Below are positions 1-35,887 of a DNA stretch of 35,887 nt, one piece after another; positions within the stretch are counted from its first letter, which is position 1; each line of letters starts with the position of its first letter. A program made the translations under genes and the position numbers. Source of the DNA: Acidimicrobiaceae bacterium (GTDB lineage Bacteria > Actinomycetota > Acidimicrobiia > Acidimicrobiales > Ilumatobacteraceae). Below the pieces are notes generated by a model, which searched no databases, had not been told where the DNA came from, and worked only from the letters and a program-made list of their open reading frames with translations. The stretch lies in the NCBI GenBank assembly GCA_947467375.1, contig CANIHL010000012.1, positions 1 through 35,887 of the forward strand. Reading direction: 5' to 3'.

Positions 1-1982
1 AAGCGCCAACACTGTGGGACGTGGACTTTGGCACAGCGGTTGCACAAGCCGAACTTGAAGACCGCGAGCGCCCTGGTGCGTATCACTCCATCAACTTCGC
101 ACGAACCGATGGCACTGGCAACGTCACCATTGCCACTACTCGACCAGAATTAATTCCTGCGTGCGTAGCACTCGTTGCTCACCCAGATGACCCGCGTTAT
201 CAGCCACTGTTTGGCAAAACTGTGCGCACTCCGTTATTCGATGTTGAAGTTCCTGTCGTTGCACACGAACTTGCTCAAATTGACAAGGGCACTGGCATTG
301 CCATGATTTGTACATTCGGCGACCTCACCGACGTCATTTGGTGGCGCGAACTTAATTTGCCAACTCGGCCAGTGATTGGTCGCGACGGCCGCATTGTTGC
401 CGACATGCCTGACTGGATTACGTCAGCAACAGGAACTGCAAACTACGCAGCACTCGCTGGAAAAGGCGTGAAGCAAGCGCAAACAGCAATCGTTGACATG
501 CTGCGCACAAGCGGCGACATGAACGGCGAGCCAGAGCCAATTACTCACCCTGTGAAGTTCTTTGAAAAGGGTGACCGCCCACTTGAAATCGTGACTAGCC
601 GACAGTGGTACATCCGCAATGGTGGTCGCGACGAAGTACTGCGTGCTGCATTGTTGAAGCGTGGCGACGAGCTTGCATGGCACCCCGACTTCATGCAACA
701 CCGCTACACCAACTGGGTTGGCGGGCTGAACGGCGACTGGCTCATCAGTCGTCAGCGTTACTTCGGAGTTCCGATTCCGTTGTGGTATCCACTTACCGCC
801 GCAGGCGAACCTGACTTCAATAACCCAATCATTCCTAGCGAATCAGACCTGCCGATCGACCCAAGTTCTGACATCCCTGCCGGCTTCACCGAAGCACAAC
901 GCGGAGTCGTTGGCGGATTCATGGGCGAACCAGATGTCATGGACACATGGGCAACATCGTCACTCACTCCGCAAATTGCGGGCCGTTGGATTGACGACCA
1001 GAATTTGTTTAACAACATCTTCCCGATGGATGTTCGCCCGCAAGCTCACGACATCATTCGTACATGGTTGTTTGCCACCACCGTTCGTTCGCACTTCGAG
1101 CACAACATTGCACCATGGAAGAACGCTGCGTTGTCGGGATGGATTCTTGATCCAGACCGCAAAAAGATGTCGAAGTCAAAGGGCAACGTCGTAACACCAA
1201 TCGATTTGTTTGAGCAGTACGGCAGCGATGCAGTTCGCTACTGGGCAGCAAGTGCTCGTCCTGGAGTTGATACCGCATTCAGCGAAGACCAAATGAAGGT
1301 CGGCCGCAAACTTGCGACAAAATTGTTGAACGTCACCAAGTTCGTACTCGGCTTCGGTGAGGCAAACCCAACTGCCACTCCAACAGAAGCAGTTGACATT
1401 GCCATGCTCGCCCGCTTGGCATCAGTTGTTGACGAAGCAACTACTGCTTTCGAAACATACGACTACGCGCGAGCGCTCGAGAAGTCCGAATCATTCTTCT
1501 GGTGGTTCTGTGACGACTACGTAGAACTCGTGAAAACTCGCGCATATTCGGAAGGCGCTGGTTCAGATTCTGCTCGCGCAGCGTTACAACGCGCACTCAG
1601 CACACTGCAACGATTGTTTGCACCGCACATTCCATTTGCAACCGAAGAGGTGTGGAGTTGGTGGCAAACCGGAAGCATTCACCGTGCAACGTGGCCAACA
1701 CGTGCAGACTTGCTCGGCGGAACAACCGATGTTGAATCAACCGAAGACTTGCTCGATGCTGTGTGCAACGTGCTCGCTGTCATTCGCCGTACCAAAACCG
1801 AAGCAAAAGTTTCACAGCGCGCCGAAGTTGAACACGTGCTCGTTTCTGCAACTGATACTCAAGTATCACTTTTGCAATTGGGTCTCGTTGACTTGCTGAA
1901 CGCTGGTGTTGCTCAAAAGATTGAGTTCGTCGCGCATGCAAGTGAGCACATTTCAACAACTGTTCGCTTGTTGGCCCAATGA
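1..1982 (+). CDS. valS: Valine--tRNA ligase, 3' part (5' end outside window)
   Basis: This class I aminoacyl-tRNA synthetase charges tRNA-Val in the cytosol. The reading frame is open from the first base of the window, so the N-terminal HIGH half of the active site lies upstream. About 660 residues are visible. They begin just before the CP1 editing domain (TTRPELIPACVALVAHPDD, then KGTGIAMICTFGD), followed by a DTWATSSLTPQ segment and the ATP-binding KMSKSKGN loop near bases 1161-1184. The C-terminal anticodon-binding helical domain follows (SFFWWFCDDYVELVK). From memory of the family, the TTRPEL and DTWATSSLTP spellings resemble the archaeal-type ValS clade more than the E. coli type. The stop codon overlaps the next start in an ATGA arrangement, so translation of the LCP gene is probably coupled. 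Identity is secure; the clade assignment is tentative. Confidence 0.95.
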   Translation, partial: APTLWDVDFGTAVAQAELEDRERPGAYHSINFARTDGTGNVTIATTRPELIPACVALVAHPDDPRYQPLFGKTVRTPLFDVEVPVVAHELAQIDKGTGIAMICTFGDLTDVIWWRELNLPTRPVIGRDGRIVADMPDWITSATGTANYAALAGKGVKQAQTAIVDMLRTSGDMNGEPEPITHPVKFFEKGDRPLEIVTSRQWYIRNGGRDEVLRAALLKRGDELAWHPDFMQHRYTNWVGGLNGDWLISRQRYFGVPIPLWYPLTAAGEPDFNNPIIPSESDLPIDPSSDIPAGFTEAQRGVVGGFMGEPDVMDTWATSSLTPQIAGRWIDDQNLFNNIFPMDVRPQAHDIIRTWLFATTVRSHFEHNIAPWKNAALSGWILDPDRKKMSKSKGNVVTPIDLFEQYGSDAVRYWAASARPGVDTAFSEDQMKVGRKLATKLLNVTKFVLGFGEANPTATPTEAVDIAMLARLASVVDEATTAFETYDYARALEKSESFFWWFCDDYVELVKTRAYSEGAGSDSARAALQRALSTLQRLFAPHIPFATEEVWSWWQTGSIHRATWPTRADLLGGTTDVESTEDLLDAVCNVLAVIRRTKTEAKVSQRAEVEHVLVSATDTQVSLLQLGLVDLLNAGVAQKIEFVAHASEHISTTVRLLAQ

Positions 1983-3238
1983 CCAAATACCGGCGCCCGC
2001 GCTCGCACTATGCGGTGCTCATATTCAACATTGCAATTGCCGCTTCATTGCTCATCGTTGGTGGTGGCCTGTTGTATGCAGGCCAGCGACTAGGTGCTCG
2101 TCAAGTTGTCAGTTTGAATCGTGGCGACGGCGTAGCCGTCAACGAAGACGCCAATATCGCTCCATCAGACCAATGGAACCTCAGCGAGGGCGACCTCGAC
2201 GCGAAGAACTTCCTCCTCACGGGCTCCGACAACGGCAGCTGTGTAGACCCAAATTCCCCATATGCAGGGGCTTTTGGTGACCGCACATCATTTGGCGAAC
2301 GCAGCGACACCATCATGATTATTCGGGTCAACCCGAAGGACAACCAAGCCGCATTTCTCTCGTTTCCACGCGACCTGTGGGTGAAGATTGCAGGATCAAC
2401 ACGATCGAACCGAATTAACACTGCATTCGAACGCAAGAACCCCAACACGCTTGCTGACACCATTTATCAAAACTTCGGAATCAACATTGATCACTACGTC
2501 AACATCGACTTTTGCGCCTTTAAAGAAATCGTGGATGCCGTTGGTGGAGTAAAGGTTCCATTTCTCTACGAAACCCGAGACAAGAAAACAGGTCTGTACG
2601 TTCCAGCACCGAGTTGCTTTGAGTTCAGCGGTGATCATGCACTCGCTTATGTGCGTTCACGCTCGGGTTATTCGTATTTTGACACCGCAAAAAATGCATG
2701 GGTTGCAGATGGAACTTCCGATCTCGGGCGAATTAGTCGCCAGCAAGACTTCATCCGCCGTGCAATGCAGCGTGCGCTCGACAAGGGATCATCAAGTCCC
2801 AAAGTTGCAAATCAACTCTTAAATGCAGCATTAAAGAACGTCATTACCGATGACCGGCTTACTCCTATCACCATGTTGCAACTTGCTCAAGCAATGCGCA
2901 ATTTGAACACCAGTGGAATTCCTACATACACAGTTGAAAGTTCCGGTCAAATGATTGGTGACCAAGCTGTACTTGTTCCGCGAATTCAAAACGACACCAT
3001 GCGCGAAATTCTTGCGCTGTTTCAAGGCAAGGCAAGTTTTGCAACACCTGGTTCTGCTGCGAACAATCCTTCGCCAGACGCCACTTCTGCCGAAGGAGCC
3101 ATGGGAGCAATTATTTCCACTGTCGCCTATTTGAATACACAACCAAGTAACGGTGTTACGCCTCCAACAATTCCTGTTGTTGCACCAGAACAAAACACCT
3201 ATGGCGTTTCGCCACCTAACGACCCAAGCTGTCGTTAG
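1979..3238 (+). CDS. LytR-CpsA-Psr (LCP) family cell-envelope protein
   Basis: LCP proteins are extracytoplasmic, membrane-anchored phosphotransferases that attach polyprenyl-linked glycopolymers to peptidoglycan. In actinobacteria they typically attach arabinogalactan-like or teichoic polymers. This 419-residue protein has a basic N-terminus, one membrane segment at about residues 11-33 and a linker. The LCP domain starts near residue 75 and shows RSDTIMIIRV (108-117), FPRDLWV with R131-D132, RINTAF with R145, the YVRSRS block (224-229) and GRISRQQDF (250-258). These match the conserved Arg/Asp residues that bind the pyrophosphate lipid. The C-terminal 120 residues are low in complexity (Pro, Thr, Asn, Ser) and hold no LytR_C domain; a separate LytR_C protein lies at 35137-35703. 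The start overlaps the valS stop. It converges with and overlaps the VWA gene by four bases. Confidence 0.9.
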   Translation: MTKYRRPRSHYAVLIFNIAIAASLLIVGGGLLYAGQRLGARQVVSLNRGDGVAVNEDANIAPSDQWNLSEGDLDAKNFLLTGSDNGSCVDPNSPYAGAFGDRTSFGERSDTIMIIRVNPKDNQAAFLSFPRDLWVKIAGSTRSNRINTAFERKNPNTLADTIYQNFGINIDHYVNIDFCAFKEIVDAVGGVKVPFLYETRDKKTGLYVPAPSCFEFSGDHALAYVRSRSGYSYFDTAKNAWVADGTSDLGRISRQQDFIRRAMQRALDKGSSSPKVANQLLNAALKNVITDDRLTPITMLQLAQAMRNLNTSGIPTYTVESSGQMIGDQAVLVPRIQNDTMREILALFQGKASFATPGSAANNPSPDATSAEGAMGAIISTVAYLNTQPSNGVTPPTIPVVAPEQNTYGVSPPNDPSCR

Positions 3239-4152
3239 TCAAGCACGCGACGCATAGCGTCGGGAATATCACTAGGACCACTCACTGTTGTAAACCGTGC
3301 TCCAACAGCATCGGCAAACGCTCGCGCCTCTGCATCATCTTCTAATGGTGCAATCACCACAAGTTCGTCCAACGACTTCGCTGCCGCTCGAGCATCGCCA
3401 TCTACTGTTGCTCGACAATCAGACAACAACACGGTGATTCGCCTGGATGCCCGCGAACGCGCAAGTTGCTCGCGCGATGCATGCAATGCTCCAGCCAAGT
3501 CGGTTGTGCCAAACCCCCGAAGCGCAAGCACGGTGTTCACCACGTCATCGCCAGACTTATGAACGTCTTGTGACTTCGCCGCAATTACGTCTTTTCCGAA
3601 TACCAGCACGCTGTAGTCAGCTGGCTCACGGGCAGCAATAGAGGCTGCAGCCATTGCCGAATTGGCAAGTGGCTTGCCACCCATTGAGCCACTGCGGTCC
3701 ACCACAAGGCTGATGGCTGTTCCTGGCTTCAACCATCCACGCACTCGCAACTCATCAGCATCTACAACACCAGTTGCGCGCAATTCGTTTAGCGCATCCA
3801 AGCTTGCATCAATATCAATGTCGCCAGCATCGGGTTGATATTTGCGCAGCGACATTTTCCCAATTCCGCGCGGTCGAGGTTTTCCACTTTGTGCCAGTTC
3901 AATCAAAATTCGTCCGGCAAGTTTTCGTGCGAGTTCACGTAATGCAGGGTCGGTTGCAGCTGTTAAGTCGGCAAGCATCGACAACGTTTCATCTGGCGAA
4001 TTCTGCATCGCCTCATCGAAAGCAACTTCGTCAAGTTCGCCAACTTCAGGAGAGATCTCTTCAAACCCTGAATGCTTCGACAATTCTTTGCGCGATGTGG
4101 TGCGCTTGCTTGCCTGCTGCGCTGCCTGTTCGGCCTGCGCGCCTTCTTTCAC
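3235..4152 (-). CDS. VWA-domain protein (CoxE/BchD-like), partner of MoxR ATPase
   Basis: The protein has 305 residues. Residues 1-145 are charged and helical, followed by a von Willebrand factor A domain with a complete MIDAS metal site: DRSGS at D152/S154/S156, a Thr near 216-217 in GFGTTDLAG, and Asp 245 in LLSDCRA. Proteins of this layout work with MoxR-type AAA+ ATPases as metal-dependent adaptors that help assemble or activate client enzymes, for example the CoxD-CoxE, Mox and NorQ-NorD pairs. It starts with GTG and shares one base with the stop of the upstream MoxR gene (TAGTG), so the two are translationally coupled. No signal peptide is visible, so it is probably cytosolic. The client is not shown by the sequence. 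The closest candidate is the alcohol dehydrogenase at the head of the same gene string. Confidence 0.85.
   Translation of the reverse strand: MKEGAQAEQAAQQASKRTTSRKELSKHSGFEEISPEVGELDEVAFDEAMQNSPDETLSMLADLTAATDPALRELARKLAGRILIELAQSGKPRPRGIGKMSLRKYQPDAGDIDIDASLDALNELRATGVVDADELRVRGWLKPGTAISLVVDRSGSMGGKPLANSAMAAASIAAREPADYSVLVFGKDVIAAKSQDVHKSGDDVVNTVLALRGFGTTDLAGALHASREQLARSRASRRITVLLSDCRATVDGDARAAAKSLDELVVIAPLEDDAEARAFADAVGARFTTVSGPSDIPDAMRRVLD
3248..3262. terminator. Small perfect hairpin at the end of convergent LCP and VWA genes
   Basis: CGACGC-ATA-GCGTCG forms a six-base-pair stem with a three-base loop ten bases after the LCP stop, inside the last codons of the VWA gene. No T-run follows on either strand, so a terminator role is weakly supported. 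Confidence 0.22.
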
Positions 4153-5096
4153 TAATGGGAGTTCGTTGCCCCAGTCGGGGCGCCAACTTTTCCCGCGTCG
4201 CCGTCTTCCGGCTTCACACCAAACACATCCGCGAAGATTTCAGTAATCACTTCTTCTGCGGTGCGCACATTTCCCTCGCGCAACTTCACCCGACCTGTAA
4301 GCGCCACAAGCGCACTGTCTAAGCCAATCGCAGTTGTTTCAACTGATGCATTGCGCATCGCCGACAAACTTGCAGCCACTACTGCGGTGTCAATGGCACC
4401 ACGGACCGATGAACCAAAACGCAAATCGGAATGATTACGAGTACGTCGCACCATTTCCACAACTAATGCCACCCAGTCACGCGACACCTTTGCCTTGCTG
4501 TTCTGTTTTGTGGTTTCGCGAATCACGATTTCTACTTCGTCTGCTGCGCTTTGATATGTCATTGCAACGCGACATACACGGTCATATACCGCACTTGAAA
4601 TACGCGCTGTGCCCACTGCATCAAATGGATTCATCGCTGCAACAAGCCGGAACCCAGCAGCGCTTTTCACGGTGCCAAGACGCGGAACCGTAATTTCACC
4701 TTCGCTCATCACAGTGATGAGCACGTTCAACGTTTCTTCCGGAATGCGATTGATTTCTTCTACATACAACAACGAACCATCACGCAATGCCGACACCAGT
4801 GGTCCATCAACAAATACGTCGGCGCTGTAGCCATCGGTCAGCACTCGTGCGGGGTCGAAGTGCCCAACCAAACGTGCTGGCGTAAGTTCTGCATTGCCTT
4901 CAACGAAGGCGAAACCTACGCCAAGTGCTTCGGCAACAGACCGCAAAAGCGTTGATTTTCCTGTACCTGGAGGGCCTTCTAACAAGATGTGGCGACCACC
5001 ATGCAATGCAGCGACGACAAGTTCTAGTTCGCGCGCGCGACCAACAACCGAAGCTGCCGAAACGCGAAGAACGTCGCTTGCCGACGCTGCTGCCAT
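4152..5096 (-). CDS. MoxR-family AAA+ ATPase
   Basis: This 314-residue AAA+ ATPase of the MoxR group acts as a chaperone that remodels or activates enzyme complexes together with VWA partners. Visible motifs are Walker A GPPGTGKST (41-49), Walker B LLYVEEINR (109-117), the sensor-1 region AAMNPFDAVG (153-162) and a C-terminal lid with DLRFGSSVRG. The length is normal for the family. The ATG start lies 12 bases after the stop of the alcohol dehydrogenase gene, and the end is coupled to the VWA gene, which gives the order ADH - MoxR - VWA. No good Shine-Dalgarno sequence or close TANNNT hexamer is seen before this start, consistent with a position inside an operon. The link to dehydrogenase maturation is inference from gene order and from the founding MoxR of methanol oxidation. 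Confidence 0.92.
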   Translation of the reverse strand: MAAASASDVLRVSAASVVGRARELELVVAALHGGRHILLEGPPGTGKSTLLRSVAEALGVGFAFVEGNAELTPARLVGHFDPARVLTDGYSADVFVDGPLVSALRDGSLLYVEEINRIPEETLNVLITVMSEGEITVPRLGTVKSAAGFRLVAAMNPFDAVGTARISSAVYDRVCRVAMTYQSAADEVEIVIRETTKQNSKAKVSRDWVALVVEMVRRTRNHSDLRFGSSVRGAIDTAVVAASLSAMRNASVETTAIGLDSALVALTGRVKLREGNVRTAEEVITEIFADVFGVKPEDGDAGKVGAPTGATNSH

Positions 5097-5108
5097 GAGT
5101 GTGACTAA

Positions 5109-6221
5109 CTAGTCGAACTTAATAACGCCACGGATGTTTTCTCCGTCGCGCATTGCTCGGTAACCCTCGTTGATGTCGCTCAGTTTGTATTCCTTGGTGA
5201 CAAGACCGTCGAGGTCGAGCTGACCTTCGCGATATAGACCCATCAACTTTGGAATGTCCGAGCGTGGGTTGCCCGAACCAAACAACGAACCAACCAACTG
5301 CTTTTCCATCAACGTCAGGTCGAGCAAGCTCATGCCTGCACCGAACTCAGTTGCTGGGTGAATGTTGGTTACAACAACACGACCGCGCTTTGCAGTGAGT
5401 GCCATCGCTTCGTGAATAACTGCGCCGTTTCCAACGCCCATGGTCATGATCACTTTGTTGGCCATGGTTCCCCATGTGAGTTCTTGCAGCAGTGGCAATG
5501 CTTCAGCCATTGAGTTTGCAGTGTGTGTTGCACCGAACTCCATTGCCTTCTCACGCTTGAATTCCACTGGGTCAATTGCAACGATGCGCTTTGCACCAGC
5601 AATACGAGCACCCTGAATTGCGTTCGCACCAATTCCGCCGGCACCTACAACGACAACTGTGTCGCCAGGTTTTACTTCAGCGGCGTACACGCTTGATCCC
5701 CAACCGGTAACTACACCGCAACCGAGCAAGCACGCGCGGTCAAGAGGGACATCCTTTTCAATCTTGATGCAACTTGCTTCGTGCACAACCGTGTGTTCAG
5801 CAAATGTTCCAAGCAAGCACATAATGCCAACGTCTTTCCCGCCGGCATGGTGACGCGATGTTTGGTCACTGATTTGCTTTCCTGTTGCCATGAACGCACC
5901 AAGGTCGCACAAGTTTTGATGTCCAGTACTGCAACTGACGCAACGACCACATGACGGAATGAACCCGAACACCACGTGATCGCCAGGTGCTAGCCAACTG
6001 ACGTTCGATCCAACTTGTTGAACAACTCCAGCGCCTTCGTGGCCACCGATAATTGGCAATTCGAATGGCAAGTCACCCGTAACCAAGTGCTCATCGCTGT
6101 GACACATTCCAGAAGCGGCAAGTTTGACCAACACTTCGTTTGGACCTGGCGCATCAAGTTCAATTTCTTCGATTGTCCATGGAGCATTCAACTCCCACAA
6201 CACTGCTGCCTTTGTCTTCAC
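5109..6221 (-). CDS. NDMA-dependent (mycofactocin-linked) alcohol dehydrogenase
   Basis: This zinc-dependent medium-chain dehydrogenase of 370 residues oxidises alcohols with a tightly bound nicotinamide. Family members with this signature cannot exchange their NAD and were named for the artificial acceptor NDMA; mycofactocin is taken to be the natural acceptor. Visible are catalytic zinc ligands C40 with H61-E62 and C168 (LLGCGV), four structural-zinc cysteines (C91, C94, C97, C105), and the Rossmann glycine motif GAGGIG (193-198). The start is GTG with a strong Shine-Dalgarno GAGGGGG (bases 6227-6233) five bases upstream. The gene is divergent from the mycofactocin operon and heads the ADH-MoxR-VWA string. 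The family call rests on overall sequence resemblance and on the neighbouring mft genes. Confidence 0.92.
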   Translation of the reverse strand: MKTKAAVLWELNAPWTIEEIELDAPGPNEVLVKLAASGMCHSDEHLVTGDLPFELPIIGGHEGAGVVQQVGSNVSWLAPGDHVVFGFIPSCGRCVSCSTGHQNLCDLGAFMATGKQISDQTSRHHAGGKDVGIMCLLGTFAEHTVVHEASCIKIEKDVPLDRACLLGCGVVTGWGSSVYAAEVKPGDTVVVVGAGGIGANAIQGARIAGAKRIVAIDPVEFKREKAMEFGATHTANSMAEALPLLQELTWGTMANKVIMTMGVGNGAVIHEAMALTAKRGRVVVTNIHPATEFGAGMSLLDLTLMEKQLVGSLFGSGNPRSDIPKLMGLYREGQLDLDGLVTKEYKLSDINEGYRAMRDGENIRGVIKFD

Positions 6222-6226
6222 ACTGA

Positions 6227-6233
6227 CCCCCTC
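6227..6233 (-). promoter_or_regulatory. Shine-Dalgarno site that fixes the alcohol dehydrogenase GTG start
   Basis: GAGGGGG on the minus strand ends five bases before GTG 6221. It is one of the few clear Shine-Dalgarno sites in the window and supports the GTG start over later candidates. Confidence 0.7.
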
Positions 6234-6328
6234 GTCACGGTCGCCAGGCGCAGGGTGCGTCGGCGAGATACTGGCTCTATTGTTGCCCAGCCATCGGCGC
6301 TGACGCTACCCCGAGCCCGCAGCCTGAG

Positions 6329-6334
6329 TACTGT
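6329..6334 (+). promoter_or_regulatory. -10 hexamer for a leaderless mftA transcript
   Basis: TACTGT lies eight bases before the mftA ATG (6343), and no Shine-Dalgarno sequence is at a usable distance. The spacing places transcription start at or next to the start codon. The remainder of the ~120-base divergent region (6222-6342) shows no convincing -35 box or operator palindrome. Confidence 0.45.
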
Positions 6335-6342
6335 GGACGGTG

Positions 6343-6492
6343 ATGGACACCACAGCACCACTAGCCGTAGATACCGCCCAGGCCCAGACTGCAAGCCACA
6401 ACAGCGTTTCCTCGGCAACCACCACACCGCACATCGTTGAAGAACTCCTCGTTGAGGAAATTTCTATCGACGGCATGTGTGGCGTGTACTAA
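6343..6492 (+). CDS. mftA: Mycofactocin precursor peptide MftA
   Basis: A 49-codon gene encodes a short peptide ending in the diagnostic C-terminus EEISIDGMCGVY. In the established pathway the last Val-Tyr is decarboxylated and cross-linked by MftC, then cut off by MftE to become the core of mycofactocin. The upstream part is an Ala/Thr/Ser-rich leader (MDTTAPLAVDTAQ...) and is longer than in the roughly 30-residue mycobacterial MftA; the acidic helix HIVEELLVEE before the core is typical. The ATG lies eight bases after a TANNNT hexamer and lacks a Shine-Dalgarno site, and an in-frame GTG sits directly before it at 6340. The stop is followed after 17 bases by mftB. The exact ending and the position just before mftB-mftC make the call very firm. 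Confidence 0.96.
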   Translation: MDTTAPLAVDTAQAQTASHNSVSSATTTPHIVEELLVEEISIDGMCGVY

Positions 6493-6509
6493 CTCGCAGT
6501 CGCTTCACC

Positions 6510-6779
6510 ATGACCGTCACCCTGGATTCAGCGTGTGAGTTGCACCCTCAAGTTGCACTTCGCCCAGAACCCTTCGGCGCACTTGCCTATCACTACGGCA
6601 ATCGCAAACTTGTTTTTTTAAAACACCCAGACGTTGTAGCTGTGCTGCGCGATGTAGCAGCACACGACACACTCGCTGACACCTTGGTTGCGCACAATGT
6701 TGCGCCAGAGCGTTGGAATTCATTTGTGAGCGCACTCAGCTCACTTGAGACATCGGAGATCATTCGTGTCCGTCAGTAA
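6510..6779 (+). CDS. mftB: Mycofactocin peptide chaperone MftB (RRE domain)
   Basis: This small protein of 89 residues belongs to the RiPP recognition element (PqqD-like) group. It binds the MftA leader and presents the peptide to MftC. The characteristic start LHPQVALRPEPFGALAYHYG is followed by KLVFLKHPDVVAVL, the beta-hairpin and helix of the fold. The ATG at 6510 is chosen because it gives the usual MftB length; an open GTG at 6477 would overlap mftA and add 11 unrelated residues. The last codons overlap the mftC start by 14 bases, and the C-terminal coding sequence carries the mftC ribosome binding site. It acts in the cytosol as a complex with MftC. Confidence 0.93.
   Translation: MTVTLDSACELHPQVALRPEPFGALAYHYGNRKLVFLKHPDVVAVLRDVAAHDTLADTLVAHNVAPERWNSFVSALSSLETSEIIRVRQ
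6755..6758 (+). promoter_or_regulatory. Shine-Dalgarno site that fixes the mftC GTG start
   Basis: GGAG lies seven bases before GTG 6766, inside the end of mftB. It supports the GTG start and translational coupling over the ATG further upstream at 6745. Confidence 0.6.
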
Positions 6780-7887
6780 CTTAACCACACAACTCAAGGG
6801 CGGGCTTGACGCGCCAATTTGTTTGACATGGGAACTCACCTATGCCTGCAACTTGCAGTGCATCCATTGTTTGTCCAGCAGCGGTCGTCGCGACCCTCGC
6901 GAGCTCGACACCGATCAAGTGAAGAATGTGCTCGATCAATTACGCGACTTGCAAGTGTTCTACATCAACATCGGTGGCGGCGAGCCAATGATTCGCAAAG
7001 ACTTCTTCGAGATTCTTGAACATGCCGAGCACAACAACATTGGCGTGAAGTTTTCCACCAACGGCACATACATCACTGCAGAAAATGCGAAGCGCCTTGC
7101 TTCCATGAACTACCTCGATATTCAAATCAGCATGGACGGCGTTGACCGTGCAACAAATGACGCCGTGCGTGGTGAAGGTTCGTTCGACACATCTATTGCT
7201 GCAATGAACCACTTGCGTGATGCAAACTTCGGGCCGTTCAAAATTTCTGTAGTCATGACCCGACACAACGTTGATCAGCTCGATGCTTTCAAACAACTTG
7301 CAGATAGCTACGGCGCGCAACTCCGTATCACGCGCTTGCGTCCTGCGGGACGTGGTGCAGATACATGGAATGAATTGCACCCAACTCAAACTCAACAGCG
7401 ACAGATCTATAACTGGCTTATTGCACATGGCGACAACGTGCTTACTGGCGACTCGTTCTTCCATCTCAATGCATTTGGTGAATCGCTTCCAGGTTTGAAC
7501 TTATGTGGCGCTGGTCGCGTGGTGTGCCTCATCGACCCAATTGGCGATGTATACGCGTGCCCTTTCGTGATTCACGATCAATTCAAAGCAGGCTCGGTGC
7601 ACGATGAGGGCGGTTTTGCGAACGTGTGGCGAAACAGTGATCTTTTCCTCTCGCTACGCGAACCAGAGTCCGAAGGTGCGTGCACGTCGTGCGGTAACTA
7701 TGACTCATGCCAAGGCGGTTGCATGGCAGCAAAGTTCTTTACTGGTTTGCCACTCGATGGCCCAGACCCTGAATGTGTAATAGGTGCAGGCGAATCGCTA
7801 CTGAAGAGCGCAACCGTGACCCTCATTCCAAAACCGAGCATGGACCATTCGCGTAAAGTTTCGGTAACTACTGGGGGAAATAAGTAA
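6766..7887 (+). CDS. mftC: Mycofactocin radical SAM maturase MftC
   Basis: This radical SAM-SPASM enzyme of 373 residues performs oxidative decarboxylation of the MftA C-terminal Tyr, then forms the Val-Tyr carbon-carbon link. The radical SAM cluster is C28-x3-C32-x2-C35 in TYACNLQCIHC. The GGEP motif follows (YINIGGGEPM). The C-terminal SPASM region has many cysteines (LCGAGRVVCLIDPIGDVYACP, then CTSCGNYDSCQGGC and PECV) for auxiliary Fe-S clusters. The GTG start at 6766 has a GGAG site seven bases upstream and overlaps the end of mftB. The stop shares one base with the plsY start (TAATG). All expected ligands are present, so the enzyme appears intact. Confidence 0.96.
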   Translation: MSVSNLTTQLKGGLDAPICLTWELTYACNLQCIHCLSSSGRRDPRELDTDQVKNVLDQLRDLQVFYINIGGGEPMIRKDFFEILEHAEHNNIGVKFSTNGTYITAENAKRLASMNYLDIQISMDGVDRATNDAVRGEGSFDTSIAAMNHLRDANFGPFKISVVMTRHNVDQLDAFKQLADSYGAQLRITRLRPAGRGADTWNELHPTQTQQRQIYNWLIAHGDNVLTGDSFFHLNAFGESLPGLNLCGAGRVVCLIDPIGDVYACPFVIHDQFKAGSVHDEGGFANVWRNSDLFLSLREPESEGACTSCGNYDSCQGGCMAAKFFTGLPLDGPDPECVIGAGESLLKSATVTLIPKPSMDHSRKVSVTTGGNK

Positions 7888-8525
7888 TGGACTTTTCACT
7901 GAACGGCGTCGAGCCGATCTATGTTGCAGGCGCAATTATTGTGTCCTACTTTCTCGGCACCATCCCAAGCGCACTCATCGTTGCCAAGCGCGGAGGCGTC
8001 GATGTAACCGCTGAAGGTTCTGGCAACCCTGGAACGTCAAACGTGGTTCGTCTTCTCGGTTGGAAGTACGGGCTCGTGGTGTTTGTATCCGACGTATTGA
8101 AAGGTTCGGCCTCTGTGGGCCTTGCGTACTACCTCACACATCACTTTGGTGACGGTCTTAACGTTTCATACTTGGCTTATGCATGTGCATACGCGGCAGT
8201 GCTTGGCCACACGTTCCCCATCACCCGTGGTTTCCACGGCGGTAAAGGCGTGGCAACTGGCGGTGGAACCATGTTTGTGCTGTACCCAGTGATGAGCGCT
8301 GTGCTGTGCACGTCATGGTTCGTGTTGCGCAAACTCACGGGCAAGTCTGCACTTGCATCACTCATCATCACTATTGCTGTACCTGTGTATGTCATTGCCA
8401 CTGTTGGATTCGGCGAACCAGACTCGTGGCAAATTGCTGCCGTACTTGGACTCGTTAGCATGATCATCATTCGACACCTGCCAAACATTCGACGCATGCG
8501 CGCGAACGAGGAACTTGCCGCGTAA
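7887..8525 (+). CDS. plsY: PlsY-family acyl-phosphate:glycerol-3-phosphate acyltransferase
   Basis: This is an integral membrane enzyme of 212 residues with about five to seven hydrophobic segments. PlsY transfers an acyl chain from acyl-phosphate to glycerol-3-phosphate, the first step of phospholipid synthesis. Three family motifs are visible: SYFLGTIPSALIVAK near the N-terminus, GSGNPGTSNVVRLLG (canonical GSGNIGATN), and GHTFPITRGFHGGKGVATGGG. The ATG shares a base with the mftC stop (TAATG) and follows a GGGGGAA stretch, so it is translated with the mycofactocin operon. No plsX is nearby. Motif 2 differs at two positions from the usual text, so this may be a paralogue with altered acyl or acceptor preference. 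Its location between mftC and mftE is unusual. Confidence 0.88.
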   Translation: MDFSLNGVEPIYVAGAIIVSYFLGTIPSALIVAKRGGVDVTAEGSGNPGTSNVVRLLGWKYGLVVFVSDVLKGSASVGLAYYLTHHFGDGLNVSYLAYACAYAAVLGHTFPITRGFHGGKGVATGGGTMFVLYPVMSAVLCTSWFVLRKLTGKSALASLIITIAVPVYVIATVGFGEPDSWQIAAVLGLVSMIIIRHLPNIRRMRANEELAA

Positions 8526-8546
8526 ATTGCTCGCGCTTCCACCAAC

Positions 8547-9161
8547 ATGATTTCGCTCATCACTGAGTTCTTCAATGGGCTTAAGGATTTTTCCGATTCC
8601 TATTGGTTTTACGTCATCATCTTTGTTATCGCGGTACTCGATTCCGTGATTCCAATCGTGCCAAGCGAAACATTGGTCATCATTGGTGGAGTTAGTGCTG
8701 GCTCGGGTTCGCTGTCACTTGGACTCGTGCTTTTGTGTGCAACTACAGGCGCATTTATTGGTGACCACGTTTCATACGAAATTGGGAAAAAGGCAAGCGC
8801 GTTTGTTACCCGTCGCTATGAACGAACAGAAAAGGGTGCGAAGCGTTTGAATGCAGTTATTCACCACATCAATGAACGTGGTGGATTACTACTTGTGACT
8901 GCACGCTTCATTCCAGGAGGTCGAACGATCTTGACCCTGACTTGCGGAATTACCCACCAACGCCAACGATGGTTTTCGGGTTGGATTGCCGTCGCCACAA
9001 TCATTTGGGCAACCTATGCGTCATTGCTTGGTTTTATTGGCGGAAAGACATTTGCTGACAATCACACGTTGGCCTTTACCTTTGCCTTTGGCTGTGCAAT
9101 TGGGGTTACCGCGGTTATTGAACTTGTGCGTTTCATTTTGAAAAAACGCAAGTCACAATGA
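8547..9161 (+). CDS. DedA-family membrane protein
   Basis: The protein has 204 residues and several membrane segments. DedA proteins are now linked to moving lipids such as undecaprenyl phosphate or phosphatidylethanolamine across the membrane. Conserved charged positions are visible: the Glu in IVPSETLV, the Asp in GAFIGDHVSYEIGKK, and the two Arg of TARFIPGGRTILTLT, followed by the C-terminal aromatic helix. It lies 21 bases after plsY and 3 bases before mftE, so it is part of the mycofactocin gene string. No Shine-Dalgarno sequence is obvious before the ATG. The substrate cannot be told from sequence. Pairing with plsY hints at a membrane-lipid module. Confidence 0.85.
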   Translation: MISLITEFFNGLKDFSDSYWFYVIIFVIAVLDSVIPIVPSETLVIIGGVSAGSGSLSLGLVLLCATTGAFIGDHVSYEIGKKASAFVTRRYERTEKGAKRLNAVIHHINERGGLLLVTARFIPGGRTILTLTCGITHQRQRWFSGWIAVATIIWATYASLLGFIGGKTFADNHTLAFTFAFGCAIGVTAVIELVRFILKKRKSQ

Positions 9162-9164
9162 GGC

Positions 9165-9842
9165 ATGCCTAGTTCGCCAACGTGGCCTGAAATTCCACGC
9201 AATGCATGTGTAGTCATTCCCGTTGGCTCATACGAACAACACGGTCCACACCTACCGCTTGACACTGATACGCAAATTGCATCGCACCTGTGTACCGCTG
9301 CCGCAATAGGTATCGACCGCGTCATTATTGGCCCGCCACTGTCAATCACCGCCAGCGGCGAGCATGCAGGATTTCCAGGCACCATTTCTATTGGCACCGA
9401 TGCTCTCGTCACGGTGATCGTGGAACTAGTTCGGTCATGCGACTGGGCAAGCGGCGTGATCCTGGCGCATGGTCACGGTGGAAACGTAGAAGCGGTAAAA
9501 CGAGCAACAACGTTATTGCTTTCTGAGCAACGCAACGTTGCCAATTGGTGGCCACACATTCAGGGTGCTGATGCTCATGCTGGGCACACAGAGACTTCAT
9601 TGATGATGGCAATTAATCCGCGCCTTGTTCGTATGGACAAATTGGACATCGGCAATGTGCAACCAATGAGTGAAATACAACGTGATCTTCAAACCAGCGG
9701 CGTCCAGGCAGTAAGCCCAAATGGCATTCTTGGTAACGCTCGCACAGCAACCGCAAAACATGGTGAACAACTGGTCGCAATGCTGACTGAAGATCTACGC
9801 GCATTCATACATGCCACTTGCCAGCAATGGAACAATGCGTGA
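9165..9842 (+). CDS. mftE: Mycofactocin peptidase MftE (creatininase family)
   Basis: MftE is a metal-dependent amidohydrolase that releases the modified Val-Tyr dipeptide (AHDP) from processed MftA. This 225-residue protein shows the creatininase metal ligands: EQHGPHLPLDTD (E24, H26, D33, D35), GEHAGFPGTISIG, LAHGHGGN and DAHAGHTETSLM. It starts 3 bases after dedA, and its TGA overlaps the mftF GTG (GTGA). In most mycofactocin loci mftE directly follows mftD; here dedA precedes it. A generic creatininase is the alternative, but the mftC and mftF context makes MftE by far the best call. Confidence 0.92.
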   Translation: MPSSPTWPEIPRNACVVIPVGSYEQHGPHLPLDTDTQIASHLCTAAAIGIDRVIIGPPLSITASGEHAGFPGTISIGTDALVTVIVELVRSCDWASGVILAHGHGGNVEAVKRATTLLLSEQRNVANWWPHIQGADAHAGHTETSLMMAINPRLVRMDKLDIGNVQPMSEIQRDLQTSGVQAVSPNGILGNARTATAKHGEQLVAMLTEDLRAFIHATCQQWNNA

Positions 9843-11233
9843 CAAGCGCAGTTCGCTTCATCGCCGACAGTTCGTGGCGTCGGCCAGCAAACGGAAATGT
9901 TGTTCTGGCCGGTTCGCCACTGAAGTTGTTTTCCCTTTCGCAAGCCGGTCAGGCAATTGCCGAATGCATTGAGCGTGCACAGACTCTTCCTGTAGGTCAT
10001 GAAGTCCTCACTGAACGATTGCTTGATGCTGGAGCAATTCACCCAGTTCCAAGCACAGTCGATTCTGCTCGCTTTGTGCTCAACACCATTACTGCAGTTA
10101 TTCCTGCCTGCATTCGCACTGCTCAAGAAGCAGAATCACTGCAGTCGCTCGTTACCTCATGCTCAGCACTGCATGGTGTTGTCGTCGTCGATGACTGCTC
10201 GCCACATGCACTTCCCAATCTTGGTGCGGCACGGGTAATCCGTCTCGAAAAGAACAGTGGACCCGCTGCCGCACGCAATGCAGGTTTGGCGGTGGTTGAT
10301 ACTCAATTCATTGCCTATATCGATGTCGATGTGGCGATTTCCTCCAACACCATTTCTCAACTCCTGCCCTACTTTTCAGACGACAAAGTAGCCTTCGTTG
10401 CGCCACGAGTGAAATCGCCTGCAACTACTTCTGTTCTTGGTGAATATGAAGTCGCCGCGAGTGTGCTCGACATGGGCGAAACCGAGGCTCGTGTGCGTGC
10501 TGGAACTCGCGTCAGTTATGTGCCGTCTGCAATGTGGTTGTGTCGAACTGCAGCACTGCGGTCACTTTCTGGTTTTGATGAATCGCTTCGTTCTGGCGAA
10601 GACGTCGACATGGTGTGGCGCCTCAATGCCGCGGGCTGGCGCTGTCGCTACCAACCACAAGCTGAGTGTTCGCATTCGCCTCGCACCACGTTGCAGAAAT
10701 TTGTGCAACAACGCATGTCGTACGGAGAATCGGCGGCACCGCTTGCAAAACGACATCCTGGAAAACTCGCGCCTGCAACATTCAATCTCTGGCAGACATC
10801 AACATGGCTCTTAGTACTGCTCGGATTGCCATTCATTGCACTGGGAGTCGCAATTGCGGCGTCAGCATCTACTGCAAAAAAGTTGCGAAGGTTTCCACAA
10901 TTGCGCGATGAGAGTTTCCGCATCGCTTTGCACGGAATGGTAAAAAGCGCTCAATCTGCAGCGAGCGCCATCAACCGCGTGTGGTGGCCAATTGCATTTA
11001 TTCTTGCATTATTTTCACAACGCCTAAGAGTGCTCTTTATCGTTGCAGCACTCGGGCCTGCCGTATACGAATGGTGGACAAAGCGCCCGCATCTTGATGT
11101 TGTGCGTTTTGCGCTGATCAAAATGTTGGACAACGCCGCTTACGGAGCTGGCGTATGGAAAGGCGTGATTGCTACGCGAACTATCGCGCCACTTATTCCT
11201 ACAGTGAAGAAGTCTGCAACGAACGAGGAGTGA
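9839..11233 (+). CDS. mftF: Mycofactocin glycosyltransferase MftF
   Basis: This GT2-type glycosyltransferase of 464 residues decorates (pre)mycofactocin with a beta-1,4-linked glucose chain. Residues 1-75 form a winged-helix-like segment (SLSQAGQAIAECIERAQ, then RLLDAGAIHPVP) that resembles an RRE or PqqD fold. The GT-A domain follows, with VVVDDCSPHALP, LEKNSGPAAARNAGL, IDVDVAIS and the acceptor motif GEDVDMVWRLNAAGWRC. The C-terminus carries hydrophobic stretches (WLLVLLGLPFIALGVAIA and FILALFSQRLRVLFIVAALG), so it is probably membrane-associated. GTG 9839 is preferred because it gives a GTGA overlap with mftE; ATGs at 9818 and 9827 are open alternatives. The end overlaps the convergent DUF4395 gene by 35 bases. 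Confidence 0.92.
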   Translation: MTSAVRFIADSSWRRPANGNVVLAGSPLKLFSLSQAGQAIAECIERAQTLPVGHEVLTERLLDAGAIHPVPSTVDSARFVLNTITAVIPACIRTAQEAESLQSLVTSCSALHGVVVVDDCSPHALPNLGAARVIRLEKNSGPAAARNAGLAVVDTQFIAYIDVDVAISSNTISQLLPYFSDDKVAFVAPRVKSPATTSVLGEYEVAASVLDMGETEARVRAGTRVSYVPSAMWLCRTAALRSLSGFDESLRSGEDVDMVWRLNAAGWRCRYQPQAECSHSPRTTLQKFVQQRMSYGESAAPLAKRHPGKLAPATFNLWQTSTWLLVLLGLPFIALGVAIAASASTAKKLRRFPQLRDESFRIALHGMVKSAQSAASAINRVWWPIAFILALFSQRLRVLFIVAALGPAVYEWWTKRPHLDVVRFALIKMLDNAAYGAGVWKGVIATRTIAPLIPTVKKSATNEE

Positions 11234-11696
11234 AGTTATTGCATTCCTCACACACTTCTTGAGGAATAACACCAAACTTCATCAAGTATCCGAAACCGAT
11301 GCAGCCGAGGCATATGGCGAATGCACTTTCCAGAAACGCTGCGACAACAAGGGCTGCGATAACGAGTTGTGAAGCACCATGTGCGCCAGCGATGTACAGC
11401 ACAGATGCAGTAATGGTGAACGTTGCTCCAACACCCTGAGCAAATCGTTTTGGCGGGCCAGGAACAAGTCGATGGTTCAACGACAGTCGCGGCGTAATCA
11501 CTTGTGTTGCAATGCGACCAAGTGGGCTAAAGGTTGGGCCAGCGAGCACGCGAGCAATGAATCCGTAGGTCAGCGGAACGAGGATCCAGCCATTGCCAGT
11601 GATGGCAAACGCAACGCCCATCAGCACAGCGCCTCCAGCAACAATGCGAGCCGATGTCTCATTTACAGGGTTTGGAAAATTGAATATTTTCGCCAT
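11199..11696 (-). CDS. DUF4395 membrane protein with two CxxC motifs
   Basis: This 165-residue membrane protein matches the DUF4395 pattern: FPNPVNETSARIVAGG at the N-terminus, GPPKRFAQGVGA in the middle and several hydrophobic segments. Two CxxC pairs are seen near the end: CLGC (129-132) and CEEC (149-152). The function of DUF4395 is not established. Members are often found beside thioredoxin-like or sulfur-transfer proteins, so a thiol-redox role is possible but is inference here. The ATG has a TAGGCT hexamer six bases upstream and no Shine-Dalgarno site. It overlaps the 3' end of mftF on the opposite strand. Confidence 0.85.
   Translation of the reverse strand: MAKIFNFPNPVNETSARIVAGGAVLMGVAFAITGNGWILVPLTYGFIARVLAGPTFSPLGRIATQVITPRLSLNHRLVPGPPKRFAQGVGATFTITASVLYIAGAHGASQLVIAALVVAAFLESAFAICLGCIGFGYLMKFGVIPQEVCEECNNFTPRSLQTSSL
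11225..11266. terminator. Overlapping hairpins at the mftF / DUF4395 junction
   Basis: Two alternative stems share one arm: GAGGAGTG (11225-11232) with CATTCCTC (11242-11249), and ATTCCTCA (11243-11250) with TGAGGAAT (11260-11267 region). Both have nine-base loops. No clear T-tract follows, so this is only a candidate bidirectional stop signal. Confidence 0.25.
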
Positions 11697-11702
11697 TCCA
11701 CA

Positions 11703-11708
11703 AGCCTA
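11703..11708 (-). promoter_or_regulatory. -10 hexamer for leaderless DUF4395 gene
   Basis: TAGGCT on the minus strand lies six bases before ATG 11696. No Shine-Dalgarno sequence is present. Confidence 0.42.
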
Positions 11709-11775
11709 AAGGCCAATTGTTGACTTAACAAGTCGGCTTTTAACCGGTTGTCCGCGATGCCCGAAAATGGTCAGA

Positions 11776-11781
11776 TACCGT
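11776..11781 (+). promoter_or_regulatory. -10 hexamer that supports ATG 11790 for the racemase-like gene
   Basis: TACCGT lies eight bases before ATG 11790. The earlier in-frame TTG 11748 and ATG 11757 have neither a TANNNT at this distance nor a Shine-Dalgarno site. An AACCGGTT palindrome is seen at 11742-11749. Confidence 0.38.
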
Positions 11782-11789
11782 CAAGTGCA

Positions 11790-12740
11790 ATGACTTTGCG
11801 CCTCACCGTGAATCGCCAAGCTTGGCTCGATCACGTTCGACTTACCGCTTCCCAGCACGGCACCACCCTGCCCGTGGTGAAGGGCAATGGCTACGGGTTT
11901 GGTCGCCCAATTCTGTTTGAACAGACAGCTCATCTTGCTGACCATGTTGCAGTGGGAACCGTCTATGAAGCCACAGATGTTCCCGCAGCGCTTACGCCTG
12001 TCGTACTCACACCTGTTGGCTCGCATATTCCACATTCGCTTCCAACGCGTTCAGTACTCACTGTTGGATCGCTCGATCACGTTGCAATGCTTCGCTCACA
12101 CAATTGGCAAGGCAGTGTGCTCATCAAGTTGCAGTCCACTATGCAGCGCTTCGGCGTTTCCGGAGACGAACTGGCCACACTTCGGTCTGCATGCGAGCAG
12201 GCATCGCTCAACGTTGTTGGTTACTCGATACACCCGCCACTCAACAACGAAGGACAAGACCGCAGTGGTGAAGTGTCGTGTTGGTTAGAACTACTCACCG
12301 ACAATTTGCCGATGTACGTCAGCCACCTGACTGCCAAGCAAATTGGTTCGTTGCGTTCACAATTTCCAAACCGCACATTTGTTTCGCGCATTGGAACAGC
12401 TTTGTGGTTAGGTGACAAATCCATGATGAAACTGACGGCCGAAGTACTCGATGTTCATCAAGTCGATGGTGGAACAGCTGGTTACCGATCGATCGCACTT
12501 TCTGGAGCCGGACATCTCGTCATTGTCGGTGCAGGATCGGCGCACGGAGTAAGTGAAATTGTAGGAGTAGGAAGTCCGTTTCATTTTGCACAACAACGCA
12601 TTGCACTTGTTGAACCACCACACATGCACAGCAGCATGCTGTTCTTTCCTGCAGTTCAGTCAGTTCCGCGCATTGGCGATCAAGTTGACGTTCAACAACC
12701 ACTCACACGCGTAAGCGCTGACACCATTTCGTGGGAATAA
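11790..12740 (+). CDS. Alanine racemase-like PLP protein with divergent C-terminal domain
   Basis: About 316 residues from ATG 11790. The N-terminus is an alanine-racemase PLP barrel: PVVKGNGYGFG with the Schiff-base Lys at position 31, LIKLQSTMQRFG, and TFVSRIGTALWLG. In classical Alr the C-terminal domain carries the second catalytic base, a Tyr in GYADG, and an MDQ motif. Here the matching region reads VGAGSAHGVSEIVG, and later EPPHMHSSMLFFP, so the Tyr and MDQ appear to be missing. The protein may use another base, be an amino-acid or peptidoglycan-precursor enzyme, or be a binding protein. Upstream starts at 11748 (TTG) and 11757 (ATG) would add up to 14 residues. The stop overlaps the GTG start of the DUF418 gene, so the two are coupled. 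Confidence 0.75.
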   Translation: MTLRLTVNRQAWLDHVRLTASQHGTTLPVVKGNGYGFGRPILFEQTAHLADHVAVGTVYEATDVPAALTPVVLTPVGSHIPHSLPTRSVLTVGSLDHVAMLRSHNWQGSVLIKLQSTMQRFGVSGDELATLRSACEQASLNVVGYSIHPPLNNEGQDRSGEVSCWLELLTDNLPMYVSHLTAKQIGSLRSQFPNRTFVSRIGTALWLGDKSMMKLTAEVLDVHQVDGGTAGYRSIALSGAGHLVIVGAGSAHGVSEIVGVGSPFHFAQQRIALVEPPHMHSSMLFFPAVQSVPRIGDQVDVQQPLTRVSADTISWE

Positions 12741-13852
12741 CAAGCAACACAATTCGTCCGCCTCGAATTCTGAGTTTGGACGTCACTCGCGCCATAGCTC
12801 TCGTTGGCGTGGTGATCATGAACTATCACGCCTACCTCAACACAGACAAGGCGTTTTACCCTCAACACCCTTCGTTTGCTGAACGAATATTCAATCCTCT
12901 TTCTGGAATTCTGACCACTCGGTTTGCAGCAACATTTGTACTCGTTGCAGGAATTGGTATTGCGCTTTTGGTCCAATCAGCAGTTCAGTCGGACGACTGT
13001 GCACTCATCCACACCGCACAAATGAAGTTGGCTCGTCGAGGATTGTTTCTGTATGTCGTTGGTGCGGCTGTGCAGTGGATATGGCCGGGAACCATCCTGT
13101 TCTATTACGGCGCTTTCTTCTTGATTTCAGCGGTTATTTGCACATGGTCAAACCGCAGTCTTATTGCTGTATCGGCAATATCTATTGCGCTTTCCACCGG
13201 GCTTTCCGCTTGGCGTGGATACCAGTTCTTTCAGGGGAACTTCACGCAGTGGTTGTCACCCACCCCCAATTCCCCGCGAAATCTATTGATTCGAACGTTT
13301 GTTGATTACACGCATCCAGTTTTCCCGTGGATCACATTCATCTGCGTCGGAATCATTCTGGGACGAAACATTCATCACCTCGCTGAATTACGCACACGCA
13401 TCATGCTGTGGTCCGGTGTCACTTTGTTTTTCACCTTTGTAATTCGCACTTTCATTATGCCTAGTTCAATAACGTCGCAATCGAATTACGTAATGCAACG
13501 CGTGCTCTCCACCAACAACGTTGACCATTCGGTTCTTCATGTCACATCGACTGTGTCGGTTGCGCTCCTTGCATTCTGCTGTGTTTCACTTATTACCGAT
13601 TTTCAGGGATCGAATCGTGTTGTTGAGTTCCTTGCTCGCACCGGACAAATGACTTTGTCGATTTACCTCGCACATGTTTTGGTGTTCAACTTTGTTGTGC
13701 ATTGGTTGAACTGGGTGCGGCCAACTGGGCTTGACACTGCACTTGTGCTCAGCCTCGCCTTTTATGTAATTGCTGTTCCAGTGTCATCAATGTGGCAACG
13801 CAGATTTGGCATCGGACCATTTGAGCGCGTGTACCGCGCATTTGGCGGATGA
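12731..13852 (+). CDS. DUF418 / acyltransferase-like polytopic membrane protein
   Basis: This 373-residue protein with about ten membrane segments opens with the signature LSLDVTRAIALVGVVIMNYHAYL, seen in YeiB/DUF418 and heparan-acetyltransferase-like (DUF1624) families. The C-terminal half contains FLARTGQMTLSIYLAHVLVFNF, a strong DUF418-type motif, and ends with RFGIGPFERVYRAFGG, typical of the group (W-R..F..GP.E...R). The reaction is unknown; acyl or lipid-linked group transfer across the membrane is a family-level guess. It starts at GTG 12731, overlapping the stop of the racemase-like gene, and ends in an ATGA overlap with ung. The coupling to the racemase-like gene suggests a shared envelope role. 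Confidence 0.78.
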   Translation: MGITSNTIRPPRILSLDVTRAIALVGVVIMNYHAYLNTDKAFYPQHPSFAERIFNPLSGILTTRFAATFVLVAGIGIALLVQSAVQSDDCALIHTAQMKLARRGLFLYVVGAAVQWIWPGTILFYYGAFFLISAVICTWSNRSLIAVSAISIALSTGLSAWRGYQFFQGNFTQWLSPTPNSPRNLLIRTFVDYTHPVFPWITFICVGIILGRNIHHLAELRTRIMLWSGVTLFFTFVIRTFIMPSSITSQSNYVMQRVLSTNNVDHSVLHVTSTVSVALLAFCCVSLITDFQGSNRVVEFLARTGQMTLSIYLAHVLVFNFVVHWLNWVRPTGLDTALVLSLAFYVIAVPVSSMWQRRFGIGPFERVYRAFGG

Positions 13853-14511
13853 TTGTTCCCGAATCGTGGCGCGAGATATTGCGCAACGAAACCTCTCAGC
13901 CTTATTTCACCAAGCTCACCGAATTCGTTGCGCGTGAACGCGGTTCATTTAATGTTTTTCCCTCCGAAGACAACGTGTTTGCTGCATTGCAACTCACTGC
14001 ACCACACGATGTTCGCGTAGTGATCGTTGGTCAAGACCCGTATCACGGAGCAGGACAGGCACACGGATTGAGTTTCTCCGTGCAACATGGAACGCGCATC
14101 CCGCCATCGTTGCGCAACATCCATACCGAGCTACACACCGATCTTGATGTTCCTCTTCCAACGAATGGAAATCTCAAATCATGGGCAATGCAAGGCGTTC
14201 TACTGCTGAATACCACGCTCACCGTTCGTGAAGGTGAAGCTGCGTCACATGCAGGACACGGATGGGAAACCTTTACCGATGCGATCATTTCGCACCTCGG
14301 ATCACAAGACCAGCACATCGTGTTTGTGTTGTGGGGCGCTCATGCGGGAAAGAAGGCATCACTCGTCAATCAGCAACACACCGTGATCACTTCGGTACAT
14401 CCCTCGCCTCTATCCGCCCATCGCGGATTCTTTGGTTCTCGCCCATTTTCACAAACCAATCGTGCTCTTTCAGATCACCATCAACCCGAGATCAACTGGG
14501 CGATCGCCTGA
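13849..14511 (+). CDS. ung: Uracil-DNA glycosylase, family 1
   Basis: Ung removes uracil from DNA in base-excision repair. The 220-residue protein has the family-1 water-activating motif GQDPYHG (61-67, with D63), LLLNTTLTV with the uracil-binding Asn near 121, FVLWGAHA, and the DNA-intercalation motif HPSPLS (184-189). The length is normal. Its ATG overlaps the stop of the DUF418 gene, so this DNA-repair gene is expressed at least partly from an envelope-type operon. No ribosome binding site or close -10 hexamer of its own is seen. Confidence 0.96.
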   Translation: MIVPESWREILRNETSQPYFTKLTEFVARERGSFNVFPSEDNVFAALQLTAPHDVRVVIVGQDPYHGAGQAHGLSFSVQHGTRIPPSLRNIHTELHTDLDVPLPTNGNLKSWAMQGVLLLNTTLTVREGEAASHAGHGWETFTDAIISHLGSQDQHIVFVLWGAHAGKKASLVNQQHTVITSVHPSPLSAHRGFFGSRPFSQTNRALSDHHQPEINWAIA

Positions 14512-14537
14512 GTTCCATTATTGGCAAGACTGACCAT

Positions 14538-14543
14538 TAGTTT
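14538..14543 (+). promoter_or_regulatory. -10 hexamer for leaderless SRPBCC gene
   Basis: TAGTTT lies six bases before ATG 14550, in the 38-base gap after ung. No Shine-Dalgarno sequence is present. Confidence 0.42.
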
Positions 14544-14549
14544 TGACCC

Positions 14550-14939
14550 ATGGGTTCTATCCGCCGCAGCGACTTCATTAACTGCAGCGCCGACAAAGTG
14601 TGGGCATTCGTCGGCCAACCCGAGAAATTGCACGAATGGTTCCCCATCACCAGCACCCGCGTTGAAGGCAACAAGCGCTGGATCACCCTGGCTGGCGGCA
14701 TCACCTTTGAAGAGGACATCATCACCCTTGATCACGACTTGCGTCGTTTTCAATACAAAATCGTGAACAACCCATTCATCACCTTCCATTTGGGAACGGT
14801 TGATGTCATCGCCGACGGACCTAACCGCTGCATGCTCATGTACTCCACCGATATGGAGCCCGAAGTACTTGCGCTTCCAATCGCTGGAGCAGCTTCCATT
14901 GGCATTGCCAAAGTAAAAGAAATGTTTGACGGTAAATAA
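14550..14939 (+). CDS. SRPBCC (START/Bet v1-like) domain protein
   Basis: A 129-residue single-domain protein of the polyketide-cyclase/SRPBCC fold, which forms a hydrophobic pocket for small ligands. The family opening is clear: a strand, then CSADKVWAFVGQPEKLHEWFP, followed by the alternating strands IEED-type (FEEDIITLDHDLRRFQYKIV), and a final helix (SIGIAKVKEMF). No catalytic residues can be assigned. The stop shares one base with the sulfatase ATG (TAATG), so the two are made together. That suggests a ligand shared with the sulfatase substrate, which is inference. Confidence 0.78.
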   Translation: MGSIRRSDFINCSADKVWAFVGQPEKLHEWFPITSTRVEGNKRWITLAGGITFEEDIITLDHDLRRFQYKIVNNPFITFHLGTVDVIADGPNRCMLMYSTDMEPEVLALPIAGAASIGIAKVKEMFDGK

Positions 14940-16489
14940 TGGGTCGCAAAATTCTGTTCATCACCACCGACCAACAGCGTTACGACGCACTCGGTTGCAA
15001 CGGCGGAACTATTGCGCGCACTCCAGTGCTTGATGCACTCAGCCGCGCGGGAATCACCTTTGATCGTGCGCATCCACAAAATGTGGTGTGCATGCCCTCA
15101 CGCAGCACCATGCTTACTGGTCAACATGTCAGCACTCATGGCGTATGGATGAACGGTGTGCCGCTTCCAGAAGATGCGCCAAGTATTGCCGCCGACTTAC
15201 GTGGTGCCGGATATGCAACCGCGCTCATTGGCAAAGCACACTTCGAACCACTACTTGACCCATTTTTGCGTTTTACCGAAAACCGAATGGGCTCCCAAAA
15301 AATCACTACCGACAATCCAAATGACCCGCACCGTGGTTTCGACCACATGGAACTTGCGACACATGGCGCAGCCGGTCAGTTGCACTATTCGCAATGGGTT
15401 CGCGAAAATCATCCAGAAGCAGTTGGCGGCTATTACAACGTGCTCGATCGCGAATTGCAAGTGAATGCTGAAGGTGGTGGCGATACGAATGCGCCGCAAA
15501 TAAAAGTCAATCCAATTCCACGTGAGTGGTATCACACCGAATGGGTTGCCCAACGAACGATTGCATGGTTGCAATCACTTCCCGATGATCGTGATTGGTT
15601 CTGCTGGATGAGTTTTCCAGACCCACATCACCCGTGGGATCCACCTGCGTCAGAAATGCATCGCGTGAATTGGAAAGACCTCGACTTGCCAGAGGGTTAC
15701 ATTGCCGATGCGGCGAAGCGCGAAAAAATTATCGATTCCAAGTTGCGTCACTGGCGCGGATGGTACGACGGAACATTCGTGTCGAACTATGAGGCTCCAG
15801 CAAAATGGGTGCCTGCAACGCTGACTGCCGATCAAGTGCGCGAAGTCAATGCCTACACGCACGTAGAAAACGAACTCATTGACGAAGCCATCGGTTCGGT
15901 CATGAAAGCCATCGAAAATCGCGGCTGGGGCAACGATCTCGACGTGCTGTACACCACCGATCACGGCGAATTTCAAGGCGATTTTGGCTTCCTGTTCAAA
16001 GGTCCCTACCACGTGGATTCGCTCATGCGCTTGCCACTTATTTGGCGACCTGCACCAAGTTCACATATTGAACCAGCACGAGTAAGTGCACCAGTCGGTC
16101 TGGTTTCCCTTGCTGCAACGTTTGCACATATTGCCGGACTAGAACAGCCGAGCTACGTGGAAGCACCGCGATTGCCACATACTGACAACGACGCGACAAC
16201 GCTTGGGCACGAGCGCGTGCTTACTGAATGGGACAGCGTGCTGTTTGGAAAAATCGTGCACCTTCGCACGATTTGTCGTGACAACTGGGTGTGCACTGCT
16301 GCATTACCGGGCACGATGAACGAAGCTGGCGACGGCGAACTGTACGACCTCACGCACGATCCGTTGCAACATGTAAATCTCTGGAGTGATCCGAAGGCGA
16401 AAGCAATGCGTGAAAGTTTGCTTGCTGACATGTGGGACAACTTGCCAAAGCAAGTGTCTCCGTTGCGTCACATGGACGCACCTGTTTGA
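14939..16489 (+). CDS. Type I sulfatase (formylglycine-dependent)
   Basis: The protein has 516 residues of the alkaline-phosphatase superfamily, sulfatase group. It hydrolyses sulfate esters using a formylglycine made from Cys51 in the motif CMPSRSTMLTG (C-x-P-S-R). Metal ligands are visible in FITTDQQR (D11) and YTTDHGEFQGDFG, and the active-site Lys is in FLFKGPYH. The C-terminal part (GELYDLTHDPLQHVNLW) is typical of arylsulfatase or choline-sulfatase relatives. No signal peptide is seen, so it is probably cytosolic. The formylglycine-generating enzyme needed for Cys conversion is not in this window. The substrate is unknown; a sulfated small molecule or glycan is plausible. The gene is coupled to the SRPBCC gene and converges with aguA with a seven-base gap. 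Confidence 0.9.
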   Translation: MGRKILFITTDQQRYDALGCNGGTIARTPVLDALSRAGITFDRAHPQNVVCMPSRSTMLTGQHVSTHGVWMNGVPLPEDAPSIAADLRGAGYATALIGKAHFEPLLDPFLRFTENRMGSQKITTDNPNDPHRGFDHMELATHGAAGQLHYSQWVRENHPEAVGGYYNVLDRELQVNAEGGGDTNAPQIKVNPIPREWYHTEWVAQRTIAWLQSLPDDRDWFCWMSFPDPHHPWDPPASEMHRVNWKDLDLPEGYIADAAKREKIIDSKLRHWRGWYDGTFVSNYEAPAKWVPATLTADQVREVNAYTHVENELIDEAIGSVMKAIENRGWGNDLDVLYTTDHGEFQGDFGFLFKGPYHVDSLMRLPLIWRPAPSSHIEPARVSAPVGLVSLAATFAHIAGLEQPSYVEAPRLPHTDNDATTLGHERVLTEWDSVLFGKIVHLRTICRDNWVCTAALPGTMNEAGDGELYDLTHDPLQHVNLWSDPKAKAMRESLLADMWDNLPKQVSPLRHMDAPV

Positions 16490-16496
16490 CGCGTAA

Positions 16497-17471
16497 TTAG
16501 AGCGCTGGAATTTGCTGCGTGATGCAGTGAATGCCACCGCCACCAAAAGCAAGAATGGCTCCAACGTCTAAGCCAACCACTTGCCTGTCGGGAACAAATT
16601 CGGCAATGAGTGCCAGCATGTCGTCGTCTGCTGCGTGACCACATACAGGAACAATGACCGCGCCGTTTACTAAATAGAAGTTCAGGTACGGAACCTGCAC
16701 CGTTACCCCGTGCACATCGATGCGCGGAAGCACAGGTACTTCGCGAATGGTTACATCGAAGGTCTCGGCGACACGACGATTCTGTGCGAGACGTTCAAAG
16801 TCGCTTACCGATTTGTCATCACAACCTTGCATCACCAGCGTGCGTGGTGCAGTAAAACATGCGACATTGTCTACGTGGCCGTCGGTGTCTTCATCGAGCG
16901 ACAAACCATGTGGCAACCACATCACTTCAGTTGCGCCAAGTTCGTGCTTCATTGTGGCGGCAATTTGCTCGCGCGACATGTTCGGATTGCGGTTCGGATT
17001 CAATAAGCACTGCTCGGTTGTTGCCAGCAACCCTGTTCCATCAACCGTGATAGAGCCGCCTTCAAACACCATGTCGATATTGCGTACTTCGTGACCCATG
17101 AGTTCGGCAAATGAATGTGCAAGCGCTGCATCTTTGTCGAATGGTACGAACTTGTTTCCCCAACCGTTGAATACCCAGTTGCCAGCGATGCGCTTGTCGC
17201 CATCGAACACATAGATAGGGCCGGTATCACGGAACCACGAATCATCGAGTGGAAGTTCAACCACTTCAACGGCATCGCCACACAGCAAACGCGCACGCTC
17301 TGCGTCTTGCGCATTGGCAATCATGGTTACTGGCTCGAAGCCAGAAATGGTTTTTGCCAATGCCGCATGGGCTAATCGCGCATCACCAATACGGTCGCCA
17401 TAAAGGTCGTGTCGGGATGGCCAACAAATGACGGTTCGCTCATGAGCAGCGAATTCGCCAGGCATTTTCAC
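16497..17471 (-). CDS. aguA: Agmatine deiminase
   Basis: AguA hydrolyses agmatine to N-carbamoylputrescine and ammonia. The 324-residue protein belongs to the peptidyl-arginine-deiminase fold. It opens with the family signature MPGEFAAHERTVICWP and shows LPLDDSWFRDTGPIYV, NWVFNGWGNKF, VFEGGSITVDGTG, EDTDGHVDNVACF and the C-terminal GGGGIHCITQQ with nucleophile C316. All expected catalytic residues are present (Cys, the His in DGHVDN, and Asp/Glu). It starts inside the last codons of aguB (four-base overlap), so the two enzymes act in sequence and are co-translated. The pathway leads from arginine-derived agmatine to putrescine. Confidence 0.94.
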   Translation of the reverse strand: MKMPGEFAAHERTVICWPSRHDLYGDRIGDARLAHAALAKTISGFEPVTMIANAQDAERARLLCGDAVEVVELPLDDSWFRDTGPIYVFDGDKRIAGNWVFNGWGNKFVPFDKDAALAHSFAELMGHEVRNIDMVFEGGSITVDGTGLLATTEQCLLNPNRNPNMSREQIAATMKHELGATEVMWLPHGLSLDEDTDGHVDNVACFTAPRTLVMQGCDDKSVSDFERLAQNRRVAETFDVTIREVPVLPRIDVHGVTVQVPYLNFYLVNGAVIVPVCGHAADDDMLALIAEFVPDRQVVGLDVGAILAFGGGGIHCITQQIPAL

Positions 17472-18370
17472 GAAAAATCTTCTCCAAGGCTGTCTTCAAC
17501 TCCGCCATCCAACGTGAGCAAAGGAACATACAACTCTGGGCGACGATCGCGGAACAGTCCCCAGCTAGAGCGCATGGCTTGAATTTCATCTAGGTCGAAT
17601 GTTGCAGTGAGCACTGTTTCTTCTTCACGGTTTGCTTCGGCAACTTTTGCACCGGTTGCGTCAGCAATGAACGACGAACCGTAAAACGTGATTTCGTTGT
17701 TCACGCCAACCTCACGACCAGTTCGGTTCGCTGCAATGACCGGCATCAGGTTTGCGCCTGCATGACCCTGCATCACTCGCTGCCAATGCATCGATGAGTC
17801 CCACTTGGGGTTAGGAGGCTCGCTGCCAATGGCCGTTGGATACAACAACATCTCGGCGCCCAACAACGCCATTGCTCGTGCTCCTTCTGGAAACCATTGG
17901 TCCCAGCAAATACCGACACCAATGTTTCCGAAGCGCGTGTTCCACACACGGAATCCGGTGTCACCAGGACTGAAGTAATACTTCTCGGTGTAACCAGGTC
18001 CGTCGGGAATGTGGCTCTTGCGATAAATGCCGAGCATCGATCCATCTGCGTCCACCATGGCAACAGAGTTGAACAGCGCATTGTTTGCACGCTCATACAC
18101 ACTGATTGGTAATACGACGCCCAGTTCTTTTGCAACTGCCTGAAAATGCGCAATGGTCGGATGACCCTCAATTGGCAACGCACGAGAAAGTTCGCTGACG
18201 AGTTGATCTTTGCAAAAGTAATGACCCTCGAACAACTCAGGAATCAAAATAACTTGCGCTCCAGATTTAGCCGCAGTGCGTACTAAGCGTTCTGCAGTTG
18301 CAACGTTGCTGGCAACATCGGTTGCCATTGACATCTGAATTGCAGCGACGGTGACCGATCGTGTTGCCAT
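17468..18370 (-). CDS. aguB: N-carbamoylputrescine amidase
   Basis: AguB converts N-carbamoylputrescine to putrescine, CO2 and ammonia. This 300-residue nitrilase-superfamily enzyme has the Glu-Lys-Cys triad: E45 (LIPELFEG), K118 (GIYRKSHIPDGPGY) and C155 (GVGICWDQWFPEGAR). The PTAIGSEP and ANRTG segments are typical of plant and bacterial AguB. It precedes and overlaps aguA, giving a complete two-step agmatine-to-putrescine route. The start lies 20 bases after gpx, so it may be read through from the gpx promoter. Confidence 0.94.
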   Translation of the reverse strand: MATRSVTVAAIQMSMATDVASNVATAERLVRTAAKSGAQVILIPELFEGHYFCKDQLVSELSRALPIEGHPTIAHFQAVAKELGVVLPISVYERANNALFNSVAMVDADGSMLGIYRKSHIPDGPGYTEKYYFSPGDTGFRVWNTRFGNIGVGICWDQWFPEGARAMALLGAEMLLYPTAIGSEPPNPKWDSSMHWQRVMQGHAGANLMPVIAANRTGREVGVNNEITFYGSSFIADATGAKVAEANREEETVLTATFDLDEIQAMRSSWGLFRDRRPELYVPLLTLDGGVEDSLGEDFS

Positions 18371-18390
18371 GGAGTTACCTACTGTTTCGC

Positions 18391-18876
18391 TCAGCCAAGT
18401 GCCGAATTAATTGCTGCAAGAACTTCAGGTGCATCGGGTGCTACTTGTGGGTGGAAGCGTGCGACGACATTTCCTTCGCGATCCAGCACAAACTTCTCAA
18501 AGTTCCAGCGAATATCCCCTGTGTATCCTTCGCCATCTGCAACTTCGGCGAGTGCTGCAAAGAGTCCGTGGCGTGCTTCGCCATTCACTTCCACCTTTTC
18601 GGTCATCGGGAATGACACGCCGTAGGTGGTTGAACAAAACTCAACAATTTCCTCAGCAGAGCCTGGCTCTTGTCCAAGAAACTGATTGCACGGCACTCCA
18701 ATAACGGAAAAACCCTTTGCAGCAAGATCGGTTTGGAGCTGTTGCATTGCGGTGTATTGCGGTGTGAGGCCGCACTTCGAGGCCACATTTACCAACAACG
18801 TAACTTTGCCCTGTTGGGCCCCAAGCACATCGCCCGAGCCGGTGAGTGGATTGATCTTGTGTGAGTACATCGACAT
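18391..18876 (-). CDS. Glutathione peroxidase-family (thioredoxin-dependent type) peroxidase
   Basis: The 161-residue thiol peroxidase reduces hydroperoxides. Bacterial Cys-type members mostly use thioredoxin rather than glutathione. The peroxidatic Cys is C35 in NVASKCGLTPQY, followed by the catalytic Gln 65 in VPCNQFLGQEPG and the Trp 124 in WNFEKF. A second Cys in the region around 81 (EFCSTTYGV) could serve as the resolving residue. The start at 18876 is set by GGAGG six bases upstream; longer reading frames to 19056 run antisense through the methyltransferase gene and are rejected. Actinobacteria that use mycothiol lack glutathione, which makes the thioredoxin-type role likely. It heads the gpx-aguB-aguA string. 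Confidence 0.92.
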   Translation of the reverse strand: MSMYSHKINPLTGSGDVLGAQQGKVTLLVNVASKCGLTPQYTAMQQLQTDLAAKGFSVIGVPCNQFLGQEPGSAEEIVEFCSTTYGVSFPMTEKVEVNGEARHGLFAALAEVADGEGYTGDIRWNFEKFVLDREGNVVARFHPQVAPDAPEVLAAINSALG

Positions 18877-18880
18877 GGGG

Positions 18881-18887
18881 TTCCTCC
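18881..18887 (-). promoter_or_regulatory. Shine-Dalgarno site fixing the gpx start
   Basis: GGAGGAA on the minus strand lies before ATG 18876, with GGAGG spaced six bases from it. A TACGAT hexamer further upstream is a possible -10 for a transcript with a leader of roughly 40 bases, which contrasts with the leaderless pattern elsewhere. Confidence 0.65.
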
Positions 18888-18954
18888 AATGGGTGCGCGG
18901 GAATGCGCTCGCAATGATCGTAACGCCCAAGCCCATACCTGCTACACAAGATGC

Positions 18955-19542
18955 ATGCCACGGAAGCAATTTGACGCGTCGTATTACAAGCGGTTCTATT
19001 CGAGCACCCCGGTGCACAGCCGCAAGAAAGTGGCATTGCTCGCCAATTCCGTACACAACATGTGCGCGTGGTGGGATGTTCCTGTGCGCTCAGTACTCGA
19101 CGTTGGAGCTGGCCTTGGTTACTGGCGTGATTGGTACGCCGAGAATTATCCAAAAGTTAAACGGCTGTCAACCGACATCAGTGAACATGCGTGTGAAAAA
19201 TACGGTCACGAACAACACGACATTGGAACCTGGGCGCCGAGCACCAAGTTTGATCTCGTGGTGTGTCACGGAGTGCTGCAATACCTTGGCGACAAACAGG
19301 CAGAGTCAGCAATCCGCAATCTTGCGAAAGCTACTCGTCACGTGTTGTATCTCGAAGTACCTACCAAATCAGACTTGCGCCATGTAGTCGACAAAGTGGC
19401 AACCGATTTAGATATTCACTCGCGCACTGGCGACTGGTACCGCAATCGCTTGTCGAAATACTTTGTGCAAGCAGGCTCAGGGTTATGGGTTGCTAAATCT
19501 TCAGAAGCAGTGCTGTACGAACTAGAGCGAACGAAAAAGTAA
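18955..19542 (+). CDS. Class I SAM-dependent methyltransferase
   Basis: A protein of about 195 residues with a Rossmann-type methyltransferase fold. Motif I is SVLDVGAGLGYWRDWYA, with an acidic strand-2 end in LSTDISEHACEKYG, motif IV as FDLVVCHGVLQYLGD, and a late YLEVPTKSDL. The substrate is unknown. ATG 18955 is preferred because it opens MPRKQFDASYYKRFYSS, a natural N-terminus for this group; an upstream ATG at 18889 would add 22 residues next to the divergent gpx start. No Shine-Dalgarno site is present. A near-match hexamer (TACACA) is six bases before the ATG. It is alone between gpx and bioY. Confidence 0.82.
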   Translation: MPRKQFDASYYKRFYSSTPVHSRKKVALLANSVHNMCAWWDVPVRSVLDVGAGLGYWRDWYAENYPKVKRLSTDISEHACEKYGHEQHDIGTWAPSTKFDLVVCHGVLQYLGDKQAESAIRNLAKATRHVLYLEVPTKSDLRHVVDKVATDLDIHSRTGDWYRNRLSKYFVQAGSGLWVAKSSEAVLYELERTKK

Positions 19543-19544
19543 TG

Positions 19545-19570
19545 CGAAGAGCGAAATTATTTGCTCTTCG
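19545..19570. terminator. Hairpin between convergent methyltransferase and bioY genes
   Basis: CGAAGAGC (19545-19552) and GCTCTTCG (19563-19570) make a perfect eight-base-pair stem with a ten-base A/T-rich loop, directly after the methyltransferase stop and over the last bioY codons. On the minus strand a short T-run follows within about ten bases. A shared bidirectional terminator is plausible. Confidence 0.42.
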
Positions 19571-20177
19571 AAATTGCTGCCCACACCGAAGTGGTGCAAC
19601 CTGCAGCAACGAGTGCCTTCAATAAGTCGCCAACCAAGAACGGTGCAACTCCAAGGCTGACGGCATTTTGTTCACCATTTGCCAGTGGCAAGTTCAAATG
19701 AATGGACAACCACGTTGCGCCAAAGGCGTAGATGATGGTGGAGCCAAGCAACATCGCTGGAAGTGACGTTGCGAAATTGCGGTCGTGCTTCTTTTCTGCC
19801 AAGTAGCCAATTGCACCCGCAGCAACAACAAACCCCACGAGGTAACCCATGGTTGCGCCAGTTCCCTTTTCCCAACCGCCAGCACCGCCAGAATAAAACG
19901 GAAGACCAACCAGGCCTGCGAACCAGTACGTCAACTGGCTGAGTGCACCTCGGCGCATGCCAAGCACGGCACCCGAGAGCAACACAGCAAATGTTTGACC
20001 AGTAAGTGGAACTGGTGTGAAGCCCAATGGAATCTCAATCTGAGCTGCAAGCGCTGTAAGCAGTGCAAAGCCAACTACCAATACTGCGTCTTGAGCAATC
20101 GCCCGACTGCGGGATTCGCGTCGTGGGAAGAGGTCTGCGAGTACTTGAGTTGATGACGAAATCGTTGTGGTGGTCAT
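19557..20177 (-). CDS. bioY: BioY biotin transporter (ECF S component)
   Basis: BioY is the substrate-binding membrane subunit of biotin ECF transporters. This 206-residue protein has six hydrophobic segments and the family motifs LTALAAQIEIPLGFTPVPLTGQTFAVLL, GMRRGALSQLTYWFAGLVGLPF, and YLVGFVVAAGAIGYLAE. The start MTTTTISSS at 20177 is preferred. It has a TAAAGT hexamer eight bases upstream, whereas the longer frame to 20255 would run through the promoter region of the divergent phosphorylase. No EcfA/EcfT or biotin synthesis gene is nearby. It may act alone or share a remote energizing module. Confidence 0.92.
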   Translation of the reverse strand: MTTTTISSSTQVLADLFPRRESRSRAIAQDAVLVVGFALLTALAAQIEIPLGFTPVPLTGQTFAVLLSGAVLGMRRGALSQLTYWFAGLVGLPFYSGGAGGWEKGTGATMGYLVGFVVAAGAIGYLAEKKHDRNFATSLPAMLLGSTIIYAFGATWLSIHLNLPLANGEQNAVSLGVAPFLVGDLLKALVAAGCTTSVWAAISKSK

Positions 20178-20185
20178 GGCAAATG

Positions 20186-20191
20186 ACTTTA
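20186..20191 (-). promoter_or_regulatory. -10 hexamer for leaderless bioY
   Basis: TAAAGT on the minus strand lies eight bases before ATG 20177. It faces the TAGCAT promoter of the divergent phosphorylase gene across a 60-base gap. Confidence 0.42.
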
Positions 20192-20225
20192 CAGGCGACG
20201 ACAAGTAAAGGCGAAACCCTCTGCG

Positions 20226-20231
20226 TAGCAT
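20226..20231 (+). promoter_or_regulatory. -10 hexamer for leaderless purine nucleoside phosphorylase gene
   Basis: TAGCAT lies six bases before ATG 20238. There is no Shine-Dalgarno site. Confidence 0.42.
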
Positions 20232-20237
20232 TGGATT

Positions 20238-21104
20238 ATGGAAAACGCGGTGCATGAAGCCTTTGCGCTAGCGGAAAGCGCAGCCTCGGTCGTTCGCGCT
20301 GCATTTCCTGCTCAACATGAAGTGCTCGTGGTGCTTGGGTCTGGCTGGGCAGAATCGGTGCCCGCACTTGAAGCAATGTCAACCTCACCCGTACTCACAT
20401 TGGACGTTGCAGATATTCCTGGATTTAAAAAGCCAACAGCACTCGGGCACGGTGGTGCGCTGAAGTCCATTCGCATCGGTACCACGCCAGTACTACTGCT
20501 TACTGGTCGAACACATTTATACGAAGGTCGCGGTGTGCACGCTGTGGTGCATGGGGTTCGCACGGCGTTCGCACTTGGTTGCCACACGGTGTTGCTCACC
20601 AACGGCGCTGGTTGTTTGCGCACCGATTGGAATGTAGGAACACCAGTGGTCATTCGCGACCACATCAACCTCACTGCACACTCGCCGCTCACCGGTGACA
20701 ATGCACCTGCACCACTTGCTGGACGTTTTGTAGACCTCACCGATGCATACAACGAATCGTTGCGTGCACTCGTTCGCGCAGTTGAACCAGGCATCAATGA
20801 AGCCGTGTACTTAGGGCTACATGGCCCACACTTTGAAACACCTGCTGAAATTCGAATGGCCGCAACGTGGGGCGCCGAAATGGTGGGAATGTCCACCGTG
20901 CTCGAAACCATTGCTGCTCGCCACCTCGGTATGAATGTGTTGGCACTGTCGCTAGCAACAAACCTTGCATCAGGTCTCAGTGGCAACAAACTTTCCGGTG
21001 AAGAAGTGATTCAGGTCGGTAAAGATTCATCGAAGAAAGTCGGCGATCTGTTGGGTCGCGTTCTCATTGCCTTTGATCAACAGAAAGGCACACTTGCTCT
21101 ATGA
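20238..21104 (+). CDS. Purine nucleoside phosphorylase (trimeric, class I)
   Basis: The 288-residue protein splits purine nucleosides to base and ribose-1-phosphate. Visible motifs are the phosphate loop LGSGWAESV, the GHGGALKSIRIG block, LLTGRTHLYEGRGVHAVVHG, the base-site segment GPHFETPAEIRM with the Glu, GAEMVGMST, and ALSLATNLASG with the purine-binding Asn. The common NAAGG motif reads NGAGC here. The length and motifs fit the trimeric PNP/MTAP family. It ends in an ATGA overlap with an MTA/SAH-type deaminase, so inosine-type products of that deaminase could be its substrate. The family also contains methylthioadenosine and methylthioinosine phosphorylases, which cannot be separated by eye. 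Confidence 0.92.
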   Translation: MENAVHEAFALAESAASVVRAAFPAQHEVLVVLGSGWAESVPALEAMSTSPVLTLDVADIPGFKKPTALGHGGALKSIRIGTTPVLLLTGRTHLYEGRGVHAVVHGVRTAFALGCHTVLLTNGAGCLRTDWNVGTPVVIRDHINLTAHSPLTGDNAPAPLAGRFVDLTDAYNESLRALVRAVEPGINEAVYLGLHGPHFETPAEIRMAATWGAEMVGMSTVLETIAARHLGMNVLALSLATNLASGLSGNKLSGEEVIQVGKDSSKKVGDLLGRVLIAFDQQKGTLAL

Positions 21105-22441
21105 GTACAGACATGCTCGCCATCATTAATGCACGCGTAGTCACCGTGGACGCTCAGGGAACCATCTTTGATAACGCAACCATCGTGGTTGACGAAAATG
21201 GATTAATTCGCGAAATTGCCACTGGCTCAGTTGCACACACTGCGAGCACCGTCATTGATGCACGCGGCGGAATCGTGATGCCGGGTCTAGTGAACGCTCA
21301 CGCGCACTTGGGCATGACATTGTTCCGTGGCCTTGGCGATGACATGAACTTGGAAGATTTTCTCGCACGCTTAATGCCAGCAGAGATCAATATTTTGAAT
21401 CACGACGCTGTAGTCGCTGGCACCGAACTTGGCGCGCTTGAATCGCTGCTCGGTGGAATTACCACAACGCTCGACATGTACTACTTGCCAGATGCAGCGC
21501 AGGAAGTTGCGTCCCGCAGTGGTGCGCGCATATTTTCAGCTCCGAACTTGCTTGAATCAGACGGCCCAGAGCCACTTCCATTTGATGCACGTATGGAATG
21601 GTCCGATCAATGGCTCACCGAAGCGAACGCTGCAGGTAACGATTCGTTGAACTGGCTTGCCCCACACAGCACGTATTTACTTGGAGAAGAACACCTCCTG
21701 CGCATTGCGGCATTGGCCGAAAAACACGGCGCGCATATTCATGTGCACGCATCTGAAACCGTTGGCGAAATGAAGTTGGTAGCTAATCGCCACAACGGGC
21801 GAACACCAATACAAGTGCTTGCCGATACCGACTTGCTCACCGAAGCAGTACTTGCCCACGGCGTACACCTGACCGACGAAGACATCGAATTGATCGCCGA
21901 TCACAACGCATCGGTTACTCACTGCCCCGCAAGCAACCAAAAACTGGCTAGTGGAACGGCGAGAATTCTGGATCTACACAAGGCTGGAGTCAACGTTGCC
22001 CTGGGCACCGACGGCCCAGCTTCAGGCAACGACCTGGACTTGTGGCTAGCTATGCGTCTCGCTGGCTACGCACAAAAGAACACGTCGCACGATCCAACAG
22101 TTTTGCCGGCCCTCGATGTGTTGCGCATGGCCACCATCAACGGCGCAAAAGCACTACATGTCGACCACCTCATTGGGTCGTTAGAAGTTGGCAAGGCAGC
22201 CGACATCATCGTGCTCGATGTGGACTCGCCATCGCTTACACCGGTGTTCGACCCACACGTGGCAATCGTTGCTGCAGCAGGTCGAGGCGACGTGTCTTCA
22301 GTTGTGGTTAATGGCCAGGTTGTCGTGCATGAAAAACGTTCGCTCACGATTGACCACACTCTTGCCGTACAACGAGTGCGCGAACTGGGTAGCCAAGTGA
22401 TGGCCGCAGTTGAAGAAGTGGAACGCTCCCGCCGCAAGTAA
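21101..22441 (+). CDS. Amidohydrolase, MTA/SAH or related aminopurine deaminase (TRZ/ATZ family)
   Basis: The protein has 446 residues of the metal-dependent amidohydrolase superfamily. Metal ligands are H67 and H69 (GLVNAHAHLGMTLFRG), a His in IHVHASETVGEM, a further His in LAHGVHLTDEDI, and Asp in LGTDGPASGNDLDLW. The text THCPASNQKLASG is typical of 5-methylthioadenosine/S-adenosylhomocysteine deaminases (MtaD). Such an enzyme would turn MTA or SAH into the inosine form, which the overlapping purine nucleoside phosphorylase gene could then cleave. Guanine, chlorotriazine or other aminopurine deaminases are alternatives within the family. The gene is translationally coupled to the phosphorylase (ATGA) and is followed after nine bases by cdd. 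Confidence 0.85.
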   Translation: MSTDMLAIINARVVTVDAQGTIFDNATIVVDENGLIREIATGSVAHTASTVIDARGGIVMPGLVNAHAHLGMTLFRGLGDDMNLEDFLARLMPAEINILNHDAVVAGTELGALESLLGGITTTLDMYYLPDAAQEVASRSGARIFSAPNLLESDGPEPLPFDARMEWSDQWLTEANAAGNDSLNWLAPHSTYLLGEEHLLRIAALAEKHGAHIHVHASETVGEMKLVANRHNGRTPIQVLADTDLLTEAVLAHGVHLTDEDIELIADHNASVTHCPASNQKLASGTARILDLHKAGVNVALGTDGPASGNDLDLWLAMRLAGYAQKNTSHDPTVLPALDVLRMATINGAKALHVDHLIGSLEVGKAADIIVLDVDSPSLTPVFDPHVAIVAAAGRGDVSSVVVNGQVVVHEKRSLTIDHTLAVQRVRELGSQVMAAVEEVERSRRK

Positions 22442-22444
22442 CGT
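22439..22444 (+). promoter_or_regulatory. -10 hexamer before cdd (internal promoter candidate)
   Basis: TAACGT lies six bases before the cdd ATG and overlaps the stop codon of the upstream deaminase gene. It would allow separate leaderless expression of cdd and the dioxygenase. Confidence 0.35.
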
Positions 22445-22450
22445 GGCGTT

Positions 22451-22861
22451 ATGGCCACTCCTGCAATTGATTGGGTAGCACTCCGCAATGCTGCCAACGA
22501 AGCCGCAACACACGCATATGTTCCGTATTCGAAATTTCGTGTAGGAGCAGCAGCACTTGTCGACGACGGTCGAATCATTTCAGGATGCAACGTAGAAAAT
22601 GCGTCGTACGGTCTGACGTTGTGCGCCGAATGCGCCATGATCGGCCAACTGCACATGGGTGGTGGAGGTCGACTGATTGCCGTCACGTGCGTAGGTAACG
22701 GAACGCATGTCACTCCGTGTGGTCGATGCCGCCAGTTGTTGTGGGAACACGGTGGCGCAGAACTGTTGGTGGAAGTCGAAGGCATTCCAACTCCGATGAC
22801 TGTGCTCCTCCCCGCAGCATTTCCTGAACATTCCAATTTCGAAAACCCAGCAGAAAAGTAG
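22451..22861 (+). CDS. cdd: Cytidine deaminase
   Basis: Cdd converts cytidine and deoxycytidine to uridine forms in pyrimidine salvage. This 136-residue protein is the tetrameric, zinc type: YVPYSKFRVGAA with the substrate Phe/Arg, GCNVENASYGLTLCAECAM holding zinc ligand C58 and catalytic E60, and TPCGRCRQLL with C90 and C93 as the other two zinc ligands. It sits nine bases after the amidohydrolase and six before the dioxygenase gene, making a purine plus pyrimidine salvage run. Confidence 0.96.
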   Translation: MATPAIDWVALRNAANEAATHAYVPYSKFRVGAAALVDDGRIISGCNVENASYGLTLCAECAMIGQLHMGGGGRLIAVTCVGNGTHVTPCGRCRQLLWEHGGAELLVEVEGIPTPMTVLLPAAFPEHSNFENPAEK

Positions 22862-22867
22862 AACACC

Positions 22868-23720
22868 ATGACACCAGTTCTTACCGACGCACAACTCGCT
22901 CAGTTTCATAACGATGGATTTGTGGTTCTGCCTAAATTCGCAAGCGATGAAGCCTGCTTGGCTTTACGTGAACGCGCAATGCAACTGGCGAAGGAGCATG
23001 TTCCTTCACCAGAGCAGGCCACCATATTCACTGCAGACTCCACTGCAAAACATGCGGCCGATCAATACTTTCTCACCAGTGGCGACAAAATCCGCTGCTT
23101 CTTTGAAAAGGATGCATTCGATGAACACGGCAAGTTGCGCGCGGAAGCACATTTGTGCCTGAACAAGCTTGGTCACGCCATGCACGACCTTGATCCACAG
23201 TTCAGCAAGTTCAGCCATAACGAAAAACTTGCAGCATTGGCTAATCAAATCGGCATGCAAGAACCGAAGTTGTTACAAAGCATGTACATCTTTAAGCAGC
23301 CGCGTATTGGTGGCGAAGTGAACTGCCATACCGACCACACCTTTTTATGGACAGAGCCACAGTCAGTCGTAGGTTTTTGGTTTGCGATCGACGATGCCAC
23401 CACCGAAAACGGTTGCATGTGGGCGCTCCCCGGCGGTCACAAGATTCCTGTGAAATCACGTTCGCGAGTAAACGCAGACCGCACTGCTAGCTATATGGAA
23501 GTATTCGACGAAACTCCGTATCCAACCGAAGGACTTGTGCCACTTGAAGCTGAGCGTGGAACATTGGTGTTGCTGAATGGAACGCTTCCCCATTTAAGCG
23601 GGCCAAACACCAGCGATAAGCCGCGCCACGCGTACACCATTCATGCGATCGATAGCCACGCAAACTATCCAGCAGATAACTGGCTACAACGCCCGGGTCT
23701 GGTGATGGCCGGATTTAACG

Positions 23721-23725
<5 letters not shown>
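22868..23725 (+). CDS. Phytanoyl-CoA dioxygenase family protein (PHYHD1-like)
   Basis: The protein has 285 residues and is an Fe(II)/2-oxoglutarate dioxygenase of the PhyH family. Iron ligands are H154 and D156 in GEVNCHTDHTFLWTEPQ, and H242 in GTLPHLSGPN; R253 would bind 2-oxoglutarate. The texts SMYIFKQPRIGGEV and AIDDATTENGCMWALPGGHK closely resemble human PHYHD1, more than phytanoyl-CoA hydroxylase itself. The substrate is unknown. Its place directly after cdd in a nucleoside salvage run hints at a modified nucleoside or a small acid, but this is only context. It converges on asd with a strong hairpin between them. Confidence 0.88.
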
Positions 23726-25719
<1,994 letters not shown>

Positions 25720-25721
25720 TC

Positions 25722-26594
25722 TCAAACCCCTTCGACAGTCGCCGACAGCCACCAATGACTCTTGTTCACACGCTTCATTGGTTTAACCGTCACTCCAAGA
25801 GTTTTTACTGTTCGAGTGGTCTTTGCTGAATGATGTACCACCACATTGGTGATTCGTTTCCCACTTGGTGCATTTGCAGAAATATGGGCAAGCACTTGGT
25901 CGGGGCTTAAACGATTGGCCTGCCATCCAAGTCGTGTTGACCAACGCGTCACGGCAAGTCGCTTTCCAACTACCGGAATTCTCCATAGTCGTCGCATTGC
26001 AATACCAAGCGGCAACAATCCGGCATCGGCGCGCACCCAGGTGCGGTAGTTCAAGAGCAATGTTCCACCGGTTCGAGCTACGCGCATGGCTTCGGTGGTC
26101 AGGGACAGCGCATCATTTTTTTCGCAATGTTGCAGTGTGATGTATGAAAACACAATGTCGACGCAATTGTCGGGAAGTTGCAAGGTCCTGCCATCTGCGA
26201 CATGGCTGGTGCGCAGTTTTGCTACATCACCATGTTTGCCAACCGTTTCGTGACAGCGCTCCAGAAAGGCGGCATCCACATCGGCGGCGACTACGGCAAA
26301 GCACTGCTTTGTAAATGCTGAAGTCATACGACCGATGCCGCTTCCAATTTCCAACAAGGTTTTGTTCGCCAACGATTCAGGGCTAAAGCCAAATTGATGC
26401 ATGTACCGCTGCACTTCTTCGTCGCCAGTGCGCACAAAGTCTGCAAGCGTTAAATCGGAACCCGTTTCATTGTTAAACACCCAACCCGTTTGGCGCACAA
26501 CCTCATCGGCCGTACCACCCGTTTCTGTACGGTTTCCTGCACTTTTCCAGGGGGTGAACTGGGTTCGCCACTTCGGTGAATTGTCGTGTGTCAT
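25722..26594 (-). CDS. Class I SAM-dependent methyltransferase in the lysC-asd string
   Basis: The 290-residue methyltransferase has motif I LLEIGSGIGRMTSAF, the strand-2 acid in VVAADVDAAFLERC, HVADGRTLQLPDNCVDIVFSYITLQHC as motifs III-IV, and a GGTLLLNYRTW block. The C-terminal third is basic and lacks motifs I recognise (VVHHSAKTTRTVKTLGVTVKPMKRVNKSHWW). Small-molecule or sugar methylation is possible; no substrate can be assigned. It begins 20 bases after lysC. A TAAGTT hexamer lies ten bases before its ATG, slightly far for a leaderless start. Its placement inside an aspartate-pathway operon is unusual. Confidence 0.82.
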   Translation of the reverse strand: MTHDNSPKWRTQFTPWKSAGNRTETGGTADEVVRQTGWVFNNETGSDLTLADFVRTGDEEVQRYMHQFGFSPESLANKTLLEIGSGIGRMTSAFTKQCFAVVAADVDAAFLERCHETVGKHGDVAKLRTSHVADGRTLQLPDNCVDIVFSYITLQHCEKNDALSLTTEAMRVARTGGTLLLNYRTWVRADAGLLPLGIAMRRLWRIPVVGKRLAVTRWSTRLGWQANRLSPDQVLAHISANAPSGKRITNVVVHHSAKTTRTVKTLGVTVKPMKRVNKSHWWLSATVEGV

Positions 26595-26614
26595 TGCACC
26601 GACAAACTTAGTTG

Positions 26615-27877
26615 CTATTTCCGATCTGGAAGCGGAGCTGAATAATCTTCGCCGCTGTCAAGGTCAAACGCAGTATGCAAAGCACGAACTGCTTTTTCTA
26701 ATTGCGAACGCTCAACCACTACAGAGATGCGAATGGTGCTCGTAGAGATCATTTCAATGTTCACACCGTTGTCGGCAAGTACACGGAACATCTTCGCTGC
26801 AATTCCAGGACTGGACTTCATGCCCGCACCAACAAGAGAAAGCTTCACGATGTTTTCGTCTTTGTTGATTCCTGTTGCACCAACTTCAGCGCCAACCTTC
26901 GTCAAAATTGGTTCCGCAGTTGTGATGTCGCCAATTGGCAAGGTAAACGAAATGTCTGTAGTTCCATCGATCGAAGTGTTTTGCACGATCATGTCTACGT
27001 TTACGTTTGCTGCTGCAAGTGACTCGAACAAAAGCGCAGATACGCCAGGGCGGTCTGGCACGCCGAGCAAAGTCATCTTTGCCTCTCCCACATCGTGAAC
27101 TACTCCAGAGATAATTGGCTCTTCCATTTTTCGCTTCCTCTCTTCGTCAATTCCGCGCACCCACGTGCCTTCTTCCCAGGTAAAACTTGAGCGCACATGA
27201 ATTGGCACATTGTGATTGCGTGCGAATTCAACTGAACGCAAGGCCAGCACTTTGCTTCCAGCGCCTGCCATTTCCAACATCTCGTCAAAACTCAATTCCT
27301 TCAGCTTGCGAGCTTGCGGAACCAAACGTGGATCAGCACTAAACACACCTGTGACGTCGGTGTAAATCTCGCATGCATCTGCTTTCAGTGCAGCTGCAAG
27401 GGCAACAGCAGTGGTGTCACTTCCACCGCGACCAAGCGTGGTGATTTCACGCTCAGTGCTCACACCTTGGAAACCGGCAACGACGGCAACTTTTCCTGCA
27501 GCCAACGCTTCGCGTACACGGTCGCCCTTGATTTCTAAAATCTTTGCTTTGGTGTGCGAGGTATCGGTGATAATTCCCACCTGGCTACCCGTAAAGCTCA
27601 TGGCGTCGCAACCAACGTCATGAAGTGCCATGCACAACAGTGACATCGAGATTCGCTCGCCAGTGGTGAGCAACATGTCCATCTCACGACCTTGCGGATT
27701 GCTCGATACTTGGCGCGCGAGCTCCACCAAGTTGTCTGTTGCCTTGCCCATTGCAGACACCACTGCGACGACGTCTGTGCCCTGCGCCCGAAGCGCGGCG
27801 ATGTGCTTTGCCACATTGCGCATGCGGTCTGGGTCGGCCACCGAAGTGCCACCATATTTTTGAACGATCAATGCCAC
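26615..27877 (-). CDS. lysC: Aspartate kinase
   Basis: LysC phosphorylates aspartate, the committed step to lysine, diaminopimelate, threonine and methionine. This 420-residue enzyme has the kinase signature [62 protein letters not shown], and [16 protein letters not shown]. Two C-terminal ACT domains follow ([20 protein letters not shown] and [22 protein letters not shown]), the site of lysine/threonine feedback in related actinobacterial enzymes. In that group an internal start often yields a separate beta subunit; this cannot be shown here. It starts with GTG, with a TAGCGT hexamer nine bases upstream facing the divergent cyclophilin gene. Confidence 0.97.
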
Positions 27878-27886
27878 AGGTTCTTT

Positions 27887-27911
27887 ACGCTACTTGGGAC
27901 GCGAGTAACCT
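27887..27911. promoter_or_regulatory. Divergent promoter region for lysC and the cyclophilin gene
   Basis: Minus-strand TAGCGT (27887-27892) lies nine bases before the lysC GTG, and plus-strand TAACCT (27906-27911) lies nine bases before the cyclophilin ATG. Both are one base beyond the 6-8 spacing seen elsewhere, so assignment is weaker. Confidence 0.3.
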
Positions 27912-27920
27912 TCATAAATC

Positions 27921-28730
27921 ATGGGAACTGACAAGCGAAACCGTAAAAAAGAAAACCGCCGCCAACGACTTGACGACTTGGCAAAGCAACAGCAGCGCAA
28001 ACGCACCCGAAAGCTCGCCACTCGCGCGGCTATTTTTATCGCCGTAGTTGTGGGCGTTGCTCTCATTATTTCTGTTTCGGGTGGCTCAGATTCAACCACC
28101 ACGAACGACACCACAGTGGACACTACGGCTACAGCACCAGTTGAGGGTCGCGCCATTACTGGCGACACCCCATGCCCAGCCGTTGATGGCAGCGAAGCTC
28201 GTGCCTCCACGTTTGAAAAGGCTCCAAGTAATTGTCTTGACGCGGGAAAGACCTACACCGCAGTCGTCACCACGAACAAGGGTGAATTCACCATCGTGCT
28301 TGACCAGAAAAAGGCACCTCTGGCCGCGAATAACTTTGTCACGCTTGCGCGTTACAAGTACTTCGACAACACACAATGCCATCGCGCAATTCTTGACTTC
28401 GTAGTTCAGTGCGGAGACCCAACTGCAACGGGAAGTGGTGGACCTGGTTACTCATTCGCCGATGAATTGCCGCAAGCAGGCGAATACAAACTTGGTTCAA
28501 TCGCCATGGCGAACTCTGGTGCAAACACCAACGGCAGTCAGTTCTTCATCATTACCGGCGACCAGGGAATCACGTTGCCGCCGAGTTACACCTTGTTTGG
28601 TCAGGTAACGAGCGGTCTTGACACCACCGTGCCAGCACTGAACGCTGCGTCAAACCCAGACCCTGCAGCAAATGGTGTGCCGACTCTTGAAACCATCACC
28701 ATCGTGAGTGTGGTGATTACCGAAAGCTAA
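27921..28730 (+). CDS. Membrane-anchored cyclophilin-type peptidyl-prolyl isomerase
   Basis: The 269-residue protein has a very basic, coiled N-terminus (about 1-34), a single membrane segment (about 35-53) and a Thr-rich linker. The cyclophilin domain starts near residue 105 (YTAVVTTNKGEFTIVLDQKKAP). Active-site text is CHRAILDFVVQCGDP with the Arg, Phe and Gln of the family, and NGSQFFIITGDQ. The usual Trp and His near the end are replaced in LPPSYTLFGQV, as is common in actinobacterial members. The domain is expected outside the membrane, where it would help fold exported proteins. It is divergent from lysC and converges with the S51-like gene. Confidence 0.92.
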   Translation: MGTDKRNRKKENRRQRLDDLAKQQQRKRTRKLATRAAIFIAVVVGVALIISVSGGSDSTTTNDTTVDTTATAPVEGRAITGDTPCPAVDGSEARASTFEKAPSNCLDAGKTYTAVVTTNKGEFTIVLDQKKAPLAANNFVTLARYKYFDNTQCHRAILDFVVQCGDPTATGSGGPGYSFADELPQAGEYKLGSIAMANSGANTNGSQFFIITGDQGITLPPSYTLFGQVTSGLDTTVPALNAASNPDPAANGVPTLETITIVSVVITES

Positions 28731-28744
28731 ACCAATTCGTTTAG
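28727..28744. terminator. Weak hairpin between cyclophilin and S51-like genes
   Basis: CTAAAC (28727-28732) pairs with GTTTAG (28739-28744) around a six-base loop, spanning the cyclophilin stop. A/T-rich stem and no T-run: weak candidate only. Confidence 0.2.
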
Positions 28745-29355
28745 TTCGTTGGCAGTGGGCCATGCAATACCACTGCGCCATGTGTTGACCACGTTCCATA
28801 GTTATAGATCAATGCTGCACCTGTTGGAATTTCTGCAACAGAAGTATTGGCCAAACTCAATGTGCGCTGCAACCGCTCGTCTGGCCATTTTTCCGATTCG
28901 GTAACTGCGGCAATTCCGCTAACAAGTCCAAGTCCTAACGCAAATGCTCCTCCGCGAGGATCGACCATTGGTTCGCACATTGCTGCCGCACTGCCAGCAG
29001 TTGCAACTACGCATGAATGTGCTGCAACAGCATCAAAGACCACCGTGTCTTTCAATGTTGATCGCAAGTGAATTGGCGAATCACCCACCACATACACCAC
29101 TGCGGCCTGCGAAATAATTGTTGCGAACGATTCTTCTCGAGCATCCGCACGCGAATACACGGCACACAGTTTTGTCGTGATCCCCAATCGTTTTGCCCAT
29201 GCAACACTGAGTTGCACTAAATCATCAGGATTTTCAAATGCTTCAGCAGTCGGCAAAATGGCAACGTATCCAGGATGTGCGCTCAGAATTTGCGCATCTA
29301 ATTCATCGTTGGCGGTGAATGGTCCACCACCCTGCAGCACCACGTATTGAGTCAT
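28741..29355 (-). CDS. Peptidase S51 / cyanophycinase-like protein
   Basis: A 204-residue protein with a class I glutamine-amidotransferase-like flavodoxin fold. It opens with YVVLQGGGPF, then YVAILPTAEAFENP, VVYVVGDSPIHLRSTL, and VVATAGSAAAMCEPMVDPRGGAFALGLGLV with the likely nucleophile S122 in AGSAAAM, as in S51 serine peptidases (GxSAGA). The usual GGN..L substrate text is changed to GDSPIHL. Family members include aspartyl dipeptidase and cyanophycinase; neither specificity can be confirmed. It has its own TAAGTT hexamer seven bases before the ATG, although the tyrosine phosphatase gene lies just 30 bases upstream. Confidence 0.72.
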   Translation of the reverse strand: MTQYVVLQGGGPFTANDELDAQILSAHPGYVAILPTAEAFENPDDLVQLSVAWAKRLGITTKLCAVYSRADAREESFATIISQAAVVYVVGDSPIHLRSTLKDTVVFDAVAAHSCVVATAGSAAAMCEPMVDPRGGAFALGLGLVSGIAAVTESEKWPDERLQRTLSLANTSVAEIPTGAALIYNYGTWSTHGAVVLHGPLPTN

Positions 29356-29362
29356 TAACGCG

Positions 29363-29368
29363 AACTTA
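29363..29368 (-). promoter_or_regulatory. -10 hexamer for leaderless S51-like gene
   Basis: TAAGTT on the minus strand lies seven bases before ATG 29355 in the 30-base gap. No Shine-Dalgarno site is present. Confidence 0.42.
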
Positions 29369-29385
29369 CCACCGATTATTTACGC

Positions 29386-30171
29386 TTATTGTTCAAGCAA
29401 CAGCGCTGAAAGCGACTGAATTTCGCTTTCACTCACACCGAGCGACCGCACGTAGTTAATGACCGAACCATGGGCAGAAACCAAGTCGTTCAAGATCACT
29501 TGCATCGCTTGCGGTTCTGCAGCCAGATACACCGGGTTGATGGTGGTCCAGCGCTTTGCCATATCGGTGTGATGCTCCTTGGCCCACGCAACGGTACGTT
29601 CAATGGCGCGCTTCGTTAATCCGTAGTCGGCGCAAATGTATTCGTCCGACACTCCCACTGTCGACAAGATCAGAGCTGCGAGTACACCTGTGCGATCTTT
29701 TCCTGCTGCACAGTGAAACACGGCAGGGACATTTTCTTGATAGCTCAAAATTCGCAGTGCGAGTGCGAATTTTTCGGAGCCAATTTCTAATAAGTCTCGG
29801 TATCCCCACACCAAGAACTCGACGGGGTCATCAATCTGTGGTGTTTCCTTCGAATCAGACCAAGTTGCATCCACGATAGATACATGGTGGAAGTCGACCT
29901 CAATATCTTCGAGCGGGAAAATACCCTGCTCCCGTTGTTCGCGTTTTGTACGCAGGTCAATTACTGATTTCAATCCCAGCGATTCAACGATCTCAATATC
30001 CGACTCGGCACGCAGTCGATGCAGCCCATCGGCACGAAACAGGGTGCGCCACTTGGTCGTTGCTCCACTTGCAGTTGGGTAACCACCAAGGTCACGGAAG
30101 TTATGCACCCGCTCCATGTGCACCAGCCGGTCGGGGTGGTCGAGGGCTTGCGCAATATGGTCAGGAATCAT
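29386..30171 (-). CDS. Tyrosine-protein phosphatase (PTP, Y_phosphatase3 / PtpB-like)
   Basis: About 261 residues. The P-loop is VFHCAAGKDRTGVLAAL with C154 and R160 (HCxxGKDRTG), and the N-terminal NFRDLGGYPT plus LFRADGLHRL blocks are typical of the DUF-type bacterial tyrosine or lipid phosphatases related to mycobacterial PtpB. ATG 30171 is preferred: TAGGTT lies seven bases upstream. The longer frame would start with TTG at 30198 and add nine unconserved residues. The substrate, protein phosphotyrosine or a phosphoinositide, is not shown. The gene is divergent from the hydroxyacyl-CoA dehydrogenase gene and upstream of the S51-like gene. Confidence 0.88.
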   Translation of the reverse strand: MIPDHIAQALDHPDRLVHMERVHNFRDLGGYPTASGATTKWRTLFRADGLHRLRAESDIEIVESLGLKSVIDLRTKREQREQGIFPLEDIEVDFHHVSIVDATWSDSKETPQIDDPVEFLVWGYRDLLEIGSEKFALALRILSYQENVPAVFHCAAGKDRTGVLAALILSTVGVSDEYICADYGLTKRAIERTVAWAKEHHTDMAKRWTTINPVYLAAEPQAMQVILNDLVSAHGSVINYVRSLGVSESEIQSLSALLLEQ

Positions 30172-30178
30172 CGCCTCC

Positions 30179-30184
30179 AACCTA
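30179..30184 (-). promoter_or_regulatory. -10 hexamer for leaderless tyrosine phosphatase; decides start 30171
   Basis: TAGGTT on the minus strand lies seven bases before ATG 30171. The GGAGG next to this ATG is only two bases away, too close for a normal Shine-Dalgarno role. Confidence 0.42.
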
Positions 30185-30217
30185 CTGAGCCCCAGCAAAC
30201 ATCAGCATTCAGGGCGG

Positions 30218-30231
30218 TTACCAGTTGGTAA
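30218..30231. promoter_or_regulatory. Perfect 6-2-6 palindrome, candidate operator
   Basis: TTACCA-GT-TGGTAA lies in the divergent gap between the tyrosine phosphatase and the hydroxyacyl-CoA dehydrogenase genes. It is about 20 bases upstream of the TACGGT hexamer at 30250, where a -35 region would be. The form fits a TetR- or GntR-type binding site. The regulator is not identified. Confidence 0.42.
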
Positions 30232-30249
30232 ACAACCACCATTTGTGAG

Positions 30250-30255
30250 TACGGT
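30250..30255 (+). promoter_or_regulatory. -10 hexamer for leaderless hydroxyacyl-CoA dehydrogenase gene
   Basis: TACGGT lies eight bases before ATG 30264. No Shine-Dalgarno site is present. Confidence 0.42.
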
Positions 30256-30263
30256 TTTCATCC

Positions 30264-31121
30264 ATGACAACCAACAATGTTCAACTCGTCGGCGTGTGCG
30301 GATCCGGAATCATGGGGGCAGGACTTGCAGAAGTCGTTGCTCGCGCTGGAGTGGACGTCATTGTTCGCTCGCGCACTATTGATGGCGCAAAGTCGATGCT
30401 TTCTTCAATTGAAAAGAACCTCGACAAGCAAGTAGCGAAGGAAAAGATGACCGCCGATCAGCGCAATGAAGTGCTGTCACACATTCGCATCACCGACTCG
30501 CTGAATGACCTTGCGTCTTGCGACCTCGTCATTGAATCAATTGTTGAAGAACTTGCACCAAAGCAAGCGCTGTTCAAAGAACTTGACGCCATTGTTAAGC
30601 CGGATGCAATTTTGGCAACAAACACCAGCACGCTCGCAGTAGTGAAACTGGCCGAAGCAACAAACCGCCCAGACAAAGTATGCGGCATTCACTTCTTTAA
30701 CCCAGCAGTACTCATGCCACTTGTTGAAGTGATTCGCCCCATTACTGCAAGCGACGAAACCATTGCTCGCGCAAATGCATTTGTTGCAACCTGCAAGAAA
30801 GACCCTGTGCAGGTTCTTGACCGTGCCGGATTTATTGTGAATGCACTGCTCTTCCCTTACCTCAACAACGCAGTCAAAATGCTTGAGGCTGGAACGGCAA
30901 ACATGGAAGACATTGACACGGCAATGAAGGGTGGCTGCAACTTCCCAATGGGGCCATTCGCGCTGCTCGACCTCGTTGGTCTTGACACATCAGTATCAAT
31001 CCTTGATGCGTTGTACGCAGAGTTCAAAGACGAAAACTTTGTTCCTGCAAAAACATTGCGCACGTTGTTGGCTGAAGGCAAGCTTGGCCGCAAGACAAAG
31101 CAAGGATTTTTCAGCTACTAA
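30264..31121 (+). CDS. 3-hydroxyacyl-CoA / 3-hydroxybutyryl-CoA dehydrogenase
   Basis: The 285-residue NAD(P)-dependent enzyme interconverts 3-hydroxyacyl-CoA and 3-ketoacyl-CoA, probably the C4 substrate given its stand-alone size. It has the Rossmann motif CGSGIMGAG (12-20), LVIESIVEEL, ILATNTSTL, the catalytic His143 in GIHFFNPAVLMPLVE with E155, RAGFIVNALLFPYLNNA, and GCNFPMGPFALLDLVGLD. It belongs to the Hbd/PaaH group. The MeaA-type mutase gene 680 bases downstream suggests use in the ethylmalonyl-CoA route, between acetoacetyl-CoA and crotonyl-CoA, but fatty-acid or polyhydroxybutyrate metabolism is equally possible. The start is preceded by a leaderless-type -10 and a palindromic operator candidate. 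Confidence 0.93.
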   Translation: MTTNNVQLVGVCGSGIMGAGLAEVVARAGVDVIVRSRTIDGAKSMLSSIEKNLDKQVAKEKMTADQRNEVLSHIRITDSLNDLASCDLVIESIVEELAPKQALFKELDAIVKPDAILATNTSTLAVVKLAEATNRPDKVCGIHFFNPAVLMPLVEVIRPITASDETIARANAFVATCKKDPVQVLDRAGFIVNALLFPYLNNAVKMLEAGTANMEDIDTAMKGGCNFPMGPFALLDLVGLDTSVSILDALYAEFKDENFVPAKTLRTLLAEGKLGRKTKQGFFSY

Positions 31122-31126
31122 ATCTC

Positions 31127-31792
31127 ATGTGGAACAACACACCTCAGTTACTTGACGAGTGTCGTTGGAAATTTCCACCATCGAAGGAATGGCCAAAGAG
31201 CGATCTCGTTGGTCGCGGAGCAGACCTGCAGCCTGAAACACTGATTCATGCGTACATGAATGGTGTATTCCCCATGTCGTCAGAACTCGCACTTGGCGAA
31301 GATGACGTTGCTTGGTGGTCGCCGTTATTGCGCGGAGTCATTCCACTGGATGCATTACGCGTAACGCGATCAATGCGTCGCAGCCAGCGCAAATTTCACA
31401 TCAAGATTGATACATGCTTTGAACGCGTAATGCGCGGCTGTGCCTCCCCCGAACGACCGGGTGGGTGGATAAACGAGCGATTCATTGCTGCATACGTTGA
31501 GCTACACAAACTTGGGTGGGCACACAGCGTTGAAGTGTTTGACGAAAACGAAGTACTCGTAGGTGGACTGTACGGGGTGCGCGTCGGCCGACTATTCGCA
31601 GGTGAATCCATGTTTCACCTCGTGCGAGATGCTTCAAAAGTGGCGCTGATGTACCTGGTCGACACCATGAACCGTGATGGCATGACACTGCTTGATGTGC
31701 AATGGCTGACCCCGCATCTTGAATCGCTTGGCGCAGTGGAAATTCCTCGCTCCGAGTATCTCCATCGTCTTTCAGTGGCCCTCAACCCGTAA
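31127..31792 (+). CDS. aat: Leucyl/phenylalanyl-tRNA--protein transferase
   Basis: Aat adds Leu or Phe to proteins with N-terminal Lys or Arg, marking them for ClpS/ClpAP-type degradation. The 221-residue protein shows GRGADLQPETLIHAYMNGVFPM, WWSPLLRGVIPLD, INERFIAAYVELHKLGWAHSVEV, GGLYGVRVGRLFAGESMFH and the final TLLDVQWLTPHLESLGAVEI. All are hallmark segments. It starts five bases after the dehydrogenase gene and ends nine bases before the mutase gene, so it is sandwiched between two acyl-CoA enzymes in one direction. No own -10 hexamer at the leaderless distance is seen. Confidence 0.95.
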   Translation: MWNNTPQLLDECRWKFPPSKEWPKSDLVGRGADLQPETLIHAYMNGVFPMSSELALGEDDVAWWSPLLRGVIPLDALRVTRSMRRSQRKFHIKIDTCFERVMRGCASPERPGGWINERFIAAYVELHKLGWAHSVEVFDENEVLVGGLYGVRVGRLFAGESMFHLVRDASKVALMYLVDTMNRDGMTLLDVQWLTPHLESLGAVEIPRSEYLHRLSVALNP

Positions 31793-31795
31793 CCT
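31790..31795 (+). promoter_or_regulatory. -10 hexamer before the mutase gene
   Basis: TAACCT lies six bases before ATG 31802 and overlaps the aat stop codon. It would allow leaderless expression of the mutase independent of aat. Confidence 0.38.
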
Positions 31796-31801
31796 TTATT
31801 T

Positions 31802-33757
31802 ATGGCCAATCGTCGCGACGAACCCTGGTTGATGCGCACCTATTCGGGTCACTCCACCGCTGCAGCATCAAACGAGTTATACCGAATGAACCTGGCAAAG
31901 GGCCAGACGGGATTGTCCATTGCGTTCGACCTCCCTACCCAAACTGGTTACGACCCTGACCACATTTTGGCCCGTGGCGAAGTAGGCAAAGTTGGCGTGC
32001 CGGTTGCACACCTTGGTCACATGCGCACATTGCTCAATGGAATCCCACCTGCAGACATGAATACGTCAATGACGATCAATGCACCTGCCGCATGGCTGCT
32101 TGCTCTGTACGTTGCAAATGCGCAGGAACAAGGTGCCATTACCTCGCAGCTTCGTGGCACTACGCAAAACGACATTTTGAAGGAATACCTCTCGCGAGGA
32201 ACATTTATTTTTCCACCGGCAGCATCGCGTCGCATCATCGTTGACATGATCGTGTGGTGCTCGCAGAACGCACCGAAGTGGAACCCAATGAACGTGTGCT
32301 CGTATCACCTACAAGAAGTTGGTGCTACACCGGTTCAAGAAATTGCCTTTTCGCTAGCGAACGCCATCGACATTCTCGATGCAGTTCGCGCAAGCGGAAA
32401 AGTAAGCGACGAACAGTTCCCGCAAGTGTTTGCTTCTATCTCGTTTTTTGTCAACGCAGGAATTCGTTTTGTTGAAGAAGTGTGCAAAATGCGTGCATTC
32501 ACAGAACTCTGGGACCGCATTGGTCTAGAGCGTTACGGCATTACCGACGAACGCGCTCGACGCTTCCGCTATGGCGTTCAGGTGAATTCACTTGGCCTCA
32601 CCGAAGCACAACCAGAGAACAACATTCAGCGCATTGTGTTGGAAATGTTGGCCGTCACGCTGTCGAAGTCAGCACGTGCTCGAAGCGTGCAGTTGCCGGC
32701 ATGGAACGAAGCACTCGGCCTGCCTCGCCCATGGGACCAACAGTGGTCGCTGCGCATGCAACAAGTGCTCGCATTTGAAACCGACCTGCTTGAGCACGAA
32801 GACATCTTTAACGGTTCACACGTCATTGAAGCTCGCACAGCCGAACTTCGCGATGCTGCGTGGCAAGAAATGAGCGAGATCGTCGAAATGGGCGGAGCAT
32901 TTGATGCAGTTGACTCTCTGAAGGGTCGCTTGGTGTCATCAATGGCAGAGCGAACTCGTCGAATTGAAACCGGTGACCAAACTGTTGTTGGCGTAAATCG
33001 ATTTACCGAATCAACCGACTCTCCACTCAGTGGTGCCGACAACATTTTGAAAGTTGATCATCGCGTCGAGCAGCAAATGATTGACGATGTGGTTGCATGG
33101 CGCGAAGCTCGTGACCAAGGCGCAGTGGATTCTGCACTTGCTTCATTGCGTACGGCAGCCGAAACAGGCACCAACATCATGGATGCTTCTGTTGAATTGG
33201 CGAAAGCAGGAGGAACTACTGGTGAATGGGGCGAGGTGCTCCGCCAAGTTTTTGGTGAATACCGGGCCCCTACTGGCGTTGGTGCTGCTGCAGGTCGACG
33301 CACCACCGAGCTTGCCGACGTTGCCGAATTTGTGCGCACCATTCCAGGCGGACCACCAAAATTCTTGGTTGCAAAGCCAGGCCTAGACGGACATTCCAGC
33401 GGTGCCGAACAGATCGCTGTTGCTGCACGCGATTCGGGAATGGAAGTGGTCTACTCGGGCATTCGTTTAACGCCGGCGCAAATTGCTGCATCCGCACGAG
33501 ACGAAGACCCAGATGTTGTTGGTCTTTCCATCTTGTCTGGTTCACACTTGCAACTCGTTCCCGATGTGATTTCTGAACTTGCCGCAGTCGGAGTAACCGC
33601 ACCAGTAGTGCTTGGCGGAATCATTCCAGAATCTGATCGAGCAAATTTGCTAGCGAATGGCGTAACCGCTATTTATACGCCTAAAGATTTTGACATCGCT
33701 CGCATCATGCGCGACATTGCTGAAATCGCTGCGGCATATCGCAAGTCACAAAAATAG
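31802..33757 (+). CDS. meaA: Ethylmalonyl-CoA mutase-like B12 enzyme (MeaA type)
   Basis: A 651-residue single-chain coenzyme-B12 acyl-CoA mutase. The catalytic TIM barrel starts at once with PWLMRTYSGHSTAAASNELY and LAKGQTGLSIAFDLPTQTGYD, text that matches MeaA/ethylmalonyl-CoA mutase rather than methylmalonyl-CoA mutase (which reads FDLATHRGYD). The C-terminal B12 domain has the axial-ligand motif D529-x-H531-x-x-G534 in GLDGHSSGAEQIA, plus GLSILSGSH and VVLGGIIPE. It would convert ethylmalonyl-CoA to methylsuccinyl-CoA. Crotonyl-CoA carboxylase/reductase and the other pathway genes are not in the window. Isobutyryl-CoA-type activity is an alternative. It converges directly on the LysM gene (zero gap). 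Confidence 0.9.
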   Translation: MANRRDEPWLMRTYSGHSTAAASNELYRMNLAKGQTGLSIAFDLPTQTGYDPDHILARGEVGKVGVPVAHLGHMRTLLNGIPPADMNTSMTINAPAAWLLALYVANAQEQGAITSQLRGTTQNDILKEYLSRGTFIFPPAASRRIIVDMIVWCSQNAPKWNPMNVCSYHLQEVGATPVQEIAFSLANAIDILDAVRASGKVSDEQFPQVFASISFFVNAGIRFVEEVCKMRAFTELWDRIGLERYGITDERARRFRYGVQVNSLGLTEAQPENNIQRIVLEMLAVTLSKSARARSVQLPAWNEALGLPRPWDQQWSLRMQQVLAFETDLLEHEDIFNGSHVIEARTAELRDAAWQEMSEIVEMGGAFDAVDSLKGRLVSSMAERTRRIETGDQTVVGVNRFTESTDSPLSGADNILKVDHRVEQQMIDDVVAWREARDQGAVDSALASLRTAAETGTNIMDASVELAKAGGTTGEWGEVLRQVFGEYRAPTGVGAAAGRRTTELADVAEFVRTIPGGPPKFLVAKPGLDGHSSGAEQIAVAARDSGMEVVYSGIRLTPAQIAASARDEDPDVVGLSILSGSHLQLVPDVISELAAVGVTAPVVLGGIIPESDRANLLANGVTAIYTPKDFDIARIMRDIAEIAAAYRKSQK

Positions 33758-34111
33758 TTACGGCAACATTGTTGTCGAGCCGGCAACAGCAACGAATCCT
33801 GTCGCAGCCGGCAATTTCAACACTTGACCTGCATCAACACGATCCGGGTCTGTAATGCCATTGATGTTCATCAGTTCAGCCATATTGAGACCAAATTTTT
33901 CGGCAATCCCAAAGAGCGAATCGCCCGGTTCAACGGTGTACAACACTGGCTCCTGATACACCGTTGTTGTTGTTTGGGGAATAGTTGTTTCCACCGTGGT
34001 TGCTACGGGAATCGAATCACCGTTGTCGTGTCGAGACAACATGACAGCAATGATGCCGCTCACCACAGAAATAACGAGTAGAGACCATTGGAGTCTTCCT
34101 CGTAGATACAT
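33758..34111 (-). CDS. Membrane-anchored LysM-domain protein
   Basis: This small protein of about 117 residues has an N-terminal membrane segment (about 9-26), a Thr-rich linker and one LysM domain (YTVEPGDSLFGIAEKFGLNMAELMNING...DRVDAGQVLKLP). LysM binds peptidoglycan N-acetylglucosamine, so the protein probably tethers to the cell wall outside the membrane. ATG 34111 is preferred because TAACAT lies seven bases upstream; ATG 34120 would add three residues and lacks both a Shine-Dalgarno site and such a hexamer. No enzyme domain is attached. It is divergent from the glycerate kinase gene. Confidence 0.88.
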   Translation of the reverse strand: MYLRGRLQWSLLVISVVSGIIAVMLSRHDNGDSIPVATTVETTIPQTTTTVYQEPVLYTVEPGDSLFGIAEKFGLNMAELMNINGITDPDRVDAGQVLKLPAATGFVAVAGSTTMLP

Positions 34112-34118
34112 CAGGGTC

Positions 34119-34124
34119 ATGTTA
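34119..34124 (-). promoter_or_regulatory. -10 hexamer for leaderless LysM gene; decides start 34111
   Basis: TAACAT on the minus strand lies seven bases before ATG 34111. It overlaps the left arm of the inverted repeat at 34121-34140. Confidence 0.4.
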
Positions 34125-34140
34125 GGTCGCGCAACCTAAC
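34121..34140. promoter_or_regulatory. Perfect inverted repeat between divergent LysM and glycerate kinase genes
   Basis: GTTAGGT (34121-34127) and ACCTAAC (34134-34140) are perfect inverted arms around CGCGCA. They overlap the putative -10 hexamers of both divergent genes. It could be one operator that shuts both promoters, or simply two mirror-image -10 regions. Confidence 0.4.
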
Positions 34141-34142
34141 CT
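34137..34142 (+). promoter_or_regulatory. -10 hexamer for leaderless glycerate kinase gene
   Basis: TAACCT lies seven bases before ATG 34150. No Shine-Dalgarno site is present. Confidence 0.42.
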
Positions 34143-34149
34143 ATGAGGC

Positions 34150-35136
34150 ATGCGTGTACTTGCAGCCGTCGATAAGTTTCGAGGAACCGCAACCGCGGCT
34201 CAAGTCGCTGCATCTATTGGTCATGCTTGTTGGGAAAACAGCCATGAATGCATCGAACTACCAATTGCCGATGGTGGCGAGGGAACGCTTGAAGTTCTTG
34301 GTGGACCAAACCGTACGAATCGCGTAACAAACCCTCTTGGCCAACCCGTAGATGCGCAGTGGCGTCTGTCCCGAGACGTTGCAGTCATTGAAATGGCGCG
34401 TGCTTCCGGCCTCGTTTTGGTTGGAGGAAAGTCAAAAAATGATGTCATCGCTGCAACAACCATTGGCACTGGCGAACTCATCGACACTGCGCTAAACGAC
34501 GGTGCAAAGCGAATCATCGTGTGTGTTGGAGGCTCCGCAACTGTGGACGGAGGCCTTGGCGCCATTCGTGCCATTAAGTCTGCAGCTCGCTTACGTGGTG
34601 TGGAGTTTCTTGTTGCTTGCGACGTGCGCGCAAAATTCACTGATGCCGCCAAACTTTTTGGTGCACAGAAAGGTGCGTCACCCGCACAAATCGAATTCCT
34701 CACATCTCGACTGCACGCTCTCGTACAAACCTATAAAGACGAATACGGTATTGATGTTTCCGAAATCGAAGGAGCTGGTGCCGCTGGCGGTCTCGCAGGT
34801 GGGCTTGCAGCACTTGGCGCAAAACTCGTGCCTGGGTTTGACATTGTTGCTGACGAAGTTGGCCTTCACGAACACATCAACAATTGCGATGTAGTGATCA
34901 CCGGTGAAGGTTTTCTTGATGAGGAAAGCTTTAACGGCAAAGTCGTTGGCGGTGTTCAACAACTCGCGATTAAAGCCGGAAAACCCGTTTTCGTTATTTG
35001 TGGAGATGCTCAACCCGAGCAACGATCACGAATTGAAGCAATCAGTTTGGTGGAGTCCTATGGCCAAGAAGCAGCCCTGGAACAAACATTGACTTGTATT
35101 GAAAAAGCGGCTCGCGAATTACTCGCGAAGCGTTAA
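34150..35136 (+). CDS. Glycerate 2-kinase (GarK/GlxK family)
   Basis: This 328-residue kinase phosphorylates glycerate, feeding it to lower glycolysis. Family text is visible from the start: VLAAVDKFRGTATAAQVAASIG (usually DSFKGS), LPIADGGEGTLEVL, VIEMARASGL, TIGTGELIDTALNDGAKRIIVCVGGSATVDGGLGAIRAI, then ACDVRAKFTDAAKLFGAQKGAS, EGAGAAGGLAGGLAALGAKLVPG and DVVITGEGFLDEESFNGKVVGGV. No glyoxylate or tartronate genes are adjacent, so the glycerate source is unclear. The gene stands alone, divergent from the LysM gene and convergent with zero gap on the LytR_C gene. Confidence 0.94.
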   Translation: MRVLAAVDKFRGTATAAQVAASIGHACWENSHECIELPIADGGEGTLEVLGGPNRTNRVTNPLGQPVDAQWRLSRDVAVIEMARASGLVLVGGKSKNDVIAATTIGTGELIDTALNDGAKRIIVCVGGSATVDGGLGAIRAIKSAARLRGVEFLVACDVRAKFTDAAKLFGAQKGASPAQIEFLTSRLHALVQTYKDEYGIDVSEIEGAGAAGGLAGGLAALGAKLVPGFDIVADEVGLHEHINNCDVVITGEGFLDEESFNGKVVGGVQQLAIKAGKPVFVICGDAQPEQRSRIEAISLVESYGQEAALEQTLTCIEKAARELLAKR

Positions 35137-35703
35137 TCAGCCGGCAGCTGCAGGAAGTGGTTTGCCCGCAAGGTCTGTGCCAAGCAGGATCAACACGCTT
35201 GCTTCACCAATGTTTCCTGTTTCCGTTGGAATTGGAGTTGGCATTGGTGCAGTTGCAACACCACCAAGCGTTGTCGCAACAAGTGCTGCAGCGGCTTCGC
35301 TAGTCGGGTTGTAATACACGATGGTTGCCGTTTGTTTTGGCGTTGCAGCATCGGTATTGATCGCTGGCTGAACAATAAACCCACGACCTTGAAGCTGTGT
35401 TGTGAGATCGCCTGCGCTACCCGAAACTTTTGAAGCATTCGCAATTTGCACCTTGAACGCCGTCAGCGTCAACGTCGTTTCAGTGACGGGTACGTCGACA
35501 GGAATGGTGTCAGTAACCACGGTGTCGATTGTGGCTGGATCAGCTGGCACATCTGAACTTGATGAATGGCTGCCACCAATGTCACGCAAAATGAGGAAGC
35601 CGAGCAATACGGCAACTGCTGCGACAACAATTGACATCGTTGAGTTGAGGCTAGAACCGTTGGAACCTGGTCCACGGCGAGGGCGACGTGCGTTTTGACT
35701 CAT
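35137..35703 (-). CDS. Membrane-anchored LytR_C-domain protein
   Basis: A 188-residue protein with a basic N-terminus, one membrane segment (about 23-41), a Thr/Val-rich linker and a C-terminal LytR_C domain (FKVQIANASKVSGSAGDLTTQLQGRGFIVQPA, ending VLILLGTDLAGKPLP). LytR_C is commonly fused behind LCP domains or found alone in actinobacteria. It faces the outside and probably takes part in cell-wall polymer assembly. The LCP protein at 1979-3238 lacks this domain, so the two may form a split pair, although they are 32 kb apart. TACGGT lies six bases before the ATG. The gene is upstream of no other gene on its strand in the window. Confidence 0.88.
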   Translation of the reverse strand: MSQNARRPRRGPGSNGSSLNSTMSIVVAAVAVLLGFLILRDIGGSHSSSSDVPADPATIDTVVTDTIPVDVPVTETTLTLTAFKVQIANASKVSGSAGDLTTQLQGRGFIVQPAINTDAATPKQTATIVYYNPTSEAAAALVATTLGGVATAPMPTPIPTETGNIGEASVLILLGTDLAGKPLPAAAG

Positions 35704-35709
35704 ACATTT

Positions 35710-35715
35710 ACCGTA
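35710..35715 (-). promoter_or_regulatory. -10 hexamer for leaderless LytR_C gene
   Basis: TACGGT on the minus strand lies six bases before ATG 35703. There is no Shine-Dalgarno site. The tRNA-Thr gene ends 42 bases upstream on the same strand, so read-through from the tRNA is also possible. Confidence 0.42.
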
Positions 35716-35757
35716 CCCGTCTAGGGCACACCGATTGAGTCATGGTCGGTATTTCAG

Positions 35758-35829
35758 AGCCGGGTGTGGGAATTGAACCCACGACCTACCGCTTACAAGG
35801 CGGTTGCTCTGCCCCTGAGCTAACCCGGC
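35758..35829 (-). tRNA. tRNA-Thr (anticodon UGU)
   Basis: The minus strand folds into a full 72-base cloverleaf: acceptor GCCGGGT/ACCCGGC, D-arm GCTC/GAGC, anticodon arm ACCGC-CTTGTAA-GCGGT with anticodon TGT at 35795-35797, a five-base variable loop AGGTC and T-arm GTGGG-TTCAATT-CCCAC. All stems pair perfectly. CCA is not encoded. The discriminator base is T rather than the A found in E. coli tRNA-Thr. Confidence 0.95.
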
Positions 35830-35834
35830 GTACT

Positions 35835-35853
35835 TCATTGAGCGCCTCAATGA
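35835..35853. repeat. Perfect 8-base inverted repeat upstream of tRNA-Thr
   Basis: TCATTGAG-CGC-CTCAATGA forms an eight-base-pair hairpin with a three-base loop, five bases upstream of the tRNA 5' end. It could be a terminator of an upstream unit, an operator or a processing signal. The last 58 bases of the window hold no other feature I can support. Confidence 0.4.
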
Positions 35854-35887
35854 TACGGGCGTTTGGCTATTTCGTTGTGCGTGCCCT

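Follow-up and report, generated by a model that had tools for sequence, protein, structure and literature searches.

The window analysed here, a stretch of 35,887 nucleotides, carries a mycofactocin locus in the order mftA-mftB-mftC-plsY-dedA-mftE-mftF. A profile search placed MftA, MftB, MftC, MftE and MftF each above its own NCBIfam cut-off, and the presence of MftA (with a C-terminal CGVY), MftB, MftC and MftF identifies the locus as one for mycofactocin biosynthesis. The gene order had been proposed in a first-pass annotation, and is confirmed by coordinates and profile scores down to the individual junctions: TAATG at mftC/plsY, a 21-base gap between plsY and dedA, a 3-base gap between dedA and mftE, and GTGA at mftE/mftF. 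The features are listed below; "the family" denotes the Ilumatobacteraceae-like Acidimicrobiales throughout.

21..3238, + strand: left flank of the resident block, a valS-like fragment and an LCP-family gene (LytR_cpsA_psr domain), both beside plsY-dedA in mft-negative relatives
3235..4152, − strand: CoxE-like VWA protein, paired with the AAA ATPase (PF13519 and PF05762; synteny)
4152..5096, − strand: MoxR/GvpN-like AAA ATPase, kept beside mft across the family (PF07728; synteny)
5109..6221, − strand: NDMA-dependent alcohol dehydrogenase, divergent from mftA (TIGR03989, 562.2 bits, cut-off 440)
6343..6492, + strand: mftA, mycofactocin precursor of 49 aa ending in IDGMCGVY (TIGR03969, 53.8 bits, cut-off 25; PF23709, 52.5)
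6510..6779, + strand: mftB, chaperone (TIGR03967, 90.9 bits, cut-off 33)
6766..7887, + strand: mftC, radical SAM maturase (TIGR03962, 593 bits, cut-off 265)
7887..8525, + strand: plsY, glycerol-3-phosphate acyltransferase, a resident housekeeping gene (PF02660, 141.9 bits, cut-off 24.1; slightly below TIGR00023, 131.4 against 137.2; copy number; mft-free block in loci L224–L227)
8547..9161, + strand: dedA, a membrane protein with a VTT domain that accompanies plsY in the resident pair (PF09335, 68 bits, passing; adjoins plsY in mft-negative relatives)
9165..9842, + strand: mftE, creatininase-family peptidase (TIGR03964, 263.2 bits, cut-off 172)
9839..11233, + strand: mftF, glycosyltransferase (TIGR03965, 383.5 bits, cut-off 280)
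11748..14511, + strand: right flank of the resident block, an alanine-racemase-like gene (alaR), a DUF418 gene and an ung-like gene (comparison with genomes G003, G030, G009 and G048)

The mft block was found again in the sister-species loci fetched (with one exception, G147, which has no mftE), and the arrangement is therefore far beyond chance. Like the canonical mycobacterial mftA-B-C-D-E-F cluster, the window genome has six biosynthetic genes, the core IDGMCGVY and a divergent NDMA-dependent alcohol dehydrogenase. It differs in that (i) mftD is unlinked, with none between mftC and mftE, (ii) that position holds plsY and dedA, and (iii) no mftR, nor any other TetR regulator, occurs among the neighbours scanned. 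Both absences had been correctly read in the first-pass annotation.

mft genes flank a resident plsY-dedA pair

A search of the window genome returned a single copy of plsY, and the gene also occurs in mft-negative relatives. In four mycofactocin-free genomes from two genera, valS-LCP-plsY-dedA-alaR forms an unbroken block; alaR directly follows dedA in G003, G030, G009 and G048, and the DUF418 and ung genes were recovered in part of these. Because plsY is single-copy and the same block is uninterrupted in mycofactocin-free relatives, it is the mft genes that surround a resident pair: mftABC and mftEF flank plsY and dedA, which lie outside the mycofactocin pathway. The earlier description of the pair as spliced into the mft genes has the event the wrong way round.

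Conservation of the linkage had been suggested as a check, and plsY is indeed linked to mft in 35 of 38 family loci, across genera; this linkage is, however, conserved by shared neighbourhood. A role for plsY and dedA in the pathway, yielding a lipid-linked or membrane-anchored mycofactocin, is very improbable: the tight spacing and the linkage of plsY to mftC in the family would fit, but neither the extra copies nor the restriction to mft-bearing genomes expected of dedicated genes was found, the plsY-dedA block exists without mft, and outside the family plsY was not found behind mftC. The lipid-linked cofactor raised in the first reading is thus unsupported, and such a variant is unneeded to explain the window.

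mftD at an unlinked site

In the genome search proposed alongside the first reading, an mftD of 687.5 bits (cut-off 470.85) was recovered from a different contig, at G000:C10:15960-17111; it is intact, its frame free of internal stops. MftD, the pre-mycofactocin synthase, is thus encoded in the window genome at an unlinked site, and with it the full MftA-B-C-E-D-F pathway; the suggestion that mftD had moved elsewhere was right, and its absence from the genome is rejected. The protein groups with sister-species MftDs on starred branches of the tree, and the genes share an mttB neighbour.

Could the match be contamination, in an organism truly without MftD? The draft genome comprises 101 contigs, its contamination is put at 2.9%, and the contig with mftD is not that of the locus; yet both the clustering with sister species and the common mttB neighbour speak against contamination, which is hardly credible for the further reason that no replacement would be left. 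OYE1 (TIGR03996) is absent from the window genome, the best match reaching just E 5e-20, and the locus is accordingly not of the OYE/ETF type (OYE1 present, MftD absent) that is found in relatives.

MftD or an OYE/ETF module

MftD forms the redox-active centre of mycofactocin, and we know of no other enzyme for this step in the characterised mycobacterial pathway. In the relatives with OYE/ETF-type loci, OYE1 is part of a module, OYE1-OYE2-etfA-fixC-fixX-etfB. Across the 119 mftC-positive genomes of the family, MftD and OYE1 were never found together, against about 21 expected co-occurrences (strict count, Fisher p 5e-18; searches scored just the best 7–11 candidates per genome); neither protein was found in four genomes, all of them incomplete. 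Elsewhere in the phylum, none of 24 MftD-positive genomes has OYE1; of the five that are MftD-negative, four have OYE1, truncated in one case at a contig end, and the fifth has OYE2 and ETF genes. Among the best 80 of 336 OYE1 loci, MftD exceeded its cut-off in none of the 36 named genomes. Streptomyces plasmids show the same split (six with OYE1, four with mftD), and Haloterrigena and G326 have an OYE2-type protein only.

The two types have replaced one another repeatedly. At least six independent MftD/OYE1 switches, counted regardless of direction, are seen on the MftC tree, the two proteins changing in opposite senses each time, and the family MftDs are polyphyletic. ETF genes turned up solely at loci without mftD, and in several lineages OYE1 comes immediately after mftC, where mftD would usually be. 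In one relative, G022, module genes lie inside the same block as in the window. Since removing them gives the window's gene order, the window looks like a module-type locus that gained an mftD elsewhere and lost its module.

Clusters without mftD but with an OYE gene (TIGR03997) have been noted in Saccharopolyspora by BGCFlow (PMC11162802). The mftD-less loci of the window's relatives likewise have this OYE family beside mftC, whereas the window genome itself has MftD. The Saccharopolyspora account in that source does not describe ETF/FixCX genes or a strict MftD/OYE exclusion, and we found no report in the literature of a systematic exclusion or an ETF chain.

A fold search with a predicted OYE1 model (moderate confidence, pLDDT 77 from 11 sequences, low around the iron-sulfur loop) gave full-length matches that include histamine dehydrogenase, trimethylamine dehydrogenase and an amine oxidase; the reductases FadH and NCR score slightly above the amine dehydrogenases. 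A 4Fe-4S motif, CxxCxxxC-x11-C, is present in all 11 aligned proteins and, together with the OYE barrel and C-terminal domains, places the relatives' OYE1 in the trimethylamine/histamine dehydrogenase class. OYE1 and OYE2 share full-length fold and motif with the trimethylamine, histamine and 6-hydroxypseudooxynicotine dehydrogenases and, like pno, lie beside ETF and ETF:quinone-oxidoreductase-like genes. Unlike these ETF-coupled enzymes, to which identity is only ~25%, OYE1 lacks the catalytic Tyr/His pair: at what we take to be the catalytic positions of trimethylamine dehydrogenase and OYE, it aligns Asn and Gln with the pair and is missing the OYE tyrosine. OYE2 retains a His at the catalytic-pair position.

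A candidate second route to the redox core

We propose that OYE1/OYE2, with ETF and FixCX, may replace MftD as an ETF-coupled AHDP deaminase, either OYE protein being a candidate for the step. In this scheme, (i) the OYE-class iron-sulfur flavoenzyme would oxidise the AHDP amine to an imine, (ii) hydrolysis of the imine would give the keto-amide pre-mycofactocin, and (iii) electrons would pass from the flavoenzyme to ETF, then FixCX, then quinone. Neither O2 nor NAD(P)H would be needed, and the route would probably be oxygen-independent. The ETF and FixCX genes adjoin the OYE genes in the module, and ETF is the predicted acceptor. There is a precedent in Pno, a deaminating enzyme of this class whose electrons go to EtfAB and EtfQO, products of the cluster that also encodes Pno (PMC7688666). 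M. smegmatis no longer makes mycofactocin once mftD is deleted (PMC7491314), while Saccharopolyspora erythraea, whose cluster has no mftD, is given in the Saccharopolyspora account as a reported producer (PMC11162802). The early suggestion that another enzyme performs the deamination fails for the window genome, which has mftD, and very probably applies to many mftD-less relatives with the module.

The principal alternative is that the module re-oxidises mycofactocinol, in the manner of MftG, and that some other enzyme deaminates AHDP in mftD-less genomes. ETF and FixCX would feed quinone, paralleling the link that MftG makes between mycofactocin and respiration (PMC11778925); MftG is nearly absent from the family (1 of 150 above cut-off), and one of the module's two OYE proteins may serve re-oxidation. 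We nevertheless consider this rather unlikely, as the exclusion is specific to MftD, and OYE1 occupies the usual mftD place in several lineages. MftD-positive family genomes are without MftG too; MftG, absent from both locus types, therefore cannot explain the switch and is rejected as its cause.

Taken as a whole, an ordinary mycofactocin locus around a resident pair, a history of exchange between mftD and module, and replacement of MftD by the OYE/ETF module in relatives form a probable explanation. We lean, by a little, towards the more specific view that the mycofactocin redox core has two exchangeable routes—MftD, or OYE/ETF/FixCX deaminating AHDP with electrons passing to quinone, probably oxygen-free—swapped six or more times, including within a genus, with the window's gene order recording one swap.

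The antiSMASH 6.1.1 rule requires mftD (PMC11162802), and cluster finders with this requirement would miss about half of the family's mycofactocin genomes. If true, the existence of another enzyme system unrelated to MftD would account for the ability of a haloarchaeon and of bacteria without mftD to make mycofactocin. It would also point to a function for NCBIfam families with a tentative name or no assigned function, and could make production of the cofactor possible without oxygen.

Mycofactocin genes around a resident gene pair

The coordinates of the window's mycofactocin locus reproduce the gene order and junctions of the first-pass annotation, and all five mft genes lie above their curated cut-offs:

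mftA, 6343-6492, protein C-terminus IDGMCGVY
mftB, 6510-6779
mftC, 6766-7887
plsY, 7887-8525, between mftC and dedA
dedA, 8547-9161, between plsY and mftE
mftE, 9165-9842
mftF, 9839-11233

As that annotation stated, the locus lacks mftD and no TetR-type mftR adjoins it; neither gene was found among the window neighbours scanned. An NDMA-dependent alcohol dehydrogenase (ADH) gene is divergent from mftA, followed by genes for a MoxR-like AAA ATPase and a VWA protein. The latter two travel with the dehydrogenase near mft loci family-wide (window 3235-6221; loci L211, L213, L217), and may serve in its activation or loading. In two genomes of another family (f24; G160 and G189), ADH, AAA and VWA matches are placed between mftC and mftD.

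It had been proposed that plsY and dedA were spliced into the locus. In two mft-negative genera of the family, g4 and g9, the order is valS-LCP-plsY-dedA-alaR, with DUF418 and ung next where recovered (loci L224-L227); these flanks are those of the window, and searches within the block for mft, VWA, AAA and ADH genes gave no match. The two genes are therefore bystanders, a resident pair enclosed by mft genes. A 40-genome search found at least one PF02660 gene in every searched genome of the family (g4 and g9 included), and exactly one, the plsY of this locus, in the window's genome. In 35 of 38 family loci, plsY is found downstream of mftC; the PF02660 gene is unlinked to mft in two genomes (G011, G023), and the block is mft-free in g4 and g9. 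The plsY-mftC linkage is a conserved neighbourhood, and lends no support to a pathway role for plsY.

The mftD gene is located elsewhere in the genome, one of the options raised initially. Screening the assembly from which the window comes (1.68 Mb in 101 contigs, 92% complete) revealed a stop-free MftD gene on another contig (C10:15960-17111; 687.5 bits, cut-off 470.85). There, and in the sister species, mftD lies directly behind an MttB-family gene, a setting seen in the window's genus:

MttB-family methyltransferase gene beside mftD, L001:10-1443, PF06253, 344.6 bits; also in loci L117 and L238

Contamination is argued against because this MftD falls within a starred clade together with those of the sister species. 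The arrangement in the window is real, and the pathway ordinary.

Mutual exclusion of MftD and OYE1

MftD is found in most, though not all, mycofactocin species (Haft 2011, PMC3023750), and Saccharopolyspora clusters without mftD yet with TIGR03997 have been reported (BGCFlow 2024, PMC11162802); the latter cites S. erythraea as a producer of methylated mycofactocin. Among 150 genomes of the window's family, mftC is over cut-off in 119 and MftD in only 51. Genomes without MftD encode OYE1 instead (TIGR03996, "mycofactocin system FadH/OYE family oxidoreductase 1"), as a rule near mftC or plsY. Strict counts for the 119 mftC-positive genomes give 49 with MftD only, 51 with OYE1 only, none with both and 19 with neither; including contig-cut fragments, the counts become 53, 62, 0 and 4, the last four being incomplete drafts. 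By chance, ~21 genomes would be expected to hold both. The earlier idea that another enzyme performs the deamination fails for the window's genome, which encodes mftD, and probably holds in many of its relatives.

The exclusion extends beyond the family. Elsewhere in the phylum, 24 of 29 mftC-positive genomes have MftD, none of them with OYE1; of the five remaining, three have a full OYE1, one an OYE1 truncated at the end of its contig, and one (G326) a divergent MftC with OYE2 (928 bits) and ETF genes. Named OYE1 loci (best 80 of 336 loci) trace to 36 genomes, Actinobacteria bacterium IMCC26207 included, and MftD is over cut-off in none of these. Twelve plasmids carry mftC. OYE1 without mftD is found on six of them, all from Streptomyces, and mftD without OYE1 on four (M. 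chubuense NBB4, Streptomyces NBC_00080, Tsukamurella, Thermomicrobium); two from haloarchaea have neither at the threshold applied. The Haloterrigena plasmid encodes ETF, FixC-like and ferredoxin genes plus an OYE2-like protein below cut-off (625 bits). The MftD replacement pattern is well supported. Three MAG records with module-type loci are titled "Bifidobacterium breve" or "Ferrithrix thermotolerans" (L134, L150, L157); their loci resemble those of the window's family, and the records are probably mislabelled.

The switch occurs even inside genera (g2 and g12). On a 65-row MftC tree, 15 label changes, irrespective of direction, are required between MftD and the OYE1-containing module described below (at least six on starred branches), and the labels are opposite in 6/6 independent pairs (sign test, p 0.03). 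Repeated gain of mftD by transfer is suggested, because the family's MftD proteins form at least three separate groups interspersed with those of other families. MftG, over cut-off in 1/150 family genomes, consequently does not track the switch.

A candidate ETF-coupled deaminase

In Streptomyces NBC_00334 the operon reads mftA-B-C-OYE1-OYE2-etfA-fixC-fixX-etfB-SDR-mftF-mftE, and that of NBC_00564 is similar; the module's EtfA and EtfB exceed the mft_etfA and mft_etfB cut-offs. The window's family and its neighbours also have the module genes in loci that lack mftD, and no MftD-type locus in the comparison contains them. One family genome, G022, has valS-LCP-VWA-AAA-ADH-ADH-mftA-B-C-OYE1-plsY-(SDR)-OYE2-dedA-etfA-fixC-fixX-etfB-mftE-mftF-alaR-DUF418-(others)-ung, which, minus the module and extra dehydrogenases, is the window's order. 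Within genus g2, G028 has mftABC-OYE1-plsY-OYE2-dedA-etfA-fixC-fixX-etfB-mftF, and the MftD-positive G001 and G071 have mftABC-plsY-dedA-mftF. In the family, mftE and mftF usually occur together, away from mftABC in most genera; mftE is not over cut-off, despite mftC and mftF, in four g2 members (G001, G028, G071, G105) and in G147.

No paper covered by our literature search linked mycofactocin to "electron transfer flavoprotein" or to Acidimicrobi*; as far as searched, three findings are new: the strict MftD/OYE1 exclusion, the ETF module as MftD counterpart and plsY-dedA as a resident pair.

OYE1 and OYE2 carry a 4Fe-4S motif (CxxCxxxC-x11-C), and full-length OYE1 matches include FadH, 2-naphthoyl-CoA reductase, histamine dehydrogenase, a nicotine-pathway amine oxidase and trimethylamine dehydrogenase. 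The GCGGIG motif of FadH, its NADPH site, is replaced in the alignment by DPIGGPI in OYE1 and by DELGFHH or similar in most OYE2 rows, and so NADPH seems an unlikely partner; the stretch aligns with a D-rich stretch of histamine dehydrogenase. Two observations stand against a deaminase: the Tyr/His pair of trimethylamine dehydrogenase, presumably catalytic, is missing from the aligned OYE1, and reductases rank slightly ahead of amine dehydrogenases in the OYE1 fold search.

MftD oxidatively deaminates AHDP, and M. smegmatis deleted for mftD no longer makes mycofactocin (PMC7491314). Pno, of the same class as OYE1 and OYE2, deaminates its substrate and passes electrons to EtfAB and then to the ETF:quinone oxidoreductase of its own cluster, with NAD(P)+ and O2 unusable as acceptors (PMC7688666). 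Because the module shares this parts list, it is plausible, by analogy, as an ETF-coupled AHDP deaminase: OYE1 or OYE2 would convert AHDP, H2O and oxidized ETF to pre-mycofactocin, NH3 and reduced ETF, whose electrons would pass through FixCX to quinone.

Follow-up and report, generated by a model that had tools for sequence, protein, structure and literature searches.

The 49-codon reading frame at positions 6343 to 6492 of the forward strand of the window (the whole 35,887-nucleotide stretch of DNA analysed here) is, judged by its sequence and setting, a genuine mycofactocin precursor gene and an ordinary member of the MftA family, and its long N-terminal leader is very unlikely to be the product of a wrong start. 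This leader is long when compared with that of M. smegmatis but ordinary in length within its own family; its Ala/Thr/Ser-rich, acid-poor make-up is the rarer trait. We consider it highly probable that the gene encodes a genuine precursor, is transcribed from a start at or near its ATG and supplies the standard Mft route, with the extension acting as a spacer. The features concerned are the following:

5109 to 6221, reverse strand: divergent gene for an NDMA-dependent alcohol dehydrogenase (TIGR03989, 562.2 bits, cut-off 440)
6301 to 6308, forward strand: TGACGCTA box, of which 17 of 20 genus loci have the same or a near form, 42 to 44 nt ahead of the mftA ATG
6329 to 6334, forward strand: TACTGT, a -10-like box that ends 8 nt before the mftA ATG; a leaderless mRNA is predicted
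6340 to 6342, forward strand: GTG, an alternative in-frame start directly before the ATG, shared by 8 of the 10 genus members whose gene has 49 codons
6343 to 6492, forward strand: mftA, 49 codons and stop; leader extension in codons 1 to 32, conserved block with the Val-Tyr core in codons 33 to 49
6510 to 6779, forward strand: mftB, peptide chaperone or recognition element (TIGR03967, 90.9 bits, cut-off 33)
6766 to 7887, forward strand: mftC, radical SAM maturase (TIGR03962, 592.9 bits, cut-off 265)
7887 to 8525, forward strand: plsY-like acyltransferase gene (PF02660, 141.9 bits; TIGR00023, 131.4 bits, just below the cut-off of 137.2)
8547 to 9161, forward strand: gene for a DedA-like membrane protein (PF09335 VTT domain, 68 bits)
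9165 to 9842, forward strand: mftE, peptidase (TIGR03964, 263.2 bits, cut-off 172)
9818 to 11233, forward strand: mftF, glycosyltransferase (TIGR03965, 383.5 bits, cut-off 280)

The translation of the frame is MDTTAPLAVDTAQAQTASHNSVSSATTTPHIVEELLVEEISIDGMCGVY, i.e., 49 residues and a stop, with the C-terminus IDGMCGVY. In profile searches, the product scores 53.8 bits against TIGR03969 (cut-off 25, E 1.2e-14) and 52.5 bits against PF23709 (cut-off 27), and the PF23709 model gives a match in none of 14 control genomes; since both scores exceed their cut-offs and the control genomes are empty, the frame is not a chance one. Both curated cut-offs are thus exceeded, the IDGxCGVY motif with terminal Val-Tyr, given as the MftA C-terminal motif in the available text of PMC5264612, is present, and mftB and mftC adjoin. 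It is the sole MftA match in its genome, an assembly of 1.68 Mb in 101 contigs that is about 92% complete. An mftA match is present in 20 of the 23 genomes of the genus, the three others being 55–67% complete. The mftA frame is open in all 20 of these loci, and the remaining five frames are open in 1, 4, 5, 5, and 8 of the 20; another reading frame as the coding one was therefore rejected, as none stays open in more than 8. The scores and the translation bear out the initial annotation, which had named this small gene mftA from its IDGMCGVY end, and we share its view that such a gene is easily overlooked. Its further claim, that mftA is direct proof of the radical SAM gene being MftC, is too strong: the MftC score far above the cut-off stands by itself, and the adjacent mftA is corroboration of that predicted identity, not proof of activity.

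The order mftB–mftC–plsY–dedA–mftE–mftF, searched by tblastn with the proteins of the window, recurs in 18 of the 19 genus loci whose flanks are long enough, the nineteenth being without an mftE match, and the plsY-like and DedA/VTT genes follow mftC in all 19. In two loci, L171 (G019) and L236 (G023), no mftE match by tblastn lies between dedA and mftF, the neighbours being present. Twelve of the 27 other family loci were retrieved with about 3–6 kb of downstream DNA; by tblastn, plsY follows mftC in 10 of them, accompanied by dedA in 3, and mftE is matched in 3 and mftD in none. To our knowledge, neither PlsY nor DedA has been linked to mycofactocin. The accessible part of PMC3023750 contains neither word. 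On the other side of mftA, the divergent alcohol dehydrogenase, a likely user of mycofactocin, is encoded in 19 of the 20 genus loci; the exception, G005, has its contig start just upstream. Beyond it, on the reverse strand at 3235–5096, lie genes for a MoxR-type AAA ATPase and a von Willebrand factor A/CoxE-like protein; their tblastn matches beside the dehydrogenase gene number 18 and 16 of 20 genus loci, respectively, some loci being cut by the ends of contigs or stretches. Two loci, L069 and L113, from records labelled Competibacteraceae and Chloroflexales, carry an MftA-like peptide about 0.9 kb before, and not adjoining, an MftB match.

The mftD gene is absent from the cluster and lies on another contig (G000:C10:15960-17111; 687.5 bits, cut-off 470.85), and a broken pathway was rejected on this ground. 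The pathway calls for mftD, mftE, and mftF in the genome; all three are found, the latter two in the window. In the stretch around mftD (L147:872-7857, on the same contig), mftD directly follows a gene for an MttB-like methyltransferase (TIGR02369, 356.8 bits, below the cut-off of 525) and a GcvT/sarcosine-oxidase-like gene that is below all cut-offs. All six further genus loci that were checked have an MttB match on the same side of mftD. The gene following mftD, which we take by eye to be metallo-beta-lactamase-like, is matched in two of those six. These neighbours hint at a tie between mycofactocin and the breakdown of methylated amines. No protein of the roughly 92% complete genome reaches the MftR cut-off (TIGR03968; best 44.7 bits, cut-off 224.9), which leaves membership of the pathway possible, because, according to the text seen of PMC3023750, not all mycofactocin species have the TetR family. 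The genome gives no match over the cut-off of the MftG model TIGR04542, and two GMC proteins tested against three MftG models are below all cut-offs, one of them exceeding the cut-off for choline dehydrogenase.

Leader length and composition were compared across 193 of 194 loci examined, L235 (G402) having been dropped by the C-terminal motif filter despite ending in ISIDGMCGVY. The locus set leaves out the matches in G028, G035, G040, and G042 and the sub-cut-off matches in G185 and G312, and genome G328 contributes two loci. The set of named loci is the best 80 of 425; five of the 80 duplicate unnamed loci exactly, and two of these five belong to the genus. In the genus, 15 of 20 loci have a called MftA of 42–49 residues, and the other five have 44, their ATG lying behind a 9-nt gap; these five were left uncalled at a gap of 6–8 nt because the box is 9 nt away. 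The called lengths are 33–57 in the other family loci (median 43, 26 of 27 called), 10 of which reach 45 and 4 of which reach 49; 30–60 in the rest of the class (median 41, 56 of 66 called); and 29–63 in the named set, the best 80 of 425 (median 38, 67 of 75 called without duplicates). An extension at least as long occurs in 22 of 149 scored loci outside the genus, the named ones therein being the best 80 of 425. The MftA of M. smegmatis has 31 residues (PMC7491314, as far as its text was available). The description of the leader as unusually long in the initial annotation therefore holds against mycobacteria and fails within the family. Its description of the leader as low in complexity and rich in Ala, Thr, and Ser is upheld: these residues make up 55% of residues 2–32, against a median of 33% in 149 leaders from outside the genus (duplicates removed; named loci being the best 80 of 425), 4 of which reach 55%. 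This recount of 4/149, with 19 further loci unscored, replaces 6/154, because the latter had counted two duplicate genus members as outside the genus. Asp and Glu form 6% of the leader, against a median of 26%, and none of the 149 outside-genus leaders, with the same best 80 of 425 named loci, is as low.

Directly before the ATG, the sequence TA[CT]TGT occurs at a distance of 6–9 nt in all 20 genus loci, the bases between box and ATG being variable; in five of them, the gap is 9 nt, and the 44-codon ATG was taken as the start, other in-frame starts being available. More generally, 25 of the 27 other family loci have TANNNT 6–8 nt ahead of the called ATG, and TANNNT precedes 1 of 26 other in-frame candidate starts in the family. 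Over 8685 upstream control positions, TANNNT occurs at a rate of 0.035 and Shine-Dalgarno words at 0.043, and TANNNT occupies 9 of 2600 positions upstream of the family loci. Where several starts are available, the calls favour ATG and rely on the very motifs that are later counted, a circularity from which 52 single-start loci (48 without duplicates) are free, 'single start' disregarding starts that give fewer than 23 residues. Among these, TANNNT at a gap of 6–8 nt is found in 3 of 3 loci of the genus, 9 of 9 in the rest of the family, and 5 of 20 elsewhere in the class, placing the -10-like box outside the family as well, and in 6 of 20 named loci, the best 80 of 425 (4 of 16 without duplicates). 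Shine-Dalgarno-like words precede 1 of 3, 0 of 9, and 14 of 20 starts in the same groups and 13 of 20 in the named loci, again from the best 80 of 425 (10 of 16 without duplicates); one genus member, G014, also has GGAGA before the ATG. A suitably placed -10-like box without a Shine-Dalgarno word was taken to predict a leaderless mRNA, and the mftA of the window has TACTGT at a gap of 8 nt and no such word before its ATG. In M. smegmatis, TANNNT is the preferred -10 element, located at about -13 to -6 from the transcript start, with no conserved -35 motif (available text of PMC6448022), and in M. marinum a leader of 0–3 nt is functionally leaderless (PMC8022548, in the part accessible, where nothing on mftA was found). 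No paper on mycofactocin together with the term Acidimicrobi was found in the literature collection searched. A leaderless mftA mRNA is thus the likeliest reading of the upstream sequence, and with the 8-nt gap its 5' end would coincide with the ATG only for a spacing at the upper end of the range.

Whether the leader is as long as predicted depends on the start codon. Back to the preceding stop, only two in-frame starts lie 5' of the conserved core, GTG 6340 and ATG 6343, and from codon 1 to the core there is no in-frame ATG, GTG, or TTG. Haft et al. (PMC3023750, in the text available) found the sequence preceding the last 23 residues to be extremely diverse and suspected start-calling errors, and across the 193 loci conservation does drop upstream of about -17; a true peptide of about 25–31 residues made from an internal or unusual start nevertheless appears very improbable here, and we give it next to no weight, since it would have to do without any standard codon, whereas the extension evolves as protein and the promoter-like box abuts ATG 6343. 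The 49-codon gene is kept without indels in the window and nine other genus members, the nine being 88–98% identical; over codons 2–32 of these ten, pS is 0.244, pN 0.081, and dN/dS, from pairwise counts without a tree, 0.29, and over codons 33–49 pN is 0, with no amino-acid change. The ratio indicates that the extension is translated and moderately constrained. Given that no shorter standard start exists, that the extension evolves as protein, and that the box fixes the start, the long leaders of this lineage are very likely real. The choice left by the initial annotation between a conserved extension and an internal start is largely settled in favour of the former, which is under purifying selection in the ten genus members. 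Initiation at GTG 6340, giving 50 residues, is distinctly improbable: the codon is in frame and adjoins the ATG, and most of the ten genus members have it, but it reads GTA in G002 and CCA in G014, whereas all ten have the ATG. It is unlikely, on the sequence evidence, that the transcript has an ordinary 5' leader lacking a Shine-Dalgarno motif and that the TACTGT before the ATG is not the -10 element used. In favour of such a leader, a second TA[CT]TGT lies 65 nt before the ATG, and no -35-like hexamer was identified at the usual distance from the proximal TACTGT, the first six bases of TGACGCTA ending 22 nt before it; but the distal box, at -65 or -66, is missing from 7 of 20 genus loci, and TANNNT persists near the ATG throughout the 20 and in 25 of the 27 loci from the rest of the family, despite changing surroundings. 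The TGACGCTA box sits too far from TACTGT to be a usual -35 box; as MftR was not found over its cut-off, it may perhaps be a regulator site.

On the preferred reading of a leaderless mRNA with a genuine long leader, transcription would very likely begin at or a few nucleotides from the ATG, driven by TACTGT, leaving almost no 5' untranslated region, and the ribosome would start at ATG 6343. In the mycobacterial route, as given in the available parts of PMC7491314 and PMC8728441, MftB binds MftA, MftC decarboxylates and cyclises the Val-Tyr, and the core, once freed by MftE, is oxidised by MftD and glycosylated by MftF. The same route is postulated here because genes over the cut-off for MftB, MftC, MftE, MftD, and MftF are all present. 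By this analogy, the 49-mer would be bound by MftB and passed to MftC for decarboxylation and cyclisation of the C-terminal Val-Tyr, after which MftE would cut off the core, MftD, encoded on the other contig, would oxidise it, and MftF would glycosylate it. In the alignment of the 193 loci, where the G005 row is blank owing to a contig start a short distance upstream, invariance extends to the last four residues, to G, D, I, and S at -6 to -9, and to E at -12; the C-terminal motif filter builds in part of this invariance. The enzymes probably face the conserved 17-residue block, and the N-terminal extension would be discarded with the leader; it most likely serves as an unstructured, soluble spacer whose sequence is only loosely constrained. 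That the extension has its own function, for instance as a second docking site for MftB, is unlikely; the dN/dS of 0.29 and the unusual composition speak for it, but beyond the ten genus members the extension differs from locus to locus in both length and sequence, and the last 17 residues remain constant. The more specific proposal of a clade-specific recognition element under purifying selection, through which MftA would dock either on MftB or on a complex near the membrane together with the PlsY- and DedA-like proteins of the operon, is quite unlikely.

Haft et al. in 2011 gave predicted MftA lengths of 34–78 and ascribed the extended, unalignable N-termini largely to wrong starts (PMC3023750), and a later paper gave 30–80 residues with poor conservation outside the C-terminus (PMC5264612), in the portions of both that were available. 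For the mftA of the window, the wrong-start account appears to fail. Gene callers should leave the long MftA leaders of this lineage untrimmed, and the part of MftA that is read by the enzymes may shrink to roughly the final 17 residues. Predicted to be leaderless, the mftA of the family contrasts with the Shine-Dalgarno-like mftA genes in much of the rest of the class. With the M. smegmatis MftA, the peptide of the window shares the IDGMCGVY end, the matches to TIGR03969 and PF23709, mftB and mftC directly 3', and an alcohol dehydrogenase of a mycofactocin-linked family beside the cluster. However, it is 18 residues longer, its extension is Ala/Thr/Ser-rich and Asp/Glu-poor, and a promoter-like box stands directly before its ATG; its cluster differs in that mftD lies outside it, plsY- and dedA-like genes are found between mftC and mftE, and no MftR exceeds the cut-off. 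The 27 other MftA loci of the family share the TANNNT box (25 of 27), the length range of 33–57, and, in 10 of the 12 loci with long flanks, the plsY-like gene after mftC, yet a DedA match follows plsY in only 3 of those 12, and their extension sequence differs from that of the window and its close relatives in the genus.
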